Source: Agarophyton chilense (lineage: Eukaryota; Rhodophyta; Florideophyceae; Gracilariales; Gracilariaceae). From it: a DNA stretch of 64,000 nucleotides. The DNA lies in NCBI GenBank assembly GCA_030374765.1, contig JARGXX010000111.1:1178001-1242000 (forward strand), in the 5' to 3' direction. Below the pieces are notes generated by a model. It was not told the DNA's origin. It searched no databases and saw only the letters and a program-made list of their open reading frames with translations. Both the position numbers and the translations under genes were made by a program. How positions within the stretch are numbered: position 1 is the stretch's first letter; every line of letters starts with the position of its first letter. Below are positions 1-64,000 of the stretch, piece by piece.

Positions 1-1311
1 TTGGAGTCGGCGCTTCCCGCTGTGTCTTATGAACTGTGCACAGGGGTGAGCGCCGCACATAATAATATCTAGATATGAAAATTGTTAGCCAATCAACCCC
101 TCTACAGTACGGGATAACTATCTCTGAATAGGCTTCCGTCTACGAAGGGTAGACTTGGTTGCCACGTGGCTACCCTCTATATACGCCGTTGTCAATCCGG
201 TATTTCCCTACAAAGGGTCGAATCAGATGCGCCGTTGCAGACCGAGATCTCACGTGTAACATACCACCTTGTGGAGCAAAACCCGGCAACGGGAAGTGCT
301 CTCAAGGTGTTCGAAGCCTTGCTCCCTGGGGGGAGGCAGACTCAGAGACAGAGCCCTCCGTTCCACCCGTAGTGTGGGGTGTAACTCCCACGCGGGATTC
401 CGGCAGTACCGACGGAGGTGAGGGGTAGAAACCGTTGGGTCGGTAATGGGTATGGGTATCCCAAAGAATGGGGGAAAATCCGGCGAAGAAGAAAAACGGG
501 GCGAGGGTCGGGCACTAACAGGCACCGGACCCGAGAACCAGAAAAGGGGCGAAACAACAAAAGAAACCCAATACAGGGGCGAAAACCTGTCCTCGAAAGG
601 AAACACAAAAAGCACGCAACAAGTAAGCAGAACCCCCACGGGGTATCGTGCACGCAGGTCGTCTGAGCGGTTCCAAGGGGGTGGTTGCACGGAACCCAAA
701 CGTGGGCACTCTCCGAGTGGAGTCGTGTCCCTACGCAGGCGTTGCTAACCAGAGCCCGTTCCGGGTTGTAAGGCCGAAAAGATGGCGACGAAGAACCTCT
801 AAAGGTATCGAAGACCAACCTTGGTTACCATTTACTCTGAGCTTCGGACTGTCAGATCTCATCTCCCTAAGTAGGGCCCACTAACTAAACTCTACAGTAG
901 TACACACCTGCTCAGGGCCATACACGTGGAGATCCAACTGTCAGGGCCCAAAAGTCCAACGTTCTACAAATATCCGAAAATCGGTGCCAAAATTAAGCCA
1001 CGTGGATCACGGGGCCAATCCAACCATGGGCCATCCGAATTTTCTCTTATAGGCGAAATATAACCAGAAAACAGTGCCACCTCAGCACACCTTAGAGGGG
1101 ATCATAATCATAACCCTCGGAGGGTTCAATCCTCATTCTATGAGTTGCATCTTCAAGTATCCCCTGACTGAGCGTTGCTCTACACACCTCACGGGCTATC
1201 TGCGGGGTGCCGCTTCATGACTTCATCCTAGCCGTTGCACTCACTTATGAGTATCATTGTACTTAGCCAAAAAACAATTCCATCGGCATTCCGACTGTGT
1301 AGAATACTACA
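1..1311 (-). repeat. 3' LTR of element A, split by a solo LTR
   Basis: Positions 1-269 and 1190-1311 match 10761-11151 colinearly. Removing the 915-bp insert and one copy of its 5-bp duplication leaves 391 bp, the same length as the right LTR. The minus-strand start is TGTAGTATTCTACAC, directly after a purine tract. The left edge may extend beyond the window. The two LTRs differ at many positions, in keeping with an old insertion. Confidence 0.88.
270..1184. mobile_element. Solo LTR (family S), 915 bp, TSD CACCT
   Basis: The insert begins TGTGGAGCAA and ends TTGCTCTACA, a 10-bp terminal inverted repeat with one mismatch and TG...CA ends. CACCT flanks it at 265-269 and 1185-1189. The intact allele of the site is visible in the other LTR of element A at 11021-11035, so the boundaries are exact. 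A second copy lies inverted at 62507-63429. No coding domain is present; the proline/arginine-rich ORFs inside are not supported as genes. It could also be a non-autonomous DNA element, but 5-bp duplication with TG/CA ends favours an LTR. Transcription direction is unknown. Confidence 0.85.
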
Positions 1312-1326
1312 CAGCCCCCCTCTTAA
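1312..1326 (-). other. Polypurine tract of element A
   Basis: On the minus strand the sequence AAGAGGGGGGCTG lies directly before the LTR start TGTAG, as expected for the plus-strand primer of reverse transcription. Confidence 0.75.
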
Positions 1327-1434
1327 CCGCGAAGCACAGGTGACGCAAGACGTCTTTACATACCGGAGCATGCATCGACATTCCGAAATTTCCTCCTCTC
1401 CACGAAAGTACCATCTGTTTCGACTTGATCAGCG

Positions 1435-3094
1435 ATGAACCCATACGCGCCGCACAACTCCAACAACGGAGACGTACCCTCGGAAGATCCTTACGCCAGC
1501 AGTGGCTTCAATTCGCAAGCTGCGGCGCCTTCGGCCTTCCGATCAGTGCGGTCTCCTCCAGTGGGTTTCCACTCCTTGTCCTACAGCCTTTGGCTTCAGG
1601 TGTGATTTCGAATGCGGCTTATGTATCCTCGGATGGGATCATTCGAGAGCCGTCTCGTCGGGCTCAACGCAGCTATCCACATCCCGCGGACTTTGTGGGA
1701 CGAGACCCTCTCGACAATGCTGGCCTCTTCGCGCAGGCTCCCTGGTTTGACGCAATCGCTCTTCACGATGACGCGTTGATCAACCGATACGTTTTCCGCG
1801 GTTTCCTTCCCAACGGCCTTCCGTATGCGGCTATCCGCAGCCATGATTGGCTTACTCACTGTGCCTTGCCAAATAACGCGATTGACCGGTATACCAACGA
1901 AAGTATGGACGAAGCCCGAACTCGGTTCACCAAGCTGATATACCAGCGTCTGCACCGTTTCATTACCACGGTCGTTCTCACTGGAGATTGGAATCTGGAT
2001 CCCTGGATTGCTCGCACAAATGGCACAGGATACTCGTACATCGAGACCTTATAAGAAGTCGACGTCGACGAATGGCGCTGCTTACGCGATGTACGCGACG
2101 CGGCACTCTGCTTTCGCCGGCCCTTGCTATGTGCGGACTTCCGCTTCCTCCATAAGAGAGACATTCGTTATTGTGAATATCCTCGTTGGGAACGACGTAC
2201 GAGATTCCGCTTGGGGTACCTGGTTCTATACCAAATGATCGAGATTGATCGAATTAGGCGGAATGCTCGCATCGGACGCTATGTCGCGCTGCCAGAACAC
2301 TGGGTAGAGATCGAGAGCCCTCTTGGATGTCCGGTGGGCCTTCCTCCTGCCATAACCTATATCGGTTCCGCGTTGATTAACGACCCGTTCTCGGGATACT
2401 GAACGGTCGTGTTCTCCGAATTCATTTCCATGATGGCAGCATATATTCTCTGGGATACATACGGTACCTATCGTGTTTGGTACATGTCACCAACAGCGCG
2501 GAGATATGCGAGACAACTCTATCTTTCCCTTGTGCTGGGGTCCCGTGCCAATTATGACGAATTCCTACTCTTGGTAGACTTGATCGACAGTATCGACTGG
2601 AATGGGGTTCCATTGGAGCAAGCAGCTAGAGGCACAAGGGTGCGTCATCGACATCATTCGCCAGGACGCACAGCTAAAGTTGGAGATTTTGTATAGTATA
2701 ATCCCTGGACCAGCCAGATAATCACGTCTGATCAGGCTCGTGACCTTCGTGCGAATCCTAGCGAGTTACCTCCAAATCAGCGTACTGGATATGTGTACGA
2801 GTCCACACCTTCCGAGTTTGACCAGGTGCTGATGCCGAGGTCGATTTCGAGGATGAACCTGAACTATTCGGTACTGCGCCTGTGACGGCTGATTCGCCAG
2901 CAACGGCTACGACATCGAGTGTCAATCCGTCGATGGGATACTATCATAGGTTCGCCCAACAACCGAGCGATGTGGAGGATCCCTTTTTGGCACCGTTGAG
3001 ACATTTCCTCTTAGACGCGGGTTTCCGCGAAGCACCACTGCAAGGCGATCGTGCTGCGCTTACCGCCATGCAGAATCATCATACCAGCGGGTAA
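1435..3094 (+). pseudogene. Antisense accessory gene of element A (unknown product), decayed
   Basis: An ATG at 1435, just inside the 3' LTR, starts a reading frame beginning MNPYAPHNSNNGD that runs against the retroelement strand. A shift near 1590 moves to a frame that stays open to about 2820 except for stops at 2052, 2400 and 2694, and a second shift near 2826 continues to 3094. In total about 550 codons of coherent, non-repetitive, protein-like sequence remain (for example WFDAIALHDDALINRYVFRG and VVLTGDWNLDPW). I do not recognise the family. The last codons run into GGTAAGT, which could be a splice donor. Antisense ORFs between pol and the 3' LTR are known from some plant Ty3 elements, which makes this an accessory gene candidate; it could instead be a captured host gene. 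Confidence 0.6.
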
Positions 3095-3252
3095 GTTCTT
3101 TGACCGACTTTAGATGTCGTCAACACCCTTGAGGCGATAATATAAACCAAATTTTTCTGTTTCCGTGACATCACGTTTCCCTAAGTACTTCTTCTTCTTC
3201 TCTAATTTTCTCGTCTTCTTCTCTCACATCCTTCTTTTGAAGGGAAAGGGGA

Positions 3253-3534
3253 TTAGCAGTCACTCCGCGAAATCGCGTTTAGAAAGCCCTTCATCGCGAT
3301 GTCGATCTCCGCAGAGAGTGTTAGTCGAATGCAACGATGATAACGCACAACCTGCGAGCGCGGAATATGAGTATTAGGCTCCCACGTATCCGCTTCCGGA
3401 GAAAAACCGTACAAACGGATACAATACAGTAGTCTGTGGGTGTCTTCGTCTTCGCCGTGATCGATGATGCGATCTATGACGTATTCCTGGGCATTTCCCA
3501 TCGTTTCGGTGGATGGCGCGAGGTTCCAGTTCAC
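3253..3534 (-). pseudogene. Chromodomain, C-terminus of element A pol
   Basis: The peptide has EYVIDRIIDHGEDED, then FSPEADTWEP and VVRYHR, the typical pattern of a chromodomain: N-terminal beta strand, aromatic W in TWEP, closing helix. In chromoviruses this module binds modified histones and directs integration. It lies downstream of integrase but in another frame, so the polyprotein is broken here. Between 3095 and 3250 there is no gene; the minus strand is strongly purine-rich at 3180-3245. Confidence 0.8.
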
Positions 3535-3640
3535 CGGCTTATACCGTCTGACAAACGAACGAATTGAACCCTGACTGGATGTGACAACTTTGTCTTTTCC
3601 TTGAAACTCTCGAGAAAGCGCTTGGGAACTCCCTACATAT

Positions 3641-5365
3641 TCAGGTTAAACCTGCGTAGCCTGTTCGGACAGCCGAGGGCTTTTTTGTGCCACTGTAGCG
3701 CCGTTCTCGGCTTGTGATTGCATAGTCGTCGGGTCTACGGTTACCCGTTTTTTCACGTTGCGTGTTCTTTCTGTACTTATTAGGGGCCTGAGCCAAACTG
3801 GGCTTCTTCACCGAAGGTTCGGCCGGAGGTGCATCCACCACTAATGGAGGTTTAGCCTCATCTCCTCTTTCTTCTCTTTGGTCGGCTGCCAAGGGCGATC
3901 TCTCAACGAGTGGCGTTCCACTTGACGGTTCAACTTGAACGGATAACGGCGTGTGTGCAGCGGCTTCTGGACCGGATCTAGCTAGGCCAAATTTGAAAAT
4001 ATCTTTCCTGTCTTCAGGTCCTGTGGTCGTACCAGAGTGCTGGCTCTTACCAGGGGGCTTATTCAGATTTTTCAGAGAATTGCCGTGGAATGCCACTGTA
4101 CTGCCGCGCAGCGGGAGATCACGAGCCGTGTCAGGGTCGTGTGCCACGGAAGGCGGGTCGTCTGATTCGACGGGTAGCTCCCGTTCCTGCCGATAAACAG
4201 CGCTTCATTTCCCAGTTTCCTGGGGTTCAGAGTTGTCTGGTGCGGTTTCAACACGATCGCTCGAAAACCGTTCAACGTCCTCTCCTGTCTTCAGGACTAC
4301 TGTGTCACCGGTAAGCTCCATTACCTTGAAAGGTCCGGATGCTACCGGTAGCAATTTGTGATGTGGTCCATCCTGCTTTTCTAGTCTTTCCACGCGAACA
4401 AACACGTATCCTCCTATCCGGAGATCTGACAACTGTCTTCGCCGTCGGGCGTCCGAATTACGTTTGTAATGCGTTTGCGTTTTTGCCAATTCTCGAGCTG
4501 CTTGCTCTGTCCTTAACCTAAGGTCGTTACTCCACTTCAGATGGTTCTTCGCCGGTGTCGGCTTGTCTTCCTCGACTTCGTCCAACCTAATAGGTAGTGA
4601 CGGTGGGCTACGTGATATCACGAGATCAAAAGGAGCCGCCTTGGTAGACGTATGCACTTGCGTGTTGTACGCATAACAGAGTATTTCTGTGTACATGTCC
4701 CACTTCTTCGGGTGATCCGCTATGTAATGCCGAAGAGCGGCTAATAATGTACGGTTGTAGCGTTCCACATGACCATTACACTGTGGGTGGCAGGTCGTGG
4801 TAAACACGTTCTTGATTCCCATTATTCGGCTTACATTCTGAAAGAACTTAGCAACAAACTGCTTTCCCTTATCTGATTGCAGAACTTCCGGCGGTCCGTA
4901 CACATAAACCCAGTGTTTGATGAAAGCCTGAGCTACTACCGAAGCGGTTATCCTCTTCAACGGTATAGTCCGTTCAAGTTTTGATAATCGAACTGTAATT
5001 ACCAGTAGGTCGCGATATCCTTGATTGGAACGAATTAGCTCTCCAATTATGTCGATGCTTACGAATTGTAGAGGCGCCTTCGCCGGGACTGCTGCCATCT
5101 TTTTCCTCTTCTTATATAGTTTCACGCGATTCATCGCACAAATTCGGAATAGCTTCACCGTAGCATGGCAGTCCATTGCCAACGTTGGCCAATAGAAGTC
5201 CCTTCTTAGGGCCATTAACAATCTTGTTCCTCCTGGGTGTCCAGATAGCTTCGCATAATAGGCCAAGTAGAGTACATGACTCTTCCAAGCGTACGGAACT
5301 ACGATCTGATCATGCATCTCGACATGTCTGAGAAATATACCTTGTGAATCGAGCGAAAAGGGCAA
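3641..5365 (-). pseudogene. Integrase region of element A
   Basis: The frame opens with the zinc-binding part (Y-x-L-S-G-H-P-G-G, then the cysteine pair ending RICAMNR) and continues into the catalytic core. The DDE residues are visible: D in VSIDIIGEL, D in LQSDKGKQF, and E in GHVERYNRT. A C-terminal segment with DLRIGGYVFVRVERL resembles the GPY/F-type tail. A stop at 4205 is followed in the same frame by a proline/serine/lysine-rich tail ending at 3641. The 386-residue block 4205-5365 is the best preserved part of the element. Confidence 0.88.
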
Positions 5366-5443
5366 ATCCTCCCCCCCATTAAAACGAGAGCGTATCTCTG
5401 TGCAGAATTCATCTGTGAGTTGCTCATGGAGGAGCTCAGTGAT

Positions 5444-6009
5444 CTAGATACGCTCGAGTTGATCAGGAGGTTCAGTGCCATGTGTTACCATGAGAGGGTC
5501 CAATTGGGAGTAATCCCTTTCATCTTCTTGACCTTCAAGTTGCCTTTCATCTTTGTTCGTCTCCATTGAGAATGACGGTATATCGTCATCGATTTCTCCT
5601 TGGGTTTCCCCTGATGTTTCCAATCGCGATAAAGCGTTGGCTTGTATGTTTGCCAGTCCGTTTTTATGTTTTACTTCGAAATCGAACTCAGATAGTCGTA
5701 AGCGCCAACGTGTCAATCTTCCGGAGGGGTCTGTTATTGATTATAACCATCGTAGGGATGAATGATCCGTATGGATGGTAAAGGTTTCTCACTGGAGATA
5801 GGGTCGTAAAGTAGTCAGCGTCCTCACAACCGCAAGGAATTTTTTTCTGATACGGAGTAATTCTTCTCTGCAGCGTTCAGCGTTCGTGACCAGTAACCGA
5901 TTGGTTTCCTCTGACCATCCGGTTCGGTCTGAAAAAGGGCGCACACTACCTGATACTCACTGGAGTCGGTATCCAAAGAATAGGGTAGCTTGGGTTTGGG
6001 CAAGGCCAA
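5444..6009 (-). pseudogene. RNase H region of element A
   Basis: Two blocks are recognisable: SLDTDSSEYQVVCALFQ plus GYWSRTLNAAEKNYS at 5824-6009, and WRLRLSEFDFEVKHKNGLAN followed by NALSRL at 5444-5716. These are the start and end of the RNase H domain typical for Ty3 elements. The middle is frame-shifted. Confidence 0.8.
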
Positions 6010-6969
6010 GATTGGTGCTGTGACGAGTTTGTCTTTAAAGTCTTGAATGATTCGTATTCGGCGGGTCCGAACTCCTCGAGCTTAATCGGTTGTATTTTAC
6101 GCAACGATGCATTCAATGGAGCTGCAATGTGCGAGGAGCGCGGTATGAATTGTCTGTAGACGTTACATGATCCAAGGAAGAATCGCAATTGAGTCTGTGT
6201 CGAAGGTGGTTGTGACTCATGGACTGCCGCTGTCTGCGATTCATGAATTCCAAGCTGACCGGGTCTAATTATGTGGCACAAGTTCTTCACAGTATTAGCG
6301 AACCACTCGCATTTTTTGAACTGCGAGGTTATACTTGCTGTCTGCAACGCTTTGAGGCTCTCATCTACATGTCGCATATGACTTTCCATATCGTGAGAGA
6401 AGATAATGACATCTTCCAAATATACTAAACCTTTTTTACCATTTATACTTCGAGATTAATATGTCCAGGGTGCACTGGAACCTTGCTGGATCATTGCTAT
6501 GTCCAAATGGCATCCGCTTAAAACAGTGTAGTCCAGCATGTGACACAAATACATTCTTATCCTGATCTTCTCCGCCTACCCGAACCAGCCAGTAGCCCGT
6601 GTTGGCGTCAAGCGTGTTGAACATGTTCGCATCGCCTAAGCTGTCTATACACTCGTCCATGCGAGGCAGTAGATATGTATCTCGCATCGTAACTGCGTTG
6701 AGTTTCCGATAGTAGACACAGAATCGTAAAAGACCATCAGGTTTTGGGACTAGCACCACAGGGGAAGCCCAAGTAGATAATGCTGCTTCTATTACTCCCG
6801 CTTCGAGCATCTTGGCAACATTGTTCTCCTCGATCTGACGAGTTCGCGGTCCTGCTCTGTAAGGTGGCTGAGAAATGGGGTGAGATCCCGGAATAACATC
6901 AATATGATGTCCTGTGGCGGAGATCTCTCCTAGTTTTCCACTCCACATAGAGGCATACTTTTTCAACAT
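5946..6969 (-). pseudogene. Reverse transcriptase of element A
   Basis: Palm and finger motifs are present in order: SPVVLVPKPDG, LNAVTMRDTYLLPRMD, FNTLDANTGYW (first catalytic Asp), MPFGHSNDPARFQ. The YxDD box reads YLED at 6411-6422, so one catalytic aspartate is changed to glutamate. A stop lies just before it (about 6425-6436). The enzyme would be inactive. Confidence 0.88.
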
Positions 6970-6978
6970 TTGTTTGAT

Positions 6979-7887
6979 TCATTCCTTGTATCCTTCGGGA
7001 TCATTCTCGAGAACTAAGTCTTCGACAAGCTTGTCTGAGTCCTTCTGTTCTTCTGTCGTTTGCGACTGCTCTCTGGGACCTTCATGTGCGCCAATTGATT
7101 CATCTGACACACCAGCAAACCGAACCATTTCGGAGGTAGAGACATGAGTCGGAACTACTGCTATAGGGTGCGGCAGAGCAACTGCAACGATCTGATTCTT
7201 TGGTATACGATAATCGTTATCAGTAAAGTTAATAATGAGTATTCGGAAGGGTTTTTCCGGTTCAACTTGGGCAATTCCATTCGCTGCTAGAAGTCCTTGA
7301 TGCTCGTACAAAGCTGCTTTTCGCTGGAATACCACAAGACCGTGTCGTTGTGTTATCACTTGTACCCAGGTTTGGGATTGAGCCTTTAACACTGTAGGTT
7401 TCGACATACGAATCTTTGGTGATGCACGACCACGAGCCAACTCGTATTCAAGTGAGGGTGGAAGCGGAGCAGCTGTAGGGACTCTTCGTAGTGGTCTTCT
7501 CACTATAGGCACTGTCGAGCCATCGTCCAACCTGACTAGTCGACTCCGAGGGCGGAATGCTTCGACAGATCTATCACAATAATCACATCCCAGAACAAGT
7601 GGGGCGGCCAGTGACTTGCAGACAATAAACGTCGCCTTCAATAAAAAGTTTCCGAGTCGAACGAGCAACTTCACTGTTCCAATTGTTGTCACTGCGTTCC
7701 TGTTAGCATCTCGTATATCCGGCAATGGAACGTAACAATTCGTTCCTGATCGGTGGGTCATAGTTCGGATATCCGAATAAAGTTCGGTCCGGCGCCTATA
7801 CAAAGAACTGTCAGGCGGTGGGTCAGTAAATCCTTTTCCAAGCCGATGTCGGCATAAACTTTTATAGTTCCTCTTCTGAATTATCAT
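6979..7887 (-). pseudogene. Aspartic protease region of element A
   Basis: The block APLVLGCDYCDRSVEAFRP resembles the C-terminal half of a Ty3 protease, with the I/L-L-G motif. The expected active-site D-S/T-G-A is not intact; the nearest candidate reads DSS. It is followed by a linker into RT. The stretch 7888-8426 between protease and gag is frame-shifted coding debris with several stops; I see no CCHC zinc knuckle in it. Confidence 0.6.
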
Positions 7888-8426
7888 AATAAAGTTTTCC
7901 CGTTTCGACGGGCAAGTAAATCTTCTTCAAGGACGTTTGAGTTCACAGTCAAAATATACTCGCTTTCCAAAGGACGGATTCAATCAGCTCGACGGAAGAT
8001 GATGAGTCATCATCAGGACCTTGGGTTTCCAAGCGCGGGAACAAGGAGGGGAGCACTCCCTGTTCGGCTTTACGCGATGTAATAGGGCCGTCCCCCTAGG
8101 GGTTCCCTCACTTAGTTTCTCGACTGAGGCGGGTCGTTCGCCCTTAGGGCGTTGCTTCCAACTTGCGAATTAGCCTTTGGTGATTCAGTGTTCTGAATCA
8201 CTAAAGCTCCAGATTGACGTCCAGGATGGTATCTAAGCCATCCTTTGACCTTTCAGTAGGTACCAGCCGGCTCCCGAATTCTATCCTCCACTGAGAGAGT
8301 CTCGTAATTCGTGGGGACGCGAACTAAATCCTTTGCAGGAAGGATACATTCTGAAGAGAGATTATGAAGGCCATAACCCAGATAGCATATTAACGCTTCA
8401 CGGCGTGCTGCAGACCTCGGTTGTGA

Positions 8427-10285
8427 TCAAGACGCTATTCGCCAGTCCACCCATCCAGGGTTTTCATTCTTGAATCCTCCTTCCGGGAGTTTCATGTATG
8501 TACGGGGTACTGGAAGTCTGCCCTCCGTAGCCATTAGAGTTTCTTCCTCTTGGGATTCTGAGTTAGGTAGATCCTCTATGGGCACCGATGAGTGCCAATA
8601 ATTCCTAAGGTGAATAGCATCGTGTTGCGATTGGTTATCGTGTCTGACAAACGACGACTCTTGAGAGTGAACTAGAGATTCCAGGTGGAACACCTTTCGA
8701 GTGGGTTTCGCGTATTGTTTGCGTCTTTCCTCTACTTTAAATGCACCAAGCGCTATAGTGTTCCGCGTAACTTAGCGAGATCTTACTGCGTAACCTTCAG
8801 CTTTCCCAAACTGAACCAACTCCAGAAATGGGGTTATTTCATGCTTCTCTCGGAATCGAGCCACTACAGATTTGATATTGGGATCGAGCCCATTGATGGA
8901 CAAGGTAATCTTATTCTCCGTTGGGTGAACGTTTCCACGGCGCGTGGCCATTTTGTTAAGCCTCGAGCTGTACTCTGCTTCTTCCTCACTAGGTTTCTGG
9001 GTCATATCACGAAGATACAGGATAGCCTGTCGGATTGCGTTCGATGTCAAATAGCTTCGCAGTAAGTACTGCACTCCCTCCGGCCAGGATGTTACACCTT
9101 CTTCGTCAGCTGTCAGAGATCCGCAAACGGAGCGATAGTGCTCGGACGCAAAACCCGTCAAGAAATGTCGTTATGAAACCAAAGCTTGAGGTTCAATCAT
9201 TTCTAAGGTGTCCGCCTCGGCAACGAAACGAGTAAAGAACTCGATAACCGGAATGGGCATTTTTCCATCAAAGACTAGATCATTCAGTCCAATCTTCAAT
9301 AGCCTAGTGTGGTCTTTAACCTTTGCGGTTTCGCGACCCGATCGCTTCTTTCCCCCTCCCTTCAGGCAATAATACCTGTAGTTTAGTACTTTCCGATACA
9401 ACGGATTGGTACAAGTAATTGGCCTGAGACACTTCTACTTTGGGCCTTTCTTCCTTAATAGCCAAGAAGACTTGTTCCTCTTCCTAGAACGGGAACTGAA
9501 ATGATCATCATCACTGTCATCGTCAGTGGACGTATTCAACGAGTCATACTCGTCAGCACTGGAGTCCTCGTCCTCTGATCTTGATGAATCATCACTAGTG
9601 TCTGGCTTGGACTTTCGCTTCTTGCGACGTCTTGACATCTATTTCTTCGAACTCTCTCCCCTTAACGGGATTTCATTTCGCCCTTCACGAATTGGGCAGC
9701 AGTAGTCTGCGCATTCACCACTGCCTCCAGGCGTCCCAGACGAGGGTTAACTTGAGTGAGGATTTCCTCAACGTCAACGGTCAGGCCCGGTAAGGCCTCC
9801 GGAGCATTACTATGCCTCTCTATTACTTGGTTAAAATCCTCTCGCAGGATCCTCACAACCGCGGGCATCGGATCCCTTTCTTCTCAACGAGCGAGTACAC
9901 CTTGTTCTCGGCTCAAGCGCTCGACTTATTCGGTAATGATCGCCATCTGCGATTCCAATCCAATGATTCGCTTATGATGGGCGTTTGACTCCAATTTGAG
10001 ACTATGCACCTGAGCGCGTAAATCATTTTCACCAACAGGGGTTACGACCTGTTGGTCTCTAGGTTCATTATTAGAACCATCGGCCTCCGTCGTTGGTTCA
10101 ATCCTCAACTCCACGGGCATGGCTACATCCGAGAGATCTCGTGTATCGGTCACCGAACGAGAGCTCATCATCGCCTGACGGTATAGTCGCTCTCCAGCTT
10201 CTGTAGATGAGGCGAGCCTCGGTCGTGGGCGTGGATCTGAAGGACCCGGGGTACCAGTACTAGACTGGTTCTTCTTTTTCGGCAT
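8427..10285 (-). pseudogene. Gag of element A
   Basis: The start is MPKKKNQSSTG at 10285. Pieces in consecutive frames follow: an N-terminal helix-rich part, a Lys/Arg and Asp/Ser-rich segment at 9435-9638, and a capsid-like block at 8772-9161 (WPEGVQYLLRSYL, then ILYLRDMTQKPSEEEAEYSS). About 620 codons are spanned with at least five stops or shifts. Confidence 0.7.
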
Positions 10286-10760
10286 TCAGAACAATTCCAA
10301 TGTTCGGCGACGAAATAATTGCGGTCTTCAATTGAATAGGACAGCTTAGTTAACTACGGAACTCCGTAATAGCTGGACGTGGTCGTAAACTGCTCCCAAT
10401 TCCGTATTCCATTCGAATTAAGGATCGGTCTCGATTCCACGTTCCAGGTGCGTAATATTTGGAGTTGCCAACCACAGTGTTTCTAAGTCGAGATACAACT
10501 TGTATTATACGCTCTACGGAGATACCAGACACCTTCCACAGTGTTCGGGACTGCCGAATGGGTGCTTGCGGCTAAGGGGAAGATGCGGTAGAGCACAACA
10601 CTAGCAAGCTCTAATGGGGGTTGTAAGGCCCCACTCGCCAATGAGGGTGGTTGGTACTAAGGAACGGACAACTACTTGTTGTAGCTCGTCCGGATCTCCG
10701 GTTGAAGAATCCAGAACAAGGAACAAGTCAGTTGTGAACCTGTTTGCTGTCTCCTTTACT
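10286..10760 (-). other. 5' leader of element A
   Basis: Between gag and the 5' LTR. No gene seen. The sequence after the LTR end does not begin with the TGG expected for a tRNA 3'-end primer site, and I could not identify the primer. Confidence 0.5.
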
Positions 10761-11151
10761 TTGGAGTCGGTCCTCCCCGCTGTGCCTTAAGTAGTGTGCA
10801 CAGGGGTGAGCGCCGCACATAATAATATCTAGATATAAACATGGTTAGCCAATCAACCCCTCTACAGTACGGGATAAATAGATCTAAATGGGTTTCCGTG
10901 TACGAAGGGTAGACTTGGTTGGCACGTGGCTACCCTCTATTTACGCCGATGCCAATCCGGTATTTCCCTACAAAGGGTCGAATCAGATGCGCCGTTGCAG
11001 ACCGAGATCCCACGTGTAACATACCACCTCACGGGCTATCTGCGGCGTGCGACTTCATGACCTCATCCTAGTGGTTGAACTCACTTATGGGTATCATCAT
11101 ACTTAGCCAAAGAAATATTCCATCGGCATTCCGACAGTGTAGAATACTACA
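10761..11151 (-). repeat. 5' LTR of element A
   Basis: 391 bp matching the left LTR, ending on the plus strand in AGAATACTACA. It keeps the uninterrupted site ATACCACCTCACGGGC at 11021-11036, which defines the solo LTR insertion in the left copy. Confidence 0.88.
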
Positions 11152-12632
11152 GTACACTTCCTTGATGTCTATATTCGACATGGTCGCGGCGACCACCTTC
11201 CCGAGAGATCCCATTTCGTTGAGATATATTAGGCATATCTCTATATATACTGGCGCCCCTCGAATGAACGAAATCCAAGTTTAGCACATCCATTGAGAAC
11301 CCGTTGGCAATCAAAGCTGCTTTCAACACGTCAGGGGTAATTAAGCTGGTGATTTGGATACTTGAATCCATGCAGCTTGGTGGCTACAGTTGACTTTTTG
11401 CAGATTTTTTTATAGATTCTGTCATTTTTCGAGCCATCAAAGACTGTGGAATGTCTTGTTTCTTCACGTTTTCATCAACTGGAATGGAACAAGCCGGAAT
11501 CTGAAATAGGCATTCTGCGTCTCGTAAGAGGACCCTGCCTGCCTTCGAAGCCGAAGGTGTATAGCTGCCAGTTGACATGGAAAACTCTCCGTTATTCGCA
11601 GGAGTTTCTCGACCCAAGTGTGAGATTGGAGCATTTTCGAGCGTGGAAACCCGCACTTGTTCAAATTTCGGCACTCTTCTTGGGTTAGAGCCATTTTTAT
11701 CTCCTCCGAATTCTTTCTCTTTTTGCTCCGCATCGGCCTTGGTTCCAGTGTGAGTACGATCTGTAAATGTAGCTACTACACGCGTGTTGTTGTTGGCAGG
11801 TTGTATGTCTGGTGCCACTAAGCGGGCGAGGAATGAACTGGAGTCATCATTCTCGGCGCTGTATCAGTGAAGAAGTGGGCAGTTCGGGGTCTTTTCTTGT
11901 TGCCGAAAATGATTCTAAGGATATTCCAAGCTGTACTGTGCTACAAACTACGACAAATCTGCCTGGTCGTTGAGGCGACGGCGAGGGGCAGCCCGAGCCT
12001 TTTGATCAACTGGAACAACATCAGCGTTCGGTTTGATAGACTTCCACTTCTGGATAAGAACTTGTTCTGTTCCCCAGTTCGCTGTCCATTGGGAAAATGG
12101 AGCCATCTCAGGTCTGTTGCTTAGCCTTTCAATAAGTCTGTCGTCCAACAACGTGTTTCGCCTGTACATTGCTGATCAGCTTTTCCCCTCCCAACCAGCA
12201 GGAAGCATTAGAGCCAAGAAATGTCCAGCGCAATCCTTTGCATGCATATTGATAATCTCATCCGGTCCTTATCTCGGTACGTTGAAAGCCGTTCTTAGAT
12301 CTTCTACAGGCAGTTTTGCAATACGTTCGTTGGCAAGACGGCAAAACGCATAAATCAATTTTGGATCTCGATCAAAACGGGGTTGGAAGTGCTTCGGTTT
12401 GTATATCGGGTGGCGATATACCTGTGGCAGGATAATATCGATTCTGGTTTTCATATTCTGAAAAGTGCCCTCCATTGTCGTCATTTTGGTCAAAACCACT
12501 TTTATCATTACGTGCAATACCATTTGATTTTGCGAGCGCATTTTCAGAATAAGATAGGTTTCTTTTCTCAAAATGATTTTGGAAAATTACGAGGATTCGA
12601 TGGACATCTTTGACAATCTTCGTTACTTGCAA
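11152..12632 (-). pseudogene. Unrecognised minus-strand ORF debris
   Basis: A set of short minus-strand frames looks coding rather than random (for example DPKLIYAFCRLANERIAKLP near 12300, SNRPEMAPFSQWTANWG near 12100, and KARAAPRRRLNDQADLS). They are joined only through shifts and stops. The lysine/arginine-rich character hints at a gag-like or transposase N-terminal protein, but I do not recognise a family. Confidence 0.35.
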
Positions 12633-12779
12633 CTTTTCTTTTCTGCAATTACCGCTTTCTGCTCAGCTCAAAGGAAAACGATAAACTCGCAACTTTTTTC
12701 TGTGAGTTCAAGAAAATATATTGAATATACCTACATATTGTTACCCAGTTCAGGTACGCTAAGCTTTCTTCCTCTCACT

Positions 12780-14422
12780 TTTAACTTATGTCCATCAAAA
12801 AATTTGTGAGTCCACCGTGGTTCGAATGTAGATTCAAGCTTGGAAGACCGAAGAAACATCGCCGGAAAGAAAACCATCGTCGCGTTGCCTGACGTCGTGG
12901 GCGACTTGCAAAAGGGCTCCGACAACATGGTGAGAATGTGAATTTATACATATTCCAGTGCTTCAATAAGATGTTCGAGCATCCGACGGATGGCAAAAGA
13001 GACAATTGCGACGATGAACAGGTTGCAACGGATGAAGTTCTATAACCAATTTCCGAAACACCGCCAACATTACATCGCTTTGCATCTCCTCCTATCGTGC
13101 CCAACGCTATGAAGTAAAAGCAGGATTTTAACGATGAAGCTTTGATATCAGAAATTAGACAAGATGAAGAATTGAATGCCAAATTTAGCGCTGAAACACA
13201 CTCACTACAATCGATCCCTGAGAGCGCCGAGGCAACCGTCGCAGGTGCTGGCAGAGAGATTCCCCTCCATACATCACATGAAACTCCTAGAACACCGCTG
13301 TTAGCCAGTTTAGAACCACATTTTCTAATGCTCACATCACCATCAGATTTCCTTGCTCTTCCCAGCAATACAGAAATGGCTCCCTTTTCAGGTGATGAGG
13401 AGCGATTACAAATACTTTGAGCCACCATAACTCGGGAAACGCCGAATACATTTGGCAGTGAAGAGCAGACTCTGGAGTGTATCAAAAGTGACCTGAGCGG
13501 TGAAGCTAGATCAAACTATGGAACAAAGCCTTGGGTGTCGACAGTGGGGGAAGATTTGAAGGAAATGCACAAGCACTAAATGATAGTGCAGTCATTGAGC
13601 CTTTTCAAATGCTCACCAGAATTTCAGGACTACCCGCTTGGATCAGAGAGAGCAAGGGATGGGTGGAGCTCTATCAAAAACAAGGTCAGGAGGGAACGGT
13701 CATGGATGAAGTTCTCTCACTGGTCAGTGCCTTTTTCAAAAATGGAAGACCGTCACATCATTCATTTGTAAGTTAACTGGATGGTCCGAGACCTTTCCAG
13801 AATACGCGTTATGTCCCGGACATATGTGGTTCGCCGATCTGCATGAAGACGATGCTACGGGTACATTTCGTGATGTCTGCAGAATATGTAATAGTCTGGC
13901 TCCTCATTACTTTGAAGATGCCCAAAGTATCTTTACAAACATTCCATTGATTTCAAGACTAAAGGCATTCGTGAAGGAAGAGAAAACTGGCCAGGCTCTT
14001 TACGAGTACCACCGTCGCATTTCAATTCGACAAGACGAAGACGTCATCATTGTCTACAACCATGGCAGCGAGTACCAGAAGCTGCTTGCTCGGTATGGAG
14101 GAGAAGAAGGAGTGAAGAAGGACATTTTCGTTAGGGTATCCGCGGATGGGTTTCAGGCTTTCAAGAATCATCGATACGACGTGTGGATCATCTTAGCTTT
14201 TAATTTAAATCTTGCACCAGTTGTGTGCCATCGAATGCAAATCATTATTTCACTGGGCTTCAAACCGAGACCGCCTATCTATTGAAACGTGAACTTAAGT
14301 CAAAGGTAGGTCAGAGTGTCTCTTTCATCATGTTCACCGACAGCGATTCGATCTTCAAATGTATTATCAAAGAAACTACAACAACCAAAAAACGATTAAG
14401 GTTGGATATTATGGCAGCATAG
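12780..14422 (+). pseudogene. tnp2-like transposase (CACTA/Plavaka type), decayed
   Basis: The clearest part is 13824-14285: HGSEYQKLLARYGG, then VSADGFQAFKNHRYDVWIIL followed by AFNLNLAP. The pattern SxDGxQxFK...YDxWPxLAxNLNLPP is typical of tnp2-family transposases. Upstream frames at 13142-13420 and 13531-13776 and the cysteine-containing stretch ALCPGHMWFADLHEDD fit the N-terminal half. Shifts and stops break it, and no terminal repeats could be assigned. Confidence 0.6.
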
Positions 14423-16153
14423 GAGGCATATACGATCAAGAGAATAAGTGATATTGTTTTAATACTATGCATCTACAACCCCGCCAATGAACGAACCAAA
14501 ACTAGTCCATGCCCTAGACTTGAACAACTTCTAAACACTGGAAATCTCTCGATTCTCACTGAACAGTGGATAAATCGCAACGTTGACGTTGAGAAAAAAA
14601 TGCAGTGTTATCGAGTGCAATATCTCAAAAACCTTCTGAGTCTGTCTTTGACACTCCAAGTCGTCTATGCAGCATCGATTTCCAGTGATAACCAAGAGAC
14701 GGATCCCTTACTCTCTTGATAGAGGTTCGTTCCACCCGACAGCAAACTTTCAACGCTACTGCCCTGTTTCATTACGCTTGCGTTCAGTTCTCGTCGTCGT
14801 CCCTGCGAAAACCTGAGGAACCACTGTTTTTTGGTCGGCACGGACCAGCCCCCACCACCCCTCCTTGCTCCACTGGAGGTAGTCGAAAGTCAACATGTGT
14901 GATCTTTATCTTTCTATATCTTCTTTTTACAGTTCTTGCAACGCTATATTTTTACATACATAAAAACCTCGCCTTGTTGTTTTGCACCGTAGCTTTCGAA
15001 AGTGTCTTCTTTTGATTTCTTTTCCTTCTTGAGTATCTTTGCCTCTCGAAGATTGCCCTTTGCTCTTGTCGTGAGTAAAGATCTCCTTCTTACCATCTTC
15101 CTTCCCTCTTAATTCCCAATACGAGATATGTTTTCCATAATCCACTGCATAGTACCAGCGAAAGTCCTTGAGTGCTCATAAGTCTACGTCATATCCTAAT
15201 TTTGCAGCGGTAAACCAGCTGGATACTTCTCGTAAAATTCTTGTATCTATTTTGTGGGTAAACTCATGACAAAAGCATTTAAGCTTCCTTAAGTCTATTA
15301 CTTGTTATCTTCGCAATCTTCCTGAATTTGTGTTTTTGGTTGTTCATACCTCTTTTTCCTTTTATCTGCATCAAGCGAAGCTGTCCAAGAGCTTTATAAT
15401 CAGAAGGGACAAAATCCTTGACTATTACTTCTAAACTTTTTGCAAGAGTTGAGGGTTTCTTTTCATTTTTCTCTAATCGCATCATTCAGGTGGCCGCAGA
15501 ATCAGTTAAATGGTACTTTGCCAGTGCCACCATTTATAAATCAGATAGATTAGAAGAGGTTTCGGATTTCTTCTCATTAGAAGAACAGCTTCTACCGTTT
15601 CTAGCTATCTGCGTATTCAGAAACGTACGAAATAGATAATACTCTCGTGTAAAGATGAACTCGAATCTCTGCTGTTGTTCTTTGCCAGAACTGTACTATT
15701 AGCTCGTTCTGTACAAATTTTCGTGATATGTTGAGCGCACCCTCAGTTTTTATCTGTTGTTTTTGCCCTTCCTTGCTGCTCAACAATAGACGCCAGTTCT
15801 TCTATTCTGATCCAAATTGAAGCCTGTGCTTGTTCTCGACCTCTACTCATCATCTTATTTTATTTGAAGCGTAATTAGCAGCTGAGACGGATGTTGCGAT
15901 GCTACCAAGTGTAAGAGTTTGTTTCAAAAACTTAGTATGTACTTCCCTTTCTAGTTTCTCCTCCTCCTCTAGTACCTCTTCCACCAAGTCGCTGGGCGAA
16001 ATATTTATCCAATTCAATAAACAATCATCATGTAAAAATACAGACTAAGGAACAGACGTGATTCGAATTTGAATCACCCGTCCATCGGACTTGCCCTTGG
16101 TTAGATTCGAGCTGAAAGGGACCGTTCACTTACAGTTTTTGGGGATTGTTGTT
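14423..16153. other. Region without a recognised gene
   Basis: Short lysine-rich minus-strand frames occur (14927-15145, 15279-15485, 15601-15786), separated by stops. They may be remains of a charged protein or of the 3' region of copia element F. I could not identify a 3' LTR for F here. Confidence 0.3.
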
Positions 16154-17583
16154 TTACTCTTGCACACAACCGTCGACAAGTAGTAAATTGTGAGTCATTT
16201 GGCTGTCCAAACCATTCACGCACAACTGTGCTTTCGGCCAACTCGAGCATTGAAGGATGGTTTTAGGATTCACCAATGTCTTCCTTGAACAAAAGACGCA
16301 ATCCTCTTCTTTTTTTTCATTTAGATACTGTTTCGGAGTCATGAAGTAAAACAGTACACTTCTATAAAAAGGATAAGTACCTTCCACTTCGTTTGTCCAG
16401 GAAATGGCTCCGAGATTGTCCTGAAGAATTGTGGTAGGGCTTTCGTATGGGATTGAAAGCTTGGGTAGTATATCTCGCAGCCATGAAAAATTGCACACAC
16501 TCTCTGAAAGTGAGTAGAATTCTGCCACCATTGAAGGCAAAGCGACAGAAGTTTGTCCTACTGATACACAGTACACCGATGTTCATCCCATGTATAAAAC
16601 GTACCCTCTTCTCGATTTTCAATTTCCTTCATCGCGTGCCCAGTCGGCATCACAAAATTCCGTAAGTACAGATGGCCCATCCTTGATTTGTAGCCCATAC
16701 GTCACTGAGACATGAATGTACCTTAAAACTTACTTTATTGCTTTTCAGTCAGAGCAGAACTGTGTTTTTAAGCAAGGAGACGGCAGTGGAAATTTCTGGA
16801 CGGGTATATGTGTTTAGGAGAAGAAGGTAGCCAAGCACAAAACGATAGAGGACGTTTTGCATAGTATGGACGTCAGTGTTTGTAAGAGATCGTGGCGGAT
16901 TATAGAGAATGTGGCCAAGTTGGAGAGGATATTTTGTTGGCCTGCGTTTTTTATATTTGTCCCAGAGAGAAAACGCTTAATCATATGTATTTGACTCAGT
17001 AGAATGCCGTCTTCGAGGATCCTAATGGTAACTCCGAGATACTGGTTGGCGCTTCTAAGATCCTGTATTTCCAAAGTCTGTGCGAATTGCTCATTGACAA
17101 ACAAAACGGCCTCTCTATCACCAAAGAATTATATGTCGTCGACATAGAACAGAGCAATGACGGTGGTAATCTCTTTGTGCAGTTTGATGATATTTTTCGT
17201 TGAAGTTCTAGGTCGTGGCTTAGCTGGAGACGTGTAGATTAGCACCGCCGTCGTATAAAGTTCGACCTATCTACTCTACTAAACACGGGAATATCTCTTG
17301 GAAGACCTGGCTCCATTCTCACTACGACGCTAGCGTCACGGTCAACGAGCTTGAAGCGCCACAGATTTCAGCTGCAAGAATCCAATTGAGGCCAAAAAGA
17401 GAGCTTTTACCAGAAACCTTTGTTGAGGAGCCTGTCGAATTCCACATAGAAACTTCAATAATGGAACAATGCGACCATTGCCTTCTGATACGCTTGTTTT
17501 GTTGGGTAGGCAAATCTAAATATTTAATCCAGTCGATTGTAGTGCATGAAGAAAAGCGCTATCAATGCGATACCGGTAATTAT
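16154..17583 (-). pseudogene. Copia element F, 3' part: RT and RNase H
   Basis: At 17130-17160 the minus strand reads LFYVDDI then a stop, the RT catalytic box. It is followed by FAQTLEIQDLRSANQYLGVT at 16814-17104 and by an RNase H block at 16154-16576 (QTSVALPSMVAEFYSLSES, then ILQDNLGAISWTNEVEG). Upstream to 17583 lies a shifted part of RT. The segment is old and multiply broken. It continues the frame of 22356-23751 if element B is removed. Confidence 0.75.
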
Positions 17584-17795
17584 TGAGCAGTATTCGGGTA
17601 CTCTGACAGTTTTAGTTCGAGCTATTCGATGCGTTGCATCGGGTCCTGGTAGGCAGATGACTTCCGGCAGCAGAGGCTGTGTTGTTATAAAGTTCAGTGT
17701 TCAGTCTACAGACTAGTGCTTTGTGGTACATCTCAATAGACGTTGAATGTAATATCTATTCTCTCGTGCATATTATTTGTAGTCCGTGACATTCA
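17584..17795 (-). repeat. 3' LTR of copia B
   Basis: Matches 22131-22355 along its length, for example both contain TTCAGTCTACAGACTAGTGC. Minus-strand start TGAATGTC. Confidence 0.8.
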
Positions 17796-20700
17796 TTATT
17801 CCTCTCTTTTTGGCTAACCGAGATGCTTCTGTAAGCTTCGCCTCAGATACATCGCTACAACCGATGTTCAATCTTCCAGTACACAATGTTAGTTGTAGTG
17901 CATCAGTTATACAGCTCTCGTTCTCCGACAGGGGATCAGCTATAATTACCGAGCCCGGAATCCATGAGATCAAATCTACAGTTCTGGTTTCAAACTAAAA
18001 TCAAAAGCTGCTGACATCACCTCTGATTTACTTGTAGATAGATTTTTCTGCGTAGACATTGACGTTAACAGTTCTTTGGAGTAGACTATAATTTTCAGCC
18101 TAACTTTCAGGTTCAGTAGTTTTCGGTAGGCGTTCCTGATATTCTTCCCTTCATCTATTCCTTCTTCTGCTGCAAAAATATCTGCAGATGGCACATTTCT
18201 CACTGGACACATTGCCTTGTGAGACATCCAGGAGACAACATGGTAGATTGCATTCTTATGCATGTTTTCTAAAAATAGGCCAGTTATAATTCCCAGGTGT
18301 CTGATATCATCGATACGAGATACATCAGAGAATACGACATTACTGAGCTCGTAGTCAGTTTTGTCAATTGGGCTTAGATAGGCGATAAAGGTGCCTAGCT
18401 TCTTAAGCTTTCTGATCGTGTTGGTTTGCTCAAGCAGGTAACTCAATCAGATGTCAGGTGCTTTCTGTTGAAGGTAGCTGCTAAAGAATGAACACGGCGG
18501 TGAAGCGGCAGTCCCTATCCAGCTTAATGAGCTGTGTATTGATGCATATATGGACCTCTCAATTTTGGTGAGGCTCGCTGCAGACTCTTTTCGTCGCGGA
18601 CGCGAAATTGGATATTCCATGACACCTTCCAGCTTGTCTTGGGCGTTTGTCTCGATGGTCACGTCACTGTTTTGGATGGTGTTAATTCTGAAGATTTGTA
18701 GTGTCCCTGGGCCATTGTTGATGACGCCAAAATTAAACTTATCATTAAGGGCTCCTAGAAACCTTTTTGCACGGTCTCCTTTACCAGCCACCTTGAAAGT
18801 ATTTAATATCTTAGCTACTATCAGATACAGTCTTCCATTCTGTTTCTTTTAGAAGAGCTGCGGTATGTATGCAAACCGTGAGAGGCCAATTTGTGGCATC
18901 ATGGTGTCAGATGCATTCTGCCACTTTGCGATGGCAGTCACTAATCTATAGGCAGCAGCCAAGAGTAGCCAGACAAGAGTACACTTCATTCTTATTTCTT
19001 TTGGTGGCCTTACGGATACATCCCTCTGTGCATCTCCCGTTCGTAGAAAAGCAGTTGTTACATCGGCTTTATGTAGCCTCCAGCCATGAAATGACGCTAT
19101 CGATTCTAAGATACACACAAGGGTAGGAGTACAAGTTGCACAGTCTTTGCTAAGCTCATCTTTCATGTCATCCTAATTGCCATGCAAGGCGATACAGGCT
19201 TTGATTTTCAGGGACCCGTCATCATTACGGTTGATTTTATATAGGGTATCGCTACTTACTATGTTGGAGCAGGGCGGAACGACCCGGCGAAACACTGGCT
19301 TAGCAGTTTTGAGAAAGCTGTCTTCTTTCTTAGTACACGCATTGTGCATTGGATACTGATCAAACCCTCGCGCCTAATGCTGAAGGAAAGGCTTATTTTT
19401 AAAGTGATCAAGAATAGACTTTTAGAACTGTGTCTTCTTTTCCAACCACTTCCAGTGGTACAGGCACTTGGCCTGAGTCGGCAGGCAAGCTATCAGTGCA
19501 GTTCCAAACTTCCTGTGTCAAATCCAGCACTATAGATCCACCATCGTCGTTGTATAGATTGACATGTATGTCTTTGCTTCAGAGTGTACAGTCCCCGGGT
19601 AATAGGTGTCGTCAAGAGGCCAGAATAACACGACCCTATCTCTAACGTTGGCATTGTTTCCACAGTCATCACCATCAAAGATGGCATCGAAGCCATGAGA
19701 GTCAGCATCATCCCAGCTGTACTCAGTCTCATTGATGATTGGTAGCACTAGATCAATGTCATTATCCTTTCTGATGGCATCCAGGCCATCTTGTTCGAGC
19801 TTTGAGAGGCCAGTATCTGGAAGTGAAAACCGATTGTTTTCCAAGGCAGCTGTCATCTCTCTGCCAGTATCACCTGGCACCTTGACGGATCGTGCCAGTG
19901 TGTCGACAGATGTCACTGTCTTTGGAATGAACCAATGACCTCGTTTCTCTTTGTCCTTCTTGATGAAAGCCTTTTGAGTATCTCCAGTCAATATAGGTAC
20001 TTCGGAGATCGATTTTGAACCAAGAATCCGTGCTAAATTTCTTTGAGCACTGAACTGGTCTCTCTCTTCAACTACTTCAGCAGGAATGGAGGTGTCAATT
20101 GGCTTCCTTCCCGCAGGTTTCGTGAGCCCTTTTGCCAATTCGTATGCCGAGAGTTGGTCGTTACCGTAGAGATCGTTTGAGATGGTCACAGATTGGTAGG
20201 ACGATAGAATAGGACTAAAATTGTTGTCACCCGCTGCCTTGAGGCAAAGAAATACGCTCCTCTTGATCATATGAGCCAATTCTAATGGGTCACGGGATGC
20301 AACGGGTGGCAGGGGTATTTCGAGCGAGTCACAATAATCTCCAAATGCGCCGACCATGAAGGCTTTGTCGCCACGTATGGTATCGAGTTACCAGAAGGCC
20401 GACACCCAAGATGCTTCAAATCCTATGATCGCTTCTTGAAGAGCAGTTGTTGACACATCGTGGGCTGCGGAGTATCTCGACACCAGGTCCATAATCTGCA
20501 TATCACACAGTTGATCTAAGAACAATTGATCGCAGAATACGTCATTGATAACTTCGAGAGAGTGCTTATCGATATTTTCCGAGTTGAAGGGAGAGCTTCT
20601 GTTGATCGACATGCTGTGTAGCTAGCAACGATGTCAGCAACATAGCTTGCAACTTTATGGTTCCATAGACCAATGCGTTGCAACAGCAGTTTTAAAGTTA

Positions 20701-22126
20701 CTGAAACATGCATTTCCGCAAACATGTTTGTAAACTTTATTCACAATGGAATTGGAATTGGTCCAAAGTGGCTTCTCAAGGATGAAAACTGCTAGACAGT
20801 ACAAAGTAGAATCGAGGTACTTTGTCGAAGATGTGAAATTCTCAATCAAAATGTAACTGAGGAACCCTACGATTACGGTTATCGAATCAGGCTTTCCTGC
20901 AATATTGAAACACATTGCATTACGTCCGAAATGTGCGATGTTGGCCCTACAGGTGACATTTCTACCGATCGCTTATTGCAAGGATCCTTCCAAATGTAAG
21001 TGGGTGATCTGAAACACAGCCCTGTTGTCTGAGCCGTTAGGATTATTAAGCAAAGGATTTTTCGTTGCGGGCTTGCGGGTTGGCTAGTTCTAAACTTCCA
21101 TCTATTATGTCCGTCTAACTACTCAGGAACCCGATCCAGTGTGCAATCAGCAGTAACGCCTAGTTTTCTCATCCATAGTCGTCATTCCACTTGGTGGATT
21201 GTCTAGTATGGGTCGCTGTCGCCTACGAGAGGACCAAGCCGTTCGTGTGTAGAACAAGCAAACATAGTGGCTGTAGAGCAGACGAAAAAAGCTGAATTCA
21301 ATGACACCGTTTTGTTGCGATATCTTGTGGCCTTGGTGTCACCGTCAGCGCCAGAACGACATTATTTTGATGATACAATAGCATCAAATATTCTGATATA
21401 AGGTAGAAAGGATCTTTCGAGGTTAGGGTTACTCTTCCAGTAACCATGCTTGCCGCAAGTGTCGTAGGGATACTTCATCGTCGGTGACAGTCTCTTCGAG
21501 CGAAAAAGGTCATTGCTTCTATAAATGCGAGGCAGAATCCGAGCAGCACTTGCAGACAGAGGTTGAGAATTGAAAGAAGTAGTCAGGGCAAAGTTGTGAG
21601 CATTATCCTCCTTGCGTAACACGGAACATAACTTTTCGTACTGAACGGTATTCAGGAAGTGTGTTGTGGTGGCGTCCGGTGTCAATGTTGTGTCTCTTGA
21701 TACAGCCGCCAATACGGAGACACGTATTCCTGTCTAAACCGAGTTTCCCTGAAGGATGCATTCGTGGCACGCTTAACTTGGCCAGATCTTTACATTTAGC
21801 ATAGAGTTTATTGACAACCGTAAGAGAACTTCGTTTGTAACTATCGACTTTTAACCAGTATCCGAGGCCACGTAGGTGTCTGGGATTCCAGAGCACAAGT
21901 CTCTCACCCTACTGTACAGTTAAGACTTCAACATAATACCTGGCAAGGCTACAGGTATCGTACCCGACTTGGAGTGAAGCAGTCTGTCTTGGAACGCTGT
22001 TTAGAGGGAGAAAGATTTAGGATAGTTTTCTTGGTTTCCTTCTCCTTCCATCCAGGGAAGGTTTTTGAGGTCCCAGGGGAGTCTTGGACGGCTACGGGTA
22101 TTTGAAGAACCTGGGTCTGGGCCCAT
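17796..22126 (-). pseudogene. Gag-pol polyprotein of copia B
   Basis: The start codon at 22126 gives MGPDPGSSNTRSRP, parallel to MGPAPNSNLPSRP in C. Recognisable parts, in order: gag at 21362-21896 with a degraded zinc knuckle (CGKHGYWKSNP); integrase at 20388-20915 and 19530-20357 (MDLVSRYSAAHDVSTTALQE, SNDLYGNDQLSAYELAKG); a Tudor-like segment near 19485-19655 with one shift; RT at 18447-19166, where the catalytic aspartates are lost (KILNTFKVAG); RNase H at 17796-18446 (SWMSHKAMCPVRNVPSADIF and ISWIPGSVIIADPLS). Dead element. Confidence 0.85.
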
Positions 22127-22130
22127 ACTA
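22117..22130 (-). other. Primer-binding site of copia B (half-tRNA iMet type)
   Basis: The minus strand reads TAGTATGGGCCCAG after the LTR, close to the GGTTATGGGCCCAG complement of the anticodon arm of initiator tRNA-Met. The ATG in it is also the gag start. Confidence 0.65.
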
Positions 22131-22355
22131 AATATTGAGCAGTATTTCGGTACTTTGAGAGTGTCAGTTCGTGCTGGTTGACGCGCTGCCTCGGGTCGCG
22201 GTAGTTCGATGACTTCCTGCAGCAGAGACTGCGCTTAAATGAAGTGCAGTGTTCAGTCTACAGACTAGTGCTTTGTGATACATCTCAATAGACATGAACG
22301 GTTGTAATGTAATTTCTGTTCCCTCGAGCGTATATCTTATAGTCCAAGACATTCA
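22131..22355 (-). repeat. 5' LTR of copia B
   Basis: Pairs with 17584-17795. The inner edge is uncertain by about five bases; the outer edge is GACATTCA. Confidence 0.8.
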
Positions 22356-23751
22356 TAACGGGTGCCAGCACAGGAGGATGCTCAACGTTAGAAGTAGAAT
22401 GAAAAGAAGGAAGGGAAAAACCTGAGAGTAATTAGATTTGCTATCTCACAATCTCTGCAAGTTTCCTCTGGCAACAAATCGGGCTTTTAACAGGACGGCA
22501 GTCCGTCATGATGACGCTTTGGTCACAAAATAGTGCCGCTTGGTAGCAATAGATTTCTTGAAGGTTCTGAGACTTCAAGTAGGTTCCATTTCTTCTCAAG
22601 AATGGCAAATCCTTCGTTGATGGCCTGCAGCCACTGATCTGCCTCTTCTGACTTTAGAGCTGTCCTTTAAGATGGTTCATCTGCGCAACTGATGCCTGTG
22701 GAAGGGTACGAGGGATGTTTCATTCGACCAAAAATGTCGTGTCGTCTGGGTGATGTTCACCGTCAAATTCCGGCGACTTCTCTGGTATGTGCTCAAGAGA
22801 ATATAAGATATCTTCATTGTCGCTATCGGTTTCTGAGTGCCCGATATACACATCTGGATGAATTTATACATCAGGCTGATTATCTGATGAGGCCCTGCGG
22901 GTTGTGGTGTCAGGGATATCTACCAGTTGCGGGAGCCGAGGTTCCTCGTCGTTTCCGATGACAGGAATTCCAGGGAACACGAACTCGTCGAAGGTCACAT
23001 GCTTTGTAGTGTGTCTACGGCCATTTATGAGGACACGGTACAGTTCTCCTTGCACATGTCCAAGCTTTAATCCCATTTGTAAGCGGGGCGTTAGCTTCTT
23101 GTGTTGTTTTGGCTCACCAATCACAGCCAAGGCTTTGCAACCAAACGGTCGAGGATGCTTTAAAAACTGCGGGCCATGTCTAACAAATCGTTGTAGGGAA
23201 CGGCCTTTGTTAAAGAGTGAGGGAATGAGTTCTTACACGCGACGAAATGTGCCAGGCTTCCGGCAAGAACTGGAGGGAGAGAGTTTTTTGGTCAATACAA
23301 GCGCTGATGGCTCCATGGAAGGCACCATGTAAGCCCTCGATCATACCATTAGAAGATGAAGTGTACGGGGTGGTCCCATGAATATCAATCTGTTCTTCTC
23401 GAAAGAGCTTATTAGCACGAAAGAATTCTGATCCACCATCAATCTGAAGAACAAGAACGGGGGTATCCAGATTGTCGTTCGAACTTCCTTTTGAACTTTA
23501 TGGGTTCATCAGAAACCTGAGCCTTATTTCGTAATGGAAACTTGAATAAATACCTGGATTTTGCGTCGATCATTGCAAGAACCGACTGGTGTCCATCCAA
23601 AGAGACAGTGCTAACAAAACAGACGTCAGCCTGCAGCACTCTAGGTTTACCAGAGTGGGTCAAATTTCCTTGAAATGATTGCCTGCATTTCGAGCTCGAC
23701 CATGGTTTGCATTCCTGCTTGATTGTATTCTGGAAGGGAAGCAGAAAAGTG
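22356..23751 (-). pseudogene. Copia element F, middle part: integrase and RT N-terminus
   Basis: Minus-strand integrase motifs are present: LQADVCFVSTVSLDGHQS (first D), VLQIDGGSEFFRANKLF (second D), SSNGMIEGLHGA (E). They are followed by PKQHKKLTPRLQMGLKLG and VTFDEFVFPG at 22864-23130, the usual copia integrase tail. At 22400-22650 the RT start is visible: QWLQAINEGFAILEKKWN, then KARFVARGNLQ. The right edge is cut by element D at TTTAA (23752-23756) and the left edge by element B. Confidence 0.78.
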
Positions 23752-23756
23752 TTTAA

Positions 23757-23986
23757 TGTTGGAGAATTAATCGTTTCAATCTGACAGGAAGGGATACAGC
23801 TTTTGGGAACTGTATCGGAATAGTGGGGCAGAGTTTGTAACCAAAACGATAGAAAATATATACAAATTTTGAAAAGCCTGTGACCAGTGATTTGAAGCGG
23901 GAGGATAGTTTGGCTGCCTATAAAGGGCAGTCTGAACAAACAGTAAACCGTGGTATCTACTTAGATTAGTAGAACCTTGAATAAGA
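23757..23986 (+). repeat. 5' LTR of copia D
   Basis: 230 bp, start TGTTGGAGAATT, end CCTTGAATAAGA. It contains CTATAAAGGG as a probable TATA region. The end is GA rather than CA, confirmed by the target duplication. Confidence 0.9.
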
Positions 23987-23999
23987 GGTTATGGGCCCA
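23987..23999 (+). other. Primer-binding site of copia D
   Basis: GGTTATGGGCCCA directly after the LTR. It is complementary to the anticodon stem-loop of eukaryotic initiator tRNA-Met, the same kind of half-tRNA primer site as in Drosophila copia. The embedded ATG opens only 10 codons; gag starts 58 bp later. Confidence 0.82.
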
Positions 24000-24048
24000 T
24001 CCCACGCGACGACTGCTGCGTAGAATACCACACAACCAACCGTGCGCA

Positions 24049-24803
24049 ATGAACGAAGACTTTACAGACGTTTCGAAGCTGCCAGTCCTGCTGCTCAAAG
24101 CAGACAACTATTCCATTTGGTCAAAGAAGCTCGAACTCGTTTTGCCCGCGAAAGGAGTCTGGCGCATCGTAGACGGCACAGAACCCCCACCGGAAAATGA
24201 GTCAGGAACCGTATGGAAGTACGATCAGCGATCAGATATTGCGTTTTCATGTATATTGCTATCTGTCCACGAATGCTGTGTAGCACCAGTTATCGACATG
24301 AATGATCCCACTGTAGTCTGGACGAAGCTCAAGAAGACCTTCCAAATGGTATCGCAGGCGAGCCTGGATGCGTTACTAGAAACGCACCAAGACTTATCAA
24401 TGAACACCAATGAGAGTGTTTGGAGTGCATAAGTCGCCTAGCAGCAATTGAGTCTAAGTTACGTGGCATTGGCTACAGTATAACAGATGTAGAGCCACTG
24501 AGAGCACTCTTGAGAGGTCTATCGAAGAAATTTAAGCTCACGAAGGAAGTCATCAAGGGCACAGGGAAGACCTATGATGACGCAGTGGCGATGTTGATTC
24601 AGAATGAAGCCGAATGAACCAAGGACGCAGTAAAGGCTGGAAATGATGGATCGAGAGCCCTCCAAGAAAGGAGTAGGGGCAGATTTCAGAAGAGGCATGA
24701 AGGTTCTTCAAGGCATAGAGGTTCTTCAAGGCGTAGAGGTTCTGCAACGAATGGAGGTTCCTCAACGGGCAGAACATGCTACTTTTGTGACAAGAAGGGA
24801 CAC
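24049..24803 (+). pseudogene. Gag of copia D
   Basis: Start MNEDFTDVSKLPVLLL, then NYSIWSKKLELVL and WTKLKKTFQMVSQASL, the usual copia gag (UBN2-like) pattern. A shift near 24430 moves to the frame used by pol; TGA at 24615 interrupts it. Then follows a stretch of 18-nt imperfect repeats coding RGSS-type units (about 24700-24775) and an intact CX2CX4HX4C knuckle (CYFCDKKGHLKRNC) near 24777-24818. Confidence 0.82.
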
Positions 24804-27800
24804 TTGAAGCGCAACTGTTGGTTCAATCCAGAGAGTAAGAACTACAAAGGGTCCAATGAATACGACAAGACTCAGAAGAGCACACGTGAGAATGGTGAAG
24901 AGGACCATGGAAGTGCACCTTTCACTTTCATTGCAAGCACTACCGCATTCAAAGAAGACCTGGAGACACCAGTAGATGTCAAGGACGATGATGAGCTTGG
25001 CGCTGATCATGGATTGGTTGCAGGACAGAAGACGTTGAGGAATCGGCAGAGCAAGTGGTACCTGGACTCCGGCGCATCTGTCTACACGACGAATGACCTC
25101 GAGAACTTCTGTGGTCCCGTGAAGAGGTCTGAAAAGAAGTTCATCTCGGTTGGTATCGGAGCGAAATTGTCGGTTGAAGGCAGAGAAGACGTGCGATGTA
25201 GCGTGAGGGTGCGAGCAAATGATGAGACTCTTCATCTTGAGAACGTCCAATTTATTCCAAAGCTCATGTGTAACCTTCTCTCAGTAAGCGCCATCAGACG
25301 AAAAGGGTTCTCTATTCTGTTTACTACGGATGAGTTTGACAACGGCTTTGCGTTGATAGGAGGACATGGCAGTAACAAACAATTGGCTATTGCTGTAGAG
25401 CACGACGAAGGGCTCTATGAACTACTCCTAACACATCGATCAGAGGATGAGGATTCTGCATTGATTGCCAATGATGATCAGAGTTTTAAGAAGGTTTGGC
25501 ACAACAGATTGGGCCATCCCAGCCACCAGTATCTACGAAAAACGCTCATGATTGTGAAGGGCGTATCGTTGGAAGGAGTCAAGAAGATGGTTCACTGTGA
25601 GCCATATGCGTTAGGCAAAGCAGTCAGAGCACCCCGACTCCCAATAACTGAGAAGGAACGAATGACAAAGAGCATTCTATAACTCGTTCATACCGATGGA
25701 ATGGGTCCAATCAAGGTACAGTCTCTCTCTGGAGCAAGGTATATTGTGACGGCATATGAAGACAAGAGCTGCTTGTCCTCCGTGAGGTTCTTGAGGAAGA
25801 GGTCGTCCTGTGAGGATGCGTTGAAGCAGATGATATATGAGTTTGAAACTCAGTCGGGACTGAAGCTTAAGAGATACCGGTTCGATAATGCAGGCGAGTA
25901 TGAGAGCAATTCATTCACGAAGTGGTTACAGAACAAAGGGGGTGTCCTTGAGCCTTCACCAGCATATAGTCCAGAGTCTAACGGCAAAGCCGAACGTTTG
26001 AATCGTACACTCAATGACAAAGCGCGGACAATGCTGCTAACATTGGCTGGAACTCCTCGCTACACTCAGTTATGGGATGAAGCTGTACGTACTTCAAACT
26101 ACCTGCGCAACTGCATGTACACGAAGCGAAGCGATCAGCGCGAGGTGACTCCCCTCGAAGCGTTCACGGGCAAAAGGCCGAACATATCCCATCTTCGGAC
26201 ATTTGGAACAGAATGTTTTGTTCATATACCCAAGGAGAGAAGAACAAAAAGTGACAAGTACAGTGCTCGTTCCATGAGAGGAGTGCTGGTGGGATACGAC
26301 AAGGGAACCTGTTACAGAGTGTATCTACCAGAAGCATCGAAGATCATTGTCTTAAAGGATGTATCGTTCAATGAAACTGTCGTAGGTTGGAACAAGAAGG
26401 TGATGAACTGTCAAGAGCTTGATTTGTCTACAGTCGGCTCTATCATTGAAGAATTGATTCCACTGGAGGAGAACATCACAGGTTCTGAGGTAGAAGTGTC
26501 CCACGCTGATGAAATGATAATTGCGGAAGACAGAAGAGGCACTGAATATAAGGATGGGAAACAAGAGGCCAAAGAAGAGGATGTTTTCGTTGATGCTGAA
26601 CAAGATTTTACTTACGACCCGGAGGACGTCACTCACTATCCTGCGGAGCTACGACGATCTACTAGAACTCGTGAACGGACGTCGCGCTACACGCCGGACA
26701 CTGCGCTTGCATTGATTGCACAGAGCGTGCTGAGTGATTTGACGGCTTATGACCCCAGCACTCATGAAGAGGCTATGCGTGCTCCGAATGCAAAGAACTG
26801 GGTTCAATCAATGGAAAAAGAGATGGGCAACATGAAGCAACGGGAAGTATGGAAATTTGTCCCGCGCCCGGCAAACTGCACACCGATTGACAACCGATGG
26901 ATATTCTTCAAGAAGCGTGATGAAAACGGTCAAGTGACCCGGCACAGGGCTCGTTTGGTCGCGCGCGGTTTCTCTCAGCGAAGGGGAATTGACTACGGTG
27001 AGTTGTTTGCGCCAGTAGCCAAGTATGATACCATCCGCACACTAAAATACATGGCAGTAGAACAAGATCTTCTCATGACACAGTTTGACGTCCAAACTGC
27101 TTTTATCTACGGCGGTCTAGAAGAGGAGTTGTACATGATGCAGCCCAAGGGGTTTGTCATCCAAGGAAAGAAAAGTCATGTGCTACGCTTGCTGAAGGCA
27201 ATCTACGGCACAAAACAAGCTTCACGTGCCTGGAGGATGAAGTTTGTTTCTGTGATGGACCAAATCGGATGTACTCAATCACAAAACGATCCGAGTTTGT
27301 TCTTCTATGGCAAGGGATCGAGAAGTGTTTGTATTGTTATGTATGCAGATGATGGTTTGGTTACCGTGAAAGAAAGAAGTGACATCCAGCAGTTCATGAA
27401 GAAGTTGCAAACTTTCGTGAAAATAAGAATCACTGAGAACCCCAAGAAGTTTCTTGGGGTGATTATCGAACGCAAGGCTACGAAGAACCAGATTTGAATT
27501 CATAACAAGCCCATGATTTTGGAGCTCTTGAAGCGCTTCAGAATGTCTCATGCGGCCGATGCGTACGTTCCTTTGCAACAATCGAACTTGCCGGCGACGA
27601 AAACAGAAGGGGGAGAACGTCTACCCTACAAGGAACGATTTGGATCACTGATGCACTTGTCAAACACAGTTCGACCTGACATTGCACTTTCTGTTTCCTG
27701 CTTGGCCGGTTTTATGCAGACCTACAATAGGGAGCATTGGAATGCCGCAAAAACATCTTGAACTACTTGAAGACTGCAGTTGACGCTGAGATTGTCTACA

Positions 27801-28315
27801 AGAAAGGCAACGGTGTACTGGTAGGGTATTCATATGCGGATTTTGCTGGTGATCGTTCAGACCACAAGTCGACTAGCGGGTACGTTTTCAAGTTCTGTGG
27901 GGGAGCCATTGCATGGCGTTCGAAGAAACAGACTCTAGTCGCGCAGTCTACACTTGAAGCAGAGTACGTTGCGAGGTCATTTGCAGTGCGCGAAGGTTTG
28001 AGGCTACGAAGAATTTTTGCTGAGATTTATGGCGTGGCAATAAAGCCTTTGACAGTCTTTGGTGATAACTAGAGAATGCTGAAATTCAGCAAGGAGGAGA
28101 CCATCAACGAGACGAGCAAACATATCGACGTGAAGTATCATTTTGTGCGCAAGGCTGTTCAGGATGGCTACGTCTGTTTGAAGTACTTGAACACTGCGCG
28201 AAAGACAGCTAACGATTTCACTAAATCTCTACCGAAAGAAAAGCACATGCTAATAAGTTATCTGGTGGGGATGATTGTCAGGAGATTGGAACGAGGGGGA
28301 GTGTTGGAGAATTGA
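24804..28315 (+). pseudogene. Pol of copia D (PR, IN, RT, RNase H)
   Basis: Protease: WYLDSGASVYTTNDLENF. Integrase: WHNRLGHPSHQYL, then D in HTDGMG, D in RFDNAGEYES, E in NGKAERLNRT. RT: FDVQTAFIYGGLEEELYM and the catalytic box MYADDG. RNase H: the normal first Asp appears as Y in YSYADFAGDRS, then WRSKKQTLVAQSTLEAEYVA. Stops at 25680 (TAA), 27495 (TGA) and 28070 (TAG) and one shift near 27750 break an otherwise well-kept frame. 25701-27497 alone is open for 598 codons. Confidence 0.9.
28293..28301 (+). other. Polypurine tract of copia D
   Basis: GAGGGGGAG directly before the 3' LTR start TGTTGG. Confidence 0.8.
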
Positions 28316-28531
28316 TCGTTACAATCGGACAAGAACGGATACAGTTTTTAGGAACTGTATCGGAATAGTGGCGCAGAGTTTGAAACCAAAACGATAGGAA
28401 CTAGATACAAATTTTGAAAAGCCTGTAGCCAGTGATTTGAAGCTGGAGGATAGTTTGGCTGCTTATAAAGGGCAGCCTGAACAAACAGTAAACCCTGGGA
28501 TCTACTTAGATTAGTAGAACCTTAAATAAGA
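28302..28531 (+). repeat. 3' LTR of copia D
   Basis: 230 bp, same termini as the 5' LTR, followed by the TTTAA duplication. Confidence 0.9.
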
Positions 28532-28536
28532 TTTAA

Positions 28537-30057
28537 CATATTCGTGACAGTCTTCTTCGTGAAGGTATGACCAAGTCGGAGGTGCCAGGCTTCAACATCC
28601 ACCTTTGTCAGAAAACGAACAGAAGGAGTACGTGTTTCAAACTGAGTGCCTGGGTAGCGTTCAAGGGTTTATTGAACTGCTGAGAGGCGGAATCTGCTTT
28701 GGTCGTCGGCATGTAAGGTTCTCTCTTCGCATAAGTGGCCTTCTCAGAAAAAATCTTGCTGTGTATATGACGCACCATAGCCATAATCGCATTTTGAGGT
28801 GCAATATCTTCTTCACACCACTGCTATTGACGAGAGGGAGTAGAATGATCTCTAATGTAGTACAGTTCGTTACTGTGCTTGGGCGTAGTGCCAATGATCT
28901 TCAGTTTGTCTTGAAAGCCAATTATTTAAGCCCTTTCAGGACGAAAAGTACTGAAAAGTCATTTAAAGTCAGCGCCGGTGAAGATAGAAGCTTCATTTCG
29001 AATTCAGGGGATAAAAGGGTCTTGGAGAGTTCCATGTTCGTGCGTCGGTCATTTAAATTCCATGTTAGGTAGCAAGAACCTTCGGAAACGGCTTGTATTT
29101 TAGAGACATCTCCCAAAACAATCTTTAGAGACTGTGGTTTGTTATGTTCCAATTGGTCCACATATGGGGTTATGTGTGAGGTTGTTCCAGAGTTTAGCAA
29201 AAAAACCATGCTTCCCGAAGGTATCACCGCAGATGCCCTGGCCACAGCAGCGCGTAGATGTCTTCCATTGGTCTCTGACTTCTTCTGAGCTTCTTAATTT
29301 TAAACTGACGAACTGGTTTTCGACCAAGGTGGTTTGTCAGAATAAACCACCGCGTTCAGACCTATTTGATGGTTGCAGTTTCTTATATTTTGAAAGCTGT
29401 TGTTGATGTTTGGTTGGTCCTACGGCAGAAACTGCATCTGCAAGAGGAGTTTGCAGCGGTGATTCGGTGTTGGTCACAAATTGAGAGGCTTTCGTGTTCG
29501 TCAAGTCTTGTGGAAATTGTTTCCTGGGAAGTTTCATCGTCAAAAAGAGTCTCAGTCGCTGCACAAACCGCTGACAGTTCCGGTGCTTCCAAGAACGCCA
29601 CAAGAAGGCCAATTTACAGTTTATCCGAAAGATACATGTCCGTGGGCTTTAGTTTTTTCATGAGGCTTTTCATGCGATCAATCTTTGCGCTGTGTTGAGC
29701 CTGGATAGAATGATACTTCTGGGAGATCAGTTCGCAAATTACACCTATAAGAGACGCGGTAGTCGACGAGTCCAAGCGGCCATTAAGTATTATTAACATC
29801 TTGTACGGGTTTCCGATGTCAGGTTGAACGATTCGCAGAGTGTCATCAGGGAGCCCAGCAAAGATCAATACAATGGCTCGTTTTCTATCTTCCTCGAAGC
29901 TTTTCCTCAACTCTGCGTCTGTCGTGTACTGGTTTCGTGACTTTCAAAAAGTTTCACCAATCTGTTTGGCTTCGCAAGCGGCTTCGATGCGAATTCGCCA
30001 AAAACGGAAGTCGTACATCCCTCATAGCGGTTTGATTCGGACACGGTCTGATTCCAT
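28537..30057 (-). pseudogene. Copia element F, 5' part: gag, protease, pre-integrase
   Basis: The gag start is the ATG at 30057 (MESDRVRIKPL, then a stop). The gag core at 29614-29910 shows RIVQPDIGNPYKMLIILNGR and ELISQKYHSIQAQ. The protease at 28922-29245 reads LLNSGTTSHITPYVDQLEH, where the active-site Asp is now Asn. The pre-integrase motif VEAWHLRLGHTFTKKTV lies next to element D. Frame breaks are frequent. Confidence 0.78.
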
Positions 30058-30111
30058 GCTCATGAAAACGAGAGAAAAGCGAGGGAAGACCGAAAGAAAA
30101 AGGAGCAGATA

Positions 30112-31351
30112 CAGTGCGTTTAAAAAACATATCTCTCTACAAAAACTGCGTCAAAAAGGCATTTCACGTACTATAGAGCACATTTCGCAACAATTGAAAA
30201 CCACTAAGTCAATAACACTATTTCAAAAGTATATCCTTTATACAATCATTAGCTCAATTATGGCTCGTGGCGCACCTCTGACACGCTCTGAACAGCTGAA
30301 ATCATGGTATTAGTAGGACAGGGTATGATTCCAGCAGATATAGCCCGAAAACCCAAACGCAGCCCAAAAAAACATCAACTTCATCAAAAACCCCGCTACA
30401 CACGAAAAAAGAGTTCAACTGGAGGTTCTACCTCACTATCCCCGGCCGATAAGCGTAAAATTAAGCGAGAACTATGTCGTATTAATTCATCTTGCCAATA
30501 AAAGTTTCAATAATCTAAATTTGCTTCTATCAAGATTTACAATATGGAGTGAAGTCAACCGTCAAAATTTGTTCAAGTACACTATAATGAGGAAAACTTT
30601 TTTCTAAAAGATAATTACAAGAAGAATCGAGTTGAATTGTGTGTTCAAAAGGCGTATCGGAAAACGGAATGGAATAATGTTATCCTTTCTGACTAAAAAA
30701 AGTTTAACCATGGTTGTCCAGATTACTATAAATTTTATTGGCATGATCTACGAAAAGAAAAGAAAGAAAGAATATGTGACCAGGCATCCAGGAGGCGCAT
30801 CAGTAATGGTTTGGGCTGGAATTTCTACGAAAGGAGCAACTAATATTGCTTTTCTTGAAAATACAATGATCTCTGAGAAGTATACTGAGGTTCTAGAAAA
30901 CTATCTTCTACCTTGTGCATACTGTATGTACGGAGAAGAATTCAGTTTTTAGCAAGATAATGCACCTGTGCATAAGTCTAATTCTATGAAATAGTGGTTC
31001 AATAGTCTAAATATGTCGGTTATGGAAGGGCCTGCGCGCTTTCTAGACCTCAACTTTATCGAAAACACTTGGGGAATGTTGACCCAAACGGTTTCTGGGC
31101 AAGGAAGGCAATTTGATACAGTTTTTGATCTAAAAAATAGTATCAAAGATTGCTGGGAAAAGATTGACTGTGATGCCATCAATCCTTTTATATAATCAAT
31201 TCCAAAGCATTGCATAAGTGTTATACAGGCTAAAGAAGCAAAAATAAACTACTGAACTCGCCTTAGAATAAAAAGGATGCAATAAAGGTTATGTTTTTGA
31301 AACAGTTTTTTACTTCAACATTTTTTCACAATGATTTTGTTAGTTTTACTG
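30112..31351 (+). pseudogene. Tc1/mariner-type transposon, decayed, in the leader of F
   Basis: Plus-strand transposase pieces: a helix-turn-helix-like N-terminus near 30250-30500, then GGASVMVWAGISTKG at 30781-30840, QQDNAPVHKS at 30954-30985 (catalytic Asp), and LDLNFIENTWG near 31050. These are DDE_3-family motifs. Stops and shifts are numerous. A TA dinucleotide with CAGT ends lies at 30110 and 31352; the rest of the terminal repeats is weak. Removing 30112-31351 leaves a leader of about 140 bp between the primer site and gag of element F, which supports these limits. Confidence 0.65.
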
Positions 31352-31437
31352 TAGCCAAAACGTCGATTTTTGGAATATTTGCGCGAGGGATATAATTTTG
31401 AACCAGTCTTTACGTTGCTAATGCATGCTCAGGATAG

Positions 31438-31451
31438 CTGGGTCCATAACC
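31438..31451 (-). other. Primer-binding site of copia F
   Basis: On the minus strand GGTTATGGACCCAG, one base from the GGTTATGGGCCCAG complement of the initiator tRNA-Met anticodon arm. It lies where the 5' leader of F should begin. Confidence 0.6.
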
Positions 31452-31800
31452 TGTCTGAACGAAGTTATGACCGAATTGCTGCCCCGGAAGCGTGCTGCTT
31501 GAGCACTTCGGGTTGCGCTTTAATAGTGCTTCTGTGAGCTTGCTTTAGTATCTCTGTCACAGACCGTATATTTGTGCTACCTATAATACCTCTTACTGGA
31601 TCACAACTTGGATACACAGTTTACTTTGTGTTGGAGCCCAGAGTTTGGCTTGAGTAGGAGATTATAACTTCAAGATAGCCAAATGCTCTGTAATCACAAT
31701 TCAGCTCGCTCAAAATATCCATTGTAAACAAGGATATTTCCAAAAGTGATAGAACGCACGTAATGTGTAATCCGCACTTAGATGGGATAAACGTCTTCTG
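31452..31800 (-). repeat. Probable 5' LTR of copia F (outer end not located)
   Basis: Sequence directly beyond the primer site; the plus-strand edge is TGTCTGAACG, so the minus-strand LTR would end CGTTCAGACA. I found no matching 3' LTR left of 16154. From 31800 to 32267 no gene is seen. Confidence 0.4.
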
Positions 31801-32267
31801 TCAACAATACCAAAAGGGGAGCTATGATCCCAAACTGGATTTGTGCACTCGAGCATGCAAATGCGGGGCACATGCTACGAAGTGGGTGTCCAGATTGGCA
31901 CCTAGGCCAAGTCGGCGATTGTCATCCTGAAACGGCCCCGGTAGAGCTAGGTTGGGCTCAACAAAACAGTCTTGAACATCAAAATAAGGAATACATTAAA
32001 AAAAAATTGCATCTCTAATACCATTGATACCCAACCAAGAGAAAAAACATTCTTGCTATAATAGGAAGTGTGTTTTGGCTCCAGGAAACAAATATGATAA
32101 ATATCTGCTTTGAAACAGTAAATAATACGATAAATGTCGCTGCTCCTCAGAAATGCCTACGTCTGGAAAGGCTGTAGTCAGTGAGAATGCTTTCATTGAT
32201 TCTCATAAAGAGAGGCAATTCTTCTCCCGAACAGATTCATTCATACTTCAGTATTCAATTCAAACAC

Positions 32268-32274
32268 TATAAAA
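32268..32274 (+). promoter_or_regulatory. TATA-like box of the CAP-domain gene
   Basis: TATAAAA 58 bp upstream of the ATG at 32332. Confidence 0.5.
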
Positions 32275-32331
32275 CAAGGCGCTCGATTAATCCGTGACCC
32301 TTGTCCGTGCAATTTCGATGTAGATTCTACA

Positions 32332-32802
32332 ATGCAGGACAGACACGGAAAGAAGCGTGAGAACCTCGACAGGAAGAAAAGTAAAGACAAAGATCGCATC
32401 AAGACCATTTTAAATCTGACAAACAAAAAGCGAGAAAAGAAAGGCCTCAATACTCTCCGCCTGAGTAAGAGACTCATGCTTTGTGCAAGACAATATAACA
32501 GACATATGGCGTTAAATAACATAGATATCACGCACTCTGATTGCGGTACCAGTCTTCCCGACAGATTGAAGGCGGTTTCTTACCCCTACAGATGGGGGGC
32601 TGAGAATCTTGCTAGTCACCAGGATACCTGTGCTGAGGTTATGAGCGATTGGTTACAGAGCAAGGGCCATCGTCAAAACATTCTTAATGAGAAAGCTGAA
32701 GATATTGGTATTGACGTTTCGAGGAGCCCTGACAAGGGCTTGTACTGGATTCAAGTGTTCGGAAAGAAAAAGAAAAAGAAAAAGAAAAAGAAAGATAATT
32801 AA
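32332..32802 (+). CDS. CAP/SCP-domain protein with lysine-rich ends
   Basis: An intact single-exon ORF of 156 residues. Residues about 25-145 form a CAP (SCP/PR-1/YkwD-like) domain: H68 in ITHSDCG, GAENLA at 89-94 (E91), E102, W107, KGHRQNIL at 111-118 (H113), and the closing strand YWIQVFG at 138-144. The H/E/E/H set that lines the CAP cavity is present. CAP proteins are usually secreted, but here the first 25 residues are highly charged with no signal peptide, and the chain ends in 10 consecutive lysines before DN, coded by an AAG/AAA repeat. An upstream signal exon is possible but not seen. The function is unknown; it is one of the two intact cellular genes in this window. Confidence 0.82.
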   Translation: MQDRHGKKRENLDRKKSKDKDRIKTILNLTNKKREKKGLNTLRLSKRLMLCARQYNRHMALNNIDITHSDCGTSLPDRLKAVSYPYRWGAENLASHQDTCAEVMSDWLQSKGHRQNILNEKAEDIGIDVSRSPDKGLYWIQVFGKKKKKKKKKKDN

Positions 32803-33650
32803 CCTTTTTCGGTAAGGTGCTCGATGAAGAGAGAAGTCTAAGAGTTGTCTCCATGGAACGATAGAAAAGTTGAAATTACCGGGACAATTTTTCTATGACA
32901 ATTGTAAAAAGCTTTTTCTTTCGTTATTAGTACCGAAGGGTACCCCAATAATTATCAGAACAGTTGTATCCATTTTTTTCGCATCATTCAAACCAATGGC
33001 ATATCGCAAGTTTTTAAATAAGATTTCCGAAAGCCGATGTGCTGTATGTATCAGCAGTTTGGTGCACTGGAAAAGACATCCCATCATTTTGAACATATGT
33101 CAGCAACAATCAAAAGCATATCGTTTTCCCACGAATGCCCATTGGGAGTGAAAAAGGACGGTGAGGGTGAGATTTTCACACCAAATGCATGCAAAGATGA
33201 CTACCGATTTGAAAGCTATAATCTAGCTACAGAAGACCAGCAAAGATGCGCCGGATCTGCTTAGTCGTTTTTAATAACCTACAGAGCTATTATCACTCAC
33301 AGTGCAGTGACCCAAACTGCACCACCGGAGGTGTTATCCTACTCTCTGTGACGGCCATCTGCAGCAGACTACACCACAGTTGCCCACTATCAAATTTAAG
33401 CCGCAGCGGAACCCTCTGCGATGAAAAATAGGTTCGTCGATTGCTATTTTAGATCTGATATAAAATTCCCATAGAAAGCTCTAGCCTCTGTGGGGACATA
33501 GAAGTGCATGTAAGACAACTCTCTGTTTTGCGTTTCGAATTGCAAGGCAGCGTCCACTGTAAGAACGAAGAACAGTCTTCATTGATCTTTTGAATATTCT
33601 TTTCTTGACTGCGCAGTGGGTTTTGAACATTTCCAGGTCGGTGTGCGGAG
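32803..33650. other. Region without a recognised gene
   Basis: Only short, overlapping frames on both strands. Nothing with a recognisable domain. Confidence 0.4.
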
Positions 33651-34006
33651 TGTTGGAGAATGAATGGCGACAATAGTGGCTTTTCGAGCGCGCCGTGGAA
33701 GTATATTTATTCAAGCGATTTGGATACTAGCTGGCCCAAGAATCCGCCGTCGACTTGTTCAGGATCACAAGTTGGCCACGCCGAGAAGTCGACACATCGG
33801 ATCTTGGGCAGCCGACCTTTGGCTTTGTTTGTTCTACCTCTGTTGTTTTTATTTCCCTCACCACCCATCCTGACTCTCTTCTGGAGTGTGTTGTGTGCAG
33901 TACGCTATGCGATCTACACGACAATGGCGGAGTTTCTGGCCTGTCACCTAAACTTCCCAAGAATAAAAGATCTTGAGCCTGCTCGACCAAACCGCCGACA
34001 ATAACA
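33651..34006 (+). repeat. LTR-like sequence
   Basis: Starts TGTTGGAGAATG (like the D-family LTR start TGTTGGAGAATT), contains AATAAAAGA near 33962 and can be ended at GACAATAACA. No target duplication and no partner LTR were found, so this is tentative. Confidence 0.3.
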
Positions 34007-36344
34007 CATTTTCTAAGCATGGGCACGTGACGTGTTCACGAAATTTACAAATGCAAAGACGACACGTCATCAGCTCTTCTCGAAGAAAGCATGTATTACC
34101 GAGTCTCGGTGTATTGCACTTCAGTGCTGATCAACGGACCGCAGAATCAAGATACGAACAGCGAGATGGAGAGTCATTTCATAATTTCACTGCTTCCGCC
34201 GTCACAATTCTGCGGCTGCCGCTCCGACTCTCCACCGGTTTTGTTCACAAAGTAGATTCACCAGCCTTTGATTTAGTATTCAATAATTCAGACGAATCTA
34301 ACATACAACAACCTCATAGTTCCCATCATTCCATTAGAAAAATGCTCCGCCTAACAAGAAATTTATTTTTTGCACAGGGGTTCCAACACTGAAGAATGTA
34401 TTGTTCCCATTGCAAGCTTCTGACTTCCTTCTCACGTTTTAGTTAGACCGATTCATCTCTCGCCACTTTGGTCAATCAGAACAAGCTCCGTCTACCACGA
34501 GTTCATATTCTTTAGAACCGTAATCTCGTCTCAACAGGGGCCAACCGCTATCTTTCGACCCAGCCAACAGACGGTGATGCCTGTGTGTGATTGGTGAATC
34601 CAAAATGGCTAAAGAATCTGGGGTGCTGGCCAATGCAGAGTGTTGATGAAGGACTGCGGGAGCTTTGAATACAAAAAGCGACAATACTCGGCAGGTAGAG
34701 GACAGGAACACTATGCTCACAACGTGTACGACATGCTCAGGTATACATAGCCAAAGGAGAGTGTGGACCACCACACAATTACTTTTTGTATTTCAAACAA
34801 TTACTTTATGCGTTTCAAACATTTATGCAGGCTCTGTAATAAATATGGCAGCATGGGTGGCCGAACAGCGCCATCATAATGAAAAGATTACATCACCACA
34901 GCCGAAGATCAGATATGTATTGGTTGAAATGCTTAAACAGGCGCTTTACTGGGCGTTCTGTACTGATGAGCGCTTGAGCGAAATCAAGGGGTTCATCAGC
35001 TCGCTTTGGAATGGAGGAAATCATTCGCTATAAACTTCAGTAGACTGTTACGTCTGTTGATCCAATACAGTTCTGCTCGAGTCGCGCTCGCGTAGGGATA
35101 CAGAAAATGGAAAGAAACTCCGTTCTGCTGGGGATGCCCACAGACCTTCATCATGATTCTGGTATTCTTTAATTTGTTTTCTTTTGTGGCTTCCTCTTAC
35201 GATTTGTAGGTAGTAACTGGTGAAGATTCGTTTTGAATCATCACTATCCAGGTCTGGGTGTTTCGCAAAAGCGTCGTACCGTGCAGTTCGAGAGAGCCCT
35301 ATGGGTTGCAGCTGCTGGTTAGACCAATCAGCACTTAACGTGGGGTCAACCATGTCGTGTTTGGAGACCAATGAAATTGCCACTCTTCAAAGACGTTCAA
35401 CAGTCTCGAATGAAAGAAAGCAGGGCGTCTATGTTCATTGAGGATCATTTATGTAAAAGCTCATTCTTCGTCGAAGACACAAGGAGAAAAAACAATGGAA
35501 AAAATATAGATACAAATTAAATGTACTACTGTTATTTCCCTGTCGACTTATTTACTCTGAAGGTTTCACGCATTATTAAACTTTTTTGTTGGCTTGAAGC
35601 TGCCTCCTCCATTTCTCGAAGAGGTGCTCAGCAAAGTTTTATATGCATCTATCATGTAATAATTGTTTGTATCTGTGATCGTAATCTAGGTCCAATGTCT
35701 CAACATTATTTCAATCACATGGTTATATATGACAAACTCATATAAAGATGATTTCATCGTCCTCTTTGATATGTTGCGTTATCACGGCTCACGCGAACGC
35801 ATGGGATGATTTCTACAGTATGATGAGTTTCGTTCTCGGCATCACACATCAGTCCTGTCTTTGCAGACTGTATTATGATATTTCAACTCTTCTACAGAAG
35901 AACATTAGTTTAACTTGGGAGTAATCGCTCTTTTTCGAAATCTAAAAGAAAGTACGCGCGGCAGCACATGCTCACATATGCTTCACATGCGAGAAGCACG
36001 ATCTGTGTCGTTGTGAACGAGAACACGAGAAAAGGTGATTAGGATCTCTATTTACTTGGAATCATTGTGTGCGTTGAAATCCAATTTTGTGTGGTGAGAC
36101 TCCAGCATGAGTACACATCAGGTTTGACAAGGGTCCGTCCAGGTCACGGATAAGGGGTTTACAGTATTGGGCTCTGAGACTTTTGGCAAAGTAGCGTTGA
36201 TGAGTTTTTTCTATTTTCTATGAGACATTTTGTGTGCAAATGCATGTACTTTGAACTACTAGATGGATTACTTGATATTACCTGGATATTTGTCGCCATT
36301 GGTATTTGGCAGAAAGGTATAGGGGTCTGGCCAAGAGTAAGGGG
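34007..36344. other. Region without a recognised gene
   Basis: Moderately AT-rich. Frames at 34665-35033 (+) and 35048-35383 (-) are open but show no known motif and no support as genes. Confidence 0.4.
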
Positions 36345-36412
36345 AAGGAAATTACTCCATATTGGTTCGTGGAGTAGTTAAACCCTACGAACCAATATGG
36401 AGTAATTTCCTT
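36345..36412. repeat. Perfect inverted repeat (26-bp arms, 16-nt loop)
   Basis: Arm 36345-36370 and arm 36387-36412 are exact reverse complements; the loop is GGAGTAGTTAAACCCT. No gene within 2 kb on the left side. Confidence 0.9.
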
Positions 36413-37179
36413 TGAAAAGATAGATCATCTACCCTTCCACGTGCTTCGATACTTAACAGGCTCTGTGGGTCATCACCTGTCTCTACAATGACAGCACAAG
36501 TAACCTATCCAGTGCCTGAAATAAGTTCTTTCGACAGCTTCTGAAATATAAAGGAGTTGGATGGCGATTTGGGGCTCGTATCACCACCCAACGGATCAGT
36601 GAGATCCAGTCAAAATGTCTCTTGCGTCTGTGTCGCTGATGGGAGATGCGGGAAATTCGACAATCAAGAAATTATAGTTCGGAGCGGGTGAACAAAGCTT
36701 GTCTTTTCTTAAAAGTACAACTTGTCTTCGGAGGTCTTTTCACAAGATATAAAGCTAGCTGTTCTAGTTAATGAAGCCCTATTTATACAAATCTAAATCT
36801 ATTTCTTTGTTCTTTACACAACAATCGATACTGACCGTGAATATTTTATAGTTTTGTTTTCGTTTGGGAAAGATAGAAGTATGCTAAAAAGTGACGTTTA
36901 TGTGTTTTTGGGCTGTTTTGTCGGTTTGAAAGACATTCTTTTGTCAACTTAGATTAAGCCTATGTATAACTGTTTTGTACAGTTTAATTTTAGTTTGGTC
37001 TACATCGAAAATACATATCAAGATAAGAAAAAAATCTTCTCCTTTTTCATATATTTGCAATGAAAAGCTTAATGTGCATCTATTTCAAAAGGTTCCCACA
37101 CCTTGCATGCCAGTCGAAGCTCGCAAGACACAACACCCTATGCTCTTTATCCACCTTTAGCCCTTCGCACCGCTCAGCA
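36413..37179. other. Region without a recognised gene
   Basis: AT-rich, no ORF with recognisable content. Confidence 0.4.
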
Positions 37180-38340
37180 TCAGATTCCGTCTACCCAGCT
37201 TCGCAGCCGGACGCCCAAATCGACCGAACTTCGTCCTTCCGATTCCCGCCGAGCTTCCTTACAAAGATTTTGTCCCGCCCACTGCCTTTCACCCAACCCG
37301 GACCACCGCCACGAAAACGGAAAACCGCTCCGCGCCGCCCACCCACTACGAAAGGAAAAATGGCACCGCCCGGTGGCTGAATGAGCTTCACGAAGCGATG
37401 GTGATCCACTTTTTTCCGTCAAACGTACAAGCATCCGCACGCATATCCGTCATCCGCCTCCGCCACACGGATGGGTCCCTGGAACCGCATATATCGCGCT
37501 TCCGAGACCTCTTGGACATATACGAGATCTCGGTGTACGAAGTTTGTATGCTTTTACAGCTGTCTCTCCAGACGAGATACCAATGCAAGCTGTTAGAGAA
37601 GTTCCCCGACGGTCTCCCGCCTTGCATGGCGGTCGTCTACAAACACGTGCGGACTATCTAGCGAGGAAATGGGCTGAAGGCCCTTCAACGGACATGGCTT
37701 GCCATTCCTGACATCCCCGTTTCCGAGATAAGGACCGCCTATCAAAAACCCCTGCCTAAGAGCGCCTGTGCTGACCGGAGGATCAGTAGAGAAAAAGTTC
37801 GATGACCCGTTTTACTAAAGCAAGCCAGTTTGTTGCGCCTTAAGTACTGCATCCGACTCCCTAGTGGAGAAGGACTTGACTCGCTACTGCTATCCAGCCA
37901 TTGGTTGCATGCTACCTAACCTAGTTGTTCCGTGGCCTGCTGTTGACTCAAAACGGACTCGGATCCCTTTTGGGGTTACGCGTGTGTCCCAGTGCGTCAC
38001 AGCGCCCCACTGACCCGGCGTTTATAAAAAAGGACCCGAAGGCGGAATGCTGGGGCCTGTCGTACTCCAAAAGCCGACTGAAATCCGCATCTACCGCTCG
38101 CACGGCCGCTGCATGAAATACGACCGTGCTGCTTGGAGTGACCCGAAATACCCTTGTAGGGCAAACGCTCCCGGTCCCGCCCCCCGATGACCTTGAAAGC
38201 AGGCGAAAAACTAATCCAGCCGCACTCCAGTGCAGCTCAAGTTATCGCTTAACCTCAACCTTAGCTCTAATTTCGGCTATCCGCACGCGAAGTGATCCCC
38301 TCCAGAGAAATGGTATACACGTTTTCCTTAAATGGACTGA
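37180..38340 (+). pseudogene. GC-rich gag-like fragment
   Basis: A GC-rich block in AT-rich surroundings. 37398-37661 reads SLEPHISRFRDLLDIYEISV and LLEKFPDGLPPCMAVVYKHV, matching the capsid-like part of Ty3-type gag. Near 38030-38080 KKDPKAECWG resembles the start of a zinc knuckle. The preceding frame at 37060-37380 is proline-rich. No pol part follows. Confidence 0.5.
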
Positions 38341-38379
38341 TCGAATAAAGTACACTCGAACGCAGATAACTCTTAGAAG

Positions 38380-38587
38380 TGTTGACTTGAGTTCGTTTTT
38401 CTCGATTAAGTCTGTGTTCTTCTGCTCTTTTATGTTACTTCTTTCTAAATTGTTCTAGACGCATATCATTTTGTTCTAAAACAGTTTTTTCCTTTTCTAC
38501 ATAAAGCTTCTACAGTCTTTCACATAATTCTATTACATAAAGCAGTTTCCAATCGTATTTTAGGACCTTCTAAAGGCTTCTACAACA
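38380..38587 (-). repeat. 3' LTR of copia G (outer end approximate)
   Basis: On the minus strand the purine tract GTTGAGAGGGGG is followed by TGTTGTAGAAGCC, a typical PPT/LTR junction at 38587/38588. The outer limit is a guess. No matching 5' LTR was found near 42.8 kb. Confidence 0.5.
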
Positions 38588-38636
38588 CCCCCTCTCAACT
38601 TTTAAAATCCTACAGTCCAAGCATTTGCCCACATCG

Positions 38637-41600
38637 TTAGTGCTCAGTTTTCTGAAGAGTCTTAGTAAAAAAATCGGCTATCATGTTATCTGAAGGACAG
38701 CAATTGATTTCAATAAATTGTTGTTGCACACATTTTTGAACATGAAAGTGCTTAATAGTAATGTGTTTCGATTTTCCATAACTTCCTTCATTTTTAGAAG
38801 TAAATATTGCTGACTGGTTGCTCACACAAATAGTAACTGGTGATGATGTGACATTTTTCATTTCATACATTAGTTGCAAGAGAAATAATGTTTCTTTAAC
38901 TGCTTTACATAATGCAATTAATTCTGTTTCTGTACTTGATAAAGAAACACAGTTTTGATTACGGCTGCTCCACGATATTAAATAATTTTCATAGTAGCTG
39001 GCATATCCTGAAATTGATTTTTGCTCTTTTGTATTTCCCCAATTTGCACAACTGAATATTTCTACAGTGTTGCTTTCTTTCCACGAAAAAAAGGTACAGA
39101 TCTTTTGTTTTCGGCATAAAGCGTAATACTCTTTTGCAAGGAGACCAATGTTCATTAAAAACACTATCAGAATATTGGCTTAGAGTAGTACTGGCATAAG
39201 ACAGGTCTGGTCTCGTTCCAAGCATCATATAAATGATGGATCCAATTGCTTTTCAATACGGAACTGATTCTGTTCCGATTCCGATTTCTTTCGGTTTCAA
39301 AAATGCTTTGTTAGGTTCTAGAGGGGTTTGAATGGGTTTGTTGTTTTCAATACCAAATATTTTCAACACTGTTTCCGAATACTGTTTCATTATTTTTCTC
39401 TATTTTATGTTGTACTTTACTTTGATTCTAACAACATGGCATATTTCCCTCAGATCTTTCATACAAAAAAATGTAAGCTCAATTTCGATTTGACGAACTT
39501 CATCGTTTCAATGTCTTCAGCAGAGATGATGAAGTAATCTGAATACAAAAATAAAAATACTGGATGTCCATTTATATTTCAAACAAATATACCATTATCT
39601 GGGTTGCATTTTGCGATTTCTATCTCTCCATGTACCGAGAAAGTTACTTTATATCAATCTCTCGGTGCTTCTTTAAACCATAAATACATTTCTGCAATTT
39701 ACAAACATGCGTAGGATATTTTGTGCTTTTAAATCTTTCTGGTTGCTCCATGCATATTGTTTTCTAGAATACCATTCGAAAATGCGGTTGTGACACCCAT
39801 TTATAAAATATGCATTTTAAGCTGCATAGAAAGTGCAAGAATCATTCAGAAAGAGGCTATTATTACAACTGATGCATATGTTTTAAAATAATCCATTCCA
39901 TATTTTTTTTGAACTCCTCTGCACACGAGGCGCTATAAATTTTTTTGGTTTCCTGTTTCAGGTTTAATTTATAAATGTATTTAGGAGTAAGAATTCGCAT
40001 TCTAGCTTTTTTAGGTAACAGGGTCTATGTATTGTTTTTCATGAAAACATTTATTTCTTTTTCCATTGCAGTGGTCCAATACTTTTTATCAGATACTGTG
40101 AGTTCTTCTTCAATAAGATTAGGTCTCCATTCATTTGCGAACATAATAACTGCTCCTGTAGTAGTATTTTCATTTTCTTTAGTATGCTCGTACGTCAGAA
40201 ATGCTGGAGTCTTTACGACTCTTGTGGATCTTCTAGGAACGATTTGATGAGTTTCTAAATTTTTGTCGTCCCGATTTCCTGGTTCCTGAATATGTTCTGT
40301 GTTTGAACAATTTTCTTCAAGTTATTTGTCATTGCTGTTTTTTTCTGCGTACACTCCAAGACCATTGTCTTTTGGGGGCTCACAAACCTGTGCATTTGCA
40401 CTTACTATAACTCTTCTCGTACTTTTGTCGATGAATATGTAGTTTTTTTCCTTCATATCCAATAAAAGTGCACAGTCTTCATTTAGCATCCCATTTTATT
40501 CGTTTTCCTTTTGAAACAATAACCTAGGCCAAACATCGAAAACCTCTAAGATTGGAAAGGTTCAGCTTCCTTTCAGCCCTTTTTCTTAAAGGACTCATGT
40601 CTTTTATATTTTTGTTGGAAAAAAATTTCTGTTTTTGTTTGCCGTCTGTACTGCCTCGGCCCAAAAACTTTAAGAAACTTTGTAGTAATAAATCATACAA
40701 CGAGCTTTTTCACATAGTGTTCTATTCAGTCTTTTTGCAATTCCATTTTGTTGCGGTTGGTGAGCAACTGTATGCTAAAAAACAATTCTTTTTGATTTAA
40801 AAAATTAGTATAGTTTTGTAGATGAATATGATCTTCTTCTCTGTCACTGCGAATTCTTTTGACAGAAAGTCTAGTCTGATTCTCAGCCAATTCAATAACT
40901 TTCTTCGTTTCTTTGAACCGATTCGTTTTTTGTTTTCAGGAAATAAACATAAGATTTTCTAGTGTAACCATCTGTAAACGTGATAAATAAAATCTTCCTC
41001 CATTTAAAAGAGTTTTGAAAGGAGTACAAAGGTATATGTGAATTAATTCCAGTTTTGGTTTTGCTTGAAAGTCGTTAATAGGTTTAAGTGACTTTGAATC
41101 CATTTTTCCTTGAACGCACCCCTCGCAGTATTTTTCCATTTTTGGTTTTAGTAGCGTTGGTATTCCAGCAGCAGTTTGTTTTGAATATAATTGATTTAAA
41201 ACTGATTTTCTAGTGTGTCCATGTCTGGAATGCTATAATTCAATATATTTCAAAGTTTTGCTGTGCGGCAGAATATGAGAAATCATTATTATCCTTAGTT
41301 TTGTAAGCTTTGAAACAGCACATTGATGAGTCTGTCTGAACATTTAAGATTGTTTCCTTGTTATGGTTTGTAATTATTTTGCATGACTCTTTCTGAAAGT
41401 GAACAGTATTACTACGTTCATCCATTTTTCCAAAAGATAAAACATTAGTAGCAATTACGGTTACATGCAGTACTTCCAAGGTTATTAGAACTTCACTTTT
41501 TCAGTTTCTAGTTTTGTGTATTGCAATATTTCCTTTTATGTTTAAAGTGGCTTTGGTTCCATCCCCAAATCTAATCGTAACGGGGTCAAATTTGCGTACA

Positions 41601-42757
41601 CTGTTAGTTACAACTAGCATTGGTTGTTTTTCATGTGAAATGATGCCCCTGTATTCAAATACCATGTTCTCGGCAGTTCTGATTCTTTTTTTCGAGCCAT
41701 AAAAAAATTTTCAGCCCTTTTTAGAGTATAAAGTGATGGGATTGTTTGAAAGTTCAGTCTGGTTTCTATTTTTGTATAAAACAAAGTTTTCATCTCTTCT
41801 TTTCGTGCGACAGTTTCGAATTCTATGTTTTTTTGACAGTAGTGACAGTTGAAAAGAAATTCTGTATTTCTCTTTTCATGTTTTTCTTTAAGGGAAATTC
41901 CGTTTTATTGCTCTTCGGATGTAGATTGTTTTGTACTTTTTCCGTAAGATTCTAGCATGAAATTCTTCAATTGAAAAAAGATTTCGTTATATTTTCTAAT
42001 ATCACGACAAGATTTTCGTATGGTTTTGGTAAACTTCGTAATGGTGGCATAATATATTCTTTTGTTTTTTGAACACACAGTTGATGTAATATAGTTCTTA
42101 AACGTTCCAGTTGTTTAATATGATCTTTCGCGGAATCTCCTGCTTTTAATTCCTTTGATACAAAATGTTCTTTTAGGTGCATTGTGTTTGCCATTCCTTT
42201 GTTTTCATTAACTTCTGATAATTCATTTCATGCTTCTGTTCCGGTATTAGCCAATTCAAAATAATTAAATTGATTGTCGTCTACTAAAAGACTGATATCT
42301 ATCAAAGCCTTTTCATTTGCAGTAGCTTTGTCTTTTGTTTGTATGATAGCCTTTCAATGTTTATTCTTCTTCAAATAATTCATCATTCTGAATTGCCATG
42401 AATGGAAGTTGTCTCCGTTTAGTTTTTCAGTTTTGAACTTCTTTTTTCCCTCCATATCCATTTTGTTTGGTTTTTGTGCTTTTTCTATATTTATTGTAAT
42501 ACCAGCAGTTGGCGACTTTCAGAACCATTTTCTTTCTTCTTTTCCGAAGAACAGATATTAATATTGTATAATATCAAAAGTTCTGATTTGGGAGGACTCA
42601 GATAATTTTTGAACTGCTTCTGCACAATTCTGTTCAGTTCTGGTTTCGATTTCCAACGATTTTGATCAATTAGTCTCGGTTTCTGCACTCTACAGTACGA
42701 TTTTCTGGTTTTAAAACTTGAATTCTGACAATTGTGTAGTGTACTTGTGGACGCCAT
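38637..42757 (-). pseudogene. Copia element G, AT-rich and strongly decayed
   Basis: Minus-strand order: a start-like MASTSTLHNCQNSS frame at 42491-42757, gag core at 41967-42194 (LKAGDSAKDHIKQLERLRTI), integrase pieces at 40936-41139 (YCEGCVQGKM, then LELIHIYLCTPFKTLLNGG), an RT box degraded to YSDYFIIS near 39510-39535, and RNase H at 38637-39228 (ISGYASYYENYLISWSSRNQ, LSSTETELIALCKAVKETLF, NMIADFFTKTL). The base composition is clearly more AT-rich than the other elements, and no long frame is left. Confidence 0.75.
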
Positions 42758-43428
42758 TTTCTGGGCTGCTAATGGCGCGGGTGGTGACAGACCCAGTAGA
42801 ACGAAATGCCAGGGGGTACTAGTCTACAACCGTAGACAAAACGACAGAGACCGGCGGAAACGGCCAACCAGTAAAGGCCCAAAGAGCACTAACAAACGAT
42901 ACAACCACTCCGCAGAACACCTACGAGCGCCCGCAAGCCACTGCAGGGCTGCACTCGTAGTGGGGAAAGGTTGATGCTAAAGAGGGCGGGAGACCAAGCC
43001 TCCAAGGAAAGTGAAAGGGGGAAGCAGGGCAGAGAGAGAAACGGTTGATGGCAAAATAGGCCCGGACAGGGCTGAGAGAAGTGAGGGTGCCCCAGGAGCT
43101 TCCAGGGAAAAGTGGTCTCCCCCCGCAGAGTTGGCGCCGAAGCGCTCGGCTCGGGGGTTTATATAGACGATCAGAATATTGCATAAACTCCACTCATGCA
43201 TAAGACAAAGCCTAAAAGCTACACCCGTAGCCTTGAATTTGGGACGTCTTCTAGTAGAACTCCCTAGGAAAGGCTTTTTCTATTCTGATGACGTCTATAT
43301 AATACGCGGTTAGAATCTGGAATCACCAGTTCCACCGTTTCATCCAAACATGAATCCTACAACCTTGATTCGAGAGATGACCTGACGACGATACCGACTC
43401 ATCCAGCCGCGAGCCGGTATACGCGCCG
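42758..43428. other. GC-rich LTR-like or promoter-like segment
   Basis: Composition changes sharply from AT-rich G to GC-rich sequence near 42760. It contains GGTTTATATAGACG (TATA-like, about 43156-43170). It could be the LTR of the same Ty3-type family as the gag-like block at 37.2-38.3 kb, but no repeat partner was found. Confidence 0.3.
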
Positions 43429-43962
43429 GTGTTGGACCTTGAAGCCGAAGAATTGGACAGTGAAGTGGACCAGAGCGTCACCTATGCGTCCGTGGAAGCG
43501 GTCGTAGACCAGTTCCAACTGGTCGTGGACGACGCTATGGCTGGCCACCCTCAACCTGACAACGCGGTCGAAGTCGACGCAGTGCGTTGCGGCGACGCAG
43601 CCTGCTTGGGCGCCACAGCGCGGTTGGGCAGGCGACGCTGTGAGAGGGACGGAGGCGGTGGAGGCGAAGGCCGTGAAGGCGGAGGCCATGGAGGCGGACA
43701 ACAAAGAGGCGGAAGAGGCTGTCGGGGCGCAGACAAGGGAGAGGGTTCATGCGCGCTGCGACGGCAGAGCGACGATGGGGCGCTTGAAGAAGCGCGGCAG
43801 GTTGGTGATGCAGGCGCAAGGGCGGCCGAAGGCTGCGACGACAGCGGGGAGCCAGACGGTGCTGGTGGGCGGCGGTGGCCGAGGAAGAAGGGGCAAACGG
43901 AGGAAGACGGAGATGGCGCCGCTGACGGTCGCGGCGCCGTCTTGAGTGATGGAGACCGGTAA
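43429..43962 (+). other. GC-rich open frame, unrecognised
   Basis: 177 codons starting LDLEAEELDSEVDQSV, then Gly/Arg-rich low-complexity sequence made by GGAGGCG-type repeats (43650-43720). Several other frames are open here for the same compositional reason, so I cannot say it is a gene. Confidence 0.2.
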
Positions 43963-44000
43963 GGGCGTCTGGCCGGTTTTGGAACGGGGTGGTGTATTTT

Positions 44001-44030
44001 GAAGCGAATCTCAATCTCGAGATTCGCTTC
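44001..44030. repeat. Perfect hairpin, 12-bp arms
   Basis: GAAGCGAATCTC and GAGATTCGCTTC separated by AATCTC. The sequence from 44031 to 44807 shows no gene. Confidence 0.8.
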
Positions 44031-44807
44031 CACTTCCACCATCCCAACTGGCCGTTCCACACCAACCAATCATCGGTGTGGGAGTCCCAGGTGCAGGGAC
44101 AGGGGGATTGCTCCGGTCCACAGGACAGGTACCGGGAGACAACCCCCTGTCCTTGCTGGGCGGTTACAGTACTGTTCGACTTTGGAAGGTTTTGAGCAAT
44201 TCTAAATTTCGTCCCAGTTAGTGTCTCCCTTCCTGGTGAGACTTCTCTTCGCGCTGTAGTGTACGTTTTCAAATGGTTGGTAGACTAGTATCCACACGCC
44301 CGGCGGATTGGCTTAACATGAGGCCATTTCTATTTTCCAAAAACTTAGTAAAAATGGCTGGTTTCTAAACTGGAGCGATGTATTATATTTTCAAAGTAGA
44401 AACTGTTTTTCTAACCATGTTTTCCTTGCTTTAAAGTACATTCATTAGACAGTTGTCTTCAATTACAGCAGCTCAGTGGTTTCACGACGGCTTGGAGACT
44501 GATAAACACATGGTTCAAACCTCGTTGAGTTCAGTGTAGCTCGAAAACTCCTACGGGAGCTCGACTAATTCTAAAAATTATTATGGTCTAAAAACGCATT
44601 TGCGTCCACTTGAACAGCAGCCAGAATATGGTGACATTTGGTAAAGGAATTGTTTCGTCAGAAAGCATAATATATCTAGCAAGTTGAACGAAGAGGATTG
44701 AATTAGTAGGGGGCTTGAGATAATTTGAACTTTTGTTTTATGCTTTTAAAAAATGCCTCTAAAAAGCCTTAAAACGCATAATAACACACGACTATCAATG
44801 TCGTTGA

Positions 44808-45177
44808 CTAAATATTGCACCAAAGATGATAAATGTGATGCAGATTATCTATAAAACAATCATGACCGGTTCCACTCTGACATATATAAACATCAATATC
44901 AATGTACTTTCGGCATTCTGAACAAACAAAATTTGATTTGTATGTGGTTTTGCAGACTTTGAATCGTTCTTGATATATTTGGAACGTCAAAAAAACGATC
45001 CATTTTCCTTTGTTTCCGATTGGTCTCAATTTCATGAATGCCGGAACCAGCCATATATAAGGTTTCTATTTCATCTCCCTCCTTATATTTTCGTTTCATT
45101 GTCCGAATAGCATCCCATTTGCTATCCAATAATCCCTCTGCAAGATGAAAATAGAAAATATGGGGTGTAAAATTCAA
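44808..45177 (-). pseudogene. C-terminal end of a PiggyBac-like transposase
   Basis: Two shifted frames together show HLAEGLLDS, KRKYKEGDEIET, then a Cys-rich tail KVCKTTYKSNFVCSECRKY, ICQSGTGHDCFIDNLHH. The pattern C..C...C..C...IC...TG..CF...H.H is the tail of PiggyBac-derived proteins common in oomycetes and other protists. The catalytic part is missing; 45178-46100 contains no recognised gene. Confidence 0.6.
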
Positions 45178-46100
45178 TGTGTTTCCGTATGCACCTTTGT
45201 AAATATTCTAAACATCAACCACGCAAATTGCAATCGAATAAGTATTAACTCTGTTTGGGTTCTTCCGACACGCCACTACGACTTCAACGGCGTTTAAAAT
45301 GGAGTCGAAACCAGAATCCGTAAGATTGGACATCATAACCAAACGTGCGAAAGAGTTGCAAAGGCTTCTGATTCATTGAAAACTTTCTCTTTGTCAAAAA
45401 GTTTTCCGCCGAAAGTGCCAAGTTCCCCGGCAATTTCTAGGGACCTAGTGTAGAGCAACGCGTGCGCGTATATCCGATCGGGGCACCATTCATAAGGGAT
45501 TCGATATATCGAGGACCACGTCACCGATATCATGAGTAATACTAGTTTTTAGTATTTTAGTCACCTTAGAAGGTATGTTATTTAAGTCTCTATAGTAGAA
45601 TCGTTGTGGACGGATGGACGTGAAAGGCTGGGGTTACACAAATGATACGTGTATGGACCAGGGTTGGTTTGCACTACTATAGTCTACACCTGTTGTTCAC
45701 TGTCTAAACTAGACTTTAACAATGGCTTCACCGTCATCGCTACCACCAAGTAAATGGTAATCGAGTGCTTGGTTCTAGATTATGTCGCCTACGCGAATCT
45801 CCGTCTCTTAACGGGAAAAACCGCGACGAAGTTGTTTAATTTAGCCCCTCAGGAAGCTCAGGAGTACTTGTACCATTGTTATTGGTTTTCTTGTGTTCAG
45901 GACAGTACATTGCTTCTGTATAGGGTTGCTTTTACCCGTCATTATTTCGCTTATCTAGTTTGGATACCTTTTTATAGGTCTGTACGCTTGGTCGTGTGTC
46001 CTATTTTGCTCTACATTTTCGCCCCACATTTTTGTTTTGTCCATAAAAAATCCTTTTCCTTGGATCCCCTTTTGATTGTTTCTCTTTTCCGGGGTTCATC

Positions 46101-46368
46101 TGAAAGAGTTATGGACACTCTACTGTTCAGTGTCGACCTTGTCGAAGAGGTAGAGCGTGCAAATTGCTAGAGTGTAGTCGTTGTACACTATCGGTGTGAG
46201 TACCGTGGTTTACAATTCATAATCATGAAGGTCTAAATACACAAAGTCATAACATATAAACGGCCGTAATTAACAACGAACATATTCATCAAACTGAATC
46301 AAAGATACAAATTCAAATACCAAGCGGGCGCATCCAAAAGCAACCAACCAGAACCGAATAGTTCTATA
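46101..46368 (-). repeat. 3' LTR of copia C
   Basis: 268 bp. On the minus strand it starts TATAGAAC and ends CTCTTTCA; the TA start instead of TG is fixed by the target duplication and by the other LTR. Confidence 0.95.
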
Positions 46369-46382
46369 CTCCTCCCTTTTCA
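46369..46382 (-). other. Polypurine tract of copia C
   Basis: Minus strand TGAAAAGGGAGGAG directly before the LTR; its first three bases are the stop codon of the polyprotein. Confidence 0.8.
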
Positions 46383-49300
46383 CCCAAAGTTTTTCTCAGA
46401 GTGTTTTGTCTCCGAGATCTTGTCAAAGTCGAAACAAAGTTTTCCAGTAAACAAAGTTAACTGAAGTGCATCAGTCAGCGCGCTGTCCTTCTTCGTCAGA
46501 GGATCAGCCAGATTAGAATGTCCAGGAACCCAAGAGATCTTATCCACAGCACCAGTCTGAAATTCGTAGCGAACACATGCAACATCACCGCGGATAGACT
46601 TGTCGATGGAATTCTTTTGTGTGGATAGTGAAGTAAAGAGATCTTTGGAGTCAACAGCCAAACGCAACTTGATTTCCTTCCCAAGTAGCTCGGTGTAGGC
46701 GTTAGAAATAGTCTTACCTTCATCAATGCCCTCAGAAGCGGCGAGGATTTCCGCAGCTGGAACACTCTTAACAGGACGCTTCGATTTGTGGGACATCCAC
46801 GAGATGGCATGGTAGATGGACTGATTCTTCATTTCACCAACCAACAAACCAGTGAGCACACCAAGTTGTCCGCATTCGTCCGTCCTGGAAGCATCAGAAA
46901 AAACCAACACGCTCAGTTCGTGCTGTCTATTATCCGTCGGTATCGGATAAGCAATGGTTGTCCCAAGCTTCTTAAGCTTACGAACAATATTTATCTGTTC
47001 AACCAAATGACAAACCTTAAGTTCCGGTGCTTTCTGCTGCAAGTAGCTTGCATAGAATGAGCAGAATGGTGAAGCTGCAGTCCCAATCCAACCAAGCGAG
47101 CTGTTGGTTGAGGCAAACACGGATTTCTCGATCTTGTTCAGAGATTGATCGAACTGCTTGCGACGTTGCCTAGTGAATGGATATTCTACGACTGCATCCA
47201 ACTTGTCATCTGCATCCGTCTCAATTGTCATGTCACCATTTTGCACCGTGTTGATACCAAAGAACCGAAGCTTTCCTGGACCCTTCATGACATCGCCAAA
47301 CTTGAAACGCTTGTCGAACTCTTTCATGAAATGATTCACCCGATCTCCTTTTCCGGCAGCTTTCAGGTCATCAACAATTTTTGCCACAATTAACACCAAT
47401 TTTCCGTTTTCTTTCTGAAAGAACAGCTGTGGCACATGCACTGATTGCGTGAGTCCAATGTCAAACATAACTTGATCAGACTGACTCTGCCATTTGGCAT
47501 TTGCATTGACGAGGCCATACGCAGCTGTGAGTAGTAACCAAAGATGAGTAGCCTTCATGTGACTTTCCTTCGGAGGGCGAACATATACATCCCTCTGAGC
47601 CTCCCCGGTCTGCAGGAATGCCGCTTTTAAGTCAGCTCTATAGATGTTCCATTCGTATAGAGACGCAATTGACTCAAGGATACGTAGTCCTGTGGGCGGG
47701 CACGTTGTGCAATCTTTGCTCAAGGCATTCTTCAAGTCATCTTCATTACCATGTGGTGCTATGCGAGCTTTCAGCTTAAGCGAGCCATCATCATTGGTCT
47801 TAACCTTGTACAATGTGTGGCTGTTAATGATGTTGGCGTTAGGCGGGACTTGATTATGCGAAACAGGGCGCACAGTCTTGAGAAAAGTCTCCTCCTCCTT
47901 CTTGTAGGCGTTCACCAAGGGAAATTGGTCAAAACCCTGGGCATGATGTCTAAGGAACGGCTTGTTCCCAAAGTGATCAAGCATCGATGAGAGAACAGAA
48001 GTCTCAGTGCTTGTTACCTGTAGCTCAGGTTGCGTAGAACTAGAACTGGCCGCGAATGTCTCATTGTTGAACTTCCATACTTCGTTCGAAATATCCAAAG
48101 TTTCAGTGTCTCCGTCATCATAGTGAATGTTCAAACGTCCATCTTCCTCCTCAGAGTGAACAGTACCCGGATAGAACTGATCTTCGAGAGGCCAGAACAC
48201 TGAGATGTTGTCACCGACAGATGGTTCAACGTTTGCAGACTCAGTGGAAAAATCATCATCAACAGGTTTGATGTCTTCAGACGACGACACTGGAGTATCA
48301 GAGCCAGTTGCAGCATGTCCGGTGAGGTCAAATGAACTCTCCTCATTCGACTCATCAATAGAGTCGATACCTTCTTGCACTAGTTGTGCAAAGCTCTCTT
48401 GAGGTAGGGCTTTACGGGTGTCCTCGAAAGCAACTGTAACTTGTTTGCCTTTGCGTCCAGGTACAGTCACTGAGCGAGCACTGCGGTCAACGGAGAGAAT
48501 TGGCTTGGCAATAGACCATTTTCCTCTCTTCTCGTGGTCTTTCTTATGATATACTTCGACCATGTCGCTGACAGCGATAGGTGGTTCAGAGACCGCCTTC
48601 GAGCGCAAGATGAGCGCTAGCTTCCTGCGAGCGTGAAGTTGATCGCGAGCAGTGCGAACATCATCGGGTACAGTCGTATCAGTGGGCTTTGCCACAACGG
48701 GACATGTAAACCCTTTGGCCAGTTCGAATGCAGACATTGTGTCATTCCCGTACAAGTCATTCGAAATGGAGACAGACTTGTATGCTCCAAGCATAGGATC
48801 AAAGTCCTGTCCAGCAGCTTCTTTCAAGCGGAGAAAGACACTGCGTATGATATTGTGCTTAGACTCGATGGCATTCTTAGAGTGCCTGCCAGGAGGCACT
48901 GGCTGAACTGGAATCCCAAGGTTGTCGATGTAGTCTTTAAACACACCGACTTGAAAGGCTTTGTCTGCCCGAATAGACTCAGGATACCAGAACTGGGAAA
49001 CCCAAGCTGCTTCGAATCCAACAATAGCTTCTTTGAGGTTTGTCGATGACACCGCATGAACACATGAGTACCTCGTGATTAGATCCATTAGATGCATAAG
49101 CAATATTTCATCCAAGTGCAAGTGGTCAACGCACAGAACCTCGTTGAAATTCTTGGATAGTGAGCTGATAGATACCTTGCGGCTCGGTTGCGGAACTGCT
49201 GTTGAACGACAAGCAGAACAACGATTGACCATTTGTGTATCATAAGATGCAACCGTGTCATTCCAAAATCCGTTTCTTTCTAGAAGAAGCTTGTAGTCGG

Positions 49301-50909
49301 TAAGGCTAGCATGTCCGCATACATGCTTGTGTACCTTGTCAATGATTCTCTTTACCTCAGGCCATGGTTTCGAATTGACAGTTACAGCTGAAAGGCATGA
49401 AAGCACAGAGCTCTTACTGCAGTTACCAGTAAAGCGATTGAGCTCGACGTAGCTCAAAAAATCACGGTTGACGAGAGAAATAGATTCCCTTGTACCATTT
49501 GCAAGAAAGACCAGAGCATTTATTCCAATGTGCTCAATGTTGGCCTTGCTGGTCACATTCCTTCCTATGACCCACTGAGATGAACCGTCTAATACCAAAT
49601 GCTTGATTTCGATCAGAGACCCTTGGTCTGATCTGGCTGTCAAAACAATGGAGCCTAAAATGCGGCGTGCTGGACTAGCATGATCTCCTGTCCCATACTG
49701 CCAATGGGTGTGTCCATTGAGCGTGTCGGGAATGGGCCCTAAGGTGGGGTTTGTGGGCATTCCAAGATGTTCACCCAACAGGCCAAGTTCAACTGAGCCA
49801 ATTCCAGCATATGGCGCTCCATCATCAAGAAGAGGTCCTAGTTCAACAGTTGGCATATTTGTAGTAGCAGAGGAACTGCAGAGACGGTTTGTGGTCACAC
49901 TATAATGTGGAGCGGCTGGAGATGTTGCCGTGCTAGACGTAACAGGCTTTAGAGTCGTTGCCATATTGAATCGAACCGTCTTTGTATGCGATTTGTCATC
50001 TGTGTCACGTCTTGAGCTTTCGTGATACCTAGATCGCGAGGAACTCAAGCCATTGGCTCCTGATCTTTGGGGTCTGTCAAAAGACTTGCAATGTGAGGGA
50101 AGTGATCCATCAGCATTGTGGTTGCGTTTCCAATGTCCGTACTTACCGCACAGATCACATGGATACTTCATTGTAGGAGATTGTCCCTTTTGATTGAACC
50201 GGTGTCGCTCATGACGAGTTGTACCACCAGAGCTGGCCGATAAGGTTCCATACTCTTGCGCTGGATGCGAAGTCTTGTCGCATTGCTTGAGTACAGAGGC
50301 TACAGACTGATACGTGATGGCACTTAAAAACTGTTCGTTAGAAGACTGTGAATTTAGGTTTTCGTCCGACGGTGCAGCAGCAGCCATGACAGACACACGC
50401 TGAGAGTCATCAATTGCAGAATTAGACAGTAGCATCAAAGCTGTAATACATTCCGGTAGTTTAGTTGTCGTGGAAATAGAGTTGAATCTTGCAACCTGTG
50501 CAGAAAAACGAGACTCAAAATTCTTCATGGTCTCGGTATTACCACGTCTTGTATTCCAGAGTTGGTTAAAGTCACGATAGGCCTCACTCACCACAGAAAG
50601 AGCGTCTTTCTGATAAATTTTGCCAACTATAACATTGACGGCACCTTCAGTAACCAACTCAGCCTCTGAAATTCCGGAGCAGAGGTCTTTAGCACGCCCG
50701 TACAGCTGGGACTTAAGACAAATTGCTTGCAGAGTAGCTGGGATCTTGTGACTGTTTGAGGCGGGCAGTGCGTTGTGAAATGTCTGCCAAAGATTGACAG
50801 CATCACGATATTCTTCTTGATCACCTTTGCCATCTGTCCATGGCGGGGACTTGGCATCCCAGGAGAACTTAGGCCTGGAAGGCAAATTGGAATTGGGCGC
50901 TGGGCCCAT
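46380..50909 (-). CDS. Gag-pol polyprotein of copia C
   Basis: An open frame of 1,516 residues counted from an ATG at 50930 inside the LTR; the likely start is the eighth residue, ATG at 50909 (MGPAPNSN), shared with element B. Numbering here is from 50930. Gag about 8-300, with a CX2CX4HX4H knuckle at 258-271. Protease active site LLDDGAPYAGIG near 368-379 and IGRNVT near 455-460. Integrase: H534/H540, C571/C574, D602, D656, E689. Tudor-like segment 903-955 (FWPLEDQFYPGTV, YDDGDTETLDI, EVWKF). RT about 1000-1260: D1100 in YRADLKAAFLQTG, and IVDD at 1185-1188 in place of YVDD. RNase H: D1346, E1394, D1427, D1476. No stop or shift. Domain order IN before RT is the copia order. Confidence 0.95.
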   Translation of the reverse strand: MGPAPNSNLPSRPKFSWDAKSPPWTDGKGDQEEYRDAVNLWQTFHNALPASNSHKIPATLQAICLKSQLYGRAKDLCSGISEAELVTEGAVNVIVGKIYQKDALSVVSEAYRDFNQLWNTRRGNTETMKNFESRFSAQVARFNSISTTTKLPECITALMLLSNSAIDDSQRVSVMAAAAPSDENLNSQSSNEQFLSAITYQSVASVLKQCDKTSHPAQEYGTLSASSGGTTRHERHRFNQKGQSPTMKYPCDLCGKYGHWKRNHNADGSLPSHCKSFDRPQRSGANGLSSSRSRYHESSRRDTDDKSHTKTVRFNMATTLKPVTSSTATSPAAPHYSVTTNRLCSSSATTNMPTVELGPLLDDGAPYAGIGSVELGLLGEHLGMPTNPTLGPIPDTLNGHTHWQYGTGDHASPARRILGSIVLTARSDQGSLIEIKHLVLDGSSQWVIGRNVTSKANIEHIGINALVFLANGTRESISLVNRDFLSYVELNRFTGNCSKSSVLSCLSAVTVNSKPWPEVKRIIDKVHKHVCGHASLTDYKLLLERNGFWNDTVASYDTQMVNRCSACRSTAVPQPSRKVSISSLSKNFNEVLCVDHLHLDEILLMHLMDLITRYSCVHAVSSTNLKEAIVGFEAAWVSQFWYPESIRADKAFQVGVFKDYIDNLGIPVQPVPPGRHSKNAIESKHNIIRSVFLRLKEAAGQDFDPMLGAYKSVSISNDLYGNDTMSAFELAKGFTCPVVAKPTDTTVPDDVRTARDQLHARRKLALILRSKAVSEPPIAVSDMVEVYHKKDHEKRGKWSIAKPILSVDRSARSVTVPGRKGKQVTVAFEDTRKALPQESFAQLVQEGIDSIDESNEESSFDLTGHAATGSDTPVSSSEDIKPVDDDFSTESANVEPSVGDNISVFWPLEDQFYPGTVHSEEEDGRLNIHYDDGDTETLDISNEVWKFNNETFAASSSSTQPELQVTSTETSVLSSMLDHFGNKPFLRHHAQGFDQFPLVNAYKKEEETFLKTVRPVSHNQVPPNANIINSHTLYKVKTNDDGSLKLKARIAPHGNEDDLKNALSKDCTTCPPTGLRILESIASLYEWNIYRADLKAAFLQTGEAQRDVYVRPPKESHMKATHLWLLLTAAYGLVNANAKWQSQSDQVMFDIGLTQSVHVPQLFFQKENGKLVLIVAKIVDDLKAAGKGDRVNHFMKEFDKRFKFGDVMKGPGKLRFFGINTVQNGDMTIETDADDKLDAVVEYPFTRQRRKQFDQSLNKIEKSVFASTNSSLGWIGTAASPFCSFYASYLQQKAPELKVCHLVEQINIVRKLKKLGTTIAYPIPTDNRQHELSVLVFSDASRTDECGQLGVLTGLLVGEMKNQSIYHAISWMSHKSKRPVKSVPAAEILAASEGIDEGKTISNAYTELLGKEIKLRLAVDSKDLFTSLSTQKNSIDKSIRGDVACVRYEFQTGAVDKISWVPGHSNLADPLTKKDSALTDALQLTLFTGKLCFDFDKISETKHSEKNFG

Positions 50910-50912
50910 AAC
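50900..50912 (-). other. Primer-binding site of copia C, overlapping the gag start
   Basis: Minus strand GTTATGGGCCCAG directly after the 5' LTR, a perfect complement to CTGGGCCCATAAC of the eukaryotic initiator tRNA-Met anticodon arm. Its ATG (50907-50909) is the gag start codon. Confidence 0.85.
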
Positions 50913-51180
50913 TGAAAGAGTTATGGACACTCTACTGTTCAGTGTCGACCTTGTCGAAGAAGTAGAGCGTGCAAATTGCTAGAGTGTAGTCGTTGTACAC
51001 TATCGGTGTGAGTACCGTGGTTTACAATTCATAATCATGAAGGTCTAAATACACAAAGTCATAACATATAAACGGCCGTAATTAACAACGAACATATTCA
51101 TCAAACTGAATCAAAGATACAAATTCAAATACCAAGCGGGCGCATCCAAAAGCAACCAACCAGAACCGAATAGTTCTATA
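50913..51180 (-). repeat. 5' LTR of copia C
   Basis: 268 bp, one difference from the left LTR (AAGAAG here against AAGAGG). Followed by TCATC. Confidence 0.95.
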
Positions 51181-51339
51181 TCATCACCTTCGTAGGTATT
51201 TCCTGAACCAATTTAGTTCTACACCCACACATCAGTGGCACGAAGGCTCGTTCGCTGAGTTACCCCTCTTCACGAGAGCGGGACTCGAACACCCGAGAGT
51301 TATTTCTTCATTTGGGATTGCTCTATATTTAGACACGTG

Positions 51340-51735
51340 CTTGTTTCAATCTTTTTTGTCCATTTATACAAGCGTGTCCAAGCGGAAACAGATGTTTTGA
51401 ACGGCTTGCGTTTTGGTATTTGGGAACAAAAGCTGAAGTTCATCCCAGAGTTCTTTGGATATATTTTTGTCGTCGTCCAAGAATGTGAGGACGAGAGCTA
51501 AGGCTGAATCACCAAGTCAAAGCATGGTTGTGCTCTTTTCCCTGACGGATTTCTCAAACCAAGTTCTCATCGAGCTGTTTTTGATATTGATTCCTTCGGG
51601 GCGAGGATCCAAACCACTTAGAAAAGCGCTGTGACGACGGAGATAGGCGAGAAGAAGACGGCTCTACAGGATGTTATCGGCGGGGAACTTGAGCTTAGGC
51701 AGCTTACTAAGGAGACTCTCATGAGAATTTGACAT
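51340..51735 (-). pseudogene. Copia gag remnant
   Basis: The minus strand from ATG 51735 reads MSNSHESLLSKLPKLKF, a stop, LLLAYLRRHSAFLSGLDPRP, RTWFEKSVREKSTTM, a stop, LALVLTFLDDDKNISKELWD, LFPNTKTQAVQNICFRL. This is the UBN2-like gag pattern of a further copia element (W..L...F...T....LR..LD). Two stops; no pol part follows. Confidence 0.55.
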
Positions 51736-53267
51736 TTGACGGGAGTGATGAACGGGGTAGCACTATCTACATGCTTAAGCCGGAAAGGATTCCGCTAACG
51801 ATAGTAGAATTGTTCTTCAACTTCTTTCTTCGCTCGTCCCCTACGCGTAGAGGGACCCTTTTTCTTCGGGCTGAACCGATTAGAGGCGTTCGGGTAATAC
51901 ACACTGGGCGGCAAGACCAATCCATAAATCGCCTTTTGTTCTCCGCGCTTTGATCTTTGCTTTGCAACAGAATCTGAACGACGAGACAACCTTTCTCCGA
52001 AGTTTGGCAGAGCACACTCTACCAGACGTAATCATCCGCTGTGATGCGTTCCCAACCGATTAGTTCAAGTCCCCAATCGTTTCTTTACTGGTCTTCAGTA
52101 TGGCAGTCGCCAGCTCCGATCGAAGTCCACGCTGGCGCGGATACCACATTTAGTTGTGTGGGTATCCGGATGGTGTACAAACCTCTAAGCATTGCAGTAG
52201 CAAAGGCCCTGAACAAGCGAGTGCAACTTGCCACCCCAACAGATCGAATCTCACCGCATCTTCTCGGGGAGATCGCAGGACGTTTGCCTCAACTTCAAGA
52301 GAGAGTGCGTCCCAACCCACCCAAGAAGGAAGCGAATAAATATTGGCTGAAGATTTCCTCGCGTGAGATATCTGACAGAGACGCGTAGGCGCACCGAGAT
52401 GATGCGGCGGCGCGGCGGCGAACTTGAGAGGCGTGGTACCCAGCTCCAGCGGCATGCTTGCTCAACGGCCTGCAAGGAAAATGCCAGGTTGTGCCGGTGA
52501 AGCGAAGGGGCTCGCCCGTCCAGCGGACACGAGAGAGAGGGACAGCGGCGACAGTGCACACGAGGTTTACGCGTCGGCAAGGCTGAGAATAGTACGCAGC
52601 GGAGCAATGGGGTACGGGAGGTGGCGTCTAGATCACGTTTGAGACAGACGCGACGGCATATTGAGAACAAAAGATACGCAGCGGCGACGGGGATAAGAGG
52701 TGTACGATGCGGCATCGGTCCCCATCAGAGCGGTGAAACGGCACTAGAGAGGCGAAAGGCCAAAGAGAGGCTGTATGCCGCGGTAGTGCGGCGCGACCAG
52801 TCGGTGCGGGAAGGTAGAAGGCAGAGTTGACACAGGCGATGGATACCATGTTGGACATAATTGTCATCTCGCTTGTCCTTTCGGCTGATGGCTCAAGAAC
52901 AACGCCGGCGGATGCACAATTTATTTCGTCCGTGCAAACGAAGGAGCACACTGTGGCGTGCAGTTCACACAACACGGGTCATCTACTGCGCTCTCGCTTT
53001 GCACGATGCGCACGGACGTCAACAGGAGCGATTAATGACGTTTACTGCCTCGAGCTTCGAAACGCGAAGGCGGACACCAACTGGTTAGGTAAGGCAACAA
53101 TGGGCTTGCTGCCGTGCATTGTAGGCTTCCATTATCCCTTTTTCTTTCTTTGTCATTTGATAGGATTAGGAGTGGCTCTTCCCACTAACCTTTGTGAGGA
53201 TCTTGAAATGCACGAAATAGCGAATCCTGAAAAAGCTGGAGGAACGATGTTTTTCTCTTTTGCCCTC
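51736..53267. other. Region without a recognised gene
   Basis: 52.1-53.0 kb is GC-rich with many overlapping frames on both strands. The frame at 52827-53363 (+, 178 codons) runs into the inverted repeat below and shows no known domain. Confidence 0.35.
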
Positions 53268-53666
53268 AACCATTTTTACTCAAATACTGCCTCCTTTTGC
53301 AATGTAACCCTTCGTCGTCAACATATGCGAGGAGGATTCTTTGGACTGCCTCTCGCCCTGTGAGGGCTGTCTACCCCTCCGGTGAGGATCGCATGGATGG
53401 CCTCTATCTAAATGCTTGTACGTATATTATGAAGCAACAAGTGCTGCGGCCGTCGGCCGCAGATGGCGCAGCGCGCACTGTTCATGTGTGCATCACTTCG
53501 TTTTTCCGCAATGATGCACACATTCCGATGGCGGCGTACGGGTTGGCGTACCGGTGGGCTGTGCAGCGCGGTGCGCCGTGGTGCACAGCCAATTCGCACG
53601 CAGCAATGCCGACGGCGCCAATCAGCCTGCAGCACCTGCGGCGGCAGCAGCCAATGAGCGATTAGA

Positions 53667-53698
<32 letters not shown>

Positions 53699-53974
53699 GC
53701 CACGTGTTTGCGGCCAAAGCACACAAATGCGCGGGCGGTGTCTTGACGCGCGCGCATTTGCGTTGCTCGTACAGAGTACTAATAGTAGTATTTCCTGAAA
53801 AAGGCTAAAATTATGACTCGAATCTCGAGTACTTTCCGAACATATCGTTTCATCACCCTACTAGCTAGGAGGATTCTTTGGACTAGTAGGGCTGTCCAAA
53901 GAATCCTCTTCACATATGTTTTACAAAGGGTTACATTGCAAAAGGAGGCGGTATTTGTGTAAAAAAGGTTGGTT
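53268..53974. mobile_element. Inverted-repeat (MITE-like) element with CTG repeat
   Basis: 53268-53350 and 53894-53974 are inverted copies of about 82 bp (shared core CCTCCTTTTGCAATGTAACC), roughly 85% alike by eye. Between them lies a GC-rich body with a (CTG)9 run at 53671-53697. Next to the right arm, GAGGATTCTTTGGAC at 53869-53883 forms a second 15-bp hairpin with 53894-53908. No transposase. No target duplication could be fixed. Confidence 0.5.
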
Positions 53975-55144
53975 AACACACCCAGGGACCCAAAAAAGGT
54001 CCCATATTCTCGTGCAGTTTTCGGAGCCGCTGTAGTGGACAGAGCAGCTCCTAAACGTCGAGAGGGGTGCTGATGATCACTGAAAAATGCTCCAACAATG
54101 CATCGACAACTAAAAAGCCTAAATCTCTGTGTTGCAACTTCCCTCCTGTTCACTACAACTGATCTCTGAGGCGTTGCTCCCAGACCCATCGATTGTGCTT
54201 CTAATTCTACTTTTAGCTCCCCGACACAAGCGCATTTCATTTCACTTTCTACTCGATGTATTTGTTGCAGATTCTGGCGTTGTAGAATGTAAGACAAATG
54301 ACCGTCACCTGTCTTTGTTTCATTGTCATTATCCGACCCGTTTTCATCACGACTTGAAAGCGAAGGAATTGAAGGAACTTATGACGCACTAGAACGTGCA
54401 TTCGGTTTGGCCCCCTCTTTTGGGTTGTAGGAGCCTTGAACGTTGTCGACACATTCGAATCCACTTTCTATTGAACGCACGTCAAGATTGGAACAAGAAA
54501 AACTCTGTCCTTCTCTACAGCAAAGAACGACTGCGACGTTTTCTACGAAGGAATGTGAACAAAAACTGTTGGGAGATGATTAGTATTTGTCTTATGCAAC
54601 TTCGTACGAGGGTTTATTCGCCTATTATGTACCTGTTGAGCAGGTTGATACAGCAATATGATGCAGGCAATGCCGTTAACTTCTTTTGAACTCACATAAC
54701 GACCGTCCATATGCGGTGTAGCAAACAATGTGGGACGCCCGCCGCTAACCTTGATTTGATATACCTTAGTTTCGGATCGCTTTCCAAACCCAAATCTTTC
54801 AGAGTTACCAGAGGCAAAAAGTTCGTTGGAACGTTGGACATCTGACGCAGCGCGCACGGCAAAACTGACGGGAAAGAGGATTCGATTACTAAAGTTTGGA
54901 CTAGTCGTCCCCCTGCCTCACTGTCCCCCGCACTCAGCGCCAACCGCCTAGCGCGTCGTGGAGTTCTATTGTAGGCCTGCCATGAGCCCCCCCACGACCT
55001 CCGCTAGTCAGACACGTAAGCTGCCAGCTTACGTATGCAGTTCAACAAAGTTAACGGTGGTAACCCCGGATTTCCCATGGTCTTCATCCTCGCTTGCCAC
55101 GCACACAATGGTTTCCATTCCATGTTAAGGGATCAACATAACAG
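53975..55144. other. Region without a recognised gene
   Basis: Short frames only. A 21-bp palindrome ACGTAAGCTG-C-CAGCTTACGT lies at 55014-55034. Confidence 0.4.
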
Positions 55145-55557
55145 TCAGGTATTCTTAACGACGATTACTACTATTGCAGATTGCGTTTCTATGCCTTTCT
55201 CTTTCGTTGTGCTCTAGTTTTCACGCAGCTTCACAGTTCAAGCCTCGGATAAAGATCGATCATATGAACCCACCGAGCAAATGAAATCTTGAGTGACGCC
55301 TCTTGTCCATCGCAAATGTACGCTTCCTGTTGCGTCAAGTCTTTTTTAAAGTAAAAACTCCCCTTATTATTATGCAATGCAGGCAATGGACAAATATTTG
55401 TTCTTCTGATTCTTATCCTTCTAAGAAGGAGAAGGCCCGTAGTACATAAATCTACCAGTTGCAACTTGGAGAAAGAAATGGCTTCCGAAACTCTGGAACT
55501 ACATCATTTATCAGACGAAACAAATTGTGAATACCTCAGTTTGAATTTGCATTGAAC
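55145..55557 (+). repeat. Left arm of an inverted duplication
   Basis: Reverse complement of 56958-57390 over about 0.41 kb, roughly 80-85% alike by eye. Both copies read the same broken protein (VFLTTITTIADC here, VFLATINTLADR in the other). The family is unknown. Confidence 0.65.
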
Positions 55558-55978
55558 GGAGATTTACGCACATAGAAGTGTGGATGCTGCTGTTTCTTGG
55601 TTTTTTATTGGCCGTCTTCGAACCATAGATCATAGAAAAATCGTGTAGAAGATGCCTGATGGTGGCACATTCGACGGTGTTGGAGTGCGGACAAAACGAA
55701 TCAGACACTCTTTCACTCGGATGGGGCCCTAAGAAGGGAGAGAGCGTTTGCAGGCGCTGGCTCAAGCCTGCTGGTGTTGCCGTGTACAGTACTGTAAGGC
55801 CGACTAATCTTTGAAGCTTCGAATAATTATAAATTGTCACTTCAAAACCGTTCGACTCCACCCCAATCAGACATTTTTTACACGATTGTTCCACAAGGGT
55901 ATAATCCTTGTTTTGACGACACCAATGGGAAACCATGAAACAGAATCGAGACTTGCGTGAATCGTGAGCTTTGTAAGT
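55558..55978. other. Spacer of the inverted duplication, left of the solo LTR
   Basis: No recognised gene. A 141-codon minus frame at 55511-55936 has no known motif. Confidence 0.35.
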
Positions 55979-56199
55979 TCTTATTCAAGGTTCTTCAGAT
56001 CTAAGTAAGATCCCAGAGTTTACTAGGCAGCCAAACTATCCTCCAGCTTCAGATTACTGGTCACAGGCTTTTCAAAATTTGTATCTAGTTCTTATCGTTT
56101 TGGTTACAAACTCTTAAGTACCTGTGCCATTATTCCGATCCAGTCCCTAAAGGTTCCTGTAGCCGTTCGTGTCCGATTGTAACGATCAGTTCTCCAACA
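55979..56199 (-). mobile_element. Solo LTR of the copia D family (TSD TAAGT)
   Basis: 221 bp. The minus strand starts TGTTGGAGAACTGATCG and ends CCTTGAATAAGA, as in element D. TAAGT flanks it at 55974-55978 and 56200-56204. It is the product of LTR-LTR recombination of a former full element, and it confirms the TG...GA termini of this family. Confidence 0.92.
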
Positions 56200-56450
56200 T
56201 AAGTTAACGTAGCTCCCAGTAAAATGGTGTATGCACTAACGATTTCGCCAAAATCAGCATTTCTTTGCTTCGGATGCGTTCTGAGAAATATTAAGATCTT
56301 TTGAAGTCGAATAGTTCAAAGCAACCGTGCCCGGAGTCTTCACCAAATTTCTGGACTAATAGCTGGGATGTAGAGCAAACAAGAACATGCCAAAATACAG
56401 TAAAAACAGCAACATCTTGTAATGTGAACAGTGCTTCACGTGCAATATAA

Positions 56451-56545
56451 GTATGAGTTATATCGCACGAGGTTTTTGATATGTATGAGTTATATCGAAA
56501 ACCTCGTGCGATAACCGGTCACTCGGTTTTCGATAAAACTCATAC
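56451..56545. repeat. Overlapping hairpins with a shared arm
   Basis: 56461-56480 pairs with 56494-56513 (one G-T position). 56483-56503 pairs with 56525-56545 (one mismatch). The middle segment 56494-56503 belongs to both stems, so only one can form. GTATGAGTTATATCG is also repeated directly at 56451 and 56483. Confidence 0.75.
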
Positions 56546-56957
56546 ATAATGGCGGAGACACGCGCAACGACCGAAATTCATGCATCCTTTCAGAGAGGCC
56601 GCTTTAGCGTTTCTCGTGCCTGTCTTGACTTTGCCATCGCGATTCTATAAAGTGTTCAGGTCCGTTTAATCTGCACTTTACGTCGTTAAAATGCGCGCCA
56701 TTTCTTCATTCAAATGCGACAGACAAGATCTCATGAGGGGAATAGATAACGAAATGGATGGAGCTTTACAATTGGTAAGTCGCGGAACAAGTCGGGTTTG
56801 GTGCGGATATCGTTAAAAAACTATTCAAATTACTGTGTTCAGAATCTGAACTTCAGATTACGAGAAGTCCAAATTAGGGAAAGCTACGTTACCCAACATG
56901 GGTTCATGCCTAACAAAAGACATACCCTCAAAAAGAGAATTTCAAATTCAGTTCATG

Positions 56958-57390
56958 GCAAATTCAAACTGAAGTATTCACAATTTGTTTGGTCTGACAA
57001 ACGATGTAGTTCCAGAGATTCGGAAGTCGTTTCTTTCTCCCAATGGTAACTGGTAGATTTATGTAATACAGACCTTCTCCTTAGAAATATAAGGGTCACA
57101 AGAACAAACTTTTACCCATGGACTGCATTGCATAATAGTAAGGGGATTTTGTACTTTAAAAAGGACTTGACGCAACAGAAAGCGTACATTTTCGATGGAC
57201 AAGAGGCGTCACTGAAGATCTCAATTTGTTCGGTGGGTTCATATGTGAAGATCGGTATATTCGAGGCTCGAACTGTTAAGTTGCGTGAAAACCAGAGCAC
57301 GACAAGAGGGAAAGCCGTAGAAAAGCGATCTGCAAGAGTATTAATCGTCGCTAAGAACACCTTACCGTTCTGTTGGCAGTGACACGAAAT
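56958..57390 (-). repeat. Right arm of the inverted duplication
   Basis: Inverted partner of 55145-55557. The minus frame at 57112-57411 is open for 99 codons (VFLATINTLADRFSTAFPLV, then TYEPTEQIEIFSDAS) and is the better-kept copy. Confidence 0.65.
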
Positions 57391-57611
57391 GAGGTGTTCT
57401 ATCACGGACATCTCCTATGAGAGTCATTTTCGTATGTAGGAATTAAGGGAACCATTTCCTGACAAGTGGGGATATCTACTAAAAAGAAAGACCTTAGGGG
57501 ATCTCACCGCCATGAACGCAATTTCGGTGAAGGATGCCCTTCCATAACATGATAAAGTCCCTCTGAAACACGCCCATGTCATTCCAGCTTTGCAATCCAC
57601 TAAATCACGAG

Positions 57612-57619
57612 TATATAAA
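57612..57619 (+). promoter_or_regulatory. TATA-like box upstream of the GTPase gene
   Basis: TATATAAA 117 bp before the ATG at 57736. A pyrimidine-rich run ending TTCTTGGCAG just before the ATG could also be a 3' splice site of an upstream intron. Confidence 0.35.
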
Positions 57620-57735
57620 CTTCAAATGCCTGTCATGGTGCTGTGAACATTGAAAGTTAACGTAGCTCTGGTGCTAACGACCTCCCTCCTTTTCTTTCTT
57701 GTTTATCATCCTTACAATTCTTGGCAGAAGCTCAC

Positions 57736-59640
57736 ATGGAAGTGGCTGGTATCATAGACGTTGTCGGATTCCTCGCAGAATTCATCTCGGTTGTCCAGTT
57801 CTTTGAGGGTCCGGAAGAGACAATAAATGCTGCTTATGGCCTTCTACAGGACACCCATGAAGACATTGAGTCCTTGAAGGAAAGAATAAATCGTCAGAGC
57901 GATACCATAAAGAGCATGATAACCACAGGCGTGATAATCGAGGTTCGTTCGCGCCTGAAAGCAACCCATATTCCGTCAGCAAATCTAGAACTTCTTATTA
58001 AGCTTTTATTGGCTATCAAGGACTTCGCATCGAATGTCGTCTTCGCATTGGTGGTCAAATATCCAGGTTTCAGGGTCAACGCTACCCTTGGAGTGGCGGG
58101 AATGTCATCAGATCGTATTGAAGACCTTGTGGAGAACTTTGATGGAATGTACGTAAGTCTTCAAGAAGTCCGAGAAGTCAAAACGTGTTTCGTGAATGTA
58201 AGGATTCGTGGAAAGTACGAACGCAGAGTTGAAAACTTTTGCTCCGCCGCTCTTTCAGCCATTGCCACTGAAGTCTTCGGTTTTCCCGCGCAAGTTTCTC
58301 CCCAAAATGAGATGGAATTTCCAATTGCACCAGCAGGAAATCAAACGTTTGTTCTCCTTCGCCCCGAAGTAAGTGATGACAGTGTGGAGGTCGAATTTGA
58401 CCAGAATCGACGAAAATTTATTGTGGGAAATACCAGGTCTGGAAAGTCAACAGTTGGGAATGCTCTTCTGGAAAAGGGGTTGTTTGAAGTCTTGAAGGGA
58501 ATGACGGGCACCATGCAATTGAAAGCGGGACATAGAACTGATGTGGTGAATCATGAAAGCTGGCGCACGGATTTATACGACATACCTGGTTTGAATGACA
58601 AGGATGGACTAGATGTATGGTACGAAGCGGCAATAGAGGACCACATCAAGATTCTACAACAAATAAGCTCATTGGTAATGACTGTGAACGTAGATGGAGG
58701 CATTTCAAGAGCCACTTTCGTGTCACTAGACATGTACAAGAAGCTGTTTGGGGAGGACATGGCTTCTATGCTTATTCTCGTTCTAACCGTGAATGAGCCT
58801 GCTAGTGAGTATGAGCTCGAAGCGACGAAGAACAACAACTGGCCAACTATCCGTAGGCTCGATCATCGCATAAGAAAGGAGCATGTGTTTTGCGTAAGCC
58901 TTCACGATTTAAGGCAGCAACATGACTGCCCTTCTCGTACAATTGTGGAACTAATTAGAACTATGTGTAGGGCGATGCCGATGAGCCTCATCACATCTCT
59001 TGCAACAAGATACAAGGAGATAAGGGACGCATTGAAACAGAGAGAGGGCAATGTAGAAGCTGAGGTGCAGACGCTTGTGGATGACGGCTGGCAAGCATAT
59101 GACAATCTTACAGAAAGCTTCGAGAGACAGGAATACGTCAAACTCACGGATGACGAAAGTGGACTGTTCGACGGTTTTGTGATGAAGTGTACCAGTGAGG
59201 ATGATCAGCTGCTTGCTTTCATTACACTTGGATTGGTGAACAATATACGCAAAACTGCGATTCATGTACAGCATGAGGGAATTATGGCTGATACGATTTG
59301 GAGTGATTTTCTCTCGGAGAATCGGTGGAATAGGAAGAACTGTACATTGATGCGTAGGTTTGGAGATCATGTTTCTGCGAACGGAATGGCGGTGCTTGTT
59401 AGAGATGCTGGGGTATCATACAAGGGAACACTCCATGTGCAGAGTTACTTCGTTAGCATGTTCAACCCAGTCAGCTATTCTCATGAACAACTAGCCTCGT
59501 ACCTCACTGAAATATTGAAAGGAAATGAAGATGAAATGGCACCAGAAGTTGTGGACAGTTTGAGGAAAATGGCTATTCCGAGGCGCATTGTTGCCAAACT
59601 GCGCGGCAGGCGGGAGGCAACAAAGAAAAGCAAGAAATGA
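57736..59640 (+). CDS. AIG1/GIMAP-like GTPase with N-terminal helical domain
   Basis: The first ATG of the frame is at 57736, giving 634 residues (the frame itself is open from 57721; numbering here is from 57721). Residues 1-225 are helical, with LKERI-type heptads near 50-65 and an apolar stretch at 90-112, and match no family I know. The GTPase part starts with P-loop VGNTRSGKST (236-244), then GMTGTMQ (switch I Thr), and DIPGLND (287-293) as G3. The order GNxxSGKSxxGNALL...T...DxPGL.D is that of AIG1/GIMAP and Toc34-type septin-like GTPases. The G4 box is atypical: LTVNEP at 355-360 without NKxD. A helical tail ends in basic RRKK-type sequence (KLRGRREATKKSKK). No transmembrane anchor is obvious. 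GIMAP/AIG1 proteins act in immune and membrane-associated processes; a role in defence is inference only. Confidence 0.82.
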   Translation: MEVAGIIDVVGFLAEFISVVQFFEGPEETINAAYGLLQDTHEDIESLKERINRQSDTIKSMITTGVIIEVRSRLKATHIPSANLELLIKLLLAIKDFASNVVFALVVKYPGFRVNATLGVAGMSSDRIEDLVENFDGMYVSLQEVREVKTCFVNVRIRGKYERRVENFCSAALSAIATEVFGFPAQVSPQNEMEFPIAPAGNQTFVLLRPEVSDDSVEVEFDQNRRKFIVGNTRSGKSTVGNALLEKGLFEVLKGMTGTMQLKAGHRTDVVNHESWRTDLYDIPGLNDKDGLDVWYEAAIEDHIKILQQISSLVMTVNVDGGISRATFVSLDMYKKLFGEDMASMLILVLTVNEPASEYELEATKNNNWPTIRRLDHRIRKEHVFCVSLHDLRQQHDCPSRTIVELIRTMCRAMPMSLITSLATRYKEIRDALKQREGNVEAEVQTLVDDGWQAYDNLTESFERQEYVKLTDDESGLFDGFVMKCTSEDDQLLAFITLGLVNNIRKTAIHVQHEGIMADTIWSDFLSENRWNRKNCTLMRRFGDHVSANGMAVLVRDAGVSYKGTLHVQSYFVSMFNPVSYSHEQLASYLTEILKGNEDEMAPEVVDSLRKMAIPRRIVAKLRGRREATKKSKK

Positions 59641-61598
59641 AGCTCCAAGAAAGAGTTTAGAGACAGACCGTACCGGTCGGTCTACCTTTTCATGAAAAAA
59701 AAATTATTTTTTTCTACCATTCTCTATACCAGAGCTTTTCATAGCACAATTTGCACAAAAAAGTCGCAAGGCTTCTGCAGAAGGTTTTTTTTTCCTGTTT
59801 TGTAAATCTGCTTCATCTTCAAGGAGACTAGTGTCTATACGACCACTGGCCTCATATGAGGCCAAAATTACACCATCGATAATTTTTGTAAACTTTGTCA
59901 AATTCCTTAAAGTTTTGTGCCTAGACGTTGTCAACACTCTCTTCTTCTCTGGCGTCAATCTCAAAGATCACAAACGATCGTCCATAACCTGTTAATAACA
60001 TCATCTTTACTTCATTCTTCCATAATTTATTAAATATGTAATCATCTATAGATCCCTGTCGTGTGGTGAGAAACAGAGTAGACACCCGCGCACATCTCAT
60101 CACATCAGAAAGAAACTGTTAATGATTATTTGGCACACAATGGAACACAAAACTGTTCAGCAAACGTGTTACGAAAGTGGACGTTGTTGTCAAAACTAAT
60201 CGTAGACACACTTTTCTCACTATAAAATTCGAGCTACCTACTCGCAAGAAAGAATGAACTCTCAAACTTTGCAATGTGAAAGCCGGAAATCATGTCACGG
60301 TTCAGGATACTGATCAAAAACACATCAATTCCAAAATGGATATAAATTGTGCTGCTATTACTATTGAAGTTTCAAACAATTAAGAGCAGCATACTGTAGC
60401 ATTCTGGATTCACCATAGTTTCACCGATCAAAAGACTACGAAGTCGCGATAAGGCATACATAAGCTATTGATTGTGCTATACTCGATTATGAAAAACTAT
60501 GAGAAGAATTGCTTAATGGAAAGATTGGGACAGGAGAGATTTAATTAGGAAGTACTGTATTTAGTGTACACTGTAAGGTCCTATCACCAAATATTTTATT
60601 TGGTATTATTAAGATAATTATGTAGTGGCTTGCCACGTGTATGCCTTACTGTGCAGTACTTGCTTTGCCTCTTGGCACATTTAAGGGCGCAAGGCCCAGG
60701 TGAGGACGGCGAAGGCCAACCACCAACCAAACTAAGCACCATCTTGGTGAGTCCTGAAAATCTTAAAGGGATTTACCACAAAGTGGCACCTATAGTATCA
60801 GTTCTTAACCGTTCTGAGCGATATCTCTTGTTACGGGGATACCCTTTACTGTTGCACGTTTACCGCTCTTTTTTTACAGCTTTCTGTGTGTGTGTGTGTG
60901 TTGTTTTCTCTACTGTCACATGGTTATTTGTGTTTTCAAAAGGGTTGTCGAGCCGATCTCGTGTGCATTACGTACCGCCGCATCTGGACATCGGCCTTGT
61001 GAATACACGTATTTTCCCCATTGTTCAGGCCCACCTGGCCGCTTTCCGCAAACTATCTTCTTATCTAAGAACTGTCGCTCGCAAGACGACACCCGCTCTT
61101 CGCGGGTATTTATGTGGATACCCACTGCACCGAGACCTCTATAGTCTTCAGTGGAATACCACACACACTGTCACGGATGGCCATCACAGTCACACAATGA
61201 ATCCGTTGAGCCCTTCTACTGTGATAAACGGTGACACGCAAAACAGCTTTGCAGATTTTTATTCGACGAAATGAACAACAGAAAATATATCTTTGACTCT
61301 GAATGGTCCAGTGCAAATGCATCAATAAAAAGTGACTGGACCTGTTGAACATTCTATCTTCGCCATAGATGCACCCTCGGGACTTCCTTCATACGATTTC
61401 TTCATGTAGGTGTTTCCTGCAGCTCATCTGGAAAGAATAATTCGATCTACTAACTCTCGGCTAGAAGGAAGAGGCTTAAAGCAGACTACCAGAGGTGAAA
61501 ATTTGAAGTGTTTTGGATTGATGGTGTTAATCACACGCTTTGAGTTTTCAAATTGAAGATGTCGTACAATCACCTCTGGGGTATGCTACTGTCTTATC
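59641..61598. other. Region without a supported gene
   Basis: AT-rich up to 60.6 kb. Directly after the GTPase stop there is a small palindrome AGACCG-TACCGGT-CGGTCT (about 59666-59684) followed by an A-run and T-run that may belong to the transcript end. ACCAAATATTTTATTTGGT near 60587 is a further short hairpin. A (GT)n run lies near 60888-60900. Confidence 0.4.
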
Positions 61599-62040
61599 TT
61601 GGGAGCGTGGGGACGCTCAACCTCAGAAGGTAGACGTAGTAAACCTCGATGGTAACAGGGCACCGTGAAAACCCGCAGGGGCAAACGGCGGGGCAACTAG
61701 CCTATACCGTGTAGGTGAACGATGGAAGGCGTCGACGCGCAGGAAAACCTGTGTGGTAGTTGAGAAACGATGAACCAAGAGGTATAGTCGTGACCCAAGT
61801 GGTGCCTGTCTTTATCAGATTAGGATAGGGGAGTTGCAGTTCCCTATATCCAGTGGACTGCCCTCTCTAGATCACCCGGGAGGTGCCAGCAAGGCACGGT
61901 CTCTGACCTAGTGTCAGAGACCTGGCCGGCACTGGTTACAGTGCCAGGTGGCCACTTTACTACTGTACTAAAATAAATATAATTACAATTACAAGTACTT
62001 ACAATTACTCAACCAGAACGTACATGTCAACACTACAAGT
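61599..62040 (+). repeat. LTR-like sequence with two stem-loops
   Basis: GC-rich, non-coding, then TACTAAAATAAATATAATT and an end CAACACTACA, looking like the R/U5 part of an LTR. Stems: GTCTCTGAC/GTCAGAGAC (61899-61921) and GGCACTG/CAGTGCC (61928-61945). No partner copy or target duplication in this window. Confidence 0.3.
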
Positions 62041-62207
62041 GGCTGACAACACCTAGATGGTAGCTCGCCCGGAGCTGAATGGCCGATGATCCCTCGCATC
62101 CATCACCTACAGGGTCAGTGTAGTATAATGACAACCTTAAAGGTCAGACCTTCTGCCACTATACGACAGAAGATCACTTTGGTCTAAAGACACGATTTCT
62201 AAATACA

Positions 62208-64000
62208 TTGAATCTCCCCAGCTCAGAAAGATCATGTCACAAAATCGATTTGAACATAAACGGCAATTTATTGTTTTTAGTGGCTCTGAAAACGATCAAG
62301 AATCAGAAGAATGCAAGTGGTCACGCGTCACGCGTTTCTGAGTTTGTGAAAGCTATAAATGACCATCGGAAAGCGTTCGTAACTCTGTCACACACTTTGT
62401 GCGTGGAAGAAAGTGTGTCACGTTGGTGTGGACTTGGAGGGGAATTGATTGAAATTGGACTTCCCCACTCACTGCTCCTGATCAGAAATCTGAAAATGGT
62501 TGTGAATGTAGAGCAACGCCCAGTTAGGGGATACTTGAAGATGCAACTCATAGAATGAGGGTTGAACCCTCCGAGGGTTTTGACTATGATCCCCTCTAAG
62601 GTGTGCTGAGGTGGCACGGTTTTCTGGTTAGAGTTCGCCTGTGAAGAAAGGATTCGGATGGCCCATGGCTGGATTGGCCCCGTGGTACACGGGGCTTAAT
62701 TTCGGCACCGATTTTCGGATATTTGTTAGAACGTTGGACTTTTGGGCCCTGACAGTGGGATCTCCACGTGTATGGCCCTGAGCAGGTGTGCACTGCTGTA
62801 ATTAGTAGAGTTTAGTTAGCGGGCCCTACTTAGGGAGACGAGATCTCACAGTCCGAAGCTCAGAGTAAATGGAAACCAAGGTTGGTCTTCCATACCTTTA
62901 GAGGTTCTTCGTCGCCATCGTTTCGGCCTTACAACCCGGAACGGGCTCTGGTTAGCAACGCCTGCGTAGGGACACGACTCCACTTGGAGAGTGCCCACGT
63001 TTGGGTTCCGTGCAACCACCCCCTTGGAACCGCTCAGACGACCTGCGTGCACGATACCCCGTGGGGGTTCTGCTTACTTGTTGCATGCTTTTTGTGTTTC
63101 CTTTCGAGGACAGGTTTTCGCCCCTGTATTGGGTTTCTTTTGTTGTTTTGCCCCTTTTCTGGTTCTCGGGTCCGGTGCCTGTCAGTGCCCGACCCTCGCC
63201 CCGTTTTTCCTCTTCGCCGGATTTTCCCCCAATCTTTGGGATACCCATACCCATTCCCGACCCAACGGTTTCTACCCCTCACTTCCGTCGGTACTGCCGG
63301 AATCCCCCGTGGGAGTTACACCCCACACTACGGGTGGAACGGAGGGCTCTGTCTCTGAGTCTGCCTCCCCCAGGGAGCAAGGCTTCGAACAACTTGAGAG
63401 CACTTCCCGTCGCCGGGTTTTGCTCCACAGTGAATTTAAGACAGAGTGTTCTGGAAGGATTGGAACTATTCTCAAAATAGAAATCAAGATGGGAGCTACG
63501 TAACTAGATGTACCTTTGAATCAGAACATGCGCATGGAACAGCTGTTATAATGAGACGCGTTGAAAATTGGTTCGCATCTGATCGAATAGTTTGTGCCGA
63601 TTCATATTTTTCATCTGTTGAAACAGCTGAAGAACTATTAAAACGTGAAGTACGAATTATTGGGGTTTTAAAAACAGCCACTAGAAGGTTACATATGAAA
63701 TATCTTTCCGAACTTACGATGACGGCACGAGCCAGGCACATGTCAATGGTCTCGAAACTGCCTGAATTGGATCGAAAGATGGAGGAAAACTGATGAAAAA
63801 ACAAAGAAAATTCCGCTTTCCATTTCTATTCCAGAGGTTTTCAAGGAGAACTATTCTTTTTATTCAAGAAGTGATGGGCATAACAGGTCACGTCAAGATG
63901 ATCTGAATATGGAAAAGAAGATTGAAGTTAAAGAATGGTCTTTTAGATTGAATACTTCTTTTCTGGCTGTTTTGGTGGTAAATGCTTCGAATCATTACAA
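62208..64000 (+). pseudogene. PiggyBac-like transposase split by a solo LTR, runs off the window
   Basis: Left part: HTLCVEESVSRWCGLGGE and IEIGLPHSLLLIRN (62390-62500), the PiggyBac-type catalytic-core pattern with DESMSRWxGLGG (first acidic D here read as E). After the 923-bp insert the frame resumes with FKTECSGRIGTILKIEIK and, shifted, RVENWFASDRIVCADSYFSS, then IGVLKTATRRLHMKYLSEL. A stop at 63791 follows. DGHNRSRQDDLNMEKK and VKEWSFRLNTSFLAVLVV (63873-64000) show it continues past the window. It is inactive through the insertion, stop and shifts. Confidence 0.8.
62507..63429. mobile_element. Solo LTR (family S), second copy, TSD GTGAA
   Basis: 923 bp, inverted relative to 270-1184 and about 95% alike in the stretches compared by eye. 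Start TGTAGAGCAACG, end TTTTGCTCCACA. GTGAA at 62502-62506 and 63430-63434. It lies inside the transposase gene. Confidence 0.9.

Follow-up and report, generated by a model that had tools for sequence, protein, structure and literature searches.

A predicted RDM15-type Tudor domain behind the integrase of a Ty1/copia clade in the red alga Agarophyton chilense

Introduction

Site choice by chromatin reading in LTR retrotransposons rests mainly on chromodomains and on short motifs of yeast elements. Like that of Ty1, the targeting domain of Ty5 is located at the integrase C-terminus, and to our knowledge neither of the two targeting determinants is a folded histone reader. The Ty1 determinant is described as a C-terminal residue stretch that binds Pol III AC40, and the Ty5 determinant as a sequence that binds Sir4, both within a copia-type integrase (PMC9673352). 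Chromoviruses, in which an integrase-linked chromatin reader is presumed to be the targeting module (PMC2774666), differ from the element described here by their gypsy gene order, their chromodomain, and a separate capture.

Two algal systems come closer. CoDi-A copia elements of diatoms have a putative chromodomain at the C-terminal end of their integrase (PMC2774666) and thus resemble the present element, which is also of the copia type and has its putative chromatin reader in that place. They differ from it in that the module is described as a chromodomain and the host is a diatom, whereas here a Tudor domain in a red alga, with no match to a Pfam Chromo family, is concerned. The second system is Gypsy-10_Ec32 from Ectocarpus, an LTR retrotransposon with a Tudor domain in its polyprotein that is presumed to be a chromatin reader and that its authors call to their knowledge the first reported transposable element with a Tudor (PMC12477816). 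Gypsy-10_Ec32 is a Ty3/gypsy element with a C-terminal Tudor, whereas the element presented below is a Ty1/copia element with its Tudor between integrase and reverse transcriptase (RT). The original prediction for this locus had proposed a parallel to the chromodomains of chromoviruses; that idea has published precedents in CoDi-A (PMC2774666) and in the Ectocarpus gypsy element (PMC12477816). In the retrievable portion of the open-licence PMC literature, a Tudor domain in copia elements was not found reported, including from the angles of red algal copia, chromodomain, and agenet.

The reference protein for the comparison is Arabidopsis RDM15, which acts in RNA-directed DNA methylation (PMC8184781). 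The window analyzed here is a stretch of 64,000 nucleotides of A. chilense contig JARGXX010000111.1 (positions 1,178,001 to 1,242,000, assembly GCA_030374765.1).

Results

Architecture of element A

Element A is encoded on the minus strand of the window by one uninterrupted open reading frame (ORF) for a copia-type polyprotein (Table 1). Its Ty1/copia traits are an integrase ahead of the RT, an RVT_2-type RT, LTRs, and a 5-bp duplication; chromovirus traits are absent, as the integrase precedes the RT and no Chromo family was matched. The LTRs (268 nt each) differ by one mismatch, and perfect 5-bp duplications were observed in all three family-A copies with flanks read (TCATC in element A, AGGGA, and CGTAC).

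The integrase sequence is too divergent for Pfam, where rve gave no match, and its catalytic core was recognized by predicted structure. The D..D..E residues occupy positions 2, 56, and 89 of the modelled piece, and the best 50 of 124 Foldseek matches (E≤0.001) of this piece are retroviral integrases. The core is followed by a predicted barrel, the integrase C-terminal domain (CTD), whose Foldseek matches include integrase chains holding CCD and CTD. In the structure model of positions 48045-49130, which is of modest quality (mean pLDDT 61, pTM 0.41), the Tudor forms a second barrel that is separate from the CTD and located behind a predicted disordered linker of 64 residues.

The canonical aspartic protease motif is D[ST]G. 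Pfam found no protease match among the N-terminal pieces of the polyprotein; a protease-like motif, LDGSSQWVIG, is present at window positions 49560-49601 (LDGSSQWVIGRNV), and kin of element A (loci L048, L049, and L055) contain EGSSQWVVGRNV and TGSSQWVVGTNV, likewise without canonical D[ST]G.

Elsewhere in the window, an ordinary copia element with Pol_BBD, gag_pre-integrs, SH3_retrovirus, and RVT_2 is found at 24804-27497 (plus strand), and gypsy-type integrase and RT pieces at 4205-6969 (minus strand), with rve and RVT_1 just under the cut-off. A 639-aa ORF at 57721-59640 (plus strand) has an AIG1-type GTPase domain above the cut-off and is perhaps a host gene.

Table 1. Features of elements A and B in the window (LTRs named in the coding sense)
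Feature	Position	Strand	Basis and remarks
Polyprotein ORF, element A	46380..50930	-	ORF list; 1516 aa
3' LTR, element A	46101..46368	-	Repeat comparison, boundaries read
5' LTR, element A	50913..51180	-	Repeat comparison, boundaries read
Target-site duplication TCATC, low-coordinate side of element A	46096..46100	.	Flank reading
Target-site duplication TCATC, high-coordinate side of element A	51181..51185	.	Flank reading
Integrase catalytic core, RNase H-like fold	48591..49130	-	Predicted structure, Foldseek
Integrase C-terminal five-strand barrel (CTD), distinct from Tudor	48423..48572	-	Model strands 194-234
Linker, disordered and fast-evolving	48231..48422	-	pLDDT <50 over model residues 237-300
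Tudor domain, RDM15-type	48066..48224	-	Pfam, PDB search, predicted structure
Reverse transcriptase (RVT_2)	47232..47687	-	Pfam profile, E 2.3e-16
Pocket residues of element A Tudor	W 48192-48194, Y 48171-48173, Y 48120-48122	-	Alignment to 7de9
Pocket acidic residues of element A Tudor	D 48114-48116, D 48108-48110, E 48102-48104	-	Alignment to 7de9
Tudor block, first half, decayed element B	19572..19658	-	Profile E 1e-8
Tudor block, second half, element B, another frame	19477..19566	-	Profile E 0.024; HVNLYNDDGGSIVLDLTQEVWN
RT of decayed element B	18534..19127	-	C111:1196534-1197127; 56% identity with element A; interrupted by one stop

Identity and predicted fold of the Tudor block

The block had been proposed to be a Tudor/agenet-type module between integrase and RT. 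It sits at exactly residues 903-955 of the polyprotein (the plus strand, read across the same interval in one frame, has a stop inside), and profile and structure evidence bears out both the predicted Tudor fold and its placement between the two enzymes. The five-stranded barrel that was to be looked for is present in the predicted structure. Of the proposed type, Tudor holds, and the nearest kin can be given more specifically as RDM15, a single-Tudor H3K4me1 reader.

Pfam Tudor_3 matches the block with an E-value of 5.8e-7 (29.7 bits, cut-off 25.8). When the block was compared with the PDB by phmmer, 7de9 was found at E 1.8e-7, and a profile of 40 Tudor sequences reached 7de9 at E 2.5e-14. 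The profile also found 34 further distinct PDB sequences (E≤0.1), which comprise KDM4A/B/C, PHF20 (one entry is listed as Medulloblastoma antigen and titled PHF20 Tudor), SMN, LBR, 53BP1, an SMN-related factor, and one "Uncharacterized protein". By these scores, the match of the block to Tudor is beyond chance. Among the 40 members, 30 are matched by Tudor_3 at E≤0.1, some of them below the curated cut-off, and neither PF25597 (SH3_retrovirus) nor any Chromo family is among the 21 Pfam families that the members match at this threshold.

PDB 7DE9 is the C-terminal Tudor of RDM15. The predicted element A Tudor shares its five-strand barrel (rmsd 0.7-1.2 Å) at about 35% sequence identity, and an RDM15-type H3K4me1 reader is probably its closest kin by sequence and predicted structure. 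The two differ in that RDM15 is a host chromatin protein, whereas the element A Tudor is a putative integrase appendage, and in having Q654 or E, respectively, at one contact site.

Conservation of the reader pocket

In RDM15, W616, Y623, and Y641 form the cage for the methyl group, the two protons of monomethyl-lysine (K4me1) are bonded by D643 and D645, and E647 and Q654 hold H3R2 (PMC8184781). Six of these seven contact residues (W, Y, Y, D, D, and E) are identical in element A, and Q654 is replaced by E. Over the 40 members, the cage consists of W (39), Y (29) or F (10), and Y (39), and the acidic sites are occupied by D (31) or N (9) at D643, D (24), E (15), or Y (1) at D645, and E (39) or K (1) at E647; the Q654 position holds E (31), V (8), or L (1).

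At 85% identity the members form eight sequence clusters, and the seven that do not contain element A are 30-72% identical to it. W, Y or F, Y, and E647 are found in 8/8 clusters; site 643 is D in six and N in two, and site 645 is D or E in all eight, of which E in four. Class conservation amounts to 0.96 for the first six pocket sites and to 0.93 for all seven, versus 0.63 for the whole domain (P 0.00045 and P 0.0007, respectively, from random sets over the eight clusters). Because of the N at 643 (2/8) and the E at 645 (4/8), one shared specificity is not to be assumed, and mark specificity may differ between the Tudor families.

Spread through the copia elements of the genome

Searches of the genome (79.8 Mb in 135 contigs) returned at least 150 matches each for Tudor and for RT. 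In each of 20 loci fetched from the RT matches listed, a Tudor lies some 0.4 kb upstream of where the RT query matched; 15 of these loci were not among the Tudor matches listed (L070, L071, L081, L083, and L084 were). Loci picked by Tudor_3 (6 kb each) carry it in 12/12 cases by tblastn, a result that is fixed by how they were chosen. They belong to a second deep lineage, with RTs 36-46% identical to that of element A (11/12 measured); the RT match covers more than 110 query residues in 11/12, L052 being the exception, and the ORFs of L048, L049, and L055 have the Tudor between integrase-like and RT-like sequence. For these loci, the reading of Tudor_3 matches outside the first list as host genes was rejected, as all 12 are copia elements or look so.

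In other copia lineages, a Tudor was found in none of the 11 loci with sequence upstream of the RT (best E 0.49), which do not represent 11 lineages, as most fall in two groups of the RT tree; 12 had been fetched, and L060, which is RT only, was left out. Loci L031 and L033-L040 come from places of the genome that L001-L012 also cover. The midpoint-rooted RT tree has 22 Tudor RTs and 11 non-Tudor RTs on its two sides (local support 1.0 and 0.852). The Tudor is present in every sampled member of its clade and absent from the other copia loci sampled. Given this sampling, in which lineages between may be missed, the pattern fits a Tudor gained once, at the root of its clade. Contig scans of the viral and non-eukaryote collections confirmed no relatives, which says nothing on other algae.

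The decayed element B in the same window had likewise been said to contain the block, and profile matches to both halves, in two frames, agree with this (Table 1). Its survival there had been taken as proof of selection; the presence of the block stands, and selection does not follow from one decayed copy but is shown by the comparison of lineages described below.

A host-like frame of 1730 aa with an N-terminal Tudor was identified at C68:4168450-4169250 (L091, C68:4168892; 801 bases read). Its Tudor lies about 20 residues after a Met and matches 7de9 at 2.7e-7, and this gene may be related to the source from which the copia elements took theirs. MSH6 was rejected as its identity, as there is no MutS_V match in that frame.

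Selection on the Tudor

From 72 loci with a Tudor match, 43 have the whole region stop-free, which yielded 32 distinct proteins for the dN/dS analysis. Over the piece compared, families A and B share 73% identity, and their synonymous sites are close to saturation (dS from above 1 to saturated); dN between them is 0.17 for the Tudor, 0.20 for the CTD, 0.13 for the catalytic core, 0.08 for the RT, and 0.44 and 0.42 for the linkers. In the more distant sets (A-others, C-others, and C-D, in this order), dN is 0.51, 0.52, and 0.29 for the Tudor; 0.38, 0.35, and 0.24 for the core; 0.41, 0.38, and 0.20 for the CTD; 0.80, 0.67, and 0.47 for the first linker; and 0.58, 0.55, and 0.23 for the second. 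Here the Tudor evolves faster than core and CTD, clearly slower than the first linker, and at about the pace of the second.

For the Tudor, dN/dS stays well below 1 in each of the four between-lineage sets (upper bootstrap bounds 0.14 to 0.40), values that are a rough bound only, since dS is saturated between lineages; point estimates for the linkers are also below 1 where calculable. Purifying selection on the block, which had been predicted, was thus found between lineages, with dN far below dS. Within families, dN/dS scatters around 1 and says little, as the Tudor point estimates above 1 in three of six families (C, D, and E) come from few changes and have wide intervals.

Genomic distribution

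At kilobase resolution, at least 201 merged Tudor positions were obtained among the matches listed. Three contigs (C100, C135, and C28; 5.8% of the genome), which were singled out after seeing the data, hold 50 of these 201, versus 8 of 150 rve positions (Fisher p 4e-7), which we infer to be mostly gypsy, and 9 of 129 other-copia positions (Fisher p 3e-5), again among the matches listed. Near-identical family-A copies are found there in 4/12 cases (P 0.004), and when family A is left out, the three contigs are still top among the seven densest contigs compared. Gene markers are few on them, with kinases at 2/117 positions (one array copy and one copy with a stop, on C100 and C28) and stronger helicase matches at 0/63, a count from which an end-of-contig family and weaker rows were left out. 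Contigs that are denser in kinases tend to be less dense in Tudor positions (rho -0.46, p 0.004, n=37), in a table that omits 73 of the 201 positions (contigs taken as <800 kb) and in which some lengths are lower bounds. Among the matches listed, 99/201 Tudor, 85/129 other-copia, and 22/150 rve positions are within 50 kb of their own kind.

One family-A copy (C135:375216, L089/L090, duplication CGTAC) sits inside an integrase gene of the Tudor clade's type. The left flank of this insertion matches L053 at E 3.6e-19; it is one of the three family-A sites read, and the integrase portion of the target was seen. The distribution as a whole, this insertion included, fits targeting and a shared refuge alike.

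Several other arrangements were observed along the contigs. At C100:1148484, 1153321, and 1158158, Tudor-copia blocks lie 4837 nt apart in the same orientation as a tandem array, likely LTR-sharing, and other copia elements occur at 4120-nt spacing on C91 and C92. On C56, C101, C102, and at the end of C100, a kinase gene repeatedly accompanies a Tudor-copia block in a tandem amplification, with a spacing of about 17.7 kb on the first three. Judged by eye and by the clustering counts, non-Tudor copia elements are concentrated in one or a few places per contig (C2:543-736, C6:17-78, C25:848-929, C68:598-812, and C105:957-1108 kb, with more than one cluster on C75), which are candidate centromeres. 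Helicase ORFs of roughly 1880 aa, all of one family, are located near the ends of many contigs (e.g., C10:8-30, C16:1794-1844, C88:3089-3108, C95:20 and 2978, C98:1450-1485, and C135:1679-1686 kb) and look like subtelomeric telomere-linked helicases.

Phycobilisome linker domains were found 13 times, and C39, apparently the plastid, holds seven of these. The same three-linker ORF (892 aa) is present there twice, at 39186-40895 and 224870-226579 and thus 185.7 kb apart, as if the assembly of a plastid genome had run on beyond a full circle. Two light-harvesting genes have chains of 7y5e, which is from the red alga Porphyridium, and 9kc5 as best matches. Taken together, the linker and light-harvesting genes indicate a red alga as host, and a diatom was rejected on their account.

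Discussion

The predicted fold, the position, the kept pocket, and the between-lineage purifying selection were obtained by computation. The reading that we favor, with modest confidence, is that in a Ty1/copia clade of a red alga an RDM15-type Tudor on a flexible linker behind the integrase barrel tethers the integrase to marked chromatin and biases insertion. After processing of the polyprotein, the Tudor would stay with the integrase and would there bind a methylated lysine on a histone tail, most likely H3K4me1 for element A. The pre-integration complex would thereby be tethered to chromatin with that mark, and insertion would be biased accordingly. The domain itself would have been acquired once, from a host Tudor gene. 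That the Tudor guides integration was part of the original prediction, and it is supported indirectly by the place at the integrase C-terminus, the kept pocket, and the skewed distribution. The Ty1 targeting domain (PMC9673352) and chromodomains are precedents for a module in or close to this place.

The nature of the mark matters for this reading. H3K4me1 is gene-body-like in land plants; if it were so here, a reader of it should favor genes, yet the Tudor elements concentrate where gene markers are few, a bias that fits an H3K4me1 reader only if the mark is silent-chromatin-like. In Chlamydomonas, H3K4me1 has a silencing role according to a review (PMC8566409), and with this the gene-poor bias neither contradicts nor supports an H3K4me1 reader.

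Two readings dispute the domain or its function. The block could have been mistaken for a Tudor and be the C-terminal barrel that copia integrases ordinarily have (PF25597), given that the two are both small SH3-like barrels and that the ordinary copia element of the window has PF25597 after its integrase (25701-27494). We consider this very improbable: a separate integrase barrel is predicted upstream, across the disordered linker, and PF25597 is missing from the families matched by the members, three quarters of which match Tudor_3. Just as improbable is that a true Tudor rides along as a passive host-derived insert without function. The host-like gene on C68, which has an N-terminal Tudor of the same type, makes a capture easy to imagine, but the pocket is kept in clusters that have diverged widely from element A, and the low dN relative to dS between lineages contradicts a lack of function.

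The remaining two dispute the steering. The contig skew may reflect survival instead of targeting, with Tudor elements landing widely and being purged from gene-rich contigs, as the scarcity of kinases and stronger helicases on the rich contigs and the inverse relation to kinase density would suggest; however, rve/gypsy and other copia positions, among the matches listed, are not enriched on those contigs, and near-identical family-A copies are already skewed, so that we regard survival as the explanation as rather doubtful. A selected Tudor could also act without steering: bound to methylated arginine or lysine of Gag or of host proteins, it would serve particle assembly, nuclear retention, or silencing escape. 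Tudor domains also bind dimethyl-arginine proteins, the SMN Tudor is among the profile matches (by its title, PDB 4a4e shows this domain bound to dimethylated arginine), a domain between integrase and RT could end on either product, and RDM15 itself works in RNA-directed DNA methylation. Set against this are the nearest relative by sequence and structure, a histone H3 reader, the acidic H3R2/K4me1-contact residues kept in element A, and the targeting domain in the integrase of Ty5 and at the integrase C-terminus of Ty1 (PMC9673352); a role other than steering is unlikely in our view.

Tethering of the integrase to marked chromatin can be extended to a fuller history, which we put forward tentatively: one host RDM15-like Tudor that reads H3K4me1 would have been captured and used on the integrase for homing to chromatin with a histone mark, the clade would have filled particular gene-poor chromosomes, including its own older copies, and the D/N and D/E changes of the pocket would tune the specificity of the families. 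If true, this would be a copia-based and Tudor-based counterpart of chromovirus targeting. The element is one more instance of reader-domain capture among algae, this time from Ty1/copia and from a red alga. Its Tudor has a recognizable pocket, is located at the C-terminus of a copia integrase, and is kept across deep lineages; it thus points to a specific histone mark that can be tested and offers natural variants of the pocket for comparison, and Tudor-copia elements may serve as a probe of the little-studied chromatin landscape of red algae.
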